From Candidatus Martarchaeota archaeon (GTDB taxonomy: Archaea > Micrarchaeota > Micrarchaeia > Micrarchaeales > Micrarchaeaceae), in contig JAMCZI010000028.1 of the NCBI GenBank assembly GCA_023485545.1, positions 1-64,000 of the forward strand: a stretch of 64,000 nt of DNA, in the 5' to 3' direction. The notes under the pieces are model-generated. The model was not told the DNA's origin, searched no databases, and saw only the letters and a program-made list of their open reading frames with translations. Of the stretch, positions 1-64,000 are shown one piece after another. Both the position numbers and the translations under genes were made by a program. Numbering within the stretch: the stretch's first letter is position 1; each line of letters begins with the position of its first letter.

Positions 1-1
1 T

Positions 2-616
2 TTGCGCGGTGAGGGAGGGAAGGCCTTCTGTGCAGGCGCGGACGTTGCATATCTCTCATCCTTGTCTGGAGAGGCGATAGGCAATTTCGTAGACGCACTG
101 CGTGAAATCCTTGTGGACATAGAGGCGGCTGCCAAGCCGTTTATAGCCGCAATAGACGGGTTCTGTCTCGGCGGAGGGCTGGAGCTTGCGATGGCGTGCG
201 ACATACGTATTGCAGCTGAAGATTCAAAGTTTGCGCTGCCCGAGATCAAGCTTGGCATAATGCCAGGAGGTGGCGGCACGTACAGGCTGCCACAGATAGT
301 CGGCACAGGCAACGCGAAATACATGATACTTACCGGTTCGCAGATAGATTCTGCAGAAGCTCTGCGCATCGGCTTGGTGTCCAAGGTAACGGCGAAAGGA
401 AACCTGATGTCTGAAGCGATGGCCATCGCAGAATCGATTGCACAGAGCAGTCAAAATTCTATGATGGAGGCGAAGAAGGCGATATACCTGGCATCGCGCC
501 CAGACTATTCTGCCGAACGCGAAAGCTTCATAGCTTCGCTTTCGCATCCTGACGGGAAGGAAGGCACAAAAGCGTTTCTTGAAAAGCGCAAGCCCAAATT
601 TGAAAACGTGGTTTGA
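2..616 (+). CDS. Enoyl-CoA hydratase/isomerase (crotonase family), 5' truncated by window edge
   Basis: The reading frame is open at the window edge, so the N-terminus is missing. The visible 204 residues hold the crotonase core. The oxyanion-hole segment GGKAFCAGADV is followed by GGGLELAM and LPEIKLGIMPGGGGT, which carry the two glutamates that activate water in enoyl-CoA hydratases. The family adds water to trans-2-enoyl-CoA in fatty-acid beta-oxidation. The stop overlaps the thiolase ATG (TGATG), so the two genes are probably translationally coupled. Substrate chain length cannot be read from sequence. The family assignment is secure; hydratase rather than isomerase activity is inferred from the two glutamates and the neighbours. 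Confidence 0.9.
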   Translation: MRGEGGKAFCAGADVAYLSSLSGEAIGNFVDALREILVDIEAAAKPFIAAIDGFCLGGGLELAMACDIRIAAEDSKFALPEIKLGIMPGGGGTYRLPQIVGTGNAKYMILTGSQIDSAEALRIGLVSKVTAKGNLMSEAMAIAESIAQSSQNSMMEAKKAIYLASRPDYSAERESFIASLSHPDGKEGTKAFLEKRKPKFENVV

Positions 617-1839
617 TGGAGGATGTATACATAGTTGAAGCCGTCAGGAGCCCGATCGGCAAATTTCTCGGCTCGTTGTCTGTAATACCAGCACCTAAGC
701 TTGGGTCACAGGTCGTAAAGGGGCTTCTCTCCAAAACAGGCGTAGATGCGAAATCTATAGAAGAGGTCATAGTTGGAAATGTGCTATCCTCTGGTCTGGG
801 CCAGAATCCGGCCAAGCAGGTCGTGATGTATTCAGATATGCCTGCAACGATACCAGCTTATTCGGTCAACATGGTGTGCGCGTCAAGCCTTAAGGCAGTG
901 TCACTCGCCGCAGAGGCGATAGCTGCTGGTAACGCAGATACCGTGATGGCAGGAGGCATCGAGAGCATGAGCAATGCTCCATTCTCTGTGAACGGCACCA
1001 GGCACATACACAAAATGGGGAGCATAAGCCTAGAGTCGTTCTTTCAGGCGGCAAATGAGGCAAAAGCTGATCTCTCCTCGTTCGAATTCACCGATGAGAT
1101 GATAAACGCCGGGCTGTGGGACTGCTACAGCGACCTGCATATGGGCTCGCTTGCTGAATATCTGGCCAATGACTACAAGGTAACTAGGGAGGAGGAGGAT
1201 GCGTTTGCACTCGAAAGCCACAGAAGGGCTGCGCAAGCAGAGGACAACGGAAAGTTTGCCGACGAGACCATCCCAATAGAAACTCCAGGCGGCACAGTTA
1301 CGAAGAACGAGGGCATACGCCGCGATACATCAATGGAGAAACTCTCGGAGCTCAAGCCCGTATTCGAGAAGGATGGGATAGTCACCGCCGGAAACTCTTC
1401 GCAGCTCAGCGACGGAGCGTCGTTCGTGCTCCTCGCGTCAGGAAAGAAGCTCAAGGAGTTAGGGTTGAAGCCACTCGCAAAGGTGGAAGCGTACTCAACT
1501 TCGGGGATAGACCCCAAGATGTACGGAATGGCTCCGGTTTCTGCTGTGGAGAAAATAACAAGAAAAACCGGAATCAAGCTTTCAGATATTGACCTAATAG
1601 AACTGAATGAGGCTTTCTGCGTGCAGGCACTTAGCGTCGTGAAAGCAATGGGTATTGACCGCAACAAGCTCAATGTCAACGGCGGCGCAACCGCATTGGG
1701 CCATCCTATAGGTGCAACAGGGGCAAGGATACTGACAACGCTTGTCCACGCGCTGAAGGACAGAAAGAAGGAGCTAGGGCTGGCAACGTTATGCCATGGC
1801 GGTGGAGGTGCCGCAGCAATGCTTGTAAGGAGGGTTTGA
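616..1839 (+). CDS. Acetyl-CoA C-acyltransferase (thiolase)
   Basis: A full-length thiolase of 407 residues. The nucleophilic cysteine lies in NMVCASSLKA (about residue 88). The other active-site motifs are NEAF, GGATALGHPIGATG with the catalytic histidine, and a C-terminal CHGGGG loop. Known members cleave 3-ketoacyl-CoA with CoA or condense two acetyl-CoA. I chose the ATG at 616 because it overlaps the preceding stop; a TTG one codon upstream is also possible. The stop overlaps the next gene's ATG in the same TGATG arrangement, so the three genes form a tight operon. Degradative versus biosynthetic use is not settled by sequence, but the partners favour beta-oxidation. Confidence 0.93.
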   Translation: MEDVYIVEAVRSPIGKFLGSLSVIPAPKLGSQVVKGLLSKTGVDAKSIEEVIVGNVLSSGLGQNPAKQVVMYSDMPATIPAYSVNMVCASSLKAVSLAAEAIAAGNADTVMAGGIESMSNAPFSVNGTRHIHKMGSISLESFFQAANEAKADLSSFEFTDEMINAGLWDCYSDLHMGSLAEYLANDYKVTREEEDAFALESHRRAAQAEDNGKFADETIPIETPGGTVTKNEGIRRDTSMEKLSELKPVFEKDGIVTAGNSSQLSDGASFVLLASGKKLKELGLKPLAKVEAYSTSGIDPKMYGMAPVSAVEKITRKTGIKLSDIDLIELNEAFCVQALSVVKAMGIDRNKLNVNGGATALGHPIGATGARILTTLVHALKDRKKELGLATLCHGGGGAAAMLVRRV

Positions 1840-2690
1840 TGGCAAAGATAACTGTGATAGGCACCGGAACGATGGGCAGCGGTATAGCGCAGGCAGTGCT
1901 CTCTGCGGGCCATGAGGTAACCCTGATAGCGCACAGCCAGAAGAGCGTTCAGGATGCGGCTTCGCGTGTCGGTGCTGGTTTCGACAAGGCGGTGTCGGCC
2001 AAGGCAATAACGCAAGAGCAGAAATCTGCAATGCTGTCCAGGCTGTCTGTATCTGCGGATATTGCATCAGCATACGGATCAGATTTCATAATAGAAGCAG
2101 TATCAGAGAATTTCGATACGAAGGAAGGGGTCCTGAAATCGGCTGAGAAATACTTGGGCAGCGGGATACTTGCAACCAACACATCATCGATACCAATAAC
2201 GCAGCTTGCGGCCGGGCTGTCACGCAAAGATGTTTTCATAGGGATACACTTCTTCAATCCAGTTCCTGTGATGAAGGTAGTTGAGCTCATCAACGGAGAA
2301 GCCACCTCGCCAGGCACGATATCCAGATCCTTTGAATTCGTCAGCAAACTCGGCAAGACTCCTGTGGTGGTGAAAGACTCACCTGGATTCATAGCGAACA
2401 GGCTGCTGATGTTGTTCATAAATGAGGCTGCGCGCGCTCTGGATCATGGTGTTGCTACAAAGGAGGGCATAGATACGATAGCAAAACTAGGGCTGCATCA
2501 TCCGATGGGCCCGTTCGAGCTTGCCGACTTCATAGGAATAGATGTCTGCAACGACATAATGCTTGAGATATTCAGGCGCACAAATGACAAGGGCTTCGAG
2601 CCGGCGGAGTCGATCAAAAAGCTGGTCAAGGAAGGAAGCCTTGGCAGGAAGTCGGGAAAGGGATTTTACGATTACGCTGCAAGGGTGTGA
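1839..2690 (+). CDS. 3-hydroxyacyl-CoA (3-hydroxybutyryl-CoA) dehydrogenase
   Basis: A 283-residue NAD(P)-dependent dehydrogenase of the HAD/HBD family at its usual length. The N-terminal Rossmann motif is GTGTMGSGIA. The catalytic histidine lies in GIHFFNPVPVM, followed by KDSPGFIANRLL and the C-terminal dimerisation segment GPFELADFIGID. The ATG at 1839 overlaps the thiolase stop and is preceded by AAGGAGGG; the reading frame is open further upstream but that part reads through the thiolase. The enzyme oxidises 3-hydroxyacyl-CoA to 3-ketoacyl-CoA, the step between the two upstream genes. No acyl-CoA dehydrogenase or acyl-CoA synthetase is visible here. Confidence 0.93.
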   Translation: MAKITVIGTGTMGSGIAQAVLSAGHEVTLIAHSQKSVQDAASRVGAGFDKAVSAKAITQEQKSAMLSRLSVSADIASAYGSDFIIEAVSENFDTKEGVLKSAEKYLGSGILATNTSSIPITQLAAGLSRKDVFIGIHFFNPVPVMKVVELINGEATSPGTISRSFEFVSKLGKTPVVVKDSPGFIANRLLMLFINEAARALDHGVATKEGIDTIAKLGLHHPMGPFELADFIGIDVCNDIMLEIFRRTNDKGFEPAESIKKLVKEGSLGRKSGKGFYDYAARV

Positions 2691-2715
2691 GATACTGGCA
2701 GTGGATATGCCACAC

Positions 2716-2726
2716 ATATAAATTTA
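2716..2726 (+). promoter_or_regulatory. TATA box for tRNA-Lys
   Basis: ATATAAATTTA is centred about 36 bases before the tRNA. That fits archaeal initiation about 26 bases downstream of the TATA centre and a short 5' leader removed by RNase P. Confidence 0.6.
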
Positions 2727-2755
2727 TTTTCCCATCTATAATAAGCGCGTCCTTT

Positions 2756-2833
2756 GGGTCCATAACTCAGTTTGGCTAGAGTGGCTGGCTTTTAACCAGT
2801 AGGTCGGGGGTTCAAATCCCCCTGGGCCCGCCA
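2756..2833 (+). tRNA. tRNA-Lys (anticodon UUU), CCA encoded
   Basis: A complete cloverleaf. The acceptor stem is GGGUCCA paired with UGGGCCC (one U-G pair), the discriminator is G, and CCA is encoded in the DNA. The T arm is GGGGG-UUCAAAU-CCCCC. The anticodon stem GCUGG/CCAGU encloses the loop CUUUUAA, giving anticodon UUU for lysine. No intron is seen. The 3' end lies two bases from the stop of the convergent YbjQ-like gene. Confidence 0.96.
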
Positions 2834-2835
2834 GA

Positions 2836-3243
2836 TCATACCTGGGTTTCCGATGAGCTGCCCTTTAGCTGCATTACAACCGTTGGGTCATTCTGGCTGT
2901 TGCTCTCCCCTCCAACATATTTCACTGCAGTGCCTACCGCGGTGACTTCCATCCATTCGCCGTTGTGCATATAATCTATCTTGAGCTTTACGCCGATTAT
3001 GCCATCAGCCCCAAGCTTGTTTGCCTCGTCAGTCATCCTTCCGAGAGCCATCATCCTCGCGTTGTACAACAGCTCGGTTATCTGTCCAAGCTCTCCCTTG
3101 GTCATGCCCTTGAGCCCTGTAGCAAGGCCGCCTATCACTCCCATGCTGTAGACCGAGTTGCCCACAACCAGTGCAACGGGTTCATAGCCTCTGCTCTTGA
3201 GAAGCCAGAAGTCGCTTGTCGAAAGATCGCTTGTAAAAGCCAT
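2836..3243 (-). CDS. YbjQ/UPF0145-family protein
   Basis: A 135-residue protein resembling the YbjQ (UPF0145) family, a small oligomeric fold once proposed to bind heavy metals and without an established function. Typical parts are the central YSMG-x-IGGL-A-G-GL-GM stretch, the helix with ELLYNARMMALGRM-ANKLGADGIIGV, and a C-terminal strand ending in VTAVGTAV. The start is supported by a GGTG motif five bases before the ATG. It lies 12 bases downstream of the PH-domain gene and probably ends the minus-strand operon. Confidence 0.8.
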   Translation of the reverse strand: MAFTSDLSTSDFWLLKSRGYEPVALVVGNSVYSMGVIGGLATGLKGMTKGELGQITELLYNARMMALGRMTDEANKLGADGIIGVKLKIDYMHNGEWMEVTAVGTAVKYVGGESNSQNDPTVVMQLKGSSSETQV

Positions 3244-3255
3244 TACATCACCTAA

Positions 3256-3861
3256 TCATTTTTTCTGCATCTGGGATTTGCTTATGGAGGTCCTCCTAAG
3301 CTCTACGAGCCCCTGCAGAAGCAGCTCCATGTTGCTTGATTCGGAGGATTCCACAAACTGTATTATGTCCTTGCCTGTCTTGCCTACCGGACTCGCGTTC
3401 GCGTCTAGGAAGCCCGACTTCCAGTCCCTGTTTACCTTCATGTGGCAGAGGCCTGTCATTCTGTCTAGGAAGTTTGTCGCTGGCTCTATATATGACACGC
3501 TCTCCAGTGGTATGAAGTTCAGCTGGTTTGAAATGACGCCACCAGATTCAATTATGCGCTGAGTCGTTATCCAGTACAGTTTCCGCGGATAGGAAATCAT
3601 TGATATCGCCATGTAAGCGAGGAGTATTACCGAACTTATGTACAGCGCCGCCGCCCCTCCTTTGTTTACCTTGTACTCCAGTAAGAATACCGCGATAAGA
3701 ACAACGTATATTACAAGAAATAGCACAACCCCTTTAACTGCTTGTCTGAACAGGTATTTGCTCATGTTCGGCCTTATCTCCTTCTTGATGACCTCGCCAT
3801 CCCGAAGCTCCAGCGGTATGCTATGCTCCTTCTTTACGAATTTATCATCTAAATCAGCCAT
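3256..3861 (-). CDS. Membrane protein with bacterial PH-type (bPH2) domain
   Basis: About 201 residues. A charged N-terminus is followed by two membrane segments (around VVLFLVIYVVLIAVFLLEY and AALYISSVILLAYMAISMI). The C-terminal half begins with RKLYWITTQRIIESGG, the usual opening of the bPH2/YdbT-type PH domain. Residues such as IPLESVSYIEP fit its later strands. I prefer the ATG at 3861 (MADLDDKF) over the first possible start at 3900, because the extra 13 residues are unlike family N-termini and GGTATC precedes 3861. Such proteins sit in the membrane; the ligand is unknown. Confidence 0.65.
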   Translation of the reverse strand: MADLDDKFVKKEHSIPLELRDGEVIKKEIRPNMSKYLFRQAVKGVVLFLVIYVVLIAVFLLEYKVNKGGAAALYISSVILLAYMAISMISYPRKLYWITTQRIIESGGVISNQLNFIPLESVSYIEPATNFLDRMTGLCHMKVNRDWKSGFLDANASPVGKTGKDIIQFVESSESSNMELLLQGLVELRRTSISKSQMQKK

Positions 3862-3909
3862 GATACCAATTCTATTTTCTACGCAAAGCAATTTAAACAA
3901 GTGTTAATT

Positions 3910-4668
3910 TCAGTCCGACCATGCCTTGTAAGCGTCGAGCAGTCTCCTTGTATCTTTTGTGCGCAGCATGTTACGCGATATGCTATCCATGAACTCACCC
4001 TTTGTAATCCCCTTGAGGCATACCAATATTACATTGTCAGATGTCCTGCTGGTGTGCACAATTCCGACCGTGAATAGCGATCTAAGCTTTACAATGTAGT
4101 CTTCCATCTCCCTTGCCCTTCCTACGGATTGCGCAAAGTTCACTGCAAGCACGCCTCTAGCCCGCAAACTTCTGTACACGTCTGAGACAAAGCCGCTTCC
4201 CATGAAAACTGGAGGTATCTCAAGATTCCTATACGCGTCCAAAAGAACGATGTCGTACTCTTCCTTCTTGCGCTTTATAAACTCTGCGCCATCTGCATTG
4301 AATACGCCCGAATTGCTCTTCGGGAAAAACTTCCTCCAAAGGTCTATGACCTTCTGATCTATTTCAACCGTGCTAACCTCAGCATTTTTGCCAAGCAACC
4401 TATGGAGCTGGTACTGCACTGTGCCGCCTCCCAGACCTATCACAAGTATCCTAGGCCTTTCGAATGCGTAAGCTGCGGGGAGAAAATAATCCCAATACGA
4501 TCCGGTATAAACATTGTCCCTCCTGAACCTGGAGTATACTATGCCATTGTAGCGGAGTTCCTTGGTCCTGTAATCTCCGCTTTCGACAACCGTTATGTTG
4601 TCGCCTCCGGAATCCACTGATGAAAGCATCCTGCCCCGTGAAAAAAATCCAGCGAATTTCCTGAGCAT
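3910..4668 (-). CDS. Spermidine-synthase-like (SpeE-fold) methyltransferase-family protein
   Basis: A 252-residue Rossmann-fold protein of the spermidine synthase superfamily. The nucleotide-binding loop is VIGLGGGTVQYQLHR, the acidic residue ending strand 2 is in STVEIDQKVI, and YDIVLLDAYR follows. True aminopropyltransferases usually carry a D-(S/A)-(T/S)-D-P-x-GP type catalytic segment. Here the equivalent position reads LLDAYRNLEIPP, so genuine polyamine synthesis is doubtful. Many archaea carry such SpeE-like proteins with unknown substrates. It lies 10 bases after the aldolase gene in the same orientation. Confidence 0.7.
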   Translation of the reverse strand: MLRKFAGFFSRGRMLSSVDSGGDNITVVESGDYRTKELRYNGIVYSRFRRDNVYTGSYWDYFLPAAYAFERPRILVIGLGGGTVQYQLHRLLGKNAEVSTVEIDQKVIDLWRKFFPKSNSGVFNADGAEFIKRKKEEYDIVLLDAYRNLEIPPVFMGSGFVSDVYRSLRARGVLAVNFAQSVGRAREMEDYIVKLRSLFTVGIVHTSRTSDNVILVCLKGITKGEFMDSISRNMLRTKDTRRLLDAYKAWSD

Positions 4669-4678
4669 GTGCGTCCCT

Positions 4679-5560
4679 TCAAGCTTTCAACGCTTTCCTG
4701 TATGCACTGTACAATTCCGCCTTTTTAGCTTTTGTGATGTCGCGTATAGGGAAATGTAGGTAAGTGGATTCCGACCCTAAAACCAGCTTAGATGCGAGGT
4801 ACGCAGGTCCCACCGGGAATGGCACCATAGAAGCCGCGTTCTTTAGCGCTGTAAGCTTTTTCTGCAGAGTCCTTGCCTGCCCAATTTTTCCTGCGGCAAA
4901 GGCTTCGTAAACTTTCACTGCAATATCCGAAAAATTTGTTGTCCCGCATATGCCTCCTGCAGCTCCGTACTCCAGCGACGAAAGCAGGAAGTTGTCCTGT
5001 CCCTGGAACACCGCAAATCCCTTAGGCATTCCATCAAGGAAGGCCATTATGTTGTTGAAAATTCCGCTGCTCTCCTTTATTCCTACCAAGTTAGAGTGCT
5101 GTGCTGCAAGCTTCTTCACAGTTTCAACGGATATCGCGTTGCCCGAGAACTGCGGTATATTGTAAAGCAGCACATCTGAATCGAGCTTTCCAATCAACCT
5201 GTCGAAATATGCATACAGCGAATCCTGCTCCATCGGTATGTAGTAAGGTGTGTTCAGGACCACTGCATCCGGCCCTATTCCTACAACCATCCTGCCCATC
5301 TCAAGCGTCTCTTCATAGTTGTTTCTGCTGATGTCAGCGAAAAATGTGTGTCTTGCGTCAACCACCTCTCTAGCTGATTCTAGGAACTTGAAGTGCTCTT
5401 CTGCAGAGAGGATGGGAAATGATCCGTTTGAGCCAGCTCCAAATATCCCTGCCGCACCTTTTGATATGATGTGCTTGATGAGTTTCCTTGAAGCCTCAAG
5501 GTCAACCTTCGTATCCCTGCATGGGGTTATCATTGGGCACAGTATCCCCTTTGCCTCCAT
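4679..5560 (-). CDS. DHDPS/NAL-family aldolase, probable 2-keto-3-deoxygluconate aldolase
   Basis: A 293-residue TIM-barrel class I aldolase of the dihydrodipicolinate synthase/N-acetylneuraminate lyase family. The Schiff-base lysine is in VGIKESSG and the active-site tyrosine in LLYNIPQ. GAGSNGSFP is the substrate-loop motif that reads GxTGE in DHDPS. The gene follows a GH15 glucosidase (4-base gap) and a glucose dehydrogenase, so 2-keto-3-deoxygluconate cleavage to pyruvate and glyceraldehyde is the likeliest role, as in Sulfolobus and Thermoplasma relatives. DHDPS activity is less likely because no lysine-pathway gene is near. The family is certain; the substrate is inferred from context. 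Confidence 0.8.
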   Translation of the reverse strand: MEAKGILCPMITPCRDTKVDLEASRKLIKHIISKGAAGIFGAGSNGSFPILSAEEHFKFLESAREVVDARHTFFADISRNNYEETLEMGRMVVGIGPDAVVLNTPYYIPMEQDSLYAYFDRLIGKLDSDVLLYNIPQFSGNAISVETVKKLAAQHSNLVGIKESSGIFNNIMAFLDGMPKGFAVFQGQDNFLLSSLEYGAAGGICGTTNFSDIAVKVYEAFAAGKIGQARTLQKKLTALKNAASMVPFPVGPAYLASKLVLGSESTYLHFPIRDITKAKKAELYSAYRKALKA

Positions 5561-5564
5561 AATC

Positions 5565-7391
5565 TCACATTTTCCTTTTTCTTAATACATATTTATTATA
5601 CTTGAGCAGCGCTGACACAAAGCTCAGATGGCTCAAGGCCTGTGGGTAATTTCCTAGATAACGGTGGCTCCCAAACTCAATCTCCTCCGGCAATATGCCC
5701 ACGCCATTGGTGTAATTCATTATCCTTTTCAGGCCCTCTTCCGCGCGCCTGTAATCGCCCATCAGTATCAGGTCCTCAATATACCAGAACGAAAGAAGGA
5801 GGAAGCCGTTGTCCTCTCCCATTCCGTCGTCTTCGTCGTACCTCTTGAAGAGGAAATCCTCCTTCATGAGCCTCTTCTCGACTTCCCTGAGCGTATTTAC
5901 GAATCTTCTAGATTTTGGGTTGGCATAGCCTATGAGCGGCAGCCTAAGTAGTGCCCCGTCGACACCTTTGCCGCCATAATACTGGACATAATAGTCGCCG
6001 TTTTCCGATACTCCTTTCTTTTCTATCTCTGCCCGCACCGCTGCAGCCTCGGTACGTATACTTTCACGGAATACTTTCTCTATGCCAAGGTTCTGCGCTA
6101 TCTGCGCGGCATCCAAGAGGGCCTTCCAGGTTAACGCCTTGGAATACACGTAGTCGCGCTGCTGCGCCCTTATCTCCCATATCGAGTTGTCAGGCATGTG
6201 CCACAGCTTGACTATCTTTTCAACCAGGTCCCTTATTATCGTCCACATATGCATGTTTACTATGCCGTCGTTGTCCATGAATATGCGAACTGCATCTATC
6301 AGCGCAGCATACTGGTCTAGTTGGAACTGAGACGCCGCAGCATTGCCTAGCCTTACTGGCGCGGAATGCATATATCCTTCCAGCGATTCCTGTATCTCAG
6401 TTCCCATCCTCTTTCTGCTAACAGGGTATATCGTATCAACCTTTCCCTCCCTCTCTATCCTGTCAATTACCGAATACAAAAATCTTGAAGCCTCATTCTT
6501 GAAGCCAAGCAACAGCATAGTGTCTATCACGTAGGCGGTGTCCCTTATCCAAGTATACCTATAATCCCAGTTTCTTGTCCCGCCTATGCTCTCAGGTAAT
6601 GATGTCGTCGGCGCGGCAACCATGAACCCTGTGGGAGAGAAGAACAGGCCTTTCAGAGCCAGAGCGGATCTTGTAATACTGTCCCTTCTGTAGCCATTGT
6701 ACCTCATGTTGCTGAGCCACCTGTGCCAATAATCCTTAGTCTGCTGCAGCCTTTTCATGGTTTGGAAACCGTCTGCTGCGAAAGGTTTGCTAACGCCGAA
6801 AGCAGCTACTATGTTCCTTCTCTCCCCCTTCTTCATTGCAAGAGCGCCAGAGAAGCCGCTGCCTTTCCGCACAAGCCTTGCATCTGTCGAAAGAAACTCG
6901 TGCCTTTCCCCGTCCGATACAACATACCCATATCTCTTATCTGCAGTGGCCGCGCTTGCGCTGTCACCGAACGGGAAAAAGTCCAAGGATACTGTAGCAT
7001 CAGAAAAAGCCTTTACTATCCTGTGTATCTCCGAAAAATATATGTTAGGCTCAGAGACGGTCGGAAGGAAATCTGTTATAGACAGCTCCTTCCTGCCATT
7101 CCTATAAAATGACGTTTCGAGGATGTTGGTCTCTCCAACGTATTTCTGTGAAGCTTCGACTCCCTTGCCCTTTAGCATTATCCTGAAGAAACCACCCTTC
7201 TTTTTGTCAAGGAGCGAGAAGAACACTGGATCAGAATCGACGTTTGGAAAGCATCCCCAATCGATGCTTCCGGTCTTTCCAACGAGCGCGGTCGTCCTAT
7301 TGCTGAATATCGGTGCGTAGTCCTCTATAGGGAGATAATCCTCTTTGAGAATTTCGTCAAGTGGCGCCCTCTGCTTCTTCGGAATTACCAC
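5565..7391 (-). CDS. GH15 glucoamylase/trehalase-family glucosidase
   Basis: A 608-residue archaeal-type GH15 enzyme. The N-terminal beta domain contains LVGKTGSIDWGCFP. The (alpha/alpha)6 barrel contains RNWDYRYTWIRDTAYVID, NSIWEIR with the putative general acid glutamate, and EEIEFGSHRYLGNYPQALSH with the putative base. No signal peptide is seen, so it should act in the cytoplasm. Thermoplasma members of this clade include both glucoamylases and trehalases, so the substrate could be maltodextrin, glycogen or trehalose. The start is GTG, overlapping the glucose dehydrogenase stop by seven bases. The product, glucose, is the substrate of the upstream gene. Confidence 0.88.
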   Translation of the reverse strand: MVIPKKQRAPLDEILKEDYLPIEDYAPIFSNRTTALVGKTGSIDWGCFPNVDSDPVFFSLLDKKKGGFFRIMLKGKGVEASQKYVGETNILETSFYRNGRKELSITDFLPTVSEPNIYFSEIHRIVKAFSDATVSLDFFPFGDSASAATADKRYGYVVSDGERHEFLSTDARLVRKGSGFSGALAMKKGERRNIVAAFGVSKPFAADGFQTMKRLQQTKDYWHRWLSNMRYNGYRRDSITRSALALKGLFFSPTGFMVAAPTTSLPESIGGTRNWDYRYTWIRDTAYVIDTMLLLGFKNEASRFLYSVIDRIEREGKVDTIYPVSRKRMGTEIQESLEGYMHSAPVRLGNAAASQFQLDQYAALIDAVRIFMDNDGIVNMHMWTIIRDLVEKIVKLWHMPDNSIWEIRAQQRDYVYSKALTWKALLDAAQIAQNLGIEKVFRESIRTEAAAVRAEIEKKGVSENGDYYVQYYGGKGVDGALLRLPLIGYANPKSRRFVNTLREVEKRLMKEDFLFKRYDEDDGMGEDNGFLLLSFWYIEDLILMGDYRRAEEGLKRIMNYTNGVGILPEEIEFGSHRYLGNYPQALSHLSFVSALLKYNKYVLRKRKM

Positions 7392-8443
7392 TTTATCACG
7401 CTCTTGACTTCGCCTTGCTGCTTCGCTGATAGCACCTCTATGCTGCTCGGTGAAAAAATCCCAGTCACGAGCTTCCCGAGCCCGTACTTCGCCCCGTTCT
7501 CCGATATGAAGTCGACAGCCTGCTCGTAGTGCTCCCTTGCTCCATCCTCGCAGCCTATAACTGTGAGATTCTTGTCAACCAAGCTGAGAATCGTATCGCC
7601 AAGCAGTTTGCCTTCCATCCCGGCGCCACCAGTTCCAAAGAGCACTATAATCCCTGTATGCCCTATGTTTCCTACCGCGTCAAGCAGGATGCTCGGCGCT
7701 CCAGCAGCGTCAACCACCATATCCATTGGCACCCTTTTCTTCCCAGAAGCCCAATCTTTCGAAGAGCTGTTGAAGAACTCTGCGCCTATCCTCTCTGCCA
7801 ACCCCTGCTGTATCTCGGGAAGGCCATGCCTATTTACTAGCATTACCCTCATTCCAATGGAGCTCAGGACTGAACCTATCAGAAGCCCCTCAGTCCCAGT
7901 GCCGAATACCCATGCGCCCCTGCCTTTTACTGAGTCCCACAGCCCCCTGCCTATTACTCCGAAGATCGATTCTCTTATCTTCATAACATTCTTCATCGGC
8001 TCGGTGAGAACCTTTTCAATCCCCACCTCTTCAGATCCTGCCTTAACTAAAAACCTCTCCTCCTCATAGAATGATTCCCTCATGAAGCCGTCCTTGCCGC
8101 GTATTCCTGCCTCGGTAAAATCTCCATCTGTGCAATAGTCTTGCCTTCCTGCCAAGCAGTTGGCGCAGCTACCTGGCCGCCTTACCATCGGTACTACTAT
8201 GTCGCCTTCTGAGAACGATGAATTCCCGGGATCCACGACTTTTCCAAGCGCCTCGTGCCCAAGCACCAGCCTGCCGTCCCGCTCCGCCCTCGTTATGCCG
8301 AGTTTGCCAGCTACTATCTCCCTGTCTGTACCGCATACTCCAGTATAAAGGGTCTTTACAAGCACCCTTCCATTCCCACTTTCTTCCTCTATATCCTCAA
8401 ACGACGCTCCGGCAAGTCCCGGTTTCACCACTATGCCTTTCAC
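7385..8443 (-). CDS. Glucose 1-dehydrogenase-like zinc-dependent MDR dehydrogenase
   Basis: A medium-chain dehydrogenase of about 352 residues, closest in pattern to Thermoplasma/Sulfolobus glucose dehydrogenases. The catalytic zinc region is GVCGTDREIV with LVLGHEALG. The structural zinc lobe contains CANCLAGRQDYC. DGFMRESF is typical of the glucose dehydrogenases, and VFGTGTEGLLIG is the Rossmann loop. I place the start at GTG 8443: it follows GGTG by five bases and gives MKGIVVKPG, matching family N-termini, whereas a TTG at 8455 lacks a ribosome site. It oxidises glucose (or galactose) to the gluconolactone and heads the sugar operon. Cofactor choice is not decided here. Confidence 0.87.
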   Translation of the reverse strand: MKGIVVKPGLAGASFEDIEEESGNGRVLVKTLYTGVCGTDREIVAGKLGITRAERDGRLVLGHEALGKVVDPGNSSFSEGDIVVPMVRRPGSCANCLAGRQDYCTDGDFTEAGIRGKDGFMRESFYEEERFLVKAGSEEVGIEKVLTEPMKNVMKIRESIFGVIGRGLWDSVKGRGAWVFGTGTEGLLIGSVLSSIGMRVMLVNRHGLPEIQQGLAERIGAEFFNSSSKDWASGKKRVPMDMVVDAAGAPSILLDAVGNIGHTGIIVLFGTGGAGMEGKLLGDTILSLVDKNLTVIGCEDGAREHYEQAVDFISENGAKYGLGKLVTGIFSPSSIEVLSAKQQGEVKSVIKW

Positions 8444-8513
8444 GATACCACCCAAACACTAATCAAATATGCAGATATACAATTCAAGTAGCTCCACAAA
8501 TAAATAATATCCG

Positions 8514-8520
8514 TATAAAT
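8514..8520 (+). promoter_or_regulatory. TATA box for presenilin-like gene
   Basis: TATAAAT lies in the 118-base divergent gap between the glucose dehydrogenase and the presenilin-like gene. Initiation about 26 bases downstream falls near 8543. This places the GTG at 8541 before the transcript and supports the TTG at 8562. Confidence 0.5.
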
Positions 8521-8561
8521 AAGAGTATACAAGAATAAAAGTGCGGCGTGGTGGTGTTAGC

Positions 8562-9542
8562 TTGGATTTGAGGACCATAGAATACAGACAGCTTTCCGAG
8601 ATAATGATAATATTTGCAATAGTGCAATTCCTCGGGCTGCTCGTAGTTGTGCACGCGGCAAGCGGCAGCGTATACGTGTCAAGCTCCGCGCCAACGCTGT
8701 TTGAGACTCCAAGCAGCATAGTAATATACATCGCATACATAGTGTTTGCATCGCTCGCCATAGTGCTCATATCGAAGTATTACGGCGGCAGGAAGTTCTT
8801 CATTCTCCTAGAGGCGTTCGTGATATTCATCGCATCGCTCTACCTGTTCCTCATAGCGTTGACCTCACTCAATTCTGCCGTCGCGTTAGTTGTCAACGGG
8901 ATTCCAATCACCTACAGCGCCATTGCATCGATAATTCTTGCAGCTGCACTTGTAATCATGAAGAATAAATGGCAGCGTCTCCGCAATTCTGTGGCAATAA
9001 TAGCGAGCGCAGGCGTTGGGGTTGTCCTCGGCCTAAGCTTCGGATTCAAGCTGGCGCTGATATTTATGGGCATAATCGCCATATACGACTTCATAGCAGT
9101 ATTCATAACGAAGCACATGATAACGCTGGCGCGCGCAGCCTCATCCATGAACCTGGCTCTTCTTGTCGGGGTAAGCGAGGTAAAAGCAGTACCTGAACGC
9201 AGCGTGCCGAAGGACTACCTCAGGGCATACCGGAAGGAAAGCGCCAAAAATGGCCCTCATCCTTTAAGCAGGGAACTAGGCAAGCACATGATTCCGTTCG
9301 CAGCGAGAGTAGAGCTTGGGACTGGGGACCTTGCGATACCGCTTATGGTTGCGATATCTGCATACAACTATACGCTGAATTTCGTCCTCAGTTTCTTCAT
9401 AATATTCGGTGCGATATTCGGCCTTGGATTAACAATGTACATACTAAAGAGGTTCTCCAGGCCGCTGCCTGCGATACCCCCTCTGTTCCTCGGTGTGCTG
9501 ATAGGGGTGCTTGCGTTCTTCCTACTTCATGCGTACATCTGA
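8562..9542 (+). CDS. Presenilin/signal-peptide-peptidase-like GxGD intramembrane aspartyl protease
   Basis: About 326 residues with eight or nine hydrophobic segments. The three signatures of the presenilin/SPP family (archaeal PSH, DUF1119-like) occur in order: YD in IIAIYDFIAVF, GxGD in ELGTGDLAIPLM, and a PAL-like PAIPPL near the C-terminus. The two aspartates would cut transmembrane substrates inside the membrane. The start is TTG 8562, with GGTGGTG ending five bases before it; GTG at 8541 is the longer alternative. Prepilin peptidases share GxGD but lack the YD and PAL motifs in this order. The 3' end overlaps the convergent XPD gene by 21 bases. Substrates are unknown. Confidence 0.82.
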   Translation: MDLRTIEYRQLSEIMIIFAIVQFLGLLVVVHAASGSVYVSSSAPTLFETPSSIVIYIAYIVFASLAIVLISKYYGGRKFFILLEAFVIFIASLYLFLIALTSLNSAVALVVNGIPITYSAIASIILAAALVIMKNKWQRLRNSVAIIASAGVGVVLGLSFGFKLALIFMGIIAIYDFIAVFITKHMITLARAASSMNLALLVGVSEVKAVPERSVPKDYLRAYRKESAKNGPHPLSRELGKHMIPFAARVELGTGDLAIPLMVAISAYNYTLNFVLSFFIIFGAIFGLGLTMYILKRFSRPLPAIPPLFLGVLIGVLAFFLLHAYI

Positions 9543-11375
9543 CGCTCCTTTACCTGCAGAGCTAGTCTCATGACCCCAGAACTTGTCTATCTCGCCCATG
9601 TAATCCAGAGACTTGGATATGCCTATCGAGCCCTCTATAAGATTTGAATACCCTCTCCACGTGTACCTCTTGTCCAAGAAAAGTATAACTGCCCTGTCAG
9701 TCTCGTTCCTTACTGCCCTTCCGGCTGCCTGTATGGCACGTATTATCGCAGGGGTAATGTAAGCGTATTCAAAACCTTTGCTCCCAAACTGCTTCTCGAA
9801 AACGGCAATCCTCGCCCTTGTTTCGAGGTCAGGCATGGAGAGCGGTATCCCAACTATCACAATGCCCTTTATCAGGTTGTCCCTATAGTCCACACCCTCG
9901 CTCAAGCTGCCTCCCATCACGGCAAGCAGCACGGTATCACGCGAGGCTGCAAACCTCTCAAGCAGAGCACCTGTCGCTGCGCTGCTCATGTTTTCTCCCT
10001 GCACTATCATCCTTGCCATGGAGAGATGCCTTGCAGTCCCTTCCAGCACCTTGAAACTCGGGAAGAAGACCGCAATGTTGCCTGGTATGTGCCTCCTGAA
10101 TTCCTCTATCCTCTCCGCTATCTTCTTGTATTCTTCTACGGATCTGCTCTCGTACTTGGTTGTTATGCTCCCGTCTATGAAAGCTATCCTGTTTGCTTTC
10201 GGGAATGGGGATTCATAGTTCTTCGATACCGCCCCGTCAAGCATGAACATGTCCGAATACATGCTGATAGGGGCCATGGTTGCACTCATGAAGATATTTG
10301 CATACGGCTCCCTGAGTACCTCAAGGGACTTCTTTGGGAATAACGACTTAATAGATATCCTTATGCTTGGCCCGTGCCTCGATATTATCCTCGTTGCTGT
10401 CTCATCGTATCCGCTCCACGCTCTAAGAAATCTCGAGAGGTGCACGAGCGAGGACCTCTTCGCCGCGCTCTTTTCGAGGTACTCCATGCCGCGTTTTTCT
10501 AGGCTGTCCGCCAAGCTCTCGGCCTCATCCTCCAGCTCCTTCGGGAAATCCGCCCTCTCGATGAAAGCCTCGGTGACGTTGGTTAGCTTTCTTTGCGATA
10601 CAGACTTCATGACGAAGCCAATGTAACTCACGTCTATGCTGCTGCCTATCTCATCAAGTTCTTTCTGTGCTCTTTCGATCACCGAATATGTGATTGAGCT
10701 GCTCAGGTAATCGGAGGCTAGGCTCACTATGTTGTGCGCCTCGTCCCATATCACTATGCTGTTAGAAAGGCTGTGCGATATACTTTTAAGGAAGACGCTC
10801 CGCGTATATGGGTTGAGCATATGTGCATAGTCAGCCACTATGATTTGCGATTTCCTTGCCGCCCTTATCGCCGAATAGTAGCCGCACAAGCCCTCGGAGA
10901 AGGCCTCCCTGAAAAACTGGTGGTGCCCCATTCCGGCGCTCGCGACAAGGTTCTGCGGCAATTCGTCCAGCCCCTTGAACTTCGTATAGAACGCGCATTT
11001 CTTCCCGGCTATCAGCTTCTCGCATGTCGGGTAGAAAGATTCGGAGGGGAGCATATTGGCTGCCTCGTTGGTGCAGAGGTTCGCCTTCCCTACAAGGTCG
11101 ATGAAGCTGAAGCTGCCTCCGAACTTGCTGCTTATTCCTCTGAGCGCTTCTACAGCTATCGCGTGTTGCGAGATTTTAGGTGTCAGGAAGAACACGTCAA
11201 GGTCGTTGTCGAGTGCGTAAGTCATTGCTGCAGACAGTGCAGCATCGGTCTTTCCTATGCCTGTGGGAGCATTGACCAGTATGCTCTTTCTCTGCTGCAT
11301 TGCTGCGTAAATATCGCTGATCATCTGAGCCTGGTGCTCTCTTGGCTTATCAAAGCGAAATAAAAACTGCATCAT
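9522..11375 (-). CDS. xpd: XPD/Rad3-family iron-sulfur DNA helicase
   Basis: A 617-residue superfamily 2 helicase. Walker A is NAPTGIGKTDA and the DEAH box is IWDEAHN. Four cysteines between them, in NLCTNEA, YPTCEKL, GKKCAFY and GLCGYY, match the [4Fe-4S] domain of archaeal XPD. C-terminal motifs include FMSATMAP, GGSLSEGVDY and AIQAAGRAVRN, the last being the motif VI arginine region. XPD unwinds DNA 5' to 3' in repair. The start is one of two adjacent ATG codons. It is divergent from the membrane protein at 11418, with a short A/T-rich promoter gap. Confidence 0.93.
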   Translation of the reverse strand: MMQFLFRFDKPREHQAQMISDIYAAMQQRKSILVNAPTGIGKTDAALSAAMTYALDNDLDVFFLTPKISQHAIAVEALRGISSKFGGSFSFIDLVGKANLCTNEAANMLPSESFYPTCEKLIAGKKCAFYTKFKGLDELPQNLVASAGMGHHQFFREAFSEGLCGYYSAIRAARKSQIIVADYAHMLNPYTRSVFLKSISHSLSNSIVIWDEAHNIVSLASDYLSSSITYSVIERAQKELDEIGSSIDVSYIGFVMKSVSQRKLTNVTEAFIERADFPKELEDEAESLADSLEKRGMEYLEKSAAKRSSLVHLSRFLRAWSGYDETATRIISRHGPSIRISIKSLFPKKSLEVLREPYANIFMSATMAPISMYSDMFMLDGAVSKNYESPFPKANRIAFIDGSITTKYESRSVEEYKKIAERIEEFRRHIPGNIAVFFPSFKVLEGTARHLSMARMIVQGENMSSAATGALLERFAASRDTVLLAVMGGSLSEGVDYRDNLIKGIVIVGIPLSMPDLETRARIAVFEKQFGSKGFEYAYITPAIIRAIQAAGRAVRNETDRAVILFLDKRYTWRGYSNLIEGSIGISKSLDYMGEIDKFWGHETSSAGKGASDVRMK

Positions 11376-11417
11376 TTTAATCTTTACCCGCTCAATATAT
11401 TATATATTCCTGGTGGT

Positions 11418-12392
11418 GTGGTGCAAGGCAAGATGTGGGAGGCGTATTCGGCACTGGCTTTCATTGGCAGCCTCGGCGCAATGCTTATAACCTTCTACTA
11501 CATGCAGAGCACCTCGCTGATAATAGGTGTAAGCTCAGGCATAGCGCTATCAGCCTCAAAATACAATCTTACGCTGAACAGCACCACGATGGCACTTGTC
11601 AACAATACTCCAGTATACAGGATAGGGGCGTACTTCACATATTTGATGCTGCCGATAGCGCTGGCGATGTTCGGCCTGGCTACCCTATGGTTCTTCGGAT
11701 CGAGACGGGGCAGGGTGTCTGGATTTTCGATGGCAATACTGTCAATCATATTCATAGCCATCCTTACTGTGATGAAGATAAATCTCAACCTCTCGGAGCC
11801 GCTCAGTGTAATTGCGACAGGCTACATTGGTGCATTGCTTGCCATGGCTGCTGGAGCGTATGCATTCCTTCAGAAGCCACAGAAGCGCCAGTCCATACGC
11901 CCACTGGAAATAGATCCATCGAAGCCATACTCCAACATGCTCAACATGTACGACAAGGTCATGAGCAATCTTTCTGGAACGCTCAAGGTTCTGGACAAGA
12001 ATTTTGACACAGCAAGCATGTCGAACATGTACCGCCTGGTATCCTCCAACATAGGGTCCATAAAAGGGGTCATGGTGCTGACCAGCTCAGACAGGGTAGG
12101 CAAAGCTTTCGAACGCGACTACTACGACATTAAGAAGGAATTCGAGACGTACGGGATGTACATTGACATAAGGGTGATGTCCGACGCCGATGCCGCTGAG
12201 CAGCACGAAAGGTTCATGGCCGATTCGAAGAACGCGTTCAAGATCCCACCGCTCAACATAATAAACAGGAAGAGCGAACACATAGTCAGGATCAACCCGC
12301 GGGAAGTGAACAGGCGTTTTGACGACATATTCCAGAGGTCGACTAAGATTGAGAACCTTTTCGGGAAAAGTGCGAAGCAGCAGTTAACGTAG
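11418..12392 (+). CDS. Uncharacterised membrane protein with C-terminal soluble domain
   Basis: 324 residues, not assigned to a family with confidence. The first about 155 residues hold four membrane segments. The rest is soluble, with a helical linker and an alternating strand/helix domain containing KGVMVLTSSD, YIDIRVMSD, HERFMADS and IPPLNIINRKSEHIVRI. The HERF and IPPLNII pattern reminds me of phospholipase-D-like domains with a degenerate HxK motif, but this is weak. The start is GTG 11418 or ATG 11433, each after a GGTG run. The next gene encodes a secreted protease, but the gap of 47 bases has its own TATA box, so an operon is not implied. Confidence 0.6.
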   Translation: MVQGKMWEAYSALAFIGSLGAMLITFYYMQSTSLIIGVSSGIALSASKYNLTLNSTTMALVNNTPVYRIGAYFTYLMLPIALAMFGLATLWFFGSRRGRVSGFSMAILSIIFIAILTVMKINLNLSEPLSVIATGYIGALLAMAAGAYAFLQKPQKRQSIRPLEIDPSKPYSNMLNMYDKVMSNLSGTLKVLDKNFDTASMSNMYRLVSSNIGSIKGVMVLTSSDRVGKAFERDYYDIKKEFETYGMYIDIRVMSDADAAEQHERFMADSKNAFKIPPLNIINRKSEHIVRINPREVNRRFDDIFQRSTKIENLFGKSAKQQLT

Positions 12393-12439
12393 CGCTCAAA
12401 TCATTTTTATACATTGATGTGCATAAGAAGCGTGTGGCC

Positions 12440-14368
12440 ATGGGAAACAAGAATGTATCCGCATACGTAATCATTGCCGTAGCAGTAACATTGCTATTGG
12501 CTTCGGCAGTTGCAATCCACTCACACGGCAGCATAAGCCCTCAGGCGAAGATGCTGGAGTTTTCATCCGGCACTGTAGGCACTGCATCGATACACGCGCC
12601 AGCAGTAATACTGTCAAACAATAGCGGAGTTATTACAATAATAAACCTGACAATAACCAAGGGTGACGGCAATGTCAGTATAGTAGGCCCCCGTAGCGTG
12701 GGCTCATCCACCCTTCAGGCGGCGCAGAATGCAGCTGCTTTCGCGTCGTCATACACGGGCCGCATAGAATCCGACTATAATTTCACATATGCGATAAACG
12801 ATTACAATGCGAGCGTCTCTGGACCAAGTGCAGGCGCTGCAATGACGGTCCTGGCGCTTTCGGCTTTCTCAAACAAGCCACTCCTAAGCGGCTTTACCAT
12901 GACAGGCACCATAAACCCGAACGGATCGATAGGCCCGATAGGCGGCGTGTACGACAAGATGTCAGCCGCATCCGCAGAAGGCTTCAAGTTCGGCCTGGTG
13001 CCGTATGCGGCTCCAGGCTCGTTTGAGAATGAGCTGTATCTTCTGATTCAGACCAATTTCCACATACCTATAATAGAAGTGTCAAACGTTTCGCAGGCTT
13101 TTGCATACGCTACTGGAAGTGCACCAATAGCTGGGCACAATGTCACGTTCTCGTTCTACACCACATACAACGTCTCTGCCCTGCCCGATGCTCCGCTTAC
13201 CTGCAGCAATTCGTGCAATGAAAGCAACTTCCGTGGACTGATGAATTACACCGAGAACATAACTGGTTCTATGGTAAGCACTCTATCAAACGGCAGGTTC
13301 TCCGACATAGCAGCAAACCTGTCTAACGCATTGGTGCAGAGCGAACAGATAGGAGCCAAGGGGTATTATTATGCTGCGGCGGATTTCGCCTTCCTGGATT
13401 ACGCCAATGCATACCTAATGCATTCGGCAAGCACCACCAAGCAGCAAGGCATCCAGACACTAGTACAGACATCTTCGTCATGCGCTTCTATCCAGCCGCC
13501 GCAAATCACGTCAGCAAATTATGAATATGTTCTCGGTGGCGAATTGCGCCAGGCGTGGGGCAACTATACAGCTGAAAGCCTGATCGCCAACTACAACTCC
13601 ACGGCAACAGATAGCGATGGGGTTATGGAGAACATGTACGAGAACGGCATATCGCAGGCGTGGTGCAGCTCCGCGGCATACATGTACGGTGTAGCACAGG
13701 AGATAGGCGGCAACGCATCGGAGCCATCGGCTTCGCTAGCATCGCTTGCTGCGTCGCGTATTTCATCTGCCGGAAACTACGGCAACAGCTACTACTATCA
13801 GACCGCCCTTGCGGCGTATAAAAATCACAACTACCCTCTGGCAATACTCGACGCGGATTATGCCTTTGCAACAGGGTCTGCATCCAAGTCCTTTTCTATG
13901 AATACTAGCGCGCTTGACGCGATGGCTGAGTCAACAGCCAATTCGTCGACATACGGGATATGGGCAACGCAGTACGCCAACGAGGCGATGTTCTACGTGT
14001 ATGAATCAAGGATCACAACAAACAGCTCCGCGGCACATTCCTACGCTGCAAGCGCATACTCATCGGCAGTTTTGGCGAGCGCCATAAGCAACGACACTAA
14101 GGCAATAGCCTCAAGCCTCATTCCGGTAACGACATCACAGACACCGCAGGATCTTGGCGCACTCGGATCGCAGCTGTCAAGTATGTATGGTCTTCTGGAA
14201 ACAATAGCTATTTTAATACTTGCCATACTAATTATTGTTGCTATAATACTCGGCTTCGTCCTGATGCTGGTTTACCACGTCTCAAAGGCGGGCAGCGGCG
14301 CAATGCGCAGCGGAATTGCCCACAACGAAGTGGCGCGTAAGAGGGCAAGGCGTTCAGCCAGAAGGTGA
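12440..14368 (+). CDS. Secreted, membrane-anchored Lon-like (S16) protease
   Basis: About 642 residues. The N-terminal signal anchor is around AYVIIAVAVTLLLASAVAI. A Lon-type proteolytic domain follows without any AAA+ domain: the nucleophile lies in SGPSAGAAM and the dyad lysine in GGVYDKMSAA, with GTINPNGSIGPIGG between. A serine- and asparagine-rich helical region (many N-x-S/T sites) leads to a C-terminal membrane helix (AILILAILIIVAIILGFVLML) and a strongly basic tail ending in ARRSARR. The protease domain is thus predicted outside the cell. The ATG at 12440 suits the TATA box near 12407; a GTG at 12419 would add seven residues. Confidence 0.8.
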   Translation: MGNKNVSAYVIIAVAVTLLLASAVAIHSHGSISPQAKMLEFSSGTVGTASIHAPAVILSNNSGVITIINLTITKGDGNVSIVGPRSVGSSTLQAAQNAAAFASSYTGRIESDYNFTYAINDYNASVSGPSAGAAMTVLALSAFSNKPLLSGFTMTGTINPNGSIGPIGGVYDKMSAASAEGFKFGLVPYAAPGSFENELYLLIQTNFHIPIIEVSNVSQAFAYATGSAPIAGHNVTFSFYTTYNVSALPDAPLTCSNSCNESNFRGLMNYTENITGSMVSTLSNGRFSDIAANLSNALVQSEQIGAKGYYYAAADFAFLDYANAYLMHSASTTKQQGIQTLVQTSSSCASIQPPQITSANYEYVLGGELRQAWGNYTAESLIANYNSTATDSDGVMENMYENGISQAWCSSAAYMYGVAQEIGGNASEPSASLASLAASRISSAGNYGNSYYYQTALAAYKNHNYPLAILDADYAFATGSASKSFSMNTSALDAMAESTANSSTYGIWATQYANEAMFYVYESRITTNSSAAHSYAASAYSSAVLASAISNDTKAIASSLIPVTTSQTPQDLGALGSQLSSMYGLLETIAILILAILIIVAIILGFVLMLVYHVSKAGSGAMRSGIAHNEVARKRARRSARR

Positions 14369-14372
14369 TTCT

Positions 14373-14543
14373 ATAACAGAAGTTCTCCCAGGCAAAGTGT
14401 GCGTGTCATGCGGCCGCATGACCAGTGAATACACGGAATTCAAATGCCCGAGCTGCGGCAAGGGCAACATAATAAGGTGCTACCACTGCAGGGAAATATC
14501 CAACAAGTACAAATGTGCTGAATGCGATTTCGAGGGACCTTGA
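14373..14543 (+). CDS. Small zinc-ribbon protein (HVO_2753-like)
   Basis: Up to 56 residues with four CxxC pairs: CVSC, CPSC, CYHC and CAEC. The protein ends in FEGP, as in the two-zinc HVO_2753-like family often found beside aEF1B in archaea. The start is unclear. A strong ribosome site AGGTGAT ends just before CT-ATA, so ATA 14373 would sit five bases after GGTG. The only ordinary in-frame start inside the gene is GTG 14397, which would leave 48 residues beginning at the first cysteine pair. The longer frame to 14316 only reads through the protease gene. It overlaps the aEF1B start by one base. Confidence 0.75.
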   Translation: MTEVLPGKVCVSCGRMTSEYTEFKCPSCGKGNIIRCYHCREISNKYKCAECDFEGP

Positions 14544-14788
14544 TGTCTAAAGTTGCCGTTATATTCAAGATATACCCCAAGGAGAACTCTCTCGACGAAG
14601 CGAAGAAGGAGGTTTCAGCCATGGGCCCAAAGGGGCTCCAGGTCGAGGACGTCGCCTTCGGCATAATGGTAATAAAGGCGATGTTTGTTTTCGAAGATTC
14701 GGAAGACAGCTCTTCGGCGCTCGAGTCGAAGCTCAAGAAGCTCGGAAGCGTAAGCGAAGTCGAAGTGGATGAGGAGACCCTGATATAA
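14543..14788 (+). CDS. ef1b: Translation elongation factor 1-beta (aEF1B)
   Basis: 81 residues, the usual length of the archaeal nucleotide-exchange factor for EF-1 alpha. It begins MSKVAVIFKIYPKE and contains the family patterns VEDVAFGIMVIKAMFVFED and a C-terminal VSEVEVDEETL. It recycles GDP-bound EF-1 alpha during translation. The ATG at 14543 overlaps the zinc-ribbon stop (TGATG). The frame extends seven codons upstream but only into the zinc-ribbon gene. The pairing with a small zinc ribbon is seen in other archaea. Confidence 0.93.
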   Translation: MSKVAVIFKIYPKENSLDEAKKEVSAMGPKGLQVEDVAFGIMVIKAMFVFEDSEDSSSALESKLKKLGSVSEVEVDEETLI

Positions 14789-14803
14789 GGCCCAATTCTT
14801 TAC

Positions 14804-14827
14804 GGCGCAATCAGGCGTTGCCTTTTT
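14804..14827 (+). terminator. Possible terminator after aEF1B
   Basis: A weak stem (GGC paired with GCC plus a few A-T pairs, with a bulge) is followed by TTTTT. It lies between aEF1B and rad50, where a new TATA-like element also begins. Confidence 0.3.
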
Positions 14828-14872
14828 CATAAAGCCTTTTTAATTTTGATTGAGTTAACCAAAGGACTGTTT

Positions 14873-17173
14873 ATGCTGCGATACATAGAGCTCAAGAACT
14901 GGAAAAGCCACGGCGACACAAGGATAGAGTTCAGCAAGGGAGTAAACGTAATGATAGGGATAATGGGCGCAGGCAAGAGCTCGGTAATGGACGCCATATC
15001 CTTCGGGCTCTTCGGCACTTTTCCCTCGCTGCTTCACAGGCGGATGAAGCTAGCAGACGTTATAACCAGCAGGCCGGAAGCAGCGCAGTCAGCTACTGTT
15101 AAGCTGTCAATGGATGTCGATGGCCACACCTACACCATAACAAGAAACATAACGCAGAAAGGCGCCGATGCAAAGCTCGAGATAGACGGAAAGTACCTGC
15201 AGGCGCAGGCTGAGCGCGTAAATGAGGAAATATCCTCGATACTGAAGCTTGACTACCAAACGTTCTCGCGGGCAGTGTACTCAGAACAGAACAACCTGGA
15301 ATACTTTCTCGATCTTGGAAGGAGCGAAAGGAAGAAGCAGATAGACAACATGCTTGGGCTCGACTCATTTTCAGCCGCCGAGGAGAACACCATCTCCTCG
15401 ATAAATGCCATTAGGTCTTTGACCAAGGCTGCGGAGGAGATGCTTTCCAAGGCGGACATTGAAGGTCTGAGAAAGAGGCTTGATTCCACCACGTCGGAGA
15501 GGGACAAATACGTGAAGGAACAGTCAGACCTGTCTGCAGAGGTTGCAACTTTGGAGAAGGCGGAGTCGGCAGCCAGAAAGGAGCTCGAGGTTGCAAAGCA
15601 GGAGTCTGCCAAAAAGGTCAAACTTGCAAATGAAGTTTCAGCATCAAAGTCAAAGATATCTGTCCTGCAGGGCGAGATAGACAAGATAAATTTGATGGGA
15701 ATTTCGCGGGAAGAGGTTGTCAAGCTCCACTCAGAACTGTCGTCCAGGTTATCAGAATCAAAAAAGAATCTCGAAGACGCAAGGCTTACGGAGCGGAAGA
15801 TGGTGGCATCATTTGAGAAACTGAAGGCCGAGCAGAGCGTTGCCAGAAGAAGGCTTGATGAGCTGAAAGCGCTTGAGCGTACGCTATCTGGCCAGGAGTG
15901 GAAGGGGCTGGAATCAAGAGTGCAGGAGCTTGACGCTAACATCTCCAAAGCTAAGGAAGGGGCAGCTTCAGCGAAGGCGAGGCTGCAGGACGCCGAGAAA
16001 TCACTGGGTGAACTTTCATCTGCTTCGGGACGCTGTCCCGTCTGCGACCAGGAGCTGACTGAAGCGCACAAGCGCGAGATCATATCCTCAAAGAATGCCG
16101 AGATAGCAAAACTCAAAGAGACGATAAAGGAACTTTCATCTTCACTGGTTTCTATGCAGGCCGAATCAGAAAGCCTTTCCAAAAAGTACAAGGAATACGA
16201 GTTTGCTAAGAAGCGAATCTTGGAATACGCCGATTCGGAAAAGGCGGCCGAGTCGGCTTCTTCATCGCTCGAAGCAGCGGAGGCAAAGCTTAAGGAAGCC
16301 TCTTCCGCAAGCGATTCGATAACGAAAGAGATATCCTCGATTTCGGAAGAACTGGATGCTATAAAGCCGAAGCTTGATGCACTGAAGCGCCTAGAGGGAT
16401 ACATAACGCAGATTGCGTCAGCCAAATCCGAGCTCGAATCGAAGGCAAAGGAGCTCGCATCAATCAAGTCTGATGAAAAGACAGTCTACGCCCTGCAGGA
16501 GAAATTCTCGGCATACTCCTCGGAACTGAGCGGAAAAAGGTCCAAGATTTCTATGAATGAAAAGATGATATCAGAGCTGTCGCGTTCGATAAAGGAGGCT
16601 TCTGCGCAGATATCAGAGCTGGAAAAGATGGAGAGGAGGATAAAGTCCCAGCGCGCAGCATCTCGTGAGCTCACGATATTCAAGAAAGTTCTGGAATTGG
16701 TGTCAGAGACATTGAGGGACAGGATAGTGACCTCAATAAACGGCATAATGCAGGGTATGTGGCCCACATTATATCCGTATGGCGACTACCAGAGCATCAG
16801 GCTCGAGGCGCAGGCGGACGATTATTCACTTCAGGTAAAGTCGTCACTCGGCGATGGCGAATGGCTTGGCGTAGACTCCGTAGCAAGCGGCGGCGAGAAG
16901 AGCATAGCATGCCTTGCGATGCGCATAGCGCTCTCCATGGTGATAGTGCCCAATCTAAAGTGGCTTATACTTGATGAGCCCACGCACAATATAGATTCGG
17001 CAGGGATATCAAAATTCGTTGATGTGCTCGGAGACGTGCTGCCCTCTGTGGTGGAGCAGGTTTTCATAATAACACACGATGACAGCCTGAAGCAGATACA
17101 CGACGCTAGGATATACCTGCTCGACAGGAACAAGGCGCTTGGAGAGCATACCAAAGCCAGCGAGATACAGTAA
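14873..17173 (+). CDS. rad50: DNA double-strand break repair ATPase Rad50
   Basis: 766 residues of SMC-like architecture. Walker A is MIGIMGAGKSS near the N-terminus, followed by a long coiled coil, the zinc hook CPVC at about residues 388-391, a returning coiled coil, the signature SVASGGEKSIACL and Walker B LKWLILDEPTHNID. Rad50 dimerises through the hook and works with Mre11 on DNA ends. The ATG at 14873 (MLRYIELKNW) fits family N-termini; upstream codons read into the promoter. Unusually, no mre11, herA or nurA lies beside it here. It converges with ftsZ. Confidence 0.95.
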   Translation: MLRYIELKNWKSHGDTRIEFSKGVNVMIGIMGAGKSSVMDAISFGLFGTFPSLLHRRMKLADVITSRPEAAQSATVKLSMDVDGHTYTITRNITQKGADAKLEIDGKYLQAQAERVNEEISSILKLDYQTFSRAVYSEQNNLEYFLDLGRSERKKQIDNMLGLDSFSAAEENTISSINAIRSLTKAAEEMLSKADIEGLRKRLDSTTSERDKYVKEQSDLSAEVATLEKAESAARKELEVAKQESAKKVKLANEVSASKSKISVLQGEIDKINLMGISREEVVKLHSELSSRLSESKKNLEDARLTERKMVASFEKLKAEQSVARRRLDELKALERTLSGQEWKGLESRVQELDANISKAKEGAASAKARLQDAEKSLGELSSASGRCPVCDQELTEAHKREIISSKNAEIAKLKETIKELSSSLVSMQAESESLSKKYKEYEFAKKRILEYADSEKAAESASSSLEAAEAKLKEASSASDSITKEISSISEELDAIKPKLDALKRLEGYITQIASAKSELESKAKELASIKSDEKTVYALQEKFSAYSSELSGKRSKISMNEKMISELSRSIKEASAQISELEKMERRIKSQRAASRELTIFKKVLELVSETLRDRIVTSINGIMQGMWPTLYPYGDYQSIRLEAQADDYSLQVKSSLGDGEWLGVDSVASGGEKSIACLAMRIALSMVIVPNLKWLILDEPTHNIDSAGISKFVDVLGDVLPSVVEQVFIITHDDSLKQIHDARIYLLDRNKALGEHTKASEIQ

Positions 17174-17176
17174 AAG

Positions 17177-18226
17177 CTAGAACAAGTCTGGTATGTCTAT
17201 GCCGCCGCTTGCATGCCCTGAAGAACCTCTCTGCTGGCCTGCTGCATCCCTCCCAAATATCTCGGGGCTCTTCACTCCTGTAAAAATCGCTATCACTTCT
17301 ATCCTTTCTCCGAAGCTGTCGTCGTTCCTTGCGCCTATCACGACGTTTGCGTCCTTAGCAACCGAATCTGTGAGCCTCTTGCTTATCTCGTTTAGCTCGC
17401 CGAGCGTGAAGCTCCTGCCGCACGTGACGTGCACCAAAGCGGATTTAGCGCCCTCGAAGTCCACGTCGAGAAGCTTGTTCTTCTGTATCTGCGATACTGC
17501 ATCCTCTATCCTGTTGTTTCCGTTGCCCTCTCCTATGCTTATGAAAGCAAGGCCTCCGGAATTCATCACGTTCTTAACATCTGCAAAATCAAGGTTGAGC
17601 ATGCTCGGCTGCGTTATCGTCTCGCTTATCCCCCTCACTGCCTTAGACGCTACTTCGTCAGCTATGTTGAACGCGCTGTCGAGTGGCAGGTTCTTGTAGA
17701 GCTGGACCAGCTTTTGGTTGTCTATCACTATGAGCGTGTCAGAATTCTTCCTAAGGTCTTCGACACCTTCCTTCGCCACGTTCAGCCTGACCTTCTCAAG
17801 AGCGAACGGGAACGTAACTATGCTTATAACTATTGCACCGTTCTCCTTCGCCACATTGGCCACCACTGGTGCCGCGCCAGTTCCTGTGCCTCCTCCCATC
17901 CCAGCACATACGAACACAAGATTGTATCCCGCAAGCGCAGCTGCTATATCGCTTCTCGAATAATCGGCGGCTTTCTTCCCTACTGCTGGGAATCCTCCGG
18001 CTCCAAGCCCCTTGGTGAGCGGCCCGCCTATGAGCATCTTCTTAATATCATTGTTGAGCCCGTTCAGGTGTTTTGCATCGGTGTTGACAGCGATGAGCGT
18101 TACTCCCTTTATTCCCATCCCGCTAAGCCTGTTTACCGTATTGCTTCCCCCGCCTCCGACTCCGCATACTGCTATCTTCGGCTTGAACAGGTCGTTGCTG
18201 TCATAGCTTTCCCGGCTATTTTCCAT
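17177..18226 (-). CDS. ftsZ: Cell division GTPase FtsZ
   Basis: 349 residues. The tubulin signature GGGTGTG occurs in CAGMGGGTGTGAAP, with VGGGGSNTVNRL at the N-terminus and the synergy-loop region NLDFADVKNVM. A short variable linker ends in the C-terminal peptide GIDIPDLF, similar to the conserved tail that docks partners such as SepF in archaea. FtsZ polymerises into the division ring. A TATA-like element about 25 bases before the ATG suggests a nearly leaderless transcript. No second ftsZ or sepF is present in the window. Confidence 0.96.
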   Translation of the reverse strand: MENSRESYDSNDLFKPKIAVCGVGGGGSNTVNRLSGMGIKGVTLIAVNTDAKHLNGLNNDIKKMLIGGPLTKGLGAGGFPAVGKKAADYSRSDIAAALAGYNLVFVCAGMGGGTGTGAAPVVANVAKENGAIVISIVTFPFALEKVRLNVAKEGVEDLRKNSDTLIVIDNQKLVQLYKNLPLDSAFNIADEVASKAVRGISETITQPSMLNLDFADVKNVMNSGGLAFISIGEGNGNNRIEDAVSQIQKNKLLDVDFEGAKSALVHVTCGRSFTLGELNEISKRLTDSVAKDANVVIGARNDDSFGERIEVIAIFTGVKSPEIFGRDAAGQQRGSSGHASGGIDIPDLF

Positions 18227-18315
18227 GTTCTAATATCATTCAATAAAGTATAAAAGCAGTTGCCCGCTGCTGTGAAAGCTATATGATTAATATATCTGGC
18301 ATGAGAAATAAGGCT

Positions 18316-19200
18316 ATGCCATCCGTATTGCGCGACAGGCTCATATCTTCCATAGCAAGGGCGCTGGAAGCGCGCGGCTTTTCCCACATATCTGTCGGCA
18401 ACATGCATTCATGCTTTGACATCATAGCTGAGAAGCGCGGCTCAAAATTGCTGATAAAAGCTGTTGCTGACATAGACTCGATCAGCAAGTCCGACGTCGA
18501 AGATCTGCTAAAGCTGGCAGGCTTCTTCAATGCCTACGCTTATGTGGTCGGAAGCAGGAGGAAGGGGCTGCCATTTCCCAAAGGGATAGGCTTCATGCGC
18601 TATGGCGTCACATGCATAGGTGCACCAGATCTTGAGGCTGCATTGGATGGATCCATCATAAACATATCGAAAAAGTTTTCAGGCGTATCCATACAGGTAT
18701 CTGGCCCAGAGCTCAAGCACCTGCGCCGCCTAGTCGGGCTAAGCATCCGCGAACTGGCTTCGACGGTCGGCATATCGAAGGAGAGCATAGAGCGCTACGA
18801 GTCTGGTTCCGGAAAGGCGCATTCAGCAAACCTGAAGAAGCTCGAGGAGTTCTTCGGAGGCAAGCTCTCTGAGAATTCTGCAGCCCAGCAAGCGAACTTC
18901 AGGTATGCCGCAACTGGCAGCATACGCTTCTTAAGCATACGTAACGCGCCTTTTGATGCGATAGCGAAGAAACGCTTCAGGTACGAAGCCAAGGAAAAGA
19001 GCGCCAGCATGCACACATTGTACAAGGTAGCCTCATTTTACTCGAAGGTCACCGAAGCGTTTGATGATGACCATCCATTTTTCATAGTATCCAAGGGCAG
19101 CCCAACCGGAAGGCTGAAGGGGATCCCAGTACTGACGAAGGAGAGCCTGAAGAAAATGATAGACGAGGATGAACTCCTTAACGCCGTCACAAAGAATTGA
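18316..19200 (+). CDS. COG1395-type HTH transcriptional regulator
   Basis: About 294 residues. The N-terminal half resembles a nuclease-like or sensor fold (DIIAEKRGSKLLIKAVADID), and a central XRE-type helix-turn-helix follows (LRRLVGLSIRELASTVGISKESIERYESG). The C-terminal half contains AIAKKRFRYEAKEK and VSKGSPTGRLKGIPVLTK. This layout matches the archaeal putative HTH regulators of COG1395. Three ATG codons occur (18283, 18301, 18316); TATA-like sequence spans 18275-18297, so the last is the most consistent. It is divergent from ftsZ across a short gap, so co-regulation is possible but unproven. Confidence 0.75.
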   Translation: MPSVLRDRLISSIARALEARGFSHISVGNMHSCFDIIAEKRGSKLLIKAVADIDSISKSDVEDLLKLAGFFNAYAYVVGSRRKGLPFPKGIGFMRYGVTCIGAPDLEAALDGSIINISKKFSGVSIQVSGPELKHLRRLVGLSIRELASTVGISKESIERYESGSGKAHSANLKKLEEFFGGKLSENSAAQQANFRYAATGSIRFLSIRNAPFDAIAKKRFRYEAKEKSASMHTLYKVASFYSKVTEAFDDDHPFFIVSKGSPTGRLKGIPVLTKESLKKMIDEDELLNAVTKN

Positions 19201-19935
19201 TTACCTCCTGCGCCTTGCGCTTCTCCGACTTTTGCGCGAAGCGCCGCGGCGCGCATGCCGTGTTACGTGCTTGGACTTCGGTGCAAGCACGAACTTCTCA
19301 TAGCCGTCGCGTATGCTTTTGTGCGAGTTGAACATCATTGCCCCTCCGACTATACCAAAGACCAGTATTATTACCGCCATAGTGCTCAGCAGTATGAAGT
19401 TTGCAAGGTAAACGTTGGTGTAGGCGAAAGAGAATTCAAGGCCCCCTACCACAAAAGCAATCCACAGGGCCGAAGCTCCTATCGCAATCTCATGGTAATA
19501 ATTTCTGAAGATTGCTATCGTCGATATATATATAACCCACATTATCCCTCCAAACGTGAGCAAGAATATTATCGGCACGTAAAAAGCGCTGAAAAATATC
19601 ATGGGCAGGCTGAACACAACTATGCCGACTGTTATCGATGCAGTCCATATCCCCATGTTGATAGAATGCTTAGCGTGCTCGGCCAAGCTCATATATTTTA
19701 CTGTGGCCTTGTGCGCGTTGGCAAAGTTTATTATGAGCGCTATTATTGTTATCGCTATAAGCAGCCCCCAAAAAGCTATGTCTGCTGCGTAGTTATACGA
19801 AGCGACGCTGTTTATCAGCATGGTGAAAATGACGCCTACTGCAAGTATTATGGCAAAGGTCACCATAGTCAATCCAAGTGCCCTCTTGTACATGAACTGC
19901 CAAAAAAGCCCCGCATTGTTGCTTACGTGCCTCAT
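19201..19935 (-). CDS. Uncharacterised six-helix membrane protein with basic tail
   Basis: 244 residues, not recognised. About six membrane helices alternate with very short loops. The protein ends in a tail rich in Arg, Lys and Ser (RHARRGASRKSRRSARRRR). The helices carry no obvious catalytic or transport motif. The same kind of tail (ARRSARR) ends the Lon-like protease at 14368, hinting at a shared anchoring or interaction signal. The stop abuts the stop of the COG1395-type gene, with no intervening base. A regulatory gap of 46 bases separates it from the prepilin peptidase gene upstream. Confidence 0.6.
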   Translation of the reverse strand: MRHVSNNAGLFWQFMYKRALGLTMVTFAIILAVGVIFTMLINSVASYNYAADIAFWGLLIAITIIALIINFANAHKATVKYMSLAEHAKHSINMGIWTASITVGIVVFSLPMIFFSAFYVPIIFLLTFGGIMWVIYISTIAIFRNYYHEIAIGASALWIAFVVGGLEFSFAYTNVYLANFILLSTMAVIILVFGIVGGAMMFNSHKSIRDGYEKFVLAPKSKHVTRHARRGASRKSRRSARRRR

Positions 19936-19981
19936 CCATACACCATATTATTAAATGCATAGAAGGTCTTTTAATTCATTC

Positions 19982-20896
19982 CTATTTTGCTTGCAGCAGA
20001 TAAGCAGCAGCGTGGGGCAGAAGCGATCCCGCAGGGGCTATGAGAAATATAAGATTTCCAAAGAGGAGCGCCAGCACAACCCCTGCAAAGATTGGGACGG
20101 CAAGCGGCACTGCCCTCTTGTAAACTGGATATTTTTTTCGTATGTCCTTCTTTTTCATCTCTGTTATGAGCTCCCGTGTAACGAGCCTCTCGAAGCTGTG
20201 GACCTTCCTTCGCGCCTGCTCTATCTCATTTTTGTCCATCAGGTTGAACGCTATTATGTCCCCCTCCTCAAATCCTCTGAAGTCTACCATGTCTACCATC
20301 ATGTAGGTTATCCTCTTTTCGAAGAGCATTATTGATATTGAGCCAGCTATCACCGCTATGAGCAGCGCTATTCCATATATGCTTGTCCTTATTACGAGCG
20401 CAAGGAAAAATATGAATATCAAGTACGCCGAGCCTATTGTGATTGTTTTTACGATGTCACTGCTGCTCATTCTTGCCTTAATCTTCATCTTTCTGGATTT
20501 GGGTATGTAATACAGAGGCACCAGTATTATCGCGGCGATTCCTGTGCACACCATAAGCGAGAATACAAAAGGAAGCCCGAGCGTAGGCAGGTTGCCAATC
20601 AATCCCTTGGGCTGCAGCGGCAGCACAAGCGACAGCGCCACCAGCTCGAACGCATCTCCCAAGCCAAGCTGGCCTATCTTGTACACGAAATAGCCGAAGC
20701 CCATTACAGCTATCGCTATCAACGAGCTGAGCAGTATGGTTCCGATGTTGAAATACAGAACGGTAAGCACCGCCCCATACGCCACAGTGGCGTATGCAAA
20801 GAAACTCGGCACGTTCCTCTTGTTGAAAACGTCGAAAAGCATGTAAATGAAAGCGATAACTACTACGCTGGCAATCCTGAAATAAAGCAAATCCAT
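19982..20896 (-). CDS. Prepilin/preflagellin peptidase (A24, GxGD)
   Basis: 304 residues, polytopic. The first catalytic aspartate is in MLFDVFNKRNVPSFF, the usual D-x-(R/K)-x-x-(I/V)-P start of FlaK/TadA-type peptidases. The second is in GQLGLGDAFELV (GxGD). A cytoplasmic charged region around residues 205-255 separates it from the last two helices (RAVPLAVPIFAGVVLALLFG). The enzyme would cleave class III signal peptides of pilins such as those at 31942, 34722 and 52281, then allow assembly by the machine at 38-44 kb. It is divergent from leuS. Confidence 0.85.
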   Translation of the reverse strand: MDLLYFRIASVVVIAFIYMLFDVFNKRNVPSFFAYATVAYGAVLTVLYFNIGTILLSSLIAIAVMGFGYFVYKIGQLGLGDAFELVALSLVLPLQPKGLIGNLPTLGLPFVFSLMVCTGIAAIILVPLYYIPKSRKMKIKARMSSSDIVKTITIGSAYLIFIFFLALVIRTSIYGIALLIAVIAGSISIMLFEKRITYMMVDMVDFRGFEEGDIIAFNLMDKNEIEQARRKVHSFERLVTRELITEMKKKDIRKKYPVYKRAVPLAVPIFAGVVLALLFGNLIFLIAPAGSLLPHAAAYLLQAK

Positions 20897-20954
20897 GAGC
20901 CGAATTCGGTTTTAACATTAATAAATGTGGTGTTGAAAGAAAAAGCACAAAGCC

Positions 20955-20964
20955 TTTATAAATA
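20955..20964 (+). promoter_or_regulatory. TATA box for leuS
   Basis: TTTATAAATA is centred about 44 bases before the leuS ATG. This predicts a leader of around 18 bases that includes GTGTGAGGT. Confidence 0.55.
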
Positions 20965-21003
20965 GCCCGCAAATACTTACCAATAATCCTTGTGTGAGGT
21001 TCG

Positions 21004-23820
21004 ATGATTGACTACGGAGCGATAGAAAAGAAATGGCAGAAGCGCTGGGAGGAATCTAATGCGTACGAACCAGAGCCGAACGAAAAGAAGCCCTTATTGG
21101 TGACTGCAGCCTGGCCATACGTCAACATGCCGCTGCATATAGGCCACCTCAAGACATATGCTATAACCGACATGTACGCCAGGTACATGCGTCTGGCGGG
21201 CTACAACACGCTTTTCCCGATGGGCTTCCACTACACTGGCACTCCCATAATAGCGATAGCGAAGAGGATAGCCGAGCGCAACAAGGACGTGCTCGATGAA
21301 ATAAAAGTTTACAACATACCCGATTCAGAGCTCCCCAAGCTTTCTGATCCGCTGTACATGGCAGACTACTTTGCAAAGGATACAGTTCGCGGCCTCAGGG
21401 CCGCAGGCCTGGGCATAGACTGGAGGCGCAGCTTCAACTCGATAAATCCATTCTTCAGCAAGATGGTGGAATGGCAGTTCTCCAAGCTTGTGGCAATGAA
21501 CCTTCTCGAGCAGGGCGAGCACTACGTTGCATGGTGCACAAACGAGGGCAATCCAGTAGGCCAGCATGACACCAAGGGCGACGTGCATCCTGAGATCGAA
21601 AAGGTAGCGATGGTCGCGTTTAAGGTGAAGGATGAGAGCGCAAGCTTCCTCTGCACCACATACAGGCCTGAAACAATATACGGAGTATCAAACCTGTTCA
21701 TAGCGAAGGGCGCAGCATACTCACTAGTTTCAATATCCGGCAAGGATTACTACATTTCAAAAAGTGCAGCAAAGGAACTCGCCTATCAGCTAAAGATGGA
21801 GGAAAAGGGTGATGTCTCCTCTGACGAGCTACTTGCAAAGTCTGCATTGAACCCGCTTACTGGCGAAGAGATTCCAATACTGCCAGGATTCTTCGTTGAC
21901 GAGTCTTTCGGCACGGGCATCGTAATGTCTGTTCCAGCCCACGCCCCATTCGACTACGTCGCTCTCAAAAGACTGGAGAGGGAAGGCTACAAGGTCCCCT
22001 CTTCATACAAGAAGGTGATCTCTCTTGAAGGCGATGCCGAACAAAGCATTCCCTCGATGGTGTACCTGTCGATGTTTGGCGCAGGCGAATCAGCGTCCGA
22101 CGACCTCATAGAAGAAGCAACGAAGAAGCTTTACAGCGCAGAATCACATAACGGGAAGATGAGCGTAGGAAAGTATGCCGGCTCGACAGAGTCCGAGGCG
22201 CGCGAATACATCAAGAGAGACCTTCTTGCGGATGGCAATGCGCTTGAATCATACATAATATCCAATTCCCCCGTTTTCTGCAGGTGCGGCACACGCGCCA
22301 TAATCAAAATAGTAAATGACCAGTGGTTCATAAACTACGGCGACAAGGCATGGAAGGAAAAGGTGAAAGCCCTGTTCGCATCTACCGAAGTGTACCCCAA
22401 GAAGATGCGTGCGGCTTACGATTATACAATAGACTGGCTTGATCTCAGGGCGCTCGAAAGGGCCCAGGGCCTCGGAACCAGATTCCCCCTCAACCCGAAA
22501 CACATAATAGAATCCCTTTCAGACTCCACATTGTACATGGCGTTCTATACGATAAGCCACATAATCGCATCAAACAACATAAGCGCAGACAAGGCGAAGC
22601 CGGAATTCTTCGATTATGTCTTCCTTGGGATAGGCACTGTCGATTCTGCTAGCGCGGCTTCAGGGATAGACCCTCTTGTCGTGAAGCGCTGCCGCGAATC
22701 ATTTGCTTACTGGTATTCAAACACCTCTAGGCATTCTGCTTCAGAGCTGATATACAGCCACCTTACGATGTACCTCTTTGCGCACGCTGCGATAATGCCG
22801 AAGGAGCTGTTTCCCAAGAGAATAGTCACAAACGGCATGCAGCTCTATGAGGGGAAGAAGATGAGCAAGAGCCTTGGCAACATAGTCCCCATAGCAGATG
22901 CTATAAAGAAATACGGCGCAGACAATCTGAGGGCCATAGAGATCGCAGGCACAGAACTGGATACAGATACCGATTTCTCTGTCGCTGCGGTATCAGGGCT
23001 CATGCAGCGCAATGACTTCCTGTACAACACGATAAAGTCGATGGAAGAAATGGATAGCGGCGGACTGCGCCCTATAGACTACTGGCTGTATTCGAAGCTC
23101 AATGCAAAGATATCCTCCGTGACGAAGGACATGGGGTTGCTTTACGTGAAGTCCGCCTTCGGATCCATATACTACGATTCGATAAACGAGATAAAGCGGT
23201 ACCTGGAACGCGGCTCGCCAAACCAGATAGTCCTGTCCGAATTCCTTTCGAAGGTCACTATAATGCTCTCCCCATTCATGCCGCATATCGCAGAGGAATT
23301 CTGGGAGATGCTAGGCAACGATGGCTTTGCCATCGAACAGGCATGGCCCCAACCCGACATCGGTATGATAAACGGGCCGATAGAGAGCTGCGAGGATGTT
23401 ATAGACGCAACGCTGTCAGACATAAAGGGCATAATCACCGTCATGTCGCCGAAGAACGGAGGCTCCATGCCGTCAGAGGTTGCAATCATCATAGCAGATG
23501 AGTGGAAATTCAAGGCATATAACTACCTGGTTGATTCTAAAAAGCATTCCGAGGTAATAGCCAAATCGGAGAGCTTTGGCGCAACAAAAGAGGATGTGTC
23601 AAAATACATACTGCAGTACAAGAACCCTAACAGCGTGACGATGAAGGTTTCCTTCACTTCTGAGGAGTTGCGTTCTGCAATGGAGGACGCCTCAAAGTAT
23701 ATGTCGTCAAAGCTAGGGTGCGCCGTAAAGGTTTACTCCGAATCGTCATCAAGTTCCGCCCGCGCACAACGTGCACAGCCGGAGAAGCCTGGGATAGAGC
23801 TCAAATGGGGTCAATCTTGA
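21004..23820 (+). CDS. leuS: Leucyl-tRNA synthetase (archaeal type)
   Basis: 938 residues, class I synthetase. The HIGH motif is in MPLHIGHLKTY (about residues 45-48) and KMSKS is in GKKMSKSLGN (about 619-623). An editing CP1 domain lies between, including TYRPETIYGVSN and the GTGIVMSVPAHAPFDY threonine/aspartate region. The C-terminal domain follows the archaeal/eukaryotic LeuRS layout, with a short charged extension. It attaches leucine to tRNA-Leu. The stop overlaps the ATG of the HAD gene (TGATG). Confidence 0.96.
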   Translation: MIDYGAIEKKWQKRWEESNAYEPEPNEKKPLLVTAAWPYVNMPLHIGHLKTYAITDMYARYMRLAGYNTLFPMGFHYTGTPIIAIAKRIAERNKDVLDEIKVYNIPDSELPKLSDPLYMADYFAKDTVRGLRAAGLGIDWRRSFNSINPFFSKMVEWQFSKLVAMNLLEQGEHYVAWCTNEGNPVGQHDTKGDVHPEIEKVAMVAFKVKDESASFLCTTYRPETIYGVSNLFIAKGAAYSLVSISGKDYYISKSAAKELAYQLKMEEKGDVSSDELLAKSALNPLTGEEIPILPGFFVDESFGTGIVMSVPAHAPFDYVALKRLEREGYKVPSSYKKVISLEGDAEQSIPSMVYLSMFGAGESASDDLIEEATKKLYSAESHNGKMSVGKYAGSTESEAREYIKRDLLADGNALESYIISNSPVFCRCGTRAIIKIVNDQWFINYGDKAWKEKVKALFASTEVYPKKMRAAYDYTIDWLDLRALERAQGLGTRFPLNPKHIIESLSDSTLYMAFYTISHIIASNNISADKAKPEFFDYVFLGIGTVDSASAASGIDPLVVKRCRESFAYWYSNTSRHSASELIYSHLTMYLFAHAAIMPKELFPKRIVTNGMQLYEGKKMSKSLGNIVPIADAIKKYGADNLRAIEIAGTELDTDTDFSVAAVSGLMQRNDFLYNTIKSMEEMDSGGLRPIDYWLYSKLNAKISSVTKDMGLLYVKSAFGSIYYDSINEIKRYLERGSPNQIVLSEFLSKVTIMLSPFMPHIAEEFWEMLGNDGFAIEQAWPQPDIGMINGPIESCEDVIDATLSDIKGIITVMSPKNGGSMPSEVAIIIADEWKFKAYNYLVDSKKHSEVIAKSESFGATKEDVSKYILQYKNPNSVTMKVSFTSEELRSAMEDASKYMSSKLGCAVKVYSESSSSSARAQRAQPEKPGIELKWGQS

Positions 23821-24479
23821 TGGACGGGCTGATGGAAAGGTTCGACGCGTTCATCTTCGATTGGGACGGAACCATACAGAGCCTGCGCACCATACTGATG
23901 ATAAACGAGGCGCTCAAAAGCATAGGCCGCGATACGAAGTACGCTCTAAAAGGGGGAGGGCGGCACAGGCGCAATTACTCAGACCTCAACCTGAAACGTC
24001 TGATAGAAATTGAGGAAGTGGACAACAGCGTGATGTCCTATGTCCTCGACGCAGTGCTATGGGTCAGCAGGCCAAAGCTCCGCAACGATGTCTCAGAAAC
24101 CCTGAAATACATCTCCTCAAAGCGCAAGAAAGTTGTCGTGTTCTCGAACGCCAACAGGCGGCGGCTGCTCAAGGAAGTCAAGCTGCTCGGGATATCAAAA
24201 TACATAGACGTAATAGTAAGCGCAAGGGATCTCAGGGCTCCAAAGCCCAATCCATCCGGGCTGAACACAGCAATACGAATATCCGGAGTACGAAAAAGCA
24301 GGTGCATTTACATAGGAGACATGGTTACAGACATAATGACCGCCAGGTCTGCCAAAATCGCTTCGTGTGCAATAGCCGGCGGATTTGACAGGTACGATAC
24401 CCTCAGGAAGGAACACCCCAATTATCTCTATCACAGCATGGAGGAATTCCTAAGGCGCGGGCTTGGGAAGCGCGGCTAG
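23820..24479 (+). CDS. HAD-superfamily hydrolase
   Basis: 219 residues. Motif I is FIFDWDGTI with the nucleophile and acid aspartates, motif II is VVVFSNAN, the conserved lysine lies in LRAPKPNP, and motif IV is YIGDMVTDI. The helical cap between motifs I and II suggests a phosphatase of the phosphoglycolate-phosphatase or beta-phosphoglucomutase class. The substrate is unknown. The ATG at 23820 overlaps the leuS stop; the frame extends upstream only through leuS. Confidence 0.85.
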   Translation: MDGLMERFDAFIFDWDGTIQSLRTILMINEALKSIGRDTKYALKGGGRHRRNYSDLNLKRLIEIEEVDNSVMSYVLDAVLWVSRPKLRNDVSETLKYISSKRKKVVVFSNANRRRLLKEVKLLGISKYIDVIVSARDLRAPKPNPSGLNTAIRISGVRKSRCIYIGDMVTDIMTARSAKIASCAIAGGFDRYDTLRKEHPNYLYHSMEEFLRRGLGKRG

Positions 24480-24486
24480 CAATATC

Positions 24487-24495
24487 TATTTAAAT
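24487..24495 (+). promoter_or_regulatory. TATA box for C/D sRNA and nuclease transcript
   Basis: TATTTAAAT, centred near 24491, predicts initiation at about 24516, right at the C box of the predicted sRNA. Confidence 0.55.
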
Positions 24496-24513
24496 CTCTA
24501 ATCAAATCATTAT

Positions 24514-24574
24514 ACCGTGATGAATGAGGTAATCGCTGAGCTTTTGCTGTGACGATTGGTAGGCAGGCTGATTT
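24514..24574 (+). ncRNA. Predicted C/D box sRNA (2'-O-methylation guide)
   Basis: All four boxes are present with exact archaeal spacing: C box GTGATGA (24517-24523), a 12-base guide, D' box CTGA (24536-24539), a 9-base gap, C' box GTGACGA (24549-24555, one mismatch), a second 12-base guide TTGGTAGGCAGG, and D box CTGA (24568-24571). Twelve-base guides are the archaeal norm, because fibrillarin and Nop5 need that length. The D guide can pair with CCTGCCTACCAA, which resembles a GCCTACCAA stretch known in archaeal 16S rRNA. By the N+5 rule the second C of CTGCC would be methylated. It sits in the leader of the nuclease gene. Confidence 0.75.
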
Positions 24575-24575
24575 T

Positions 24576-25442
24576 ATGGGCGCTCTGGACCGGCTTAATA
24601 AATCTAGTATAAGGGTGACGGACATCGCATCCCAGTACTGGTGTGAGAAGCAGATGGAGCTGCGCTACCTGTATGGAAGGAAGATTACCAAGGAGTTGAC
24701 GAAAGGCAGCAAGATGCACGAAGACATGGCGGAGGAGACAAACGTGCAGCTTGACCTGCAGCCGAGAAGCTACGGCGACTTTATGTACAAGACGCTGTAC
24801 GAAAGCTACATGGCGCTAGACTCACTTGCCGAAAAGTCAAAGACGCGCGAGGTCAGCATATTCGGCTCGATAAGCGGATTCAAGACCGTAGGGAAGATAG
24901 ACCAGCTCTCAACGAGAGAAGGAAAGCTGCGTGTCTACGAGGACAAGACTACGCGCTCCAAGCTTCCCGGAAAGGGAGCAATGATGATTGCAAGGGTGCA
25001 GGTAATCCTCTACAGGAAGCTCATAGAGGACATAAAATCCGGAGCTTACACCATATCCGAGTTCAGGAAGGCGACAGGAACGCCGCGGCTAAAGCTGACT
25101 CCAGAGTTTGAACGCCAGATGTCTGCGCTTCACATAAGCGGATCAATTGGGACGATAAGCGAAGTTGAGCAGCGCTACTTTAACGCGCTCAAATCGCTTC
25201 CGGATTTCGACGACAAGCTCTACATACGCTACATAGACCAGTTTACCGGAAGCACTATCCAGCTGTACAGCTTCAAATATTCACAGCATGAGATGGAGAG
25301 CATACTCTCTTTTGCGATGGGCTATTGGAAGGGCGAGCGTTCGGCGCGCCCTGTGCCCTACGAAGAGAGGTCAAAGTGCAACATGTGTGAATTCTTCGGC
25401 AAGGAATGCAAGGTGTGGTGGAATGATACGGTGGGACAATGA
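24576..25442 (+). CDS. Exo5/Cas4-like iron-sulfur PD-(D/E)XK exonuclease
   Basis: About 288 residues. The nuclease core is visible as GKIDQLS with VYEDKTTR (the D and E-x-K of PD-(D/E)XK). One cysteine lies near the N-terminus (YWCEKQMELRY) and three near the C-terminus (CNMCEFFGKEC), the arrangement that holds a [4Fe-4S] cluster in Cas4, AddB and Exo5/Dem1. YLYG and the final layout favour Exo5-type exonuclease. No cas genes are nearby, so a CRISPR role is not supported. I use ATG 24576; GTG 24549 lies inside the predicted sRNA. The stop overlaps the alaS start (ATGA). Confidence 0.8.
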   Translation: MGALDRLNKSSIRVTDIASQYWCEKQMELRYLYGRKITKELTKGSKMHEDMAEETNVQLDLQPRSYGDFMYKTLYESYMALDSLAEKSKTREVSIFGSISGFKTVGKIDQLSTREGKLRVYEDKTTRSKLPGKGAMMIARVQVILYRKLIEDIKSGAYTISEFRKATGTPRLKLTPEFERQMSALHISGSIGTISEVEQRYFNALKSLPDFDDKLYIRYIDQFTGSTIQLYSFKYSQHEMESILSFAMGYWKGERSARPVPYEERSKCNMCEFFGKECKVWWNDTVGQ

Positions 25443-28120
25443 GAATGGACAAGGAATCGCTGAGAAAGGAGTTCTCCAAGGAACCTGAGAAATACTACAA
25501 TACAAAACTTTTCGAAGAGGAAGGTTTCGAGAGGCGCAGCTGCCGCATATGCGGCAAGAACTTCTGGAGCGCAGATCCTGAGCGCGACCTGTGCGGCGAT
25601 TCAGAGCACGAACCCTACTCCTTCATAAAAGAGAAGTCTAAGGAACTATCGTACGACGAGTTCTGGAAGTATTTCTCCGGGTATTTCAGCAAGCACGGTC
25701 ATTCAATAGTCAGCAAGTATCCTGTTGTAAGCCGCTGGAGGCCAGACCTGTACTTCACGATAGCAAGCATACAAGACTTCCAGAGGCTGGAGAATGGAAG
25801 GATAAGCTTCGAGTACCCTAAGAATCCGCTGCTTGTGCCACAGATGTGCATGCGCTTCAATGACGTCCCCAACGTCGGGATAACCGGAAGGCACCTGACA
25901 TCGTTCATGATGGCAGGCCAGCATGCATTCGACTATCCAAAGCACGGATACTGGAGGGACAGGACGATAGAGCTCAACTTCGGGTTCTTAAACAAGGAGC
26001 TTCGCATACCGAAGGAAAAGATAACGTACGTGGAGGACGTGTGGGCAATGGGCGATTTCTCCGAGTTCGGGCCGTGCATAGAGGGTTTCTCAGGCGGTCT
26101 CGAGCTGGTTAACAACGTCTTCACCCAGTACCAATACTCTGATGGAAAGGTCAGCGAGCTCGAAGGCAAGGTTGTGGATGTTGGGTGGGGATTTGAGAGG
26201 CTTATGTGGTTCCATTCCGGGTCCCAAACACTGTATGACGTGGTGTTCTCGAAGGAGCTGGAATACATGTACAGGAACTCAGGGATAAAACCGGATCATG
26301 CGATGTACTCTAAAATAGCATCGATAGCTGGCGAGATAGACATATCAGAAGAGAAATCGCCGCACGACTACGAGCTCAAGGTGTCGGGAAGGTCCGGCAT
26401 AGGGATGAAGGACTACTCGAGCGTGATAAAGCCAATGCAGGCTGCATACGCAGTTGCAGATCACGCAAGAAGCATAATGTTCGCCATAAGTGACGGCTCC
26501 CTCCCTAGCAATGTAGGGGGAGGATACAACATAAGGGTGATACTCAGGAGAGCGCTCGACATGATATCGTCCAATAATCTCAACGTTGATTTCATAAAGC
26601 TCATGGAGATATCTAGCAGGAACATGGCGCACGTGTACCCAGACCTGAAAGACTCTTTTGGCGAGATATCCGAGGTGCTAAAGGTCGAGACGGAAAGATA
26701 TTCGCGCAGCAAGGCTGAGGCATCAAAGATCGTGTCCCAGATGCTAGCGTCAGGAAAGGAGGTGACATCCGAACGCCTTGGCGTTCTCTACGAGAGCAAC
26801 GGCATAACCCCAGAATTCATAAAGTCAGTTGCCGAGTCGCAGGGCATGCATATAGAGGTGCCTGAGAACGTCTACTCCTCAGTGGTAAAGGGCGATTTCG
26901 CGCAGCGCAGGAAGCAGAAGAAGAAATCTCCTGTAGAAGTCTTGGGGCTGCCGCAGACCAAGAAGCTATACTACGACTACGCTACGGATTCCGATTCAAA
27001 AGTTCTACTATCAGAAGGCAAGTACGTTGTCCTCGATGCAACGCCATTCTATCCTGAAGGAGGCGGCCAGGAAGCAGACCATGGCGAGATTGATGGGCAT
27101 TCTGTTGCAGATGTGCAGTCGTACGGCGGAGTAATAGTCCACGTGCTTTCTGCGCCGCACAAGTTCGAGAAGGGCTCCAAGGTAAGGTGCTCCGTTGACA
27201 AAGAAAGGCGCATAAGGCTTATGGCTCACCATACCGCTACGCATATAATCAGCGCAGCAGCGAGAAAGCTCCTCGGTCCACATGCGTGGCAGGAAGGTGC
27301 GAGGAAGGGCGAGATGAAAGCCCATATAGACATAGCCCATTACGAAAAGCTCACTGAACAGCAGGTAGAAAAGCTGGAGCGCATTGCCAACGACTTCATA
27401 GTGCACGGAATAAAAGTATCCGTAAAAGAGATGGATCGCGGCACTGCAGAGCAGGAATACGGCTTCTCGATATACCAGGGCCATGGGGTCCCTTCGAGCA
27501 CGATGCGCATAGTAAGGATAAGCGACCTTGATGGCAAACTGATAGATGCAGAGGCCTGCGGAGGACTCCATCTGATGGGCAGGGAAACATACATAGGGCT
27601 GATAAAGATAACTGCATCGTACAGGATACACGACGGCATAAACCGGATCGAGTTTGTTGCCGGCCCAGCGGCTGCAGACTATATCTCTGCAGTATCCAAG
27701 GAGATCTCGAGCATAGGCACTGCGCTCAAGTACAGCGGTTCCAGCATATCACAGGGCGTCATGTCTCGCATAAGCGAGCTTGAGAGCTACAAAAAGCAAT
27801 ATGAATCGATGGAGGAGGACCTGTCCAAGCTGATGGGTGCCGAGCTTTCTGGCAAATCCACTTCCGGGCTGGTGTCGGACAAGACTCCGTACGGCAGGAA
27901 GCTAATGAGAAAAGCGGCAACTATTGCAACTGCGAAGAATCCAAGGATAACTGTCATACTGCACAACGATTCTGGGGAGATAATAGCGATATCGGGTCAG
28001 AAGTCCGGCATCTCCGCAATAGATGTGCTGCGCGAATACGTCTCGAAGAACATGAAGGGCGGCTCTTTCAGTGGCGGAGGATCTGACAAGTTTGCGGAAG
28101 GGGTTGTGAAGTTCAGCTAA
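25439..28120 (+). CDS. alaS: Alanyl-tRNA synthetase (archaeal type)
   Basis: 893 residues. The N-terminal extension has CRICGKNF and a second cysteine/histidine cluster, typical of archaeal AlaRS. The class II catalytic core contains YFTIASIQDFQ and the GFERLMWFHSG motif 3 region. The editing domain has HHTATHI (about residue 597) and EACGGLHL (about 705), which bind zinc to clear mischarged serine or glycine. The C-Ala domain ends in GGSFSGGGSDKFAEG. It charges tRNA-Ala. The 3' end overlaps the convergent transporter gene by eight bases. Confidence 0.96.
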   Translation: MRMDKESLRKEFSKEPEKYYNTKLFEEEGFERRSCRICGKNFWSADPERDLCGDSEHEPYSFIKEKSKELSYDEFWKYFSGYFSKHGHSIVSKYPVVSRWRPDLYFTIASIQDFQRLENGRISFEYPKNPLLVPQMCMRFNDVPNVGITGRHLTSFMMAGQHAFDYPKHGYWRDRTIELNFGFLNKELRIPKEKITYVEDVWAMGDFSEFGPCIEGFSGGLELVNNVFTQYQYSDGKVSELEGKVVDVGWGFERLMWFHSGSQTLYDVVFSKELEYMYRNSGIKPDHAMYSKIASIAGEIDISEEKSPHDYELKVSGRSGIGMKDYSSVIKPMQAAYAVADHARSIMFAISDGSLPSNVGGGYNIRVILRRALDMISSNNLNVDFIKLMEISSRNMAHVYPDLKDSFGEISEVLKVETERYSRSKAEASKIVSQMLASGKEVTSERLGVLYESNGITPEFIKSVAESQGMHIEVPENVYSSVVKGDFAQRRKQKKKSPVEVLGLPQTKKLYYDYATDSDSKVLLSEGKYVVLDATPFYPEGGGQEADHGEIDGHSVADVQSYGGVIVHVLSAPHKFEKGSKVRCSVDKERRIRLMAHHTATHIISAAARKLLGPHAWQEGARKGEMKAHIDIAHYEKLTEQQVEKLERIANDFIVHGIKVSVKEMDRGTAEQEYGFSIYQGHGVPSSTMRIVRISDLDGKLIDAEACGGLHLMGRETYIGLIKITASYRIHDGINRIEFVAGPAAADYISAVSKEISSIGTALKYSGSSISQGVMSRISELESYKKQYESMEEDLSKLMGAELSGKSTSGLVSDKTPYGRKLMRKAATIATAKNPRITVILHNDSGEIIAISGQKSGISAIDVLREYVSKNMKGGSFSGGGSDKFAEGVVKFS

Positions 28121-28445
28121 GCCCTATAAGCACAACTCCCACTGTTATCACAAGAACGCCCACCCACCTGAGCGGCGGAACGCTTTCGGACAGTGCAAAT
28201 CTCGCGAGAAGCACTGCAAATATGTAAGACAGGCCGCCAATGCTGTAGGCCCAGCTCAGATGAGTCCTGCTAAGCACATAGAAATAGAATACCGTCGAGA
28301 AGATGTAAGACACCAAGCCTATCGCCAGAAGCTCGGCGAACAGACCCGTGCTGTCAAAGGCGCCTTTGAAGAAAAACTGCCCAAGGGCTCCTAGGAATGT
28401 GGAGCAGAGCAGGAAAATTATGTACTTCAATTTGCTTGATTTCAT
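28113..28445 (-). CDS. SMR/EamA-type small membrane transporter subunit
   Basis: 110 residues with four membrane helices, the size of small multidrug resistance proteins. A conserved-looking LGALGQFFFKGAF in helix 1 replaces the glutamate region of EmrE. The C-terminal helix pattern RWVGVLVITVGVVLIG resembles half of an EamA transporter. The neighbour upstream encodes a second four-helix protein of the same family, so they probably form a heterodimer, as in paired SMR or ArnE/ArnF systems. The transported substrate is unknown. Confidence 0.7.
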   Translation of the reverse strand: MKSSKLKYIIFLLCSTFLGALGQFFFKGAFDSTGLFAELLAIGLVSYIFSTVFYFYVLSRTHLSWAYSIGGLSYIFAVLLARFALSESVPPLRWVGVLVITVGVVLIGLS

Positions 28446-28452
28446 CCGACCA

Positions 28453-28809
28453 CTATGCCGATACAGCTATTATGACTATGCCAAGGAACACCAGCGCTAT
28501 GCCTGCTGCCCTCTTTAGGTCAGGCTTCTCTCTGAGGAACAGCGCCGATATTATGAATATGAATATGAAGGTGCTTGCAAATAGGGGATAGACAAGCGAT
28601 AGCGGCGCCTTGCCCAGCGCATACAGGTAGACTACAAGGCTAAGCAGGTAGCCTCCGAAACCCATTATGACCTTTGGCCTCTTAAGCAGTTTTATGAATC
28701 CGCGCATGCCGCGGATCGGCTCAAGCATCTCCTTTTTGAAGACAAGCTGCGCGAGCGCGGCGATAAACGCTGCGACAAGTGTTATAAATATAACTAAGTA
28801 TATTATCAT
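28453..28809 (-). CDS. SMR/EamA-type small membrane transporter subunit, partner
   Basis: 118 residues with four helices. AALAQLVFKKEM in helix 1, YLYALGKAPLSLVYPLFAS in helix 3 and LREKPDLKRAAGIALVFLGIVII at the end mark the EamA/SMR fold. The ATG at 28809 follows GGTG by five bases. A longer frame reaches 28902, but its extra 31 residues (with cysteine and serine runs) look non-membrane and spurious. It lies seven bases upstream of its partner gene. Its promoter must lie inside the divergent gene at 28832. Confidence 0.72.
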   Translation of the reverse strand: MIIYLVIFITLVAAFIAALAQLVFKKEMLEPIRGMRGFIKLLKRPKVIMGFGGYLLSLVVYLYALGKAPLSLVYPLFASTFIFIFIISALFLREKPDLKRAAGIALVFLGIVIIAVSA

Positions 28810-28831
28810 GCTACCACCCTCGGTGCATCCC

Positions 28832-29125
28832 ATGGCAAAAGTCCAAACTGAACTTCTTTCGTCATTGTTCACCGTTGTGTTCTCTATAACTGCAATAATC
28901 ATATTTATATATCATGGTGGCAGCATTATGTTCTATGTTGTCGCCGCATTCGCTCTTGCGGCCGGGCTGTTCAACGCGTGGATCCTGTCAAAAAGCGGCG
29001 AGGAGGGCACGGCTGCCAGAAACCAGGCATCCGTACCTGGCCCTTACGTAAATGTTGCGGCAAAGCGTGCGACAAAGCACAGGGCAAAAAGGCGCCCGCG
29101 CAAAAGCACTAAAAAGAGAAGGTAA
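28832..29125 (+). CDS. Small two-helix membrane protein with basic tail
   Basis: 97 residues, not recognised. Two membrane helices (around FTVVFSITAIIIFIYHGG and FYVVAAFALAAGLFNAWIL) are followed by a tail dense in Arg and Lys (KRATKHRAKRRPRKSTKKRR). The ATG at 28832 follows GGTG by six bases. An internal ATG at 28928 lies about 23 bases after a TATA-like element and could give a shorter form. It is three bases from topA and divergent from the transporter pair with only 22 bases between starts. Confidence 0.55.
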   Translation: MAKVQTELLSSLFTVVFSITAIIIFIYHGGSIMFYVVAAFALAAGLFNAWILSKSGEEGTAARNQASVPGPYVNVAAKRATKHRAKRRPRKSTKKRR

Positions 29126-29128
29126 TAC

Positions 29129-31315
29129 ATGTCAGTTCTCATAGTCTCGGAGAAGCCGAGCGTTGCGTTGAGGATATCACAAGCGCTTAGCGGCGGCACG
29201 GCTGAAAGGAAAAGCTCATCAGGAAAGGTCAGCTACTACATGTTCAAGAGGGACGGCGACGAAGTGTACGTCGCCGCTGCTGCCGGTCACCTCTTCACCC
29301 TGAAGCAGACCAGTAGGGAGCGCGACTATCCGGCGCTCGACATAGCGTGGGCGCCTTCATACGAGGTTGGGACCAAGTCTTCGCACACAAAGGCATACCT
29401 GGACCTTCTTTCGAGCATAGGCAAGAAGTGCGACTCATTCATAAACGCATGCGACTTCGACGTCGAGGGCACCGTGATAGGCACGAACATAATAAAGTAC
29501 ATAGCAGGGGAGAGATTCCAGAAAGTGTCGAAGAGGATGAAGTTTTCCACCACCACGACACCAGACCTCACCGATGCTTATGCTAATCTGATGCCGCCTG
29601 ACATGGGCAACTTCTATGCTGGCGAGGCGCGCCACATGCTCGACTGGCTCTGGGGAATAAACTTCAGCAGGGCGCTGACCAGGGCCGCCGTCGGAAGGAG
29701 CTTCAGCAAGTCCCTTAGCATAGGCAGGGTGCAGGGACCAGCGCTCGCCATGCTGGCGAAGCACGAGCTCGAAATATCAAGGTTTGTCTCCCGCCCGTTC
29801 TGGCGCGTCACCGCTGCCGCAGAGGGCATAGAGTTTGCCAGCCTGCGCGGCGACATGTACGACGAGAAAGTTGCTTCATCCACGCTGTCAAAAGCCAACT
29901 CCTCGAAAGATTCAGGCACGGTAGAGAAGATAGAAAAATCAGAACGCAATATCAAGCCTTATCCACCTTTCGATCTTACATCGCTCCAGCTCGAGGCGAG
30001 CCACGTGCTTCACTACGATCCCTCAAGGACTCTCGCGATAGCACAGTCGCTTTACGAGCGCTCCTACATCTCATATCCGAGGACATCTTCGCAGAAATTG
30101 CCCGCGACGCTTGGCCTGGGAAAGATAATAAGCGCGCTGTCCAAGAATCCAGAATATGCTGCATATGCGCAGAGCCTCGTGAAGCAGAATAGGTTCAGGC
30201 CATTAGAAGGCAAGAAATCCGACGAGGCGCACCCCGCAATATTTCCCACCGGCGAGGAGCCAAAGGCTCTCAGCAAGGAGGAGCAGCGCCTGTACGACCT
30301 TATAACTAGAAGGTTCCTGGCGTGTTTCGGCGAGGACGCGCAGATGTCCCTCGAGAAGGTCACAGTCTCATTCGGCGGCGAGCTGTTTGGTGCGAACGGC
30401 CACAAGACTGTAAAGAAGGGCTGGCGTGAAATCTATACATTCATACAGGACGAGGAGAAGGAACTCCCGCAATTCAGGCAGGGCGGAAAAATATCCGCTT
30501 CTGCAATAGAGAAAAAAGAGCTGCAAACCCAGCCTCCGAAGCGGTATACGAAAGCAGGGCTCATATCAGAGCTTGAGAAGCGTGACCTTGGGACCAAGGC
30601 GACACGCGCATCGATAATAGACACCCTTTTCAAAAGAGGCTACGTTGACGGTTCAAGCATAAAGGTGACGCCATTCGGCATGAAGGTGTACGAGACGCTT
30701 TCAAGCAACTGCAGCATGATAGTCGACGAGAACACAACTAGGGCGCTCGAGCGCGACATGGAGCAGATAAGTGCGGGCAGGAAGACAGAGTCCGAAGTGA
30801 TTGAGGAGGGCAAGCGCATGCTCATAGACGCGTTGAAGGTGTTCGACAGCAACATATCGAAGATATCAGAGGACCTGAGGGGCGCAATGCGCGAGAACGT
30901 CAAGGTGCTGGGCAAGTGCCCGCGGGACGGCGGAGACCTCATAATACGTTTTTCAAGGGCCGGCAAGGCATTCGTCGCCTGCTCCAACTATCCAAATTGC
31001 ACGAATACCTATTCGCTGCCGCAGAAGGCGAAGATTGAGCCAACCGGCAAGGTATGCGAACATTGCCACACCCCGTTCATAAGGGTGTTCAGGGTCGGAA
31101 GGCGTCCGTTCGAGATGGACCTGGACCCAAACTGCGTGACGAAAAAGGACTGGGGCAAGCCGCGTGAGCAAGCGCCCAAGCCGGTTCCAGCTCAAGACAA
31201 AGCCGCCCCGGCAAAGAAAAAATCTCGGCCGAAGCGCAGCACAAAGCAAAAATCCAAAAAGGCGCCCGCGAGGTCTAGCAAAAAAAGCGCGAAGCAGGTG
31301 AACAACGATGACTGA
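29129..31315 (+). CDS. topA: DNA topoisomerase I (type IA)
   Basis: 728 residues. The Toprim domain starts LIVSEKPSVA, with the metal-binding CDFDVEG. The catalytic tyrosine is in SYISYPRTS (about residue 316), followed by SDEAHPAIFPT. Two C-terminal zinc modules are visible: a CPRDGG...CSNYPNC finger and CEHC with a later cysteine. The last 60 or so residues are a Pro/Lys/Arg-rich tail ending in NNDD. The enzyme relaxes negatively supercoiled DNA by cutting one strand. It starts three bases after the small membrane protein and overlaps the methyltransferase gene by eight bases. Confidence 0.95.
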   Translation: MSVLIVSEKPSVALRISQALSGGTAERKSSSGKVSYYMFKRDGDEVYVAAAAGHLFTLKQTSRERDYPALDIAWAPSYEVGTKSSHTKAYLDLLSSIGKKCDSFINACDFDVEGTVIGTNIIKYIAGERFQKVSKRMKFSTTTTPDLTDAYANLMPPDMGNFYAGEARHMLDWLWGINFSRALTRAAVGRSFSKSLSIGRVQGPALAMLAKHELEISRFVSRPFWRVTAAAEGIEFASLRGDMYDEKVASSTLSKANSSKDSGTVEKIEKSERNIKPYPPFDLTSLQLEASHVLHYDPSRTLAIAQSLYERSYISYPRTSSQKLPATLGLGKIISALSKNPEYAAYAQSLVKQNRFRPLEGKKSDEAHPAIFPTGEEPKALSKEEQRLYDLITRRFLACFGEDAQMSLEKVTVSFGGELFGANGHKTVKKGWREIYTFIQDEEKELPQFRQGGKISASAIEKKELQTQPPKRYTKAGLISELEKRDLGTKATRASIIDTLFKRGYVDGSSIKVTPFGMKVYETLSSNCSMIVDENTTRALERDMEQISAGRKTESEVIEEGKRMLIDALKVFDSNISKISEDLRGAMRENVKVLGKCPRDGGDLIIRFSRAGKAFVACSNYPNCTNTYSLPQKAKIEPTGKVCEHCHTPFIRVFRVGRRPFEMDLDPNCVTKKDWGKPREQAPKPVPAQDKAAPAKKKSRPKRSTKQKSKKAPARSSKKSAKQVNNDD

Positions 31316-31901
31316 CTGGCTTGTCACGGACGCATACAGGCATCTAAAGCGCGGCCCGCAGGTGATACTGCCTAAGGATATAGGCCTGATACTCGGCTAT
31401 TCGGGGGTAGGCAAGCACAGCAGGTGCATAGATGCCGGAACGGGCAGCGGCTGGCTGGCGGTAGCTCTGGCGCGTGTTGCGGGCGAGGTGGTGAGCTACG
31501 ACATCCGTGAAGATTTCCTCAGCATAGCGAAGAAGAACGCCGCAATGCTGCAGCTTGACAACCTTGAACTGAAAGTTGGCGACTTTTCGAAACGTGTGAG
31601 CGAGAAGAGCGCCAGCTTTGACTTGGTAACGCTTGACATGCCCAACTCTGACAAATGCCTCAGGAACGCAAGGCGTCTGCTTAAGCCTGGCGGCATGGTG
31701 GTAGGGTATCTGCCGCATTCTGAGCAGCTGAACAAGTTCGTCTCGGTGATGGAAAAGCTTGGCTTTGAAAAGATATTCTCGCTGGAGCCGATAATACGCG
31801 ATATGCTGGTCCGTTCAGACGGCACTAGGCCGTCTACGAAGGGGGTATGGCATACCGCGTACCTATCCTTTGGGTTCAAACCGCATGCGAACCAGGTATA
31901 A
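31308..31901 (+). CDS. tRNA (adenine-58-N1)-methyltransferase-like protein (TrmI family)
   Basis: 197 residues. RGPQVILPKDIGLILGY is the characteristic N-terminal segment of TrmI/COG2519 enzymes, and the SAM-binding loop is DAGTGSGWLA. YDIRED ends strand 2 and LDMPNS forms the motif IV region. A C-terminal tail with GVWHTAYLSF follows. It is shorter than typical archaeal TrmI (around 250 residues) because most of the N-terminal beta domain is absent. It could modify A57/A58 of tRNA; another nucleic-acid target is possible. It overlaps topA. Confidence 0.75.
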   Translation: MTDWLVTDAYRHLKRGPQVILPKDIGLILGYSGVGKHSRCIDAGTGSGWLAVALARVAGEVVSYDIREDFLSIAKKNAAMLQLDNLELKVGDFSKRVSEKSASFDLVTLDMPNSDKCLRNARRLLKPGGMVVGYLPHSEQLNKFVSVMEKLGFEKIFSLEPIIRDMLVRSDGTRPSTKGVWHTAYLSFGFKPHANQV

Positions 31902-31933
31902 ACAGTATTTATTATTTATTGGTAATAACTGTT
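31901..31933 (+). repeat. Inverted repeat before surface-protein operon
   Basis: AACAGT (31901-31906) and ACTGTT (31928-31933) flank an A/T-rich stretch with TATA-like TATTTATTATTTATT. They lie in the 40-base gap before the LamG gene. This could be an operator; the arms are short. Confidence 0.35.
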
Positions 31934-31941
31934 AGAGGCGT

Positions 31942-34719
31942 ATGCGATCGGGAGGGACAGTTGCTGGCAATAAAGCACAGATAGCGGTGGAGTTCGTAAT
32001 AGTGTACTCTCTTGTGCTTCTCATCTTCATACTCATATTCGCGCTCGTGGCAACGGAGCAGGCGTCCCTCATAACAGAGCAGCAGAGCGGCGCGATAGAA
32101 CTCCTTACCGAGAGCATAGCAGGGTACATAAACCAGGCAGTGACTGCAGGCAACGGCTATTCCACCAATGTATCAATTCCTGGCACAATCTCTTCCACTC
32201 CATATACGCTTGAGCTGTCGGATACCGGCGTAATCATAACTAAGATGTCCCTCGCGAAGCAGGTCATAACCGCCGAGGCATTCAGCTCTGCGAGGAACAT
32301 AGTGGTGAACAGCACCCTCGTGGACTCGGCTGACGGCATAAACGTATATTCCGTGCCAGTATACAAGGGTGTGATACAGATATCAAATTCGCACGGCATA
32401 ATATACATAGACGAGCCTCCTCCCTCTGTGATAGGCATGCCGGGAAGCGCCGTGCTCACAAAATTATTTTCGTCATACATAGGGAATTTTAGCAGCACAT
32501 CTGCATATGATCCAGGCTGCGGCCCTTATAGTGCAAGCAGCAGCTCTTGCATAGTTGCGAACGTTCCGATATCCGGCACCAGCCCAGAATTCACCGTGGC
32601 TGGATGGATGAACATACCGGGATTGACAGGGGGACAGTCGTGGACAGAGCCATTCGTAGGATTCAACAACTACCAGGCTTTGGGACTTCTGGCGAGTGGC
32701 GCGGGGATGGTGCTGCACAGGTGCTCTTCCGCAGACACCTCCGTAAACATAAACGGTGTTACAAACTTCGGCAAATGGAACTTCTTTGCAGTATCAGTGA
32801 ACTCGCCCAATTACTTCTTCCAGTATGGAAGCCTGAACGCATCTACCACAAACACCAATTCATGGAGCAATTCAAATCAGATAATGATAGGCGGGCAATT
32901 CATGGACTGTGACGGAAACCCATTCATAGGAAAGCTAGCCAACATACAGGTGTACTCCACCGCCCTTACGCCCAGCCAGCTGTATACTATGTACTCCGAA
33001 GGGATGGGCGCGGCACCAATCAACGTGACCCACCTTGCGGGCTGGTGGCCGCTCGCCAATAACACGGACGACTACAGCAGCTACGCAGACCAGGGCACGG
33101 CATATGGCCCTATATCCTATCCGTATACATCAGAGTTCAGGGCGAGAGTCCTGAATTTCAACGGCTCTGCGTCTGCAGGCACCCTGGTCGGCTTTGTGTC
33201 CAGCAATGGTATGATAAATGATGCGGGGCGCAGCCTGGCTGAATATACGCCAGCCGATGGCAATCTCACCGTATTCATAAATTCAAACTCCCCATCCAAA
33301 TCAAACCTTACGATGGTAGTGTTCAACGGCAACACAAGCACTGAAGCCAACCTCTCCGCATGGTACCCTCTTGACAGGGGATACGGTATCAGGGCGCTGG
33401 ACCTGAGCACGCACTACCTCAACGGCAGCTTCTCTGGCGGAAAATGGCTGCCGATGGAGAACAACGTCACAACTCTTTCAGGCGCGTACTTCAATGGCGC
33501 AAACAGCATTGTCAAATCATCAATAATCGAAAAAACTGTAAGCGGAGTCACTCTTTCGGCGTGGGTAAACAGCACAGGCACCGGGCAGTTCCCCCAGAAC
33601 ATATTCGAGATAAACGGCACCCCATATACCACACAGACGTTGAGCATAGAGTCCGATTCTGCGACATCAAATGCAGTAATAGCCTGGGGCAACATAGCAA
33701 ACACATTCTCGGATTCGTATTCCGGCAATCTTCCATCAAAAGGCAGGGAATACATGGTGACTGGCGTGTGGAACGGCACGAACGACACGCTGCAGATATA
33801 CATAAACGGGCTGATGGTTGCAAGCGGGCCAGAAAATGGGACGAGGTTTGCGGCATTGACCAACATTAACATTGGAGGCAGCTATACGGGCGTATACAGC
33901 TTCAATGGAATGATATCCAATGTGCAGCTGTACTCTCAGCCATTGGGTGCGGCGGAGATAGGCCAGCTTTTCCTGCAGGGCCCGGCCAGCGTGCCGATAG
34001 CAGGGGCTAATCTCGAAGGCTGGTGGCCATTTTCTGGAGGGTTCTCAGATTATAGCGCTTCGCCAAGCCCAGCACACCAGTCAAATGTTGTACTAAAGAC
34101 TTTCGGTTATTCCAACAACACACTGCCTTCCATCTCGGTGCCATCATTCAACGGGCTGGACGGTTCAATAAGCCTACCGTCATTCAATGCACTCGACGGC
34201 AAGGGGTCTTTCTCTGTAAGCACATGGCTTGAATACTCCGGGGGTTCAAAGTACTTTTCGCAGAACCCATACCCAGTTGGCTGGGGAGGCTGCACCACTG
34301 GGTTCATGTTCGCACCACCTAGCAACATCACATTCGTTTACTGGTACGGCTCCTCTGCCCCAACATCCGCCGGCTGCCCGCCGAGCCCCAATGGCGCGAT
34401 ATCCCCATCCTCAATAGGCCTGAAGCAGGGCCAGTGGTATCTGCTCACAGCTACGTACAACTCGATAGAAGGAAACCTCTCCCTTTATGTGAATGGGCAG
34501 CTGTATTCCAGCGCCTTCATGCCGTCGGGCGTCTATCCTGGCGATTTCTCCGAGACCGGCTATGTGGGCGACACTCTGGACGGCAACACTGGCACGCAGT
34601 ACTTCAATGGCTCCATCACCGACCTGCAGGTATACAACACATCGCTGACTAAGCTGCAGGTCGGGCAGCTATATGAGGAGGGCATCCCAATGCTTAAGAG
34701 GGTCAACATATCGGTGTAG
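31942..34719 (+). CDS. Pilin-like LamG-domain surface protein
   Basis: 925 residues. The N-terminus is a class III signal peptide: GNKAQIAVEF followed by a long hydrophobic helix, so it should be cut by the prepilin peptidase and behave as a pilin. The exposed part has about three LamG/concanavalin-like domains (roughly residues 175-345, 505-680 and 725-920). Two carry the linker signature GWWPL/GWWPF near residues 367 and 693. Many N-x-S/T sites suggest glycosylation. LamG domains bind carbohydrate or protein ligands, so adhesion is likely. It heads a four-gene operon. Confidence 0.75.
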   Translation: MRSGGTVAGNKAQIAVEFVIVYSLVLLIFILIFALVATEQASLITEQQSGAIELLTESIAGYINQAVTAGNGYSTNVSIPGTISSTPYTLELSDTGVIITKMSLAKQVITAEAFSSARNIVVNSTLVDSADGINVYSVPVYKGVIQISNSHGIIYIDEPPPSVIGMPGSAVLTKLFSSYIGNFSSTSAYDPGCGPYSASSSSCIVANVPISGTSPEFTVAGWMNIPGLTGGQSWTEPFVGFNNYQALGLLASGAGMVLHRCSSADTSVNINGVTNFGKWNFFAVSVNSPNYFFQYGSLNASTTNTNSWSNSNQIMIGGQFMDCDGNPFIGKLANIQVYSTALTPSQLYTMYSEGMGAAPINVTHLAGWWPLANNTDDYSSYADQGTAYGPISYPYTSEFRARVLNFNGSASAGTLVGFVSSNGMINDAGRSLAEYTPADGNLTVFINSNSPSKSNLTMVVFNGNTSTEANLSAWYPLDRGYGIRALDLSTHYLNGSFSGGKWLPMENNVTTLSGAYFNGANSIVKSSIIEKTVSGVTLSAWVNSTGTGQFPQNIFEINGTPYTTQTLSIESDSATSNAVIAWGNIANTFSDSYSGNLPSKGREYMVTGVWNGTNDTLQIYINGLMVASGPENGTRFAALTNINIGGSYTGVYSFNGMISNVQLYSQPLGAAEIGQLFLQGPASVPIAGANLEGWWPFSGGFSDYSASPSPAHQSNVVLKTFGYSNNTLPSISVPSFNGLDGSISLPSFNALDGKGSFSVSTWLEYSGGSKYFSQNPYPVGWGGCTTGFMFAPPSNITFVYWYGSSAPTSAGCPPSPNGAISPSSIGLKQGQWYLLTATYNSIEGNLSLYVNGQLYSSAFMPSGVYPGDFSETGYVGDTLDGNTGTQYFNGSITDLQVYNTSLTKLQVGQLYEEGIPMLKRVNISV

Positions 34720-34721
34720 CA

Positions 34722-35261
34722 ATGTCAAATATGAAAATGCAGTTCTGGAGCTTCGACGTCATATTCGCGATAGTCATATTCACTGTCGCCATGACCATAC
34801 TCGCGTTCACGTGGTATAACGTGAATTCGGAGCTTGCAATAAGCTCGAGCGGCTCCGGGACGATAATGCAGCTCCAGTCTCAGGTCCTGTCGCAAGCCCT
34901 ACTCTCTGAAGGCTATCCTGCCCATTGGTATTCTCAGGTAAACCTCAGCGATCCTTCGACATGGCAAAAGATAAGCGTCGGGATAGAGGCATCGAACGGT
35001 ACTGAGATATCTTCCAAAAAGCTGTATACATTCATGGCAATGGCAGCATCCGACTACGGGCTGACAAAGCAGCTGCTCGGGGTAAGCTACAATTATTACA
35101 TAATAATATACAATAGCGAGATAAACATAACCATCGGACTTAATCCTTCTACAAATGCGGCGCTTACCACGTACGTGATAAGCCGCTACAGCTACATAGA
35201 CGGCCAACCAGTCAGGATAAAGATAATGCTATGGACTAATACGCAGTCTGCGGTGGTATGA
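34722..35261 (+). CDS. Pilin-like membrane-anchored protein
   Basis: 179 residues, no clear family. MKMQFWSFDVIFAIVIFTVAM forms an N-terminal membrane helix after a short basic head, as in archaeal pilin-like pseudopilins that keep F-x-x-D/E near the helix start. The remainder is predicted extracellular, with several N-x-S/T sites and aromatic strands (YNYYIIIYNSEINITIG). It is separated by two bases from the LamG gene on one side and one base from the next, so the products probably act together in the surface structure. Confidence 0.55.
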   Translation: MSNMKMQFWSFDVIFAIVIFTVAMTILAFTWYNVNSELAISSSGSGTIMQLQSQVLSQALLSEGYPAHWYSQVNLSDPSTWQKISVGIEASNGTEISSKKLYTFMAMAASDYGLTKQLLGVSYNYYIIIYNSEINITIGLNPSTNAALTTYVISRYSYIDGQPVRIKIMLWTNTQSAVV

Positions 35262-35262
35262 G

Positions 35263-36993
35263 ATGAACAAAAACATGAAGGGCTTCATATTCACTGTAGA
35301 CGCGATATTCTCGCTTATAATTGCGACAGCGGCGATAGCGATTCTGCTATACTCCCATTTCACTCCTGCAAGCTCTTACTCCGCACCTTCAATAGAATCG
35401 CAGTCGGTTGCGCAGGGCCTGATAAGCACCAGCGCCGGAAGCCTTCTATCCGAGAAGGCATTCAATCCCCCATTTCTCAGCCCGTATCTGGAGAACGGCT
35501 CTGGTGCCGAAGTTGCGGCGTTTGACGGCATAAACAGCGGCATAAGCTTTGGTTCTACAAGCCTGCTCAACCCTGCATCGAACGTCACTCTCTCGGCATG
35601 GGTGTACGTGAGCAATTATTCCTCCAACGCGCGCGACGGCGCAGGGATTATAAGCAAGGGCAGCCAGTACGAGATATCCGTAAATTCAATAGGTTACGCT
35701 GTCGTCGATGGCGTACTTGCAATAACTCCTGTGTATTCGAACATAAAAGTCCCGCTAGACAAATGGACCCACATTACAGGGGAATTGTCTGATAACGGAA
35801 CTGCGGAGATATGCGTCAACACATCATGCAATTCAGCAAGCGGCGCAGCTGAAACATCACTATCAACTTCTTCAGATCCGCTTCAGATAGGCAACGGCAC
35901 AATACCATCCTCATCGATAGGGTCGCTGTACTTCGATGGCTACATATCCAACGCGCAGGTTTACGACAGGCCGCTCAGCTACAACCAGATAAGCACGCTT
36001 GTTTCAGAGGGACTGTTTGGCAACCCAGTCAACGGCTCCTCGCTTGCGGGCTGGTGGCCATTGAGCGGCAACCCTAACCCGTACAACATGTCAGGGTCTT
36101 CGAGCGGCTACGTTGGCTATGTCAACACAGGCATATTGCCATTCGGCACTATTAACGCCTCACCATCATGGAGTCTGCTCAACACCATGACAAGCGCGTA
36201 TGTGGACGGCGATGGCCCGGAAGGCTCGCTTATATACTCCTCCAGCCAGAATATGAGCGGCTCAGGCTTATTCATAAACGGCACCTACGCTTCATCAATT
36301 TACAGCGCTTACTTCACAGGATCGTCCAACGTCAACATACCTGAATCAAGGCTCATATCATCGCCCACGTTCAGCGTCTCATTGTGGTTCGAGCAGCAGT
36401 CTCCCTCAACATACAACTACATGAACATACTATCCATAAGCGGCATGTATTCAGCGTTCCTTGACAGCACAAACTTGCTCTGGAGCGGCTTCCCGGGCAG
36501 GTCGATAGGCGTCGTAAATCCATCAATCGGAACATGGTACAACCTCGTCGCGGTGGACAACGGCACATACTGCTGGAGCTATATTAACGGCGCAGAGTCC
36601 GGGGGCGCATGGCCTTGCTCGCCGAGTTCAGCATCCGCATCTAGCCTCTGCATAGGCTGCAACAATTTCATAGGATACATAAGCAACGTGCAGCTCTACG
36701 GTTCTGTTCTTTCGTCTGCGCAGGCTGCAAGCTTGTACTCAGAGGGCATGGGTGCTCCGCCACTAATGGGTGCGCCATTGTCAGGCTGGTGGCCCCTCGC
36801 TGGAAATGCTTTCGACCTCTCCAAAAACTTTGACTCGGGGAACGAATCAGGCGTGGTATTCCGCGCTTCCGGATACTATCCATATTCATACTCACAGAGC
36901 AGCGAAGTCAGCGCCATAACCATACCGGTAAGCGCAACTTCCCCCGGCAAGCAGAGTGAAATATATAATTCCACAGTGGTAGAATGGAAATGA
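35263..36993 (+). CDS. LamG-domain surface protein with N-terminal membrane helix
   Basis: 576 residues. The head MNKNMKGFIFTVDAIFSLIIA resembles archaeal pilin-like N-termini with the conserved FTVDAIF start. At least two LamG-type domains follow (about residues 90-250 and 370-500), each ending in a linker with GWWPL (about 263 and 508). Asparagine-linked glycosylation sites are frequent. It shares the linker with the protein at 31942, so the two probably arose from common modules. The stop region overlaps the next gene. Confidence 0.7.
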   Translation: MNKNMKGFIFTVDAIFSLIIATAAIAILLYSHFTPASSYSAPSIESQSVAQGLISTSAGSLLSEKAFNPPFLSPYLENGSGAEVAAFDGINSGISFGSTSLLNPASNVTLSAWVYVSNYSSNARDGAGIISKGSQYEISVNSIGYAVVDGVLAITPVYSNIKVPLDKWTHITGELSDNGTAEICVNTSCNSASGAAETSLSTSSDPLQIGNGTIPSSSIGSLYFDGYISNAQVYDRPLSYNQISTLVSEGLFGNPVNGSSLAGWWPLSGNPNPYNMSGSSSGYVGYVNTGILPFGTINASPSWSLLNTMTSAYVDGDGPEGSLIYSSSQNMSGSGLFINGTYASSIYSAYFTGSSNVNIPESRLISSPTFSVSLWFEQQSPSTYNYMNILSISGMYSAFLDSTNLLWSGFPGRSIGVVNPSIGTWYNLVAVDNGTYCWSYINGAESGGAWPCSPSSASASSLCIGCNNFIGYISNVQLYGSVLSSAQAASLYSEGMGAPPLMGAPLSGWWPLAGNAFDLSKNFDSGNESGVVFRASGYYPYSYSQSSEVSAITIPVSATSPGKQSEIYNSTVVEWK

Positions 36994-38549
36994 AAAGGAC
37001 AAAGGCTAAGCAGAAGAAGGGCATACTGCTGACTCTACTGATGCTTATCATATTCATACTCATGATCTCTGAGCTTGTGTCCTACGTGCTTACAAACATA
37101 AGCTATAATGAAATAGCAACAAGGACATCGATAGCGATAAACACTGCTGCATTCAGCACATCCCTGACCTCCGGCATAGCCAGCGACATGCAGTACTCTA
37201 TGTATGCGGCCATGCAAAGGCTGTACTCGCAGGGCGTACCGATATCCAATTCCCCATACGGAAACAATGCGGCCGTCAAATACCTCTACTCAATGATATA
37301 CAACGGCACTGAGAACGGCGCAGTAGACAACTCACTGGTCAACTCCTCCATTGTAAATTATGTGCCAGCGATGGAAAAACATGCATCTGTGCTGGGCTTC
37401 AGCCTTAAGATACTCAACCCATCCATGCGCGTCTACGAAAACGGCACGTGGTCCATATCCTCAGAGTACACCGCCCTCGCCATAATAAATTCGTCATCCG
37501 GCACATTCACATACCCGATAAAAGCGGTAGCGACAGTGCCTTTGAGCGGCGTAAAAGCCGAATACATAATGCCAATAACATTTACCAACTATCAGGGCGT
37601 GGCAACGGCAACCCCATTCCAGCAGATCCTTCAGATAAACTCAAGCAGGTATTCCGGAATGGAAGCTTCAAACCTCGACAACATAGAATTCATCTACCCA
37701 AATGGCACAGTCATACCTTCATGGCTCGAGAGCGGCGCATCAAATTCAAGCGACAACAGCGTATACTGGCTCAAGCTCAACGGCATACCAGCTAACGGCT
37801 ACACGGAGGTGTACATGGTGTTCGCAAATCCAAGCAGGAATATGTTCAACCGCATCAATGTAGGCGAAGCCCCGCAGCTTTCTTGCGTCAATACTCCAAC
37901 ACGTTCGTGCTCCACGTACGCAGAATATGACGACGGAGCGAGCGTGTTCAACAATTACTGGAACTTCAACGGCACCGTGATGCCAAGCGGGTTCACGGAA
38001 TATACGGACGGGGGAGGTTCAGCATCAGTCGACAATGGGCTTTACTTAAGCCTGAGCGGCGGCTCATGCTCCCCTCCGAGCTATCTGTCATTCGTCTATG
38101 GCACGCCCATAAGTGCTTCCGGCACCATCGTCGAGACCTACAGCAACGGCACCAGAACGGCAGGCCCGACGGACCTTGGCATATACACTGGAAACAGCGA
38201 TTCTGCCGGGGGGTATGGCGGAGTCGCCAATACCTGGGGCTGGGGGTCCGGGACGATAGCAGGAGGATACGGCAACATAGGCAATCCATTTGACATAAGC
38301 TCAGGCAGCGGAGTCGCAAGCATGTACTGGATAAGCGAAGGGGACGAAGCTATAGGCTGGAATTACGATTTTGTTTCCAGCACAAACAACGCAGAGACGT
38401 ATTCAAACAGCCTTTACATGGCGATAGGAACTGGCCACTGCACTGGGGGCTCGGTAATGAACTACTACTGGCTTCGAACGCGCGCCTATCCGCCCAACGG
38501 CGTCATGCCCGTTGCGTCTATAGGCTCTCCTTCCCTATACATAAGCTGA
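36984..38549 (+). CDS. Membrane-anchored DUF2341/concanavalin-like surface protein
   Basis: 521 residues. A basic head (KRTKAKQKKG) leads into one membrane helix (ILLTLLMLIIFILMISELV). Around residues 190-290 a DUF2341-like domain is visible, with ATPFQQILQINSS, IEFIYPNGTVIPSWLE and YWLKLNGIPANGYTEVYMVFANPS. The last third is glycine-, serine- and tyrosine-rich and resembles a second concanavalin-like fold ending in NYYWLRTRAYPPNGVMP. ATG 36990 overlaps the previous stop (ATGA); 36984 is two codons longer. The stop codon directly abuts the stop of the convergent FlaJ-like gene. Confidence 0.65.
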   Translation: MEMKRTKAKQKKGILLTLLMLIIFILMISELVSYVLTNISYNEIATRTSIAINTAAFSTSLTSGIASDMQYSMYAAMQRLYSQGVPISNSPYGNNAAVKYLYSMIYNGTENGAVDNSLVNSSIVNYVPAMEKHASVLGFSLKILNPSMRVYENGTWSISSEYTALAIINSSSGTFTYPIKAVATVPLSGVKAEYIMPITFTNYQGVATATPFQQILQINSSRYSGMEASNLDNIEFIYPNGTVIPSWLESGASNSSDNSVYWLKLNGIPANGYTEVYMVFANPSRNMFNRINVGEAPQLSCVNTPTRSCSTYAEYDDGASVFNNYWNFNGTVMPSGFTEYTDGGGSASVDNGLYLSLSGGSCSPPSYLSFVYGTPISASGTIVETYSNGTRTAGPTDLGIYTGNSDSAGGYGGVANTWGWGSGTIAGGYGNIGNPFDISSGSGVASMYWISEGDEAIGWNYDFVSSTNNAETYSNSLYMAIGTGHCTGGSVMNYYWLRTRAYPPNGVMPVASIGSPSLYIS

Positions 38550-39542
38550 TCACAGGGAGCCAAGGCTTCCGAACATCGCCCCTATAACCGCGCTCACCAC
38601 ATAGAATATGCCAAGCCCCATCACCACGAATACCGGCAGAGTTCTTATCCCTTTTATCGCGCTGCCAGAGGCTATCGAAGACATTATTATGCTGGCGAAC
38701 CCAGTTATCACTATTATGGCCAGAATCGAGAAGGTATGATACGTCCCCGGAGTTATCTTTGGCGGCGACGGCTTCAGGAACGATATGCCTGCGGTTGGCA
38801 GGCCGTTCGGGTTTGCCGCAAGAATCCCTTTCCACACAGTATCAGTTATGAGTATCATCTGGCTGGTAAGCCCGTAAAGCACAGGCGCAGCGATGAGCCC
38901 TGCAAATGCTATGAATATGCTATACATCAGCATCTGCCCTGCTATCTCCTTCTGCGCAAGGTTCTGCGCCCTCAGGTCTTTCGATATCTGCTCCAGCAGG
39001 TCAGCCATTGCGCCTCCATACCTGAGTGCCTCTATCATCATCCTTATAGAGTGCGCCAGCTGGTATGACCTGTACTTCCTGCCAAGAGCAGTAAGCCCGT
39101 TCTCGAGCGTCTCCCCCGCGAACACGCTTCTCGCCATATCCTTTACGTCGTCGCTGAATATGCCGAAATCAGGCCTTGCTGCAAGAAGCAATGACCTGTC
39201 GAGCGCTATGCCGCTCCTGAGGTTTGCTGAAGCAATCTGGAAGTAATCTGGCAAGAATGCCTCTATCTTTGTCTTCCTTCCGTCTATCCTGTACTCTATG
39301 ACCATGTAGAAAGTCGCTATGACCGCGCCCCATCCGGCGATGCCTGCAGCGACAGATATTATTATATTGTACTTTTCTACGAGAAACATGATGGCGGCGA
39401 CCACTATCATCACGACCACGCCTCCCAGTATGAGCATCTGCAGTATGTTGTTCACTGAGCGCTTGCTTCCGGCTAGATCCATCTTCTTGGATAGCCATAT
39501 CGCCACATTCCTTGATACAAGCCTCTCGAAATTTATCGCCAT
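38550..39542 (-). CDS. Type IV pilus assembly membrane protein (FlaJ/TadC/GspF family), copy 1
   Basis: 330 residues. Helices near the N-terminus flank a cytoplasmic T2SF domain containing YFQIASANLRSGIALDRSLL and RMMIEALRYGGAMADLLEQIS, then more membrane helices. Members form the inner-membrane platform on which the secretion ATPase acts. Paired J-like proteins also occur in Tad systems (TadB/TadC). It ends a minus-strand operon; the upstream gene, a second J-like protein, stops four bases before it starts. Confidence 0.85.
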   Translation of the reverse strand: MAINFERLVSRNVAIWLSKKMDLAGSKRSVNNILQMLILGGVVVMIVVAAIMFLVEKYNIIISVAAGIAGWGAVIATFYMVIEYRIDGRKTKIEAFLPDYFQIASANLRSGIALDRSLLLAARPDFGIFSDDVKDMARSVFAGETLENGLTALGRKYRSYQLAHSIRMMIEALRYGGAMADLLEQISKDLRAQNLAQKEIAGQMLMYSIFIAFAGLIAAPVLYGLTSQMILITDTVWKGILAANPNGLPTAGISFLKPSPPKITPGTYHTFSILAIIVITGFASIIMSSIASGSAIKGIRTLPVFVVMGLGIFYVVSAVIGAMFGSLGSL

Positions 39543-39546
39543 TGCA

Positions 39547-40593
39547 TCACATCGCGAAAACAGGCCTTGACGACCTTATCATCTGCAGGAATATCACCTG
39601 CATCATCAGTATCCCGGCAAGTCCAGCGTAAAGCAGCTGCGGAGTCACGGTAATCAGGGCTATGAACGTCGTAAGTATCGTTATTACTGCTATGCCCATG
39701 CTGGGCATTATGACTCCAAAGAGCATATAGAACATCGCAAGGGCGTTAAGCCTCTGCCCATACGCCTTGAGCTCTATCTCTCTTTCCGATTCCAGCTCGT
39801 TTATTATGCTCTGAAGTGCATCAACTACGTCAGCACCTGCGCGTATGCTCACCGAAGCCTGCATCATTATCCTCCTGAAGGACTTGCTTCTGGTGTCCTC
39901 AACTACCTTGTCTATCGCGTCCTCGAGCGGCGTCTGGAGCTGCACCAATTCTGTTATCTTTGCGAATTCCTTGCTCGCCTCGCCGTAACCTGTGCTGACA
40001 GAAGTCACGGCGTTGTAGAGCGGCATTCCAGACCTGAGCGATATTATGAGGTCCCTGGTCGCGAAGAGTATGTCCCTGTCTATGGTCTTGCTCTTTGCCT
40101 TCTTGCCCTTGCCTCCTGCCACGCTGACGCTTGAATTGAAGCTCATCTGGTATACTATGAAACCTATGCCGAAGCCCATTACCCCGGCAAGCCCAATCGA
40201 CAGGCCTAGCTTTACCATAACCAATGCAATGACCACGCCAAGAACTGCGCCCATCATTATGGACATTATTGCAGCCCTTTTCACGTAGTCGTAGACCGAG
40301 TCCTTTACTCCCTTCTGGCGAAGTGCGGTCTCAAGGCCCTTGTGCTTCTCTATTACTTTCTGTATGTGCTTTTTCCAATACCCTGGGATCTCGACTACCT
40401 GATTCTCCTCCTTCTTGAATATCGGCAGGTCAGATATCCAGCTGCTTTCCTTCCTCTCCTGCCCTTCATTGCCCTTCTTCTCCTCTGGCTTTTGCAGGTT
40501 GAATTTGAATCTTGGCTTGGGCTCAAGCACGACCTCTTTGCCGTTTACGTGCACAACTCTTCGCTTGTCCTTGCCACCGAACATGTTAACCAT
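39547..40593 (-). CDS. Type IV pilus assembly membrane protein (FlaJ/TadB/GspF family), copy 2
   Basis: 348 residues. The charged N-terminal 100 residues are cytoplasmic, then two helices (MMGAVLGVVIALVMVKLGL and a following one) precede the T2SF domain with FATRDLIISLRSGMPLYNAV and RRIMMQASVSIRAGADVVDALQ. Two C-terminal helices follow. Two different J-like proteins in one operon suggest a heterodimeric platform as in Tad and some archaeal adhesion pili. The start overlaps the stop of the 234-residue protein by eight bases. Confidence 0.85.
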   Translation of the reverse strand: MVNMFGGKDKRRVVHVNGKEVVLEPKPRFKFNLQKPEEKKGNEGQERKESSWISDLPIFKKEENQVVEIPGYWKKHIQKVIEKHKGLETALRQKGVKDSVYDYVKRAAIMSIMMGAVLGVVIALVMVKLGLSIGLAGVMGFGIGFIVYQMSFNSSVSVAGGKGKKAKSKTIDRDILFATRDLIISLRSGMPLYNAVTSVSTGYGEASKEFAKITELVQLQTPLEDAIDKVVEDTRSKSFRRIMMQASVSIRAGADVVDALQSIINELESEREIELKAYGQRLNALAMFYMLFGVIMPSMGIAVITILTTFIALITVTPQLLYAGLAGILMMQVIFLQMIRSSRPVFAM

Positions 40594-41290
40594 TCAAATT
40601 GCTTATCGCTCCTATCGCCTCTTCTAGGCGCCTATCCCTGAGAAGCCACAGCGACTGCTCGAGTGCGCTAACCTTGGCGCCGCTCTTCTTCATCCTCTTC
40701 TTCCTGTCATTCACCGTCTTGACTAATGCGTATACCTCTTCCATAACAATCTCGAAGTGATCAGCGTCGAATATGTTCTCCTTCATGCCTTCTATTATCC
40801 TCTCCAGCTCGGCTATCTGGTCTGACATTGACAGGCTGGGCAGGACCATCTGTTCTACGTCAACTTTCTTTGCGCTCATGTACTTGAATTTCGGCAGGGG
40901 TATCTGCTTCAGCATCTCATCAGAGCCGAGCGTTCCTTCTTCCTGCGCCTTGCCCTCTGCGGCTCCGGGTATGACATTGGAGAGCTGTCCCTGCTCCACG
41001 CCTGATGTGATTATGTGCTGGGACGCAGGTTGCTGATACACCTGCACCGACTCCTTCACAGCGCCTTTCTGCTTGTTGGCTATTATCGAGTCCACTTCCT
41101 CAAGCATATCCAAATAGGTAAAGTTGCCTTTCGGCATAGGTGCCTCTATGATCGGCTTTATTTCAAGCGGCGCCGTAACATTTGCTTTCGTTTCCTTCTC
41201 TGCATCCGCTATGAGGTCTGCCATGGCCCTGTACCCTATCCCGTAAGTTCCACCGCTCTTAGCATCCATCCAATCATCTGAAAAGGTCAT
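40586..41290 (-). CDS. Uncharacterised pilus-operon cytoplasmic protein
   Basis: 234 residues, not recognised. No membrane helix or signal is present. The N-terminal and middle parts look disordered (Glu, Gln, Gly-rich). The last 90 residues are predicted helical and rich in Glu, Met and Lys (SMSDQIAELERIIEGMKENIFDADHFEIVMEEVYAL), ending near RRLEEAIGAISNLNG. It is wedged between the secretion ATPase and the J-like protein, overlapping both genes (17 and 8 bases), so a role as adaptor of the ATPase or platform is a reasonable inference. Confidence 0.6.
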   Translation of the reverse strand: MTFSDDWMDAKSGGTYGIGYRAMADLIADAEKETKANVTAPLEIKPIIEAPMPKGNFTYLDMLEEVDSIIANKQKGAVKESVQVYQQPASQHIITSGVEQGQLSNVIPGAAEGKAQEEGTLGSDEMLKQIPLPKFKYMSAKKVDVEQMVLPSLSMSDQIAELERIIEGMKENIFDADHFEIVMEEVYALVKTVNDRKKRMKKSGAKVSALEQSLWLLRDRRLEEAIGAISNLNG

Positions 41291-42779
41291 CCGAGTAGGC
41301 GAGGTTGCTGTTTACTATGTCCAGCACTTTGCTTTGGTTCTTGTAGTAATTCGCGACAACCAATCCCGCCCTGTCGACGTCGGTTACGTCATTCTTCACC
41401 ATCCAGTTCAGCACAGCCGATTTCTCAGTTATGTCTTGGTCTATCTCCTTCTTTGTAAGGCCAGCATAAAGCGACAGCGTCTCTGAGAGCCTCGTCATCT
41501 CGCTCACCTGCGTGAAGACGTCTTCTCTCACGTCCCACCTATACATGACGCTCGCATCTCCAGTCCTGAGTATCTCGGCGAATTCGAACGTCCTCCTTAT
41601 CCCCTTCGACCTGTGCCTGAACTGGACTATCACCGCGCCGAGAGCGTTTATGACTATCTTCGGCACGTTTATTGGGGGGTTTGTCATCCTGATTATTGTA
41701 TCCTGCGCGTTATCTGCGTGGACGGTGCCATACACAGAGTGACCTGTATGGATTGCCTCGAAAAGCGTCTCTGCGTCCTTTACGGTCCTGATTTCTCCTA
41801 TCATCACCACGTCGGGCCTCTGCCTGAGCGCGTTTATCATGAGATCATAAAGAGACACGGCTCCTTTTCCTTCAGGGTTGGGCGATCTGGTGAGCATTTG
41901 CAGCCACTGCAGGAAGCTCGGTAGCGAAAGTTCCCTTGTTTCTTCTACCGATATTATCCTCCTGCTCGGCGGCAGGAATATGCTCATAGCATTAAGGAAG
42001 CTGGTCTTTCCGCTTGCGGTTCCTCCTGCGACAAGAAGGCTTATTTCGTTTTGTATACAGAGCCAAACAGTTGCGGCTATCGGTGCACTTATCGTGCCGG
42101 ATTTCATCAGCCCGGTCATTGTCCAGGGGTTCTTGGAGAACTTTCTTATCGTGAGCGTGTTGCCGTTCTGCGATATCGGGAACAGCGTAGCGTTGACTCT
42201 AGATCCATCGCTCAATTCGGCGTCCATCAGCGGTGCCAGGTTGTTTATCTCCCTCCCGATGTTCCTGCCTATCTGTTCAGCCTGTTCGTAGATTCCTTCC
42301 TCGCTGTTCGGCTTTATGTTTGTCTTGCACCAGCCCAGTTTTCTGTGGAAAACCCATATGTAGTCGCGTGCACCGTTGACCGTTATCTCCTCGAGGTTCT
42401 CATCGGCAAGCGGTGCCTCAAGGTCGCCCAGCCCAAGCATCATGTTGAGTACGTACGCGTTCAGCAACGATTTTGTCTCAGCATCCGTACCTGGGAGGTA
42501 CCTGTCTATGAGCACGCTGCTTGCCTCGAGGTATTTCTGGTTGAGCTTCTCCCTATACTCCTTGTTGCCAAGCTTCTCCGAGTCTACGGGCACTATGGTT
42601 ATGAGTTCTCCTCTTAGCGACATGAGGAGCAGTTTCGTCGCGGATCCTACTCCCGGGAAGGAAACCTCATAGTCTGGTACGAATCCTCCCTTTTCTATTA
42701 TCCTTACCTCTACAGGAAGACCGTGTGCGTCAAGATTGTAATTTGCAAGAACCTTCTCCTCCTTCTCCTCACTTCCCAT
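41274..42779 (-). CDS. Type IV pilus/archaellum-type secretion ATPase (FlaI/GspE/TadA family)
   Basis: 501 residues. The N-terminal domain includes YLPGTDAETKSLLNAYV. The catalytic domain has Walker A in GGTASGKTSFLN, the Asp box in VEETRELSLPS, Walker B in RPDVVMIGEIRTVKDAETL and the His box in AIHTGHSVYGTVHADN. It powers pilus assembly and contacts the J-like proteins. A TATA-like element lies close upstream of the ATG, so it may have its own promoter. The gap to the coiled-coil gene is about 50 bases. Confidence 0.93.
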   Translation of the reverse strand: MGSEEKEEKVLANYNLDAHGLPVEVRIIEKGGFVPDYEVSFPGVGSATKLLLMSLRGELITIVPVDSEKLGNKEYREKLNQKYLEASSVLIDRYLPGTDAETKSLLNAYVLNMMLGLGDLEAPLADENLEEITVNGARDYIWVFHRKLGWCKTNIKPNSEEGIYEQAEQIGRNIGREINNLAPLMDAELSDGSRVNATLFPISQNGNTLTIRKFSKNPWTMTGLMKSGTISAPIAATVWLCIQNEISLLVAGGTASGKTSFLNAMSIFLPPSRRIISVEETRELSLPSFLQWLQMLTRSPNPEGKGAVSLYDLMINALRQRPDVVMIGEIRTVKDAETLFEAIHTGHSVYGTVHADNAQDTIIRMTNPPINVPKIVINALGAVIVQFRHRSKGIRRTFEFAEILRTGDASVMYRWDVREDVFTQVSEMTRLSETLSLYAGLTKKEIDQDITEKSAVLNWMVKNDVTDVDRAGLVVANYYKNQSKVLDIVNSNLAYSDDLFR

Positions 42780-42830
42780 CCCAATACCCGTTATAACATA
42801 AATCTAAAGATAAAATAAACTTTTGATGCG

Positions 42831-44267
42831 TCATGCCTTTTTATCGCCGGTCTTTTTCATTTCTGGGCCTTCCTTGTCATCAAACTGGAGCTTCTTCTTT
42901 GCATCGCTGACCTTTTCGAATATATCTATGAGTTTCTTCCTGCTGTTCTGCCTTTTCTCGCCTAGCGCGGCAACCGCCTCTGCCTTCTTCTCTATCGGCA
43001 TGTTCTTCATACGCTGCAGGACCGTAACCTGCTCGTGAAGCTTCATTATTTCGCTCTTGGATTTCTTTATCTCCTTTTCTATGTCGGATACTGACCCTTC
43101 AACAGACCTTATCCTAGAATCTATCTCGGCCGCCTTCCCGAAGCCCTCCCTGATTGAAGCCATTTTTGAGTTTATCTCCTCGTATTTTTTGTTGAATACG
43201 GCCCCCTCGACTTCGAATTCCTTGTTAAGCTTTTCATACTTGTCTTTAAAGTTGGACTTGGCGTCGTTGAGCTCCTTCAGCACCATGTCCTTGTGCTTCT
43301 TGAAGTTCTCCACCTCCTTGAGCGTCTCCTTTGCGGACTTCGCATCCTTCTCTATATCCTTGTAAGTCTTCTCCAATCCTGCGCGGTACGCCGACAGGTC
43401 CTTGCTCATGACCTCATTCGCTTCTTTTATCTGCCTTTTTATCTCGTTAGCCCTCTGCGTTATCTCCTTGTCAATTGCCTCCAGCTCGACGTCCTTCCCC
43501 TTGTGTATTTCGACAAGCGTCTTCTCTATATCCTGTGCTCCCTTTATCGTCTTTGCTATTGCATCGTTTATGCCTGCAGATCTAACATTGAATTCATCCG
43601 ATGAGAAATAGCTGATCTTCGCCAGAGTTTCATCAATTCTCGCAGAGATCTCAGTATACACCCTCTCGGAACTCTTGCGCGTGTTCTCCATCTCATTTTT
43701 CTCGTGCTCTATGCTCTTGTAAGCCTTGTCAATCTCATCAAAGATCTTGTGCACGTCCGGAAGAACCTTGGAATAAACTTCGGTAGCTTTCTTGGCGTCT
43801 TCCCTAATGGCTGTAAGGTCCTTGTTGAATTTGTCCAGCTCTATCGCCTGCGATGAAAGAAGCGAGTCCTCTGATTCCAGCTGCATCTCGACCTTCTTTT
43901 GCATCGTCTCCTCTTCCTCTGCAGAGCGCTTCTCGAGCTCCACATACATCTTACCGACTGCGTATGAGATCTTCACGAGCCTGCCGTTCTCCAGCACCTT
44001 AGCCCATCCCTCTATTATGTTCGGCGCCACGCCTATTGAGGATGCCACTGTCGTTATATCGCTCTTTCCGTGCTTCTTTATGTATTCGTAGAGTGCGTCT
44101 ATCTTCGTGGTTGCTTGGTCGTCTTCTCCGGGCACTGGCGTTTCCTTCTTCTCTTCCGCCGCAGCGCTATCCTGCCCAGGCTGCTGTGACTCTTGCGCCT
44201 TAGGCGGAGCATTGGCGTCTTTGCCTTGTTCCGCTGTATTAGCTTCTTCTGCTATTGTAACACCCAA
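42831..44267 (-). CDS. Winged-helix plus long coiled-coil protein
   Basis: 474-478 residues, not recognised as a known family. A disordered acidic N-terminus of about 55 residues is followed by a winged-helix-like domain (YEYIKKHGKSDITTVASSIGVAPNIIEGWAKVLEN). Then comes a coiled coil of over 300 residues rich in Lys and Glu, ending in KKTGDKKA. No membrane helix is seen. TTG 44267 is the first usual start, but GGGTG-TTACA-ATA 44255 offers an ATA start with the spacing used by other genes. It precedes the pilus operon in the same orientation. It may be a scaffold or regulator; SMC-like function is unlikely because no ATPase head is present. Confidence 0.6.
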   Translation of the reverse strand: MGVTIAEEANTAEQGKDANAPPKAQESQQPGQDSAAAEEKKETPVPGEDDQATTKIDALYEYIKKHGKSDITTVASSIGVAPNIIEGWAKVLENGRLVKISYAVGKMYVELEKRSAEEEETMQKKVEMQLESEDSLLSSQAIELDKFNKDLTAIREDAKKATEVYSKVLPDVHKIFDEIDKAYKSIEHEKNEMENTRKSSERVYTEISARIDETLAKISYFSSDEFNVRSAGINDAIAKTIKGAQDIEKTLVEIHKGKDVELEAIDKEITQRANEIKRQIKEANEVMSKDLSAYRAGLEKTYKDIEKDAKSAKETLKEVENFKKHKDMVLKELNDAKSNFKDKYEKLNKEFEVEGAVFNKKYEEINSKMASIREGFGKAAEIDSRIRSVEGSVSDIEKEIKKSKSEIMKLHEQVTVLQRMKNMPIEKKAEAVAALGEKRQNSRKKLIDIFEKVSDAKKKLQFDDKEGPEMKKTGDKKA

Positions 44268-44384
44268 ACTGGTACGATATGGGATACGGAATAAATGCTT
44301 AAATACCTACTTTCAACAAAGCGGACAACGCGTGGTACAAGCGGCAGCCTGCGTGCGCATTTGCATAACAATCTTTTTATTGTT

Positions 44385-44436
44385 TTAGATTAAAAATAAA
44401 CTAGCTTAATTAAAATTTAGTTTATATTAAATCTAA
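44385..44436. promoter_or_regulatory. Long A/T-rich palindrome overlapping the PadR-gene promoter
   Basis: Arms of 19 bases (44385-44403 and 44418-44436) match at 17 of 19 positions around a 14-base centre. The right arm contains the TATA element TTTATATTAAAT about 27 bases before ATG 44454. A repressor bound here would block initiation, so autoregulation by the encoded PadR-like protein is likely. The rest of the gap (44268-44384) holds the divergent promoter and no gene that I can see. Confidence 0.6.
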
Positions 44437-44453
44437 GAGCAGTGGTAATTTTT

Positions 44454-44834
44454 ATGCCAAAAGGCGATGCGAGCAATGTAGACGACGGAATGAAGTACTA
44501 CATGACCAAGGACATGTACCACCTCATAATGAAGCTTGTCATACTGGGCAAGATAAAGAAGGGAGGCAGCAGCATATACGCCTACGAACTGATAAACCAC
44601 GTGGCACAGCACGTCCCAAAATACAGGAAGGGAAAGATGGCGATAAAGAATGACATCTACAACACGCTCTCCAAGTTCGAACTGCTCGGCTACGTGAACC
44701 AGCAGAAAAAGCTCTCTGGGGGCAAGATAAAGAACTTCTACACCCTGACCAAGAAAGGGGAGAAATCTTTATCGGAATCAAAGAAGATACTGAAGGATGC
44801 GATGAAAAATGTCGCAAAGCAGCTCGAGGGATGA
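44454..44834 (+). CDS. PadR-like winged-helix regulator
   Basis: 126 residues. The winged helix spans about residues 20-100, with YHLIMKLVILGKIKKGGSSIYAYELI, IKNDIYNTLSKFELLGYV and KIKNFYTLTKKGEKSL, the wing pattern of PadR-type regulators, then a short C-terminal helix for dimerisation. ATG 44454 sits at the expected transcription start, so the message is probably leaderless; a GTG at 44442 lies upstream of that point. The stop overlaps the ABC ATPase start. PadR-type repressors commonly regulate adjacent export genes. Confidence 0.8.
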   Translation: MPKGDASNVDDGMKYYMTKDMYHLIMKLVILGKIKKGGSSIYAYELINHVAQHVPKYRKGKMAIKNDIYNTLSKFELLGYVNQQKKLSGGKIKNFYTLTKKGEKSLSESKKILKDAMKNVAKQLEG

Positions 44835-45826
44835 TTATGGCAAATTCGGTGGAGATATTCAATCTTACAAAGAAGTTCGGCGACTTTACCGCTGTCAACA
44901 AGATGAATCTCTCGATAAAGAAGGGCGAGATATTCGGGCTTCTCGGGCCGAACGGCGCGGGAAAGACAACAACAATAAGCATGCTTCTTGGCATAGTAAA
45001 GCCTACCTCTGGCCGCATAACAATAGAGGGGCTTGACGCAGAGAAGGCTTCCTCCGCTGTGAAGCAGGTCGTAGGATTTATGGCGCAAGAGACAATAGTC
45101 GACAGCGATCTTACTGCCTATGAGAATCTTGAGATTGCAGCCAGGCTTTACCACATGCCGCGACAAGAATGGGCTCCGCGCATACACGAATCCCTGGAAT
45201 GGGCGCAGCTCCTCGAGTTCAAGGACAAGAAGGCTGGCACCTTCTCTGGCGGGATGAAGAGGCGTCTGTATCTGGTGAAATCGATGCTGCACGCACCCAA
45301 ACTCATAGTGCTGGACGAGCCCACCACAGGATTGGACGTGCAGAACCGCGTAGAAATGTGGAAGCAGATAAAGGAGCTCAATAGCAGGGGCGTCACTGTG
45401 ATACTCACAACCCAGTATCTGGAGGAGGCAGACCAGCTGTGCAACCGCATAGCAATAATAGACCACGGCGAGCTGAAGGCTATGGGCACACCTTCTGAGC
45501 TGAAGCGCCTGGTATCAAAGGGCCAGGTGCTTGAGATAATAACTACGCAACAGGAGGCGCAGAAGGTAGCGCAGCTTCTCAAATCGAAATTCGGCATATC
45601 ATCCGATTTCAAGGACGACAAGGTAACTGGGCTGATAGAGGACAATCCGATAGAGAAGCTGCCGCACATACTTAACGAGCTAAAGAAATCGAAATTCACA
45701 GTTGCTGCAGTCAGCATGCACCTCCCCACAATGGATGATGTCTTCATAAAGCTGACGGGATCCAACATAAGGGACAAGGCAGGGGAATTCCAGTCAGACA
45801 GGAATGCGCTCCTTACTATGAGGTGA
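44831..45826 (+). CDS. ABC transporter ATP-binding protein (export type)
   Basis: About 331 residues. Walker A is LLGPNGAGKTTT, the signature is TFSGGMKRRL, Walker B is LIVLDEPTTGLD, and TTQYLEEADQL is the switch region. A C-terminal extension of about 100 residues is common in DrrA-like drug or lipid exporters. ATG 44831 overlaps the regulator stop; ATG 44837, two codons later, has a GAGG seven bases before it and is equally plausible. It pairs with the permease four bases downstream. Confidence 0.92.
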   Translation: MIMANSVEIFNLTKKFGDFTAVNKMNLSIKKGEIFGLLGPNGAGKTTTISMLLGIVKPTSGRITIEGLDAEKASSAVKQVVGFMAQETIVDSDLTAYENLEIAARLYHMPRQEWAPRIHESLEWAQLLEFKDKKAGTFSGGMKRRLYLVKSMLHAPKLIVLDEPTTGLDVQNRVEMWKQIKELNSRGVTVILTTQYLEEADQLCNRIAIIDHGELKAMGTPSELKRLVSKGQVLEIITTQQEAQKVAQLLKSKFGISSDFKDDKVTGLIEDNPIEKLPHILNELKKSKFTVAAVSMHLPTMDDVFIKLTGSNIRDKAGEFQSDRNALLTMR

Positions 45827-45830
45827 TGTA

Positions 45831-46964
45831 ATGAGCTTCGTGGAAGATACTCTTACAATATTCAGGCGCGAGATGCTAGTATTCAAAAGCAACATCAAGA
45901 CCAACATAATCCGTTCAATAATCTTCCCTATAGTGATAATATTTTTCTTTGGCAATATAAATGCCTCATCGTTCAACACCAGCGTAGCAGTGGTGAACTA
46001 CGCCAACAATCCTGCATCATTTGCATTCATAAACGACCTGCAGCACGGCCAGTCGCTATCGGTGGTGAACGTTACGACGCAGCAGAGTGCACTAACACTG
46101 CTTCACAACAGCAAGGTGTCCGCAGTCATTGTCATATTGCCAACCTTCCCGTCAAAAGTTTCCGGCAGCACTTCCGACGTGGATGTATACTACAGCGAGA
46201 GCAATTTCGCAGCAGTCCCCGCGGCGCTTTCTACGATAAGCTCGGTCTCTGAGAGCTTTGCTGTCAATCCGTCCACATTTAGCCAGTCTTTCAACACGCC
46301 TTCAAAGCCTGTGGACTACGGTCTTTCAGAGGTGCTGCTCTACGGCGCAAACACAAACTACAAGACGTTCCTGACCGCTGGAATAATAGCGATGGTTGCG
46401 GCTTTCGGCTCCCTTTTCGGAGGGGGCATATCACTCATAACAGACAGGCAGCTGGGAAACCTAAAGTCATTCCTCCTCTCGCCGATAAGCAAGAATGCAG
46501 TCATACTGGGCAAGGTCCTCTCCGGCACTGTGCAGTCGGTGCTTTACGGTGTGCTTGCGCTGATTGTTGGGCTGATAGCTGGGGCAGGAGTCGCAATGGG
46601 GGCGCTCGGCGTTCTCTGGATAATACTCATAGTGGTAATGATATCGCTGGGCTTCAGCGGCGTTACTATAATACTCGCCTCAAGGATGTCGCAGATACAG
46701 ACATATTCCATACTGGGCAACGTCATAGTGCTTCCGATGTGGTTCCTCTCCGGGGCGTTTTTCCCATCCAGCTCACTTCCGTCGTTCATGCAGCCATTCA
46801 GCACATTCAACCCAATGACATACGCCGTAGCAGGCATGCGCGACGTTATGCTGGTGGGCTACTTCCCTGTCAGCTCCATAATCTTGGATATAGGGGTGCT
46901 TGTCGCATTCCTTGCATTCGGCGTGCTGGCAAGCTTCAAGCTGTTCAAGCCAAATATAAGCTGA
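45831..46964 (+). CDS. ABC-2 type transporter permease
   Basis: 377 residues. One N-terminal helix (IIRSIIFPIVIIFFFG) is followed by an extracellular domain of about 150 residues. Five more helices follow (around TAGIIAMVAAFGSLFGGGI, VLSGTVQSVLYGVLALIVGL, LWIILIVVMISLGFSGVTII and later). LPMWFLSGAFFPSSSLP and NPMTYAVAGMRD are hallmarks of ABC-2 permeases. With the ATPase it exports lipid, glycan or drug-like substrates, which cannot be named from sequence. Confidence 0.9.
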   Translation: MSFVEDTLTIFRREMLVFKSNIKTNIIRSIIFPIVIIFFFGNINASSFNTSVAVVNYANNPASFAFINDLQHGQSLSVVNVTTQQSALTLLHNSKVSAVIVILPTFPSKVSGSTSDVDVYYSESNFAAVPAALSTISSVSESFAVNPSTFSQSFNTPSKPVDYGLSEVLLYGANTNYKTFLTAGIIAMVAAFGSLFGGGISLITDRQLGNLKSFLLSPISKNAVILGKVLSGTVQSVLYGVLALIVGLIAGAGVAMGALGVLWIILIVVMISLGFSGVTIILASRMSQIQTYSILGNVIVLPMWFLSGAFFPSSSLPSFMQPFSTFNPMTYAVAGMRDVMLVGYFPVSSIILDIGVLVAFLAFGVLASFKLFKPNIS

Positions 46965-46989
46965 CGATAAAATGTTAAAAGGTGTAAAA

Positions 46990-48720
46990 ATGTGGAAAAC
47001 AAGCAAGGCATTTGCCATGGTGCTGCCGGTGATGGTAGCAATGCTCATGGTCCAGACTGCATACGCACAGTCCGTTAACTCAGGTTCTACAGGCGGTGCC
47101 CCAAGCGGGAGCGGCGCGCTGTCACTCCAGGCTTTAACGCTTTCGCCGCAGTACGTGGTCTCTGGAGAGAATGTGACTGTGTCATTCCAGCTATTCAATT
47201 CCTATTCCGGAACGTTGCAGAACGTGAACCTGCAGCTTGAAGCTTCGAATCCTCTGCTCAACGTATCTCCCTCATACACCAACCTGATAAGCGTCATAGG
47301 GAGCGGAATCTACGGAGGCAGCGGTTTTGACGTATATACATACAAGCTTCACATTCCCCCAACTCTTCCCTCCGGCATATACACGATAGATGTGGTGGCT
47401 ACTTACGAAACATCCGTAAGCAATGGTGTGACCAGCTACGACACCCCCGGGGAATCTGTAATGCCGATAAGCATATACGTCCACGGCAAGCCCGGCATAG
47501 GATTCAGCATAGCTCCCTCTTCGCAGCTGGTGCCCAATTCAGAAGTGCAGTTTGAAGTCAATGCGCACAACTCAGGCACTGGAACTGCATATAACGTCAC
47601 GGCAACAATAGACAACTCCACATATTTCAAGCCTTCCGGCGCTGAAGAGCTTATACTGGGCACCATGGCGGCTGGTGCGTCATACAGCTCCTCCTCATCA
47701 GTATTCGTCGCACGCAACATCACCAACGGCACCCATCGACTTAAGCTGTCGCTCAGCTATCAGGATGAGAACGGGACGTACGTGCATACTAACATCACCG
47801 TGCCCATTGCGGTGCTTCTAAACAGCCCGGACGTTATCGCGGCAGTGCAATCCACTCAGCCCTCACAGCTTTACGTGGGCTCTAATCAGTCTGTTGAGGT
47901 AGCCATCGAGAATGTCGGCAGCGGAACTGCAAGGAATGTCAGCGTCTCATTCAGCAGCGGCAGCGGCGCGATAGTGGGAAGCGCAGCCTCGAGCTTCTTC
48001 ATAAGCTCCCTACAGCCTGGCCAGTCTGTTCCGGAAACGATAACTGTCAGCTCAAACCAGTCAGAACCGAAATCAGTTGCGCATGTATACGCCTTGCTGT
48101 CGTACAACAGTGCAAACTACGCAGGCAACTATTCAAAGGTTGTTCCAATAAACCTGAGCGTATTCCCGTCCGCTGTGTTTAGCATAACCTCGGTGCAGGG
48201 AAGCCTGCAGCCAGGCTCTACCTACAAGCCAGTCACATACACAATAAAGAATGTGGGCAATGAGCCAGCATCGCAGGTATCACTCTCGCTGCAGTCGATA
48301 TACCCAATAACCCCGATATCGGGCAACGCATACATAGACAGCCTTGCGCCCAACCAGAGCACAACTGTAACGTTCTATGTCGATGTTGATTCCAACGGGG
48401 CGGACGGATCCTATCCGGCGACAATATACGAGCAGTGGCGCCAGCCAAATGGGGCCATATCCCAGCAGTTCTCCGGCTCCAACAGCTACTACATGGCAGT
48501 GGGCGGCAAGCAGTACGCCCCATCTGGAACTACTTCAGAAAGCACAGCCGCAAACTATTCCGGCTACATCTATGCCGCAATAGTGGTAGTCTTGGTTGTG
48601 CTTGTGCTCTTCGCAGTTAGCATGCGCTCTAAGCGCTCATCTGGCGCGAAGGTCCAGAAAGCTGCAGAGAGCGAAGGTGCCGAAAGTGAAAGGCACGGTG
48701 GCACAAAAAGGAGGAAGTAA
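46990..48720 (+). CDS. CARDB/NEW3-type envelope protein with C-terminal anchor
   Basis: About 576 residues. A signal peptide (AFAMVLPVMVAMLMVQTAYA) precedes several Ig-like CARDB/NEW3 repeats with N-V-G-(S/N) turns, for example VEVAIENVGSGTARNVSVSF and YTIKNVGNEPASQVSLSL. A C-terminal helix (IYAAIVVVLVVLVLFAVSM) and a charged tail ending in KRRK follow. COG1361-like proteins often accompany ABC exporters. ATG 46990 follows GGTG by five bases; an ATG at 46972 has none. It lies 25 bases after the permease, so it likely works with it at the cell surface. Confidence 0.75.
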   Translation: MWKTSKAFAMVLPVMVAMLMVQTAYAQSVNSGSTGGAPSGSGALSLQALTLSPQYVVSGENVTVSFQLFNSYSGTLQNVNLQLEASNPLLNVSPSYTNLISVIGSGIYGGSGFDVYTYKLHIPPTLPSGIYTIDVVATYETSVSNGVTSYDTPGESVMPISIYVHGKPGIGFSIAPSSQLVPNSEVQFEVNAHNSGTGTAYNVTATIDNSTYFKPSGAEELILGTMAAGASYSSSSSVFVARNITNGTHRLKLSLSYQDENGTYVHTNITVPIAVLLNSPDVIAAVQSTQPSQLYVGSNQSVEVAIENVGSGTARNVSVSFSSGSGAIVGSAASSFFISSLQPGQSVPETITVSSNQSEPKSVAHVYALLSYNSANYAGNYSKVVPINLSVFPSAVFSITSVQGSLQPGSTYKPVTYTIKNVGNEPASQVSLSLQSIYPITPISGNAYIDSLAPNQSTTVTFYVDVDSNGADGSYPATIYEQWRQPNGAISQQFSGSNSYYMAVGGKQYAPSGTTSESTAANYSGYIYAAIVVVLVVLVLFAVSMRSKRSSGAKVQKAAESEGAESERHGGTKRRK

Positions 48721-48757
48721 TAAAATAGGTGTTATAGCCAGTATTGGTGTGGTATAG

Positions 48758-49642
48758 ATGGCCATAAGCAGCCCGCGCAAGGCGGTTGACGAGCTCTTGG
48801 AGAAGTACGGCATACCCACATGGGTAAAGCCCTACATCTACCGGTACATACGCGGCAACCCCATACAGGCAATAAAGCACGCCGCTAGCTTCGTCGAGAT
48901 AAAGCGCAAGAAGGGTGAGGTGACAAACTCCCACGTGAAGCTGCCAAACGGCATGAAGTTCGACATCAAGTTCGTAATGCACCTGCTCGACATGTTCTAC
49001 TATGGAGAGGAGGAAATATCAAAGATATACGCGGAATGGTCGTCAGACAGGCTGGGCGCCGACGCAGTGAAGTACGCGCCGCACTTCGTCGAACTTTCCG
49101 ATGTGAGCCAGGGCCATGCAAGGGCGGTGCGCAACCTGATAGAGGGACTGGGAAACAGGCTCTCCGACCCTTCAAAGGAGACGAAAGAGGTCTTCGGCTA
49201 TATACGCGGCATAAAGGACTGGAGGCAGCGTGTCATCGTATCAGGGCTCATAATGCGCAAGACATACGGCATACCCTTCGGCTACGTCTTCTACAAGGTG
49301 TTCTATCCTGTGGCGCCTGAGTTCATGCGCTCCTTCGGCAAGGTGTTCGAGAAGACGAGCGAGATAGTCTCATGGGGAGAAGCCGAAGCAGCCAGCATAA
49401 TATCCTCAAAGGCGGTTGACGAGTCCGAGCTTACCTCCACTACCGAGCATGTGCTGGCGTACATATACAAGTCTATAAGAGCGGAGCTGCCGTACGCCAA
49501 GAAGCAGGGTATTGAGCCCGAAGGAAAGCTTCTTCTTGAACTGGCGATTGCATATCCGCTTCATGCGATGCAGGATCTCGGGATGAAGATTGACATCGAC
49601 GCTGAAATCGAGTCAATAAAGAAGCTCTCAAAGGAGCTTTGA
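48758..49642 (+). CDS. Uncharacterised helical protein
   Basis: 294 residues, not recognised. The sequence is alpha-helical and soluble, without signal or membrane helices. Notable stretches are KYGIPTWVKPYIYRYIRGNP, DMFYYGEEEISKIYAEWSSDRLG, VSGLIMRKTYGIPFGYVFYKVFYPVAP and WGEAEAASIISSKAVDESE. No catalytic motif is clear. A GGTGTGGT run lies upstream of the ATG. It follows the envelope protein in the same orientation but with a new TATA-like gap, so co-transcription is uncertain. Confidence 0.6.
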   Translation: MAISSPRKAVDELLEKYGIPTWVKPYIYRYIRGNPIQAIKHAASFVEIKRKKGEVTNSHVKLPNGMKFDIKFVMHLLDMFYYGEEEISKIYAEWSSDRLGADAVKYAPHFVELSDVSQGHARAVRNLIEGLGNRLSDPSKETKEVFGYIRGIKDWRQRVIVSGLIMRKTYGIPFGYVFYKVFYPVAPEFMRSFGKVFEKTSEIVSWGEAEAASIISSKAVDESELTSTTEHVLAYIYKSIRAELPYAKKQGIEPEGKLLLELAIAYPLHAMQDLGMKIDIDAEIESIKKLSKEL

Positions 49643-49713
49643 TGCCGTGCAACTTGCAAGAAACAAGCGCCCTCGCCACTACTTCTTCCGGTAAAGCAGA
49701 CAAAAAGCACAAT

Positions 49714-49723
49714 CTATAAATAG
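49714..49723 (+). promoter_or_regulatory. TATA box for the Alba fusion gene
   Basis: CTATAAATAG predicts a start near 49745 and a leader of about 50 bases. Confidence 0.55.
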
Positions 49724-49752
49724 CTGCTCCAATAAATACATCATCAGGCGAT

Positions 49753-49768
49753 ATTTGGGCAACCAAAT
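49753..49768 (+). promoter_or_regulatory. GNRA-capped hairpin in the Alba leader
   Basis: ATTTGG-GCAA-CCAAAT forms a perfect six-pair stem with a GCAA tetraloop inside the predicted leader, about 26 bases before the ATG. It may be a protein-binding or stability element. Confidence 0.4.
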
Positions 49769-49794
49769 CCTATACTGTTACTAATGGTGTGAGC

Positions 49795-50427
49795 ATGGCT
49801 GAGGAAATACAAAACAACAAAACCAACGGAGCGGACGGGGAGAATACAATATACATAGGCAAGAAGCCGACGATGAACTACGTGCTCGCCGTGGTTACGC
49901 AGTTCAACAGCGGCCAGAGCAAGGTTACGATAAAGGCGCGCGGCAACGCAATCTCGCGCGCAGTAGACGTGGCCGAGATAGTGCGCAACAGGTTCATGCC
50001 TGGCATTAGCTCTCCAGGAAACGAGAGCATAAAGATAGGATCAGAGGAGCTGGCGAACGAGGACGGCACAAAGTCCAAGGTCAGCTTCATACAGATAAGC
50101 GCGAAGGTGGGGCAGCCAGGCTCCGCAGGAGAGAGCGCACAGATTGACGGCCAGGACAATGTGATATACATAGGCAAGAAGCCGACGATGAACTACGTGC
50201 TCGCCGTGGTTACGCAGTTCAACAGCGGCCAGAGCAAGGTTACGATAAAGGCGCGCGGCAACGCAATCTCCAAGGCGGTTGACGTAGTTGAGATAGCCAG
50301 GAACAGGTTCATAACAGCGATGCCCAATCCGAGCGGCGAGGGCATAGCCATAAAGTCGGAGGAGGTCCAGAACGAGGACGGCACAAAGTCCAAGGTCAGC
50401 TCCATGCAGATAGTGCTGTCAAAGTGA
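49795..50427 (+). CDS. albA: Tandem (double) Alba chromatin protein
   Basis: 210 residues made of two complete Alba domains (about 17-105 and 122-210) joined by a Gly/Ser/Ala/Gln linker. Alba is normally a single domain of about 90 residues that dimerises on DNA and RNA. Each half has [31 protein letters not shown] with the DNA-contacting basic residues, and AVDV-EI-RNRF. The halves are identical over 107 bases. ATG 49795 follows GGTG by five bases; GTG 49789 is two codons longer. A single chain could act as a built-in dimer or bridge two DNA sites. Confidence 0.92.
49849..49955 (+). repeat. Internal direct repeat, copy 1 (in Alba fusion)
   Basis: 107 bases identical to 50164-50270, offset by 315 bases (105 codons). 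A further block of about 30 identical bases near 50054 and 50369 keeps the same offset. Confidence 0.97.
50164..50270 (+). repeat. Internal direct repeat, copy 2 (in Alba fusion)
   Basis: Identical to 49849-49955, including third codon positions. That points to recent duplication or ongoing gene conversion. Confidence 0.97.
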
Positions 50428-50447
50428 TGCGGCACTGCTGAAAAAGC

Positions 50448-50457
50448 TTTATAATAG
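50448..50457 (+). promoter_or_regulatory. TATA box for aspS
   Basis: TTTATAATAG lies about 40 bases before the aspS ATG and predicts a leader of about 15 bases. Confidence 0.5.
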
Positions 50458-50492
50458 CTCATGAGATAGAGGGGTAGTCGCTGCGTGGTTTG

Positions 50493-51782
50493 ATGATAAG
50501 GACCCATTACGTTTCGGAACTCAGTGCCGAGCTCAACAACAAGAGCGTTACCGTTGCCGGCTGGGTCCACGAGGTCAGGGAGCTCGGCAAGATAACCTTC
50601 CTGCTACTCAGGGACAGAAGCGGCATTGTGCAGGTGACAGCAAAGAAGGGCATCGTGCCTGATGACGTTATCGCTTCCATGTCGCTGCCCAAGGAGAGCG
50701 TCGTAAAGATAACAGGTGTTGTCAAGGAGAACAAGGAAGCGAGGAGCGGCTTTGAAATAGTGCCTTCTGAAGTCGTGGACCTTAATCCTATATCATGGCG
50801 CATACCTTTCGAGGTGACTGGCAAGGTTGATGCTGACCTCGACGTGAGGCTTAACTACAGGTACATAGACCTGCGGCGGCTCGAAACTACCGCCATATTC
50901 AAGATACAGTCAACCATACTCAACAGCTTTTCATCATACATGATGAGCCACGGGTTCATACAGATACGCCCGCCTGACATAGTCGCGGAGGCTACAGAAG
51001 GAGGCACTGAACTGTTCAGCATCGACTACTTCGAGACAAAAGCTTACCTGGCGCAGTCTCCGCAGCTGTACAAGCAGCTCGCCGTGATAGGCGGCCTTGA
51101 CAAGGTGTTCTCAATCGTTCCGGTGTTCAGGGCGGAGAAGTCGAACACCTCATACCACCTGAACGAGTCGACGCAGATGGACGTCGAGATGGGCTTCGCC
51201 AATTCCGACGATGCAGTGTCTTTGCTGTCAAATGTGCTCGTATCGATAATAAAGGACGTGAACGAGAAGAACGCGCCAGAGCTGAAGGTGCTGCAGAAGG
51301 AGCTCCAGGTGCCGAATGTAAAGATAGCTACGTATTCCGAAGTGGTCGACGCGATAGCCGCGAGCGGCAAGGAGATAAAGTTCGGAGACGACCTTTCGCG
51401 CGAATCAGAGGCTCTTGTCAAGGACCTTTTCGGCGAGGCGGTGATAGTCAGGGACTACCCAACATCGCTGCGCGCATTCTACTCGATGCCGGATGACAAC
51501 AATCCAGAAATAACAAAGAGCTTCGACATGATCTACCGCGGCGTCGAGATATCGAGCGGCGCCCAGCGTATACACCTTCCCGAGCTGCTTATAGAGTCGA
51601 TAAGGAAGAAGGGCATGAATCCCGACAGCTTCAAGTTCTACATAGACGCTATGAGATCCGGAGCCCCGCCGCATGCTGGATGGAGCATAGGCCTCGAGAG
51701 GCTTACGATGCAGATAACCGGAATGAGCAACATACGCGAATGCGCCATGTTCCCAAGGGACAGAAAAAGGCTTACGCCTTAG
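50493..51782 (+). CDS. aspS: Aspartyl-tRNA synthetase (archaeal type)
   Basis: 429 residues, the archaeal length without the bacterial GAD insertion. The N-terminal OB fold contains VTVAGWVHEVRELGKITFLLLRDRSG. The class II core contains LNYRYIDLRR, YLAQSPQLYKQ and FRAEKSNTSYHLNE (motif 2), and HAGWSIGLERLTMQI (motif 3). It charges tRNA-Asp. Whether it also charges tRNA-Asn cannot be told here, and no gatCAB or asnS gene is in the window. ATG 50493 follows GTGGTTTG; TTG 50490 is one codon longer. Confidence 0.95.
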   Translation: MIRTHYVSELSAELNNKSVTVAGWVHEVRELGKITFLLLRDRSGIVQVTAKKGIVPDDVIASMSLPKESVVKITGVVKENKEARSGFEIVPSEVVDLNPISWRIPFEVTGKVDADLDVRLNYRYIDLRRLETTAIFKIQSTILNSFSSYMMSHGFIQIRPPDIVAEATEGGTELFSIDYFETKAYLAQSPQLYKQLAVIGGLDKVFSIVPVFRAEKSNTSYHLNESTQMDVEMGFANSDDAVSLLSNVLVSIIKDVNEKNAPELKVLQKELQVPNVKIATYSEVVDAIAASGKEIKFGDDLSRESEALVKDLFGEAVIVRDYPTSLRAFYSMPDDNNPEITKSFDMIYRGVEISSGAQRIHLPELLIESIRKKGMNPDSFKFYIDAMRSGAPPHAGWSIGLERLTMQITGMSNIRECAMFPRDRKRLTP

Positions 51783-51807
51783 CTTTCTGCAAAATGGCCG
51801 GTTGCAG

Positions 51808-52281
51808 CTACTTGGAGATTACCTTTTCCTGCACTTCCCCTGTGAGCGTGTGCGGGAATCCTGACTGTATATCGGTATAGTTCATCTCCACATAGCCTGT
51901 GTAAAGGTCACCTATCGTGCCGCTGTAAGGCGTAGTGTTGTTCATGTAGCATTGGACGACGAATGTCTGGTTGCCGCCTATCGGTATCGTGTACGGGGTT
52001 GAGAACGCAACCATGTGCGATATAGAGGGCTCGGAGTTGCACCCTATCGAGGTAACATTTATGGGCCCTTCGGTCGACTGCTCAACATTTATCGTGAGGA
52101 TGCCGTTCTCCGTAAAGGTGCTGCCCAGGCATCCAAAATCAGCTTCGAAGACGCACGATGTGTGCACGTAGGTGCTCGGGCTGAAGAGGCCCAGCTCATA
52201 GAGCACTGCAAGCGCTATCGCTATCACCAGTATGGCCCAGCCATACGTTGTCAGGTACTCTATAGCGCTTTGCGACTTCAT
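51808..52281 (-). CDS. Type IV pilin (class III signal peptide)
   Basis: 157 residues. The head MKSQSAIEYLTTYGWAILVI is a typical archaeal class III signal with the glutamate at +5 and a following hydrophobic helix. The mature part is predicted extracellular, with four to five cysteines (CVFEADFGC, GCNSE, VVQCYM) that may form disulfides, and several N-x-S/T sites. It should be processed by the A24 peptidase. ATG 52281 follows GTGGTATTT; GTG 52290 is longer. It lies nine bases downstream of the MoxR gene, so they are probably co-transcribed. Confidence 0.8.
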   Translation of the reverse strand: MKSQSAIEYLTTYGWAILVIAIALAVLYELGLFSPSTYVHTSCVFEADFGCLGSTFTENGILTINVEQSTEGPINVTSIGCNSEPSISHMVAFSTPYTIPIGGNQTFVVQCYMNNTTPYSGTIGDLYTGYVEMNYTDIQSGFPHTLTGEVQEKVISK

Positions 52282-52290
52282 AAATACCAC

Positions 52291-53199
52291 TCAGTGCAGC
52301 GTAGCCACCAATCCGTCAATCACTCCGTTTACCCCTATGCCTCCGGTAGACCTCACCAGGATTCTGTGGCTCAGGACCGGCTTGGCAAGGAACTTTATGT
52401 CGTCAATCGTGACCTCGCTCCTCCCCTCGACGAGCGCCTTCGCTTTTCCGCAGTTCATGAAGCTTATCTCCGCCCTGGGGCTGCCTCCCATGACTACGTG
52501 TATGTCCTTCCTTGTAGCGTCGACCAGGCGCGTGATGTAACCTATCACGTCGTCGCTTATGATTACCTTCTTCGCCTCCTCCTGGAGCTTGAGTATGTCC
52601 TCCTTGCCGAGCACGCCGTTCACGTCGCTCCTGCTCTCGCTCTCCTTTATCCTGAGCATCTGTGCCTCCTCCTCCATTGAAGGGTATTTTACCTCTATCC
52701 TTAGGAGGAACCTGTCCGCAAGCACTTTAGGCAATGCTGTCGTGCCCTCTATGTTAAGCGGGTTCTGCGTAGCAAATGCAATAAACGGGTCCGGAAGCTT
52801 CATGTCCTGCCCTCCTATAGTCACCTGGCGCTCCTCCAGAGCCTCAAGAAGGCTGGTGGTTGTCTTTGGCGGGGCCCTGTTGAGCTCGTCTATAAGTAGC
52901 ATGTTGTTGAATATTGGGCCCTTTTTGAGCTGCACCTCGCCCTTGTCATCCATGTATGTATAGCCTATCACGTCCCTTATGTCAAGGTCCGGCATGCCCT
53001 GTATTCTTCCGAAGCTCGCGCTTATGCTTTCAGCCAGGGTCTTTGACATAGTAGTCTTTGCGACTCCCGGCACTCCTTCAAGGAGGACGTGTCCGTTCGC
53101 GACTATAGATATGAACATCAATTCTATGACATCCTCCTTGCCTGATATGTGCTTCTTTACCTCGGCAAGAACCTTCTGGTACGCCTCTTTTCCATCCAT
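52291..53199 (-). CDS. MoxR-family AAA+ ATPase
   Basis: 302 residues. Walker A is EGVPGVAKTTM and Walker B is NNMLLIDELNRAPP. Sensor and arginine regions occur in FIAFATQNPLNIEGT and LPKVLADRFLLRI, and GSPRAEISFMNCGKA is in the lid. MoxR proteins act as chaperone-like ATPases that often insert metals or remodel surface and VWA-domain proteins. Here the downstream partner is a pilin rather than a VWA gene, which is unusual. ATG 53199 follows a GAGGAGAT site; TTG 53205 is two codons longer. Confidence 0.9.
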   Translation of the reverse strand: MDGKEAYQKVLAEVKKHISGKEDVIELMFISIVANGHVLLEGVPGVAKTTMSKTLAESISASFGRIQGMPDLDIRDVIGYTYMDDKGEVQLKKGPIFNNMLLIDELNRAPPKTTTSLLEALEERQVTIGGQDMKLPDPFIAFATQNPLNIEGTTALPKVLADRFLLRIEVKYPSMEEEAQMLRIKESESRSDVNGVLGKEDILKLQEEAKKVIISDDVIGYITRLVDATRKDIHVVMGGSPRAEISFMNCGKAKALVEGRSEVTIDDIKFLAKPVLSHRILVRSTGGIGVNGVIDGLVATLH

Positions 53200-53264
53200 C
53201 TGCAAATCTCCTCAAAAGCTTTATATACCCTTACGGGCATATAAATATGAAAGCATTCGAAGTA

Positions 53265-53280
53265 AAACTATTAATAGTTT
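53265..53280. promoter_or_regulatory. Perfect 16-base palindrome before rpoF
   Basis: AAACTATTAATAGTTT is a perfect palindrome in the divergent gap between moxR and rpoF, ending 22 bases before the rpoF ATG. Its half-site AAACTA/TAGTTT also occurs inside the PadR-gene palindrome. Confidence 0.5.
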
Positions 53281-53302
53281 CGGCTTTTGGACAGTGGTAT
53301 CT

Positions 53303-53635
53303 ATGATTGGAGAGAAAGCTGAATTCAAGGGGGTTGCGACCCTTACCGAAGTGTACGAGATACTCGAGGAGAGGCGCAAGATGAAGGAGCCCACATACGA
53401 GCAGGAGGTAGCTCTCGAGCACGCCAAGAAGTACGGCATGGAGAAGAAGAAGTTCGAGAAGCTCAAGTCAGAGCTTGGAAAGGATTCAAATTACACAGAC
53501 AGGATCATATCAAAAATAAGCGATATAAGGCCAAAGAATGCGATGCTGCTCAGGCAGATATTCGCAAGCGAGAACAGGCCAATCACAGACGAGGAAGTAT
53601 CACACATACTTTCGATATTAAAAGAGCGTGGCTGA
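53303..53635 (+). CDS. rpoF: DNA-directed RNA polymerase subunit F (Rpo4/RpoF)
   Basis: 110 residues, the normal length. TLTEVYEILEERRKMKEPTYEQEVALEHAKKY and the C-terminal RPKNAMLLRQIFASENRPITDEEVSHILSILKE match the Rpb4-like subunit that pairs with Rpo7 in the polymerase stalk. ATG 53303 is preceded by GTGGTATCT; the open frame continues far upstream only through moxR antisense. DUF655 follows 42 bases later, the usual archaeal order, but the eL21 gene that normally precedes rpoF is elsewhere (62670). Confidence 0.9.
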   Translation: MIGEKAEFKGVATLTEVYEILEERRKMKEPTYEQEVALEHAKKYGMEKKKFEKLKSELGKDSNYTDRIISKISDIRPKNAMLLRQIFASENRPITDEEVSHILSILKERG

Positions 53636-53677
53636 AATCATGATTGAGGCTGCGAAATACATGAAGGTTGATATCAA

Positions 53678-54241
53678 ATGGCTGGCGAGGAGCGAAGGGA
53701 GGAGAACGCATACGTGCTTGACTTCATGCGCAGCGGCAAGTCTTTTTCTACAAAGCCCGAGCCTATAGCCCAGCTGATAGGCGAGAACTGGTTCACTCTT
53801 CTTGAAGCTACGGCAAAGCCTGACGTCAGCATGGCTCTTGGGGAGAAGGTGTACATAGGCAGTGCGGAGCGCGAGAAGATATCGCTCATAAAGTCCAGGA
53901 TAACCTACGACCAGCTGACCGAGACCGCGAAGGGTGAGCTGCCCGTCGTCCTGTCCAAGATAATATCCGAGAACGAGAAAAGGTTCGTTGACATATTCAA
54001 CAACGCGGGGCCGCTAAACATACGCCAGCACTCCCTTGAGCTGCTTCCCGGGATAGGCAAGAAGCACCTCACCTCTATATTGAAGCAGCGCGAGGCGAAG
54101 AAGTTTGAGAGCTTCTCCGACATATCCTCGAGGGTGACGCTCATGCAGGACCCGGCAAGGATAATAAGCGAGCGCATCATAGCCGAGCTGCGGGGCGATG
54201 AGCGCTTCTACATGTTTGTCAAGCCTTACGTAAGGCGCTGA
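53678..54241 (+). CDS. DUF655 family protein
   Basis: 187 residues, matching the archaeal DUF655 family found beside rpoF and the rRNA dimethylase gene. AYVLDFMRSGKS at the start, an S1/OB-like region (QLIGENWFTLLEATAKPDVSM), and a helix-hairpin-helix segment (RQHSLELLPGIGKKHLTSIL) suggest nucleic-acid binding. The function has not been established for the family. The next gene starts one base after the stop, but no ksgA follows; a GNAT gene takes its place. Confidence 0.88.
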   Translation: MAGEERREENAYVLDFMRSGKSFSTKPEPIAQLIGENWFTLLEATAKPDVSMALGEKVYIGSAEREKISLIKSRITYDQLTETAKGELPVVLSKIISENEKRFVDIFNNAGPLNIRQHSLELLPGIGKKHLTSILKQREAKKFESFSDISSRVTLMQDPARIISERIIAELRGDERFYMFVKPYVRR

Positions 54242-54242
54242 T

Positions 54243-54806
54243 ATGCAGCCCATACCAGAAGCAAAGCGCGTGTCATTTCTTCCTCTTGAGGTCTCAATGG
54301 CCGACAGGCTTGCAGAGCTAGGCAATGACGCAGATGTCTCAAGGCATGCGGCATCCGAGTCTCAGTTTCCATTTCCATACGGGAGGGATGACGCGCTCTC
54401 TTTCATCCAGTCCTCAATTACAGAGTCAGCCGCAGAAGCAGGCTTGCATTTTGCCGTAATGATAGATGGAAATATCATAGGCGCGGCAGGTATAAGCAAC
54501 ATAAATCGGCATGACAGCCACGCAGAGATAGGCTACTGGCTTGGAAAGGATTACTGGGGCAAAGGCTATGGGACTGAAACGGCAATGCTGCTTCTGCGCA
54601 TAGGTTTCGAAGAGCTAGGCCTCAACAGGATAAGCTGCATAGTCCCGGAGGGAAACGTCCGCTCCGCAAGGCTCCTTGAAAAGCTTGGCTTCAGGAACTA
54701 CGGCGTGCTGAAGGAAGAGGCGCTCAGAGATGGAAAGTTCATGGACTGCAGCATATACGCAATTCTGGCAAGGGAGTTCGATCCAGGCAAACGCGGCGTA
54801 TCATAA
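54243..54806 (+). CDS. GNAT acetyltransferase (RimJ/RimL type)
   Basis: 187 residues. The acetyl-CoA pyrophosphate loop is in KDYWGKGYGTETAM, preceded by GAAGISNINRHDSHAEIGYW and followed by GLNRISCIVPEGNVRSARLLEKLGF, the standard motifs of RimJ/RimL-like N-terminal acetyltransferases. Targets might be ribosomal proteins, but many members act on other amines. It follows DUF655 with one base between and converges with the next gene. Confidence 0.85.
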   Translation: MQPIPEAKRVSFLPLEVSMADRLAELGNDADVSRHAASESQFPFPYGRDDALSFIQSSITESAAEAGLHFAVMIDGNIIGAAGISNINRHDSHAEIGYWLGKDYWGKGYGTETAMLLLRIGFEELGLNRISCIVPEGNVRSARLLEKLGFRNYGVLKEEALRDGKFMDCSIYAILAREFDPGKRGVS

Positions 54807-54813
54807 AAATCCA

Positions 54814-55755
54814 TTATCTCCTGAGTTTTTCTGATTCTGCTCTCGCCTTTGCCTCATCAAGCAATTCAAAAGCCTCTATTACGCTGTCCATGAGATCCAG
54901 AGCATGCAGCGTTGAGCCTGCTGCAACGTCAGCATCAGTTTTGCCGCCATTCACCATGCCTAAAAATATGTCCGACAGTTTTTCCGCGCCTGCCTCTATG
55001 GAGCCTATCTTCTTCTTAAGCTTTTTCCCCAATTCTGATTCGGACGGCAGCAGTCCTGCTGCGCTATACGGCGACTCCCTATCAAGTTCAATGAGGTACT
55101 CGCACGCCATTTTCACAACACTGCTATGGAATGCCCCGAGCCCGTATCCGTTCTGGGCTATGTATGCCAGCCCGGCTGCAGCCCTCCGTATGCCATTTTC
55201 CTCGGAGCCCTCAGCCTTCTCTGTTTCTGCTTCGCCGGTTTTTCCTCCAAGAAGCCCGCTATACTCCCTTCCGAATATAAAAACCCTGTGGTACTCAAGG
55301 GGGTTCGCACGCCTTAGCGCCTCCAAGATGGCCGCATTCATTTCCGGCCTGCTGTGCACAAGCACACCTTTAAGCTTCTCCTCGCTGGTAAATTCGCTTT
55401 CCCACAGCAGGATGTTCTCCTTGGCCAGCCTGTATACGTCGTAATCCTCATACCTTTCCAGGATCGCATTGTATACGCTGCCCATTTCAATTATCCCTGA
55501 GTACGATGAGTAAAATTCATCCCCGGACAGTTTTCCATCCAAATTTTCTGAAGCGAGTTCGTATATCGCGCATACTGAAAAGAAATGGTTAAGCGATGAA
55601 GCGCTTATCCTCTTTTGGGATGTGTCACCGTTTTCTAAGCGGTCCACTATTGCATCGAGCACAATCCTGCTGTCCTCCCTTATGTCCAAGCGGGATATCA
55701 TTCTGGAGTAAGCATCATGCAGCTCCTTTTTCACGTCTACAGATTTCTCCGCCAT
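54814..55755 (-). CDS. Uncharacterised helical protein
   Basis: About 313 residues, not recognised. It is mostly charged alpha-helix, with segments such as ELHDAYSRMISRLDIREDSRIVLDAI, AILEALRRANPLEYHRVFIFGREYSGLLGG and ALDLMDSVIEAFELLDEAKARAE. No signal, membrane helix or catalytic motif is visible. The frame is open up to 55836, but a TATA element (ATATTTAAATATC, 55778-55790) lies within that stretch, so I start at ATG 55755 (MAEKSVDVKKEL). Confidence 0.6.
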   Translation of the reverse strand: MAEKSVDVKKELHDAYSRMISRLDIREDSRIVLDAIVDRLENGDTSQKRISASSLNHFFSVCAIYELASENLDGKLSGDEFYSSYSGIIEMGSVYNAILERYEDYDVYRLAKENILLWESEFTSEEKLKGVLVHSRPEMNAAILEALRRANPLEYHRVFIFGREYSGLLGGKTGEAETEKAEGSEENGIRRAAAGLAYIAQNGYGLGAFHSSVVKMACEYLIELDRESPYSAAGLLPSESELGKKLKKKIGSIEAGAEKLSDIFLGMVNGGKTDADVAAGSTLHALDLMDSVIEAFELLDEAKARAESEKLRR

Positions 55756-55872
55756 GCTTATTTCTCGGCCGCCCTGATATTTAAATATTGGCGTCTGCAT
55801 TCTCCCCTCAGCCAGGCTGCGCGTTTGCTTGGGCATGCCTCACCAAGGTTCTTGGCAATAAAAAATTAGAGT

Positions 55873-55925
55873 GCGCTGTTGAGCGGTAGAGGCCTAAGAT
55901 ATCAAGGGCCTCTCCGCCCAAGCGC
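55873..55925 (-). terminator. Large stem-loop, terminator or structured RNA
   Basis: AGAGGCC with GGCCTCT and GCGG with CCGC form an 11-pair stem with one bulged base and a 12-base loop (55883-55917). GCGCT/AGCGC adds an outer stem. On the minus strand TTTTTT (55860-55865) follows within a few bases. It lies downstream of the 91-residue protein gene, so it may terminate that transcript. Its size would also fit a small non-coding RNA. Confidence 0.45.
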
Positions 55926-55945
55926 TTACTGGGCTTTTCTAGTCC

Positions 55946-56221
55946 TTATGCTTCCTCCGCCATGAATATTGCGGCACTACCGAAGCTCATATCGTTTTGT
56001 TTTGCGATTTTTTTGCTTTTTTGTATCCTCGCGGCGAGCTCCTCTGTCAGGACCATCTTTATCGCTGCTTCGACTGCCCCGTTCTCATCCGTTATTCCTG
56101 CAGCCTTGTACAGCTCCTCGAGCTCCTTGCGCTCTATGGTGTCCATTGCCTTTTCTGCCGCTTCGCGTATTTTCTCCGTCTTCCCCTTTTTCTGGATTTG
56201 TTCCATGACCCCACTAGTCAT
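55946..56221 (-). CDS. Uncharacterised small helical protein
   Basis: 91 residues, not recognised. Charged helices (KTEKIREAAEKAMDTIERKELEELYKAAG) are followed by AAIKMVLTEELAARIQKSKKIAKQNDM and a hydrophobic C-terminus (SFGSAAIFMAEEA). A TATA element (ATATATTTAAATC) lies about 45 bases upstream and GGGGGAGAGAA precedes the ATG. It stands alone between the unknown helical gene and hsp20. I cannot suggest a function. Confidence 0.55.
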   Translation of the reverse strand: MTSGVMEQIQKKGKTEKIREAAEKAMDTIERKELEELYKAAGITDENGAVEAAIKMVLTEELAARIQKSKKIAKQNDMSFGSAAIFMAEEA

Positions 56222-56280
56222 TTCTCTCCCCCTACTAACTAATTTGAATTTTAAGATTTAAATATATTTTGTGGAATTAT

Positions 56281-56295
56281 CTAATATGATATTAG
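56281..56295. repeat. Short inverted repeat upstream of the small helical gene
   Basis: CTAATA-TGA-TATTAG is a perfect six-base inverted repeat just beyond the TATA element of the 91-residue protein gene. The rest of the gap between that gene and hsp20 holds only the hsp20 terminator. Confidence 0.35.
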
Positions 56296-56349
56296 AAATA
56301 TTGAGGAATCGCCGCAATTTGGGAAAACTTACAGACGTCAAAACTCGCT

Positions 56350-56384
56350 TACCAAAAATAAGGCTGGGGGCAAAAGGCCCTCAG
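56350..56384 (-). terminator. Terminator of hsp20
   Basis: On the minus strand CTG-A-GGGC-CTTTT-GCCC-C-CAG forms a stem that begins at the hsp20 stop codon and is followed by CCTTATTTTTGG. Confidence 0.5.
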
Positions 56385-56848
56385 TCTATCTTTACTTCCT
56401 TGCCGCGCGCCTCCTTTACCTTTTTTACTTCTACGGAGAGCGTTCCGTTGTTCATCTTAGCCTTTGCGCTGTCAGCCTTTACCTGCTCAGGGAACCTTAT
56501 CATCCTGTAGTACCCTGATGAAGACCTCTCCTTGGCGTAGTAGTTGCCCTCTTTTCCTTCCTTCTCTTCGTTCTTTTCCGCGCTCAGCTCAAGCATCTCC
56601 TCGCTGACCTTGAGCTTTATGTCCTTCTTGTCAACGCCGGGCATGTCGACCAGCACAGTGAACGAATCGCCGTTGTCCACCATGTCGACGTTGGGCAGCA
56701 GTGTTCCCCTGTCGGAGAAGTTCTGCAGAAGTCTTGCGCTGCGCCTGGCCAGCCTGAACGGATCGAAGAAATCCGCCATAAAATCAAAGTCAATAGGGGC
56801 GACCAAGCCCTTTCCGGCCTTTCTCTCGTTTTCGTTCTTTTCTTCCAT
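56381..56848 (-). CDS. hsp20: HSP20 small heat-shock protein
   Basis: 155 residues. The alpha-crystallin domain contains FTVLVDMPGVDKKDIKLKV, EEMLELSAEK, YRMIRFPEQV and the final NGTLSVEVKK. The short N-terminus (DFFDPFRLARRSARLLQNFSDR) should drive oligomer formation. It holds unfolded proteins for refolding by DnaK. ATG 56848 follows GGTG by five bases; an ATG at 56887 lies upstream of the operator and is unlikely. It is divergent from the regulator-grpE-dnaK-dnaJ operon. Confidence 0.93.
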   Translation of the reverse strand: MEEKNENERKAGKGLVAPIDFDFMADFFDPFRLARRSARLLQNFSDRGTLLPNVDMVDNGDSFTVLVDMPGVDKKDIKLKVSEEMLELSAEKNEEKEGKEGNYYAKERSSSGYYRMIRFPEQVKADSAKAKMNNGTLSVEVKKVKEARGKEVKID

Positions 56849-56862
56849 TGTCTCACCTATCT

Positions 56863-56881
56863 TGTCAAAATTTATTTGACA
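56863..56881. promoter_or_regulatory. Probable heat-shock operator at the hsp20 start
   Basis: TGTCAAA-ATTTA-TTTGACA is a perfect seven-base inverted repeat located at the predicted transcription start of hsp20, whose TATA lies near 56895-56905. It would suit a dimeric winged-helix repressor. Confidence 0.55.
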
Positions 56882-56933
56882 TATCAACTAATATTAATAT
56901 AAAACACAAAATATATAAATCTATTCAATCATA

Positions 56934-56950
56934 ATAGGTATGCATCCTAT
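56934..56950. promoter_or_regulatory. Probable operator at the regulator start
   Basis: ATAGG-TATGCAT-CCTAT is an inverted repeat about 25 bases beyond the TATA of the plus-strand regulator gene, at its predicted start. Its sequence differs from the hsp20 repeat. Confidence 0.4.
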
Positions 56951-56966
56951 GCAACGGTGAGTGGTC

Positions 56967-57434
56967 ATGAAGAAGATAGTAATAAAGAACATAGCGATGC
57001 CGGCGAGCAACGACCCCGACAGCATAATAAGGTGGATGTGCGAGGCGTTTGGATTTTCAGGCGATGCAGCCGGAGACAACATAGACCTCGACATACTGCG
57101 CATGTTCACCTCCGAATACGGGAGGCGCGGCTCGAAGGGCATCTCAAGCTCTGAAATAAGGGTCGACCAGAGCGTCGCCAGGAGCACTATAATATACCAC
57201 CTTAACAGGTTCATAGAAGCAGGCCTGGTGGTCAAGCGCGGCAGGAAGTACTATCTCAGGGCGCCAGAACTATCCAGGGCGATAGAGGAGATAGAATACG
57301 ACATAGAACGCGAGATGCACCGCATGCTAGATATAGCAAGGGAGTTCGACAGGATGATGAATATGCCGAACGCAAGGCCTAAACGGAACAGGGAGGCGAT
57401 AGACCTCAATTACAAGGACGTTAAGATAGAGTGA
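56967..57434 (+). CDS. Winged-helix regulator, probable heat-shock regulator
   Basis: 155 residues. The winged helix spans about residues 40-100 (LRMFTSEYGRRGSKGISSSEIRVDQSVARSTIIYHLNRFIEAGLVVKRGRKYYL, shown here only as the region). A C-terminal helix rich in Glu, Arg and Met follows. It is the first gene of the grpE-dnaK-dnaJ operon and faces hsp20, so control of heat-shock genes, as by Phr-like regulators, is a reasonable inference. ATG 56967 follows GGTGAGTGGTC; GTG 56961 is two codons longer. Confidence 0.75.
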   Translation: MKKIVIKNIAMPASNDPDSIIRWMCEAFGFSGDAAGDNIDLDILRMFTSEYGRRGSKGISSSEIRVDQSVARSTIIYHLNRFIEAGLVVKRGRKYYLRAPELSRAIEEIEYDIEREMHRMLDIAREFDRMMNMPNARPKRNREAIDLNYKDVKIE

Positions 57435-57446
57435 GGCGGTTTGTTC

Positions 57447-57998
57447 ATGGCTGAGAACAGCAACAATAATATTGAGGAGGAGAAGAATAAGGATCCGGCA
57501 AAGGCTGCCGGAGAGCAAGCCAAGCAGGAGAGCGCCAAGCCTGACGCAGAGGCACAGGAGCTCAAGGAGCGCCTGCTGCGCCTAGCAGCCGAGTTCGACA
57601 ACTACAAGAAGCGCACTTCTGCAGACATACAGCGCTCACGCCTTGAGGGAAAGGCTGAGGCGATTCGCCCGCTGCTCGGCATACTGGACGAGTTCGAACT
57701 CACTCTCATAGCCGCGTCAAAGTCGGAGGACAAGAAGCTTACTAAGGGCATAGAGATGCTCTATGCAAACCTTACTGAAATGCTCAGGAAAGAGGGGCTC
57801 TCGGAAATAAAGACAGACGGAAGCTACGACCCTTACGTTCACGAGATAATGCAGACAAAGGATTCAGACAAGACTGAGGGCAGCATACTTGAGGTCGTGA
57901 GGAAGGGCTACACATTCTGCGGCATAATGCTGCGCCCCGCGTCCGTGATAGTCGCGGCGCAAAAGCCCGCCGAAAATGCCAAAGAGGCAAAAAGCTAA
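57447..57998 (+). CDS. grpE: Nucleotide exchange factor GrpE
   Basis: 183 residues. A disordered acidic N-terminus is followed by the long helix with LLRLAAEFDNYKKRTSADI. The beta domain ends in GSYDPYVHEIM, GSILEVVRKGYTFCGIMLRPASVIVA, matching GrpE. It releases ADP from DnaK. The ATG at 57447 lies 12 bases after the regulator stop. dnaK follows after 37 bases. Confidence 0.93.
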   Translation: MAENSNNNIEEEKNKDPAKAAGEQAKQESAKPDAEAQELKERLLRLAAEFDNYKKRTSADIQRSRLEGKAEAIRPLLGILDEFELTLIAASKSEDKKLTKGIEMLYANLTEMLRKEGLSEIKTDGSYDPYVHEIMQTKDSDKTEGSILEVVRKGYTFCGIMLRPASVIVAAQKPAENAKEAKS

Positions 57999-58035
57999 AC
58001 ATGATACGAAAAATTGCGTTAAAAAGGTGTTATGA

Positions 58036-59907
58036 ATGAAAATAATAGGAATAGATCTCGGAACTTCGAACTCTGCTGCAGCCGTGCTTGAGGGCGGCCG
58101 CCCTGTAATAATACCGAGCAGCGAAGGAACCTCAATGTACGGAAAGGCTTTTCCTAGCTTTGTCGCATTTACCAAGGACGGGCAGAGGCTGGTAGGAGAG
58201 CCTGCAAGAAGGCAGGCTGTCGCAAACCCTGACGGGACTGTGTACGCCTTCAAGAGGAAGATGGGCACAGACTACAAGTACAAGGTGCTCGGCAAGGAGT
58301 ACACTCCGCAGGACCTTTCTGCGATACTGCTCCAGAAGATAAAGGCGGATGCTGAAGCCTTCCTCGGTGAAGAGGTCAAGAAGGCGGTCATCACTGTGCC
58401 AGCGTATTTCGACGACAATCAGCGCCAGGCCACCAAGGACGCCGGAGCCATAGCCGGGCTTGAGGTAGTAAGGCTGGTCAACGAGCCCACGGCAGCTTGC
58501 CTCGCGTTCGGAATAGACAAGCAGTCCTCGAAGGACATGAAGATAATGGTGTACGACCTTGGAGGGGGAACGCTCGACGTCACCATAATGGAGTTCGGCA
58601 ACGGCGTCTTCGAGGTCAAATCTACAAGCGGAGACACCCAGCTCGGCGGAACTGACATGGACAACTCAATAATAGAATTCCTCACATCCGAGTTCCTCAA
58701 ATCCTCTGGGATAGACATAAAGGGCAGCTCCCAGGCTATGCAGCGCATGCGCGAAGCGGCCGAGAAGGCGAAGATCGAGCTTTCGACCGTAGTGTCAAGC
58801 GAGATAAACCTGCCTTTCCTTGCCCAGGACAAGTCTGGCAACCCCGTGCACTTCACGTACACGCTCACCAGGGCAAAGCTCGAGAGCCTCGTGCTGCCGA
58901 TAATAGAGAAGTCCACAAAGACCATAATGCAGGCGATAAAGGACGCCAAGATGGAGCCCGGAAACATCGACAAGGTGATAATGGTAGGAGGGCCAACCAG
59001 GATGCCAATAGTGCAGAGGTACGTCGAAAGCTTCATAGGCAAGAAGATAGAGCGCGGCGTCGACCCGATGGAAGCTGTAGCGCTCGGGGCAGCCATACAG
59101 GGCGGAGTCCTTACCGGCGAAGTGAAGGATCTTGTGCTGCTTGACGTCACGCCTCTTACCCTGGGGATAGAAACCTTGGGAGGAGTCGCAACGCCGCTCA
59201 TAGAAAGGAACACCACCATACCAGTCAAGAAATCGCAGATATTCACCACTGCTGAGAGCAATCAGACGCAGGTGGACATACACGTGGTCCAAGGTGAGCG
59301 CCCGCTGGCAAAGGACAACATAGACTTAGGCAGGTTCCAGCTCACAGGCATACCCCCAGCTCCAAGAGGCATGCCAAAGATAGAGGTCACCTTTGACATC
59401 GACTCGAACGGCATACTGCACGTAGGGGCAAAGGACACTGCAACTGGAAGGGAGCAGAAGATGGACATAGTGGCGCCGCACAAGATGAACAAGGACGACA
59501 TAGACAAGAAGATAGAGGAGGCGAAGCGTTTTGAGGAGGAGGACAAGAAGGTGCGCGCTCTCATAGAGGCGAGGAACAGTGCAGAGTCGCTCATATACAG
59601 CGCGGAACGCTCTGCCGAAGAATACGGCTCAAAGGTGCCGAAGGAGGTAATGGACAAGGTCAACTCGGCCAAGGATGCCCTTCAGGAAGCCATAAAGTCC
59701 GAAGACGTAGAGCAGATAAAGGCCAAGAGCGACGATCTTTCCAAGGCTCTCCAGGAGATAGGCTCTGCTATGTACAAGAGCCAGCCCGGACAGGAGGCGT
59801 CAGGCCCTGGCGGAAATGGGGAGCAGGGACCAGGAGCTTCTGACGGCGCAGGCACAAGCGATGGCGATGGAGGCGCGACAGACGCGGATTTCAAGGTAAA
59901 GAAGTGA
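58036..59907 (+). CDS. dnaK: Molecular chaperone DnaK (Hsp70)
   Basis: 623 residues. The ATPase domain starts [15 protein letters not shown] and contains [28 protein letters not shown] and [13 protein letters not shown]. The linker [13 protein letters not shown] joins the substrate domain ([14 protein letters not shown]), and a Gly-rich tail ends in DADFKVKK. Such bacterial-type DnaK systems are thought to have entered archaea by lateral transfer. A GGTG lies six bases before the ATG. dnaJ starts four bases after the stop. Confidence 0.97.
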
Positions 59908-59911
59908 CCCG

Positions 59912-61015
59912 ATGGCGAAGGATTTCTACGAAGTTCTGGGGGTAAAGAAGGATGCGAGCGCCGACGATATCAAGAAGGCGTACAGGCAGCTCGCCCTAAA
60001 GTTCCACCCGGACGTGAACAAGTCCAAGGAGGCTGAGGAGAAATTCAAGGAGATAAACGAGGCGTACGCTGTCCTCAGCGATCCGGAGAAGAAAAAGCAG
60101 TACGACGCTTTCGGCCCGGAGGGATTCAACCAGAGGTACACCGAGCAGGACATATTCAGGGGCTTCGACTTCGAGAAGATATTCCGCGACATGGGCATAG
60201 ATTTCGGCGGCAGCCAGTTCGGGGGCAGCATATTCGACAACCTGTTCGGATTCGGCGGTGCGCAGCAGCGCGGCGCAGACGTAGGGAACGATATACTGGC
60301 AGAGGCGAGAATAAGCCTGAAGGATGCGGTTCTCGGCACCAAGAAGTCGATACGCGTCCGACACGTAGTCAAATGCCCAGTCTGCAATGGGACTGGATCT
60401 GAGGGCGGCCGCGTAGTCAAATGCCCGACATGCAACGGCTCAGGCCAGGTCTCGACGACACGAAGATCGATGTTCGGCATAATACAGACGGTATCCGCAT
60501 GTCCCACATGTGGCGGCAGGGGTACAGTTCCAGAAAAGCCCTGCAGAAGCTGCGGCGGCACTGGAAAGAAGGTCGCCGATAACTCGCTGGAAGTGTCTAT
60601 ACCAAAAGGTGTGGACAACGGAACAAGGCTAAGGCTGCGCGGCATGGGCGATTACGGTCGCGACAGGCCTGGCGACCTTTACATAGACATAGCTGTCGAG
60701 CAGGACAAGACCTTCAGGCGGAAGGGATACGACATAGTGACCGAAGTGCGCGTGCCCTTCTACGTATTCCTGCTTGGCGGCACGATAACTGTGCCGACTC
60801 TTACAGGCACTACTGAGGTGAAAATCAAGGAGCTGCAGCAGCCCGGTGAGAACATCGTGCTCAGGGGCCTTGGCGTGCCATACTCCAACACTGCAGGCGA
60901 CGAGATATTGAAGCTAAAGGTTGACATACCTAAGAGAATGACAAAGGAGCAAAAGGAAATGATACAGAAGTTCGCGGCTCTTGACGGAAAGAAAAAGCTG
61001 TTCGGGGTTTTCTAG
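59912..61015 (+). CDS. dnaJ: Co-chaperone DnaJ (type I Hsp40)
   Basis: 367 residues. The J domain holds the HPD motif in [10 protein letters not shown] Gly/Phe region is followed by four zinc-finger repeats: [24 protein letters not shown] and CRSCGGTG. The C-terminal substrate domain contains [18 protein letters not shown] and ends in the dimerisation segment. It stimulates DnaK ATPase and delivers clients. Its stop overlaps the convergent PH-like gene by four bases. Confidence 0.96.
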
Positions 61016-61950
61016 TTGGTGCTGCCGAAGCCCTCCCTTACCCTCCTGTGGCTGAATATCTTGAGGTCGTTCTGGTTGAGCGTCTTGCTTCTGCTGCTGC
61101 CATCTATTGCAGCAATGCCGTTCAGGCTTCCATCTGAAAAGTTGTAGCTGAATGCACCTGTGCGCGCTGCTATCCTGTAGCCGCCCAAGTCTACCTCATC
61201 AGTCTTATCTTTTCTCCCGCGATATATCAAAACAAAGCCGTTCATTGAGCTCTTGCCCATATTCACGAGCGTGGGCATGCCCTTCTTTATTCCCTTCAGG
61301 ACGTAGGATATTGTGGCTCCCCCTGCGCCTTTCGCGAGCACTATTGCCTTTCCTTTTGCAAACGTGCCCCTCTTCCCTATGCTGCTGAAGTAAGCCTTTA
61401 CGACTTTGCCCCTGCCATTCTGCTCTTCAATGATTACCGGGGCGGCATCCTCGCGCCTTACCAGCGTTTTCATCTCCGCGAGGCCTATATATGCATTTTG
61501 TGTCTGCTTTACCGCATAAAGTTGGGCTTCCTTAGAGTAGTTGCCCACGCGATCCCAAGCCGGCATCGTGCATTGTGCGTCCGCCCTGCCTCTTGTCGCG
61601 CGTATGTGCATATTTATCTTTTCGCACACTTCTGCAGCGCTGTCCATGTCCCTGAGACCGAAGGAAACAGGCCCGTTGATCCCGCTGGCGCGGAGCATTA
61701 TCTCAAGCCTTCTGATCCTCTTCTCTGCAGACACGTCAGTTATCTCAGAATAGAATATCGAGGTGTAGTTGCTCTTGAACCCGTCCTCGACCATTATGAA
61801 CCTGCGGTTGGTAAGGGCTATGGCCCTGTTCTTTGCAACTCCTCCCAATACCTCGGTGCTGTAAACCAGCTGCTCTTCTGGAAGCAGCAAATGTTCAAAG
61901 CTAGCGAATTTATTTCCCATAAATATCTTACTTTGCTTACTATCCCCCAC
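61012..61950 (-). CDS. Uncharacterised protein with PH-like N-terminal domain
   Basis: 302-312 residues. The first about 110 residues have the look of a PH-like domain ([33 protein letters not shown], then [20 protein letters not shown]). The middle and end are strand-rich and unassigned ([38 protein letters not shown]). No membrane helix is seen. Starts: GTG 61950 or ATG 61920; both suit TATA-like elements in the upstream gap. It does not obviously belong to the chaperone operon. Confidence 0.6.
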
Positions 61951-62096
61951 TGAAAGAAAACGGGATTAGTTTATTATTTGGTTAAGATATTTAAGCGTTA
62001 CTGAAAGTGCTGTCTCCCAAGCTTTCCTGTTCCTCACTCCAGCAGCTATGCTCCTGCCTTCTTCCTGATTGCATGAGGAAAAGATGGGTGGTTGGT

Positions 62097-62123
62097 GGGG
62101 CGTATGCACAAGGCATACGCCCC
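62097..62123. other. Perfect 11-pair hairpin in a 276-base non-coding gap
   Basis: GGGGCGTATGC-ACAAG-GCATACGCCCC is a perfect stem-loop. It lies in 61951-62226, for which I see no convincing gene. On the minus strand a TATA-like TTTATAAG (near 62188-62195) precedes it by about 65 bases, and the region ends near TTAAATATC at 61990. A small non-coding RNA is possible; I could not match it to SRP RNA, RNase P RNA or a C/D or H/ACA layout. Confidence 0.5.
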
Positions 62124-62226
62124 TGGGTGGATGAGAATAGGTTGTTACAAAATACGCATCCAAGCGTTATATCATTCATACAACTACTTATAAAAAGGTC
62201 TCTGTAGCATCCTTTTATCTTGATAC

Positions 62227-62580
62227 TCACTTTTTCTTGCCTTTCGCCTGGCCGTCATTGTACTTCTTCACGAGCTCTATCGCCTGTTCTACAGCTCTCT
62301 TGACGTCTGACTCCGTTCTCGCGCCTGTGCATATTATCTTGCCGTTCTTGAAAAGCAGGAGAGCAGCCTTGGGCTCAAAAATCTTCAGTATGGCTCCGGG
62401 AAACTGTTCCGGCTCGTAGTCTATGTCCCTTGACAGCTTTGCAAGCCCGTAGAGATCCAGATCTACGTTAAGCGCGGCGCTAGCTACTATGTTCTGTACC
62501 TTGTATGTAGGGTGCAGCTTGACATTCAGGTAATGAGCCTTGGACCTTTGAGGTTTCTGGGGTTTTGGGGATTTAGCCAT
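62227..62580 (-). CDS. tbp: Single-repeat TATA-binding protein (half-size TBP)
   Basis: 117 residues. One TBP repeat spans about residues 26-107: VQNIVASAALNVDLDL, the signature YEPEQFPG (55-62), EPKAALLLFKNGK and IICTGAR. The phenylalanines that normally kink DNA are both present (F60 and F77). Ordinary archaeal TBP has about 180-200 residues with two such repeats. Here the second is absent; a basic N-terminal arm and a Lys-rich tail flank the repeat. ATG 62580 follows GGTG by six bases. If it binds TATA boxes it must do so as a dimer or with a partner half. Confidence 0.9.
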   Translation of the reverse strand: MAKSPKPQKPQRSKAHYLNVKLHPTYKVQNIVASAALNVDLDLYGLAKLSRDIDYEPEQFPGAILKIFEPKAALLLFKNGKIICTGARTESDVKRAVEQAIELVKKYNDGQAKGKKK

Positions 62581-62616
62581 AATCAGCACCACAACATAAT
62601 GATAATATTAAGAAGG

Positions 62617-62628
62617 TATATATATATT
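62617..62628. promoter_or_regulatory. Shared A/T promoter block between tbp and rpl21e
   Basis: TATATATATATT lies between the divergent tbp and rpl21e genes and can serve as a TATA box in either direction, giving a leader of about 16 bases for tbp. A second TATA-like stretch (62601-62612) is closer to tbp. Confidence 0.45.
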
Positions 62629-62669
62629 ATGCATCTCATACTCTATGCTGCATCTGCAGAGGGATTCTG

Positions 62670-62954
62670 ATGACAAAGAAATCTAGGGGTTTATTCTCAA
62701 AAAGGTCAAGAAATCTGGCAAGGCACCACAAGCCTTCAAAGCTTAGGGTAAGGGACCTGATAAAGAATTTTGAGGTCGGCGAACGCGTAGCCATAGTCCC
62801 GAAGGGGGGCTTCAACGACATACCACATCCAAGATACCGCGGCAGAGTCGGCGTAGTCGAGGAGAAGCGCGGTTCTGCGTACGTCGTAAAACTGAGGATG
62901 ATGGCCGCCACAAAGACTCTCATAGTGCCCGCCAGGCATCTTGAGAAGGCCTGA
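62670..62954 (+). CDS. rpl21e: Large-subunit ribosomal protein eL21
   Basis: 94 residues, the usual length. Typical features are SRGLFSKRSRNLARHHKP, the SH3-like barrel with FEVGERVAIVPKGGFNDIPHPRYRGRVGVVEEKRGSAYVVKL, and a basic N-terminus contacting rRNA. In many archaea this gene precedes rpoF. Here it faces tbp instead, and rpoF lies 9 kb away. The 121-base gap after it holds a TATA-like element for the next gene and no gene. Confidence 0.95.
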   Translation: MTKKSRGLFSKRSRNLARHHKPSKLRVRDLIKNFEVGERVAIVPKGGFNDIPHPRYRGRVGVVEEKRGSAYVVKLRMMAATKTLIVPARHLEKA

Positions 62955-63075
62955 AAACCTGTTTCTGCTGCTATCGGCTGTCAAGCTGCAACACGTTCAG
63001 TATAGCAGCTGTAAGGCACACCGCTGGTGTTAAATATTTACTCATAAATATGAAATAGGACGGGTCAACTGCACT

Positions 63076-64000
63076 ATGAAATTCAAATACGCCGTATCAA
63101 GGGCTTTGGTCTCGGCAAGCGAACTGACGCCCAACGAAGCCACTGCACTCTCATATCTGTGCAGCACTGGCTCGAGCGACACCGTGCCCGGCATATCGAT
63201 GCGCACCAACGTAGTTGAGCAGAAGCTCAGGCTTGCACTTTTGTGCCTTGAGGATGCGGGCCTGGTGAGGCGCGAAGGGCAGTTTTACTTCTCGACGAGC
63301 AGCTCCCTCTCTGCGATATATTCATCGCGAAGGGCAATGCTGCAGAGGTCAGAATCGCAGCGCTCAGCAGTCCCGATTCTGCATTCCAGGCTGAACGCCC
63401 TGCTTAAACACTCCTCCGCTACTATAGAGAAGATAGGCAGCCTGGAGGACGCGATAAAGAGCAAGGCCGAACTCTCCAGGGCGGAGAAGGCAGCGGCTGC
63501 TGCGGTAAACAGGCTCGACTCTGAAAAGGCGCTTTCCGGAATGAGCCAGAAGAAGATCAGGAAGCTCTATTCAGGCGCAATGAGAGACGTGCGCGCAGGC
63601 TATACAGATGACGCGATACTGCTTAAGGATGTGCGCCAGGAGCTTATCTGCGCGGTAAACATGCTCAACAGCATGACACTGGAGTGCATAGTCGCAGACG
63701 ATTCCCAGATGTCGAAGCTAAGGCAATCCGACATAGAGCTCTTGTACGGGGGCATAAAGTCTTTCAAGAATGTCGTAGTGAAGAGCGGCCTCAAGAACGA
63801 CACCCGCATACTTGAAGCTCTGTACGGAAGCAATCTGCGCAACATATCCATACTTGATTCAGAGGCTCTAGTCGTGCTTGACAGCGAGGCTGGAAACGGG
63901 GTGATGGTATTCAACAAGGACGAGAGCGGAAAGTTCCTCATACCTGTAAAGCCGGACAGCATAGAAGCAGCAGTTATACGCAACAATTCCTCGAACATCA
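63076..64000 (+). CDS. Uncharacterised protein with N-terminal winged-helix-like segment, 3' truncated by window edge
   Basis: The frame is open from ATG 63076 to the end of the window (308 residues seen). The first about 75 residues look like a winged helix (ELTPNEATALSYL, VVEQKLRLALLCLEDAGLVRREGQFYF). A helical region with Ser, Ala and Glu follows, and then a mixed domain with LRQSDIELLYGGIKSFKNVVVKSGL and ISILDSEALVVLDSEAGNGVMVF. I do not recognise the family; a regulator with an effector domain is possible. TATA-like TTAAATATTTA lies about 45 bases upstream. Confidence 0.7.
   Translation, partial: MKFKYAVSRALVSASELTPNEATALSYLCSTGSSDTVPGISMRTNVVEQKLRLALLCLEDAGLVRREGQFYFSTSSSLSAIYSSRRAMLQRSESQRSAVPILHSRLNALLKHSSATIEKIGSLEDAIKSKAELSRAEKAAAAAVNRLDSEKALSGMSQKKIRKLYSGAMRDVRAGYTDDAILLKDVRQELICAVNMLNSMTLECIVADDSQMSKLRQSDIELLYGGIKSFKNVVVKSGLKNDTRILEALYGSNLRNISILDSEALVVLDSEAGNGVMVFNKDESGKFLIPVKPDSIEAAVIRNNSSNI

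Follow-up and report, generated by a model that had tools for sequence, protein, structure and literature searches.

A conserved dual-guide box C/D sRNA gene ahead of an Exo5-family nuclease gene in Micrarchaeota, with a predicted guide for 16S rRNA C1402

We examined a short element lying directly upstream of an Exo5-family nuclease gene in a 64,000-nucleotide stretch of micrarchaeal DNA, referred to below as the window. The reading that explains it best, which we regard as very probable, is a gene for a dual-guide box C/D sRNA that carries a promoter of its own; the D guide would be directed at C1402 of 16S rRNA, the D' guide would lie on the 16S 3' end, and Exo5 would share the promoter. 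The anatomy of the element, its conservation, the spacing of its promoter and the covariation of the D guide with its target were observed in the genomes compared.

Anatomy and identification of the element

The four-box array GTGATGA-12-CTGA-9-GTGACGA-12-CTGA occupies positions 24517-24571 of the forward strand. Box C (GTGATGA, 24517-24523) is followed by the 12-nt D' guide ATGAGGTAATCG (24524-24535), box D' (CTGA, 24536-24539), the 9-nt D'-C' linker GCTTTTGCT (24540-24548), box C' (GTGACGA, 24549-24555), the 12-nt D guide TTGGTAGGCAGG (24556-24567), and box D (CTGA, 24568-24571). Directly 3' of box D lie TTTT and then the ATG of the Exo5-family (PD-(D/E)XK) nuclease gene (24576-25442, forward strand), four bases past the box; the product was assigned to Exo5 by Pfam (PF09810, E 6.7e-38). 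The upstream neighbor, a HAD-family phosphatase gene (23814-24479, forward strand), ends 37 bases 5' of box C, and the gap of only 96 bases between the two genes contains the TATA box and the sRNA element. An earlier note, made from the DNA letters, had claimed a C/D sRNA with guide intervals of exactly 12 bases, an Exo5-like gene downstream, and an ATG four bases past box D, and all of these details were borne out.

A generic four-box scanner gave the sRNA site a score of 22.0, and the sole other match in the window scored 17.25. In 40 Markov-resampled windows the top score was 18.75 and none reached 20. The covariance search that the earlier note had proposed as a check returned 78 bits for the sRNA, far above the 12.8 bits of the next match in the window. 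At the gathering threshold, Rfam detected only a tRNA over the window. The best Rfam match of the sRNA was RF01139 sR2, a Thermococcales C/D sRNA, at 25.3 bits, below the gathering score of 42; sR2 has the same box architecture but different guide sequences.

Boxes C (RUGAUGA), D' (CUGA), C' (RUGANGA), and D (CUGA) occur in order, and the two 12-nt guides lie directly 5' of D' and D, with lengths kept in nearly all relatives. The linker can form a hairpin of two G-C pairs closing the internal C'/D' kink-turn or kink-loop. In a wider sequence set, pairs 1 and 2 of this hairpin were retained in 98/100 and 98/99 sequences (98%), and a compensatory exchange of pair 2 from C-G to G-C was observed in nine sequences. 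For the third pair, covariation was not above that of shuffles by pair counting in the order-level alignment. The stability of the sRNA in single-strand folding was not above expectation (z 0.5), and a lack of excess fold stability is expected of a C/D RNA. The D guide places a G:C pair at -5, the fifth base before the box, on C1402, with covariation. Both fibrillarin and Nop were detected in the host's own genome; among the 11 genomes tested, fibrillarin was present in all and Nop in 10.

The C' box contains a GTG (24549) that shares its reading frame with the Exo5 ATG, and the conserved block could thus be read as an N-terminal coding extension of Exo5; the box arrangement might also have arisen by chance. 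However, the spacing between box D and the start codon shifts by 1-2 bases among relatives, so the coding frame is not kept, and the block is also found without Exo5. A chance arrangement is opposed by the four-box score at the site, which was never attained in the resampled windows. The comparative data refute both proposals, to which we assign a vanishingly small probability. Judged from conservation, covariation with 16S rRNA, and the conserved linker hairpin, the element is a real box C/D sRNA gene, in agreement with the earlier identification.

Conservation, promoter, and relation to Exo5

Loss of the boxes or of their spacing in close relatives, which the earlier note had named as evidence against the sRNA, was not observed: all four boxes were present upstream in 30 of the 30 nearest Exo5 orthologue loci. 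The sRNA was also located upstream of most further Exo5 loci in the order, in both of its families. Those relatives of the Exo5 protein that bear a name are Candidatus Micrarchaeota, among them Ca. Micrarchaeum sp. A_DKE (NZ_CP060530.1) and Ca. Mancarchaeum. Across the phylum, the covariance model matched 226 of 301 genomes (E <= 0.001), the weakest of which may represent other C/D sRNAs. Most of the sequences read outside the order shared GGTGATC as the core of the D' guide, and their D guides were close to GACGGGCGGT. The covariance model gave no match in the Exo5-bearing lineages G008, G016, G027, G038, and G054, and in G003 the sRNA was kept with a decayed D guide. The box D' sequence was CCGA instead of CTGA in several lineages (L045, L047, L049, L036, and L054), and in most of these the D' guide has G at -5. 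Archaeal C/D guides have been described as fast-evolving, with no site common to all seven species studied (PMC7994747). The conserved four-box sRNA is, on sequence grounds, a further member of the archaeal box C/D sRNAs, with conservation unusually wide for an archaeal C/D guide.

Outside the order, no neighboring Exo5 was found by tblastn in eleven 2-4 kb neighborhoods, and other genes, such as one for a phage-integrase-type recombinase, were located downstream of the sRNA. In two genomes negative in the Exo5 search (G020 and G042), an ORF was present downstream of the sRNA. The ORF of G020 (L240) encodes a 215-aa PD-(D/E)XK family protein according to Pfam, possibly a diverged Exo5/Cas4-like nuclease; L226 is another such locus without detectable Exo5.

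The TATA box TATTTAAAT is located at 24487-24495, and an A/T-rich element corresponding to the initially melted region at 24505-24511, both on the forward strand. In 80/80 order-level copies, the TATA box had a fixed position relative to box C, -30 to -24. In these copies, A/T content was 99-100% at -29 to -25 (100% at -28 to -26) and 94% at -10, within an A-rich block, and a purine-rich flank was observed near -35. The same promoter profile and spacing were observed in 41 copies outside the order, where Exo5 is not adjacent. The distance from the TATA box to box C is the usual archaeal promoter spacing, and transcription should therefore start at box C or 1-2 bases upstream of it, as the earlier note had predicted from the TATA box. 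Because the fixed spacing to box C holds outside the order, away from Exo5, the promoter is, by its geometry, that of the sRNA and not of Exo5. Within the order, the projected Exo5 start was 3-57 bases past box D in 73/75 loci, which supports a promoter common to Exo5 and the sRNA, with the sRNA as the mRNA leader; the shared promoter that had been suggested earlier is thus consistent with the geometry in the order.

Overlaps with the 5' ends of protein genes have been reported for ~7% of archaeal C/D genes, and artificial overlaps of this kind lower expression of the downstream gene (PMC7994747). In Sulfolobus, L7Ae represses mRNAs carrying leader kink-turns (PMC5539422), and in many micrarchaeal genomes 3-5 bases separate the end of box D from the projected start of Exo5. 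The element might accordingly be primarily a regulatory leader, in which L7Ae, bound to two kink-turns of the Exo5 mRNA, represses translation, the guides being secondary. Such a leader would not need its guides to covary with 16S rRNA, yet covariation was seen, and outside the order the sRNA retains its guides and promoter without an adjacent Exo5. We consider this explanation improbable and favor a guide sRNA that also serves as the leader of Exo5 in this order.

The two guides and their predicted 16S rRNA sites

Targets were scanned for in the whole aligned 16S and 23S rRNAs of the order, with numbering anchored on E. coli rrsH. The best conserved site of the D guide was the 16S stretch aligning with E. 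coli 1398-1407, and C1402 was the base opposite the fifth D-guide base, as checked on E. coli rrsH. For 56 pairs of D guides and matched 16S rRNAs, the pairing sum was 455.5, compared with 425 +/- 4 when genomes were permuted, and 0 of 5000 permutations were as good. This permutation leaves relatedness in place; yet the co-changes were found in several separate genera. They were located at guide positions -3 (A with U1400), -7, -8, and -9 (A with U1406 and G with C1406), with matched changes at 1400, 1404, 1405, and 1406 of 16S rRNA. In the scrambled-guide control at this site, the fraction was 0.005. These results point to the D guide as the predicted director of ribose methylation of C1402. 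Measurements in P. abyssi (Cm1376), yeast, and human have shown Cm at the equivalent of C1402 (PMC7005279 Table 4), and Cm at this base is also known in E. coli (PMC7005279 Table 4; PMC11542601). In the 16S rRNA of this order, the variants C1404U, G1405A, and U1406C occur at the base of helix 44, which is normally invariant, and the D guide tracks them.

The earlier note had proposed that the D guide fits an archaeal 16S element and that the guides be compared with the organism's own rRNA. A 16S search of the host assembly (78% complete) was negative, and the closest 16S rRNA for the window was that of a sister species of the genus. The proposed fit was right in kind, since the site at 1398-1409 reads ACCGCCTACCAA in several relatives; in the sister species it reads ACTGCCCGCCAA, with which 10 of the 12 D-guide positions pair (nine Watson-Crick pairs and one G:U; position -7 is A:C and -1 is unpaired). 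The strict prediction rule of at least nine consecutive Watson-Crick pairs (PMC4644070) was missed with the 16S rRNA of the sister species, and at least nine such pairs were found in G019, G032, and G071.

Outside the order, none of 23 distinct D guides matched the universal ACCGCCCGUC perfectly, where the 16S sequence was read in a minority of cases and otherwise assumed. At -2 to -9, one mismatch was present in 14 of these guides and two in 9, at varying positions (loci L254, L250, L227-L237, and L278-L307). Their mean computed duplex energy was -15.0 kcal/mol, compared with -20.6 kcal/mol for perfect guides. One explanation, offered as a lead, is that duplex stability may be capped to allow release.

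For the D' guide, to which the earlier note had assigned no target, AGATCACCTC at the 3' end was the best 16S site (E. coli 1529-1538). In the window, the guide would pair with positions equivalent to 1529-1540, with A opposite C at the base to be methylated. Outside the order, D' guides gave 9-10 contiguous Watson-Crick pairs at this invariant 3' end, including the target C1533, and at least nine consecutive pairs (PMC4644070) were found in G170, G194, and G197. The -5 base of the D' guide was A opposite C in most of this family, including this genus. Under the rule applied in PMC4644070, a mismatch at -5 means pairing without methylation, and because of this A:C mismatch the D' guide in this genus probably docks on the 16S 3' end without methylating it. 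Among the 56 genomes, the methylation base was in a Watson-Crick pair for both guides in 28, for the D guide only in 19, for the D' guide only in 8, and for neither in one (G003).

Within the order, the scrambled-guide control for the D' guide at the 16S site gave a fraction of 0.06. Because this test is weak, the 16S 3' end is no more than a likely target. The D' guide may instead act on 23S rRNA at CGGUURCUUU or on a tRNA, or be an orphan without a target; for about one third of archaeal C/D sRNAs there is no match to rRNA (PMC4644070). The 23S site had the highest mean score within the order, slightly above the 16S site, once G:U pairs were counted; the duplex contains many of these, and the site is retained solely as a rival. 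By contrast, the long Watson-Crick pairing outside the order, the conservation of core positions -2 to -9 as the complement of the 16S 3' end, and the separation of only ~130 nt between this site and the D target argue for 16S rRNA. A different D' target, or none, is a possibility to be taken seriously but the less likely one, and we retain the 16S 3' end as the preferred site.

At micrarchaeal 16S 3' ends, AGATCACCTC is followed by A/G, not CCTCC (16S loci L071-L100 and L133-L150), and the anti-Shine-Dalgarno sequence is therefore reduced; the 3' ends of G005, G013, and G027 were shorter still. The 16S genes of many relatives contain long inserts, and that of the sister species G002 (L133, ~720-1205) looks protein-coding and is possibly a homing endonuclease intron.

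Proposed pathway and comparison with known systems

We infer the following course for transcription, RNP assembly, the methylations, and Exo5 expression from the same start. RNA polymerase would initiate at or directly before box C, and the ~60-nt RNA would be bound by L7Ae, Nop5, and fibrillarin. At the base of helix 44, the D guide would pair with the 5' strand (E. coli 1398-1409), and fibrillarin would ribose-methylate C1402, the nucleotide of the P site and a universally important position of the decoding center. The D' guide would dock on the single-stranded 16S 3' end (1530-1538, including the anti-Shine-Dalgarno); this docking may lead to C1533 methylation in many relatives and, in this genus, would serve only to anchor the RNA. 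Within the order, Exo5 would begin a few to a few tens of bases past box D, with the sRNA as its 5' leader.

Archaeal C/D sRNAs overlapping the 5' end of a protein gene have been described (Tripp et al. 2017, reviewed in PMC7994747). As in those cases, the dual-guide RNA is ~55 nt and the start codon lies just past box D; unlike those, the arrangement is kept through the whole order, and the promoter geometry indicates that the sRNA is the primary unit. A literature search found no earlier paper on such an sRNA in Micrarchaeota. The two guides resemble those of Nanoarchaeum equitans sR15/sR17, for which a chaperone role has been proposed, in lying on separated 16S segments that meet in the folded subunit; those sRNAs target helices 28 and 30, whereas here the sites are the base of helix 44 and the 16S 3' end (PMC4644070).

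In eukaryotes, the snoRNAs SNORD43/U43 (human) and snR70 (yeast) guide formation of Cm1703 and Cm1639 of 18S rRNA. The nucleotide predicted here is ribose-methylated in eukaryotes and, by RsmI, in bacteria (PMC7005279 Table 4; PMC11542601). SNORD43/U43 is likened to the sRNA by predicted target alone, as a functional analogue with no homology claimed, and bacteria, unlike systems with sRNA-guided modification, use different machinery (RsmI) for Cm1402.

A more speculative extension, to which we give a small chance, is that one promoter yields two products by RNP-protected processing, in which the sRNA, shielded by its own kink-turns, is trimmed at box D and a near-leaderless Exo5 mRNA is left. 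The P-site methylation guide and the repair nuclease would then be yoked, with guide strength held below perfect and one guide often silenced by A:C at the methylation base while the other is Watson-Crick there. On the main reading, the sRNA would be what directs Cm1402 formation in archaea that depend on hosts and have small genomes. This base is ribose-methylated in all three domains, and the guides are recognizable across the sampled families of the phylum. The locus also makes it possible to test whether an sRNA gene doubles as a protein-gene leader.
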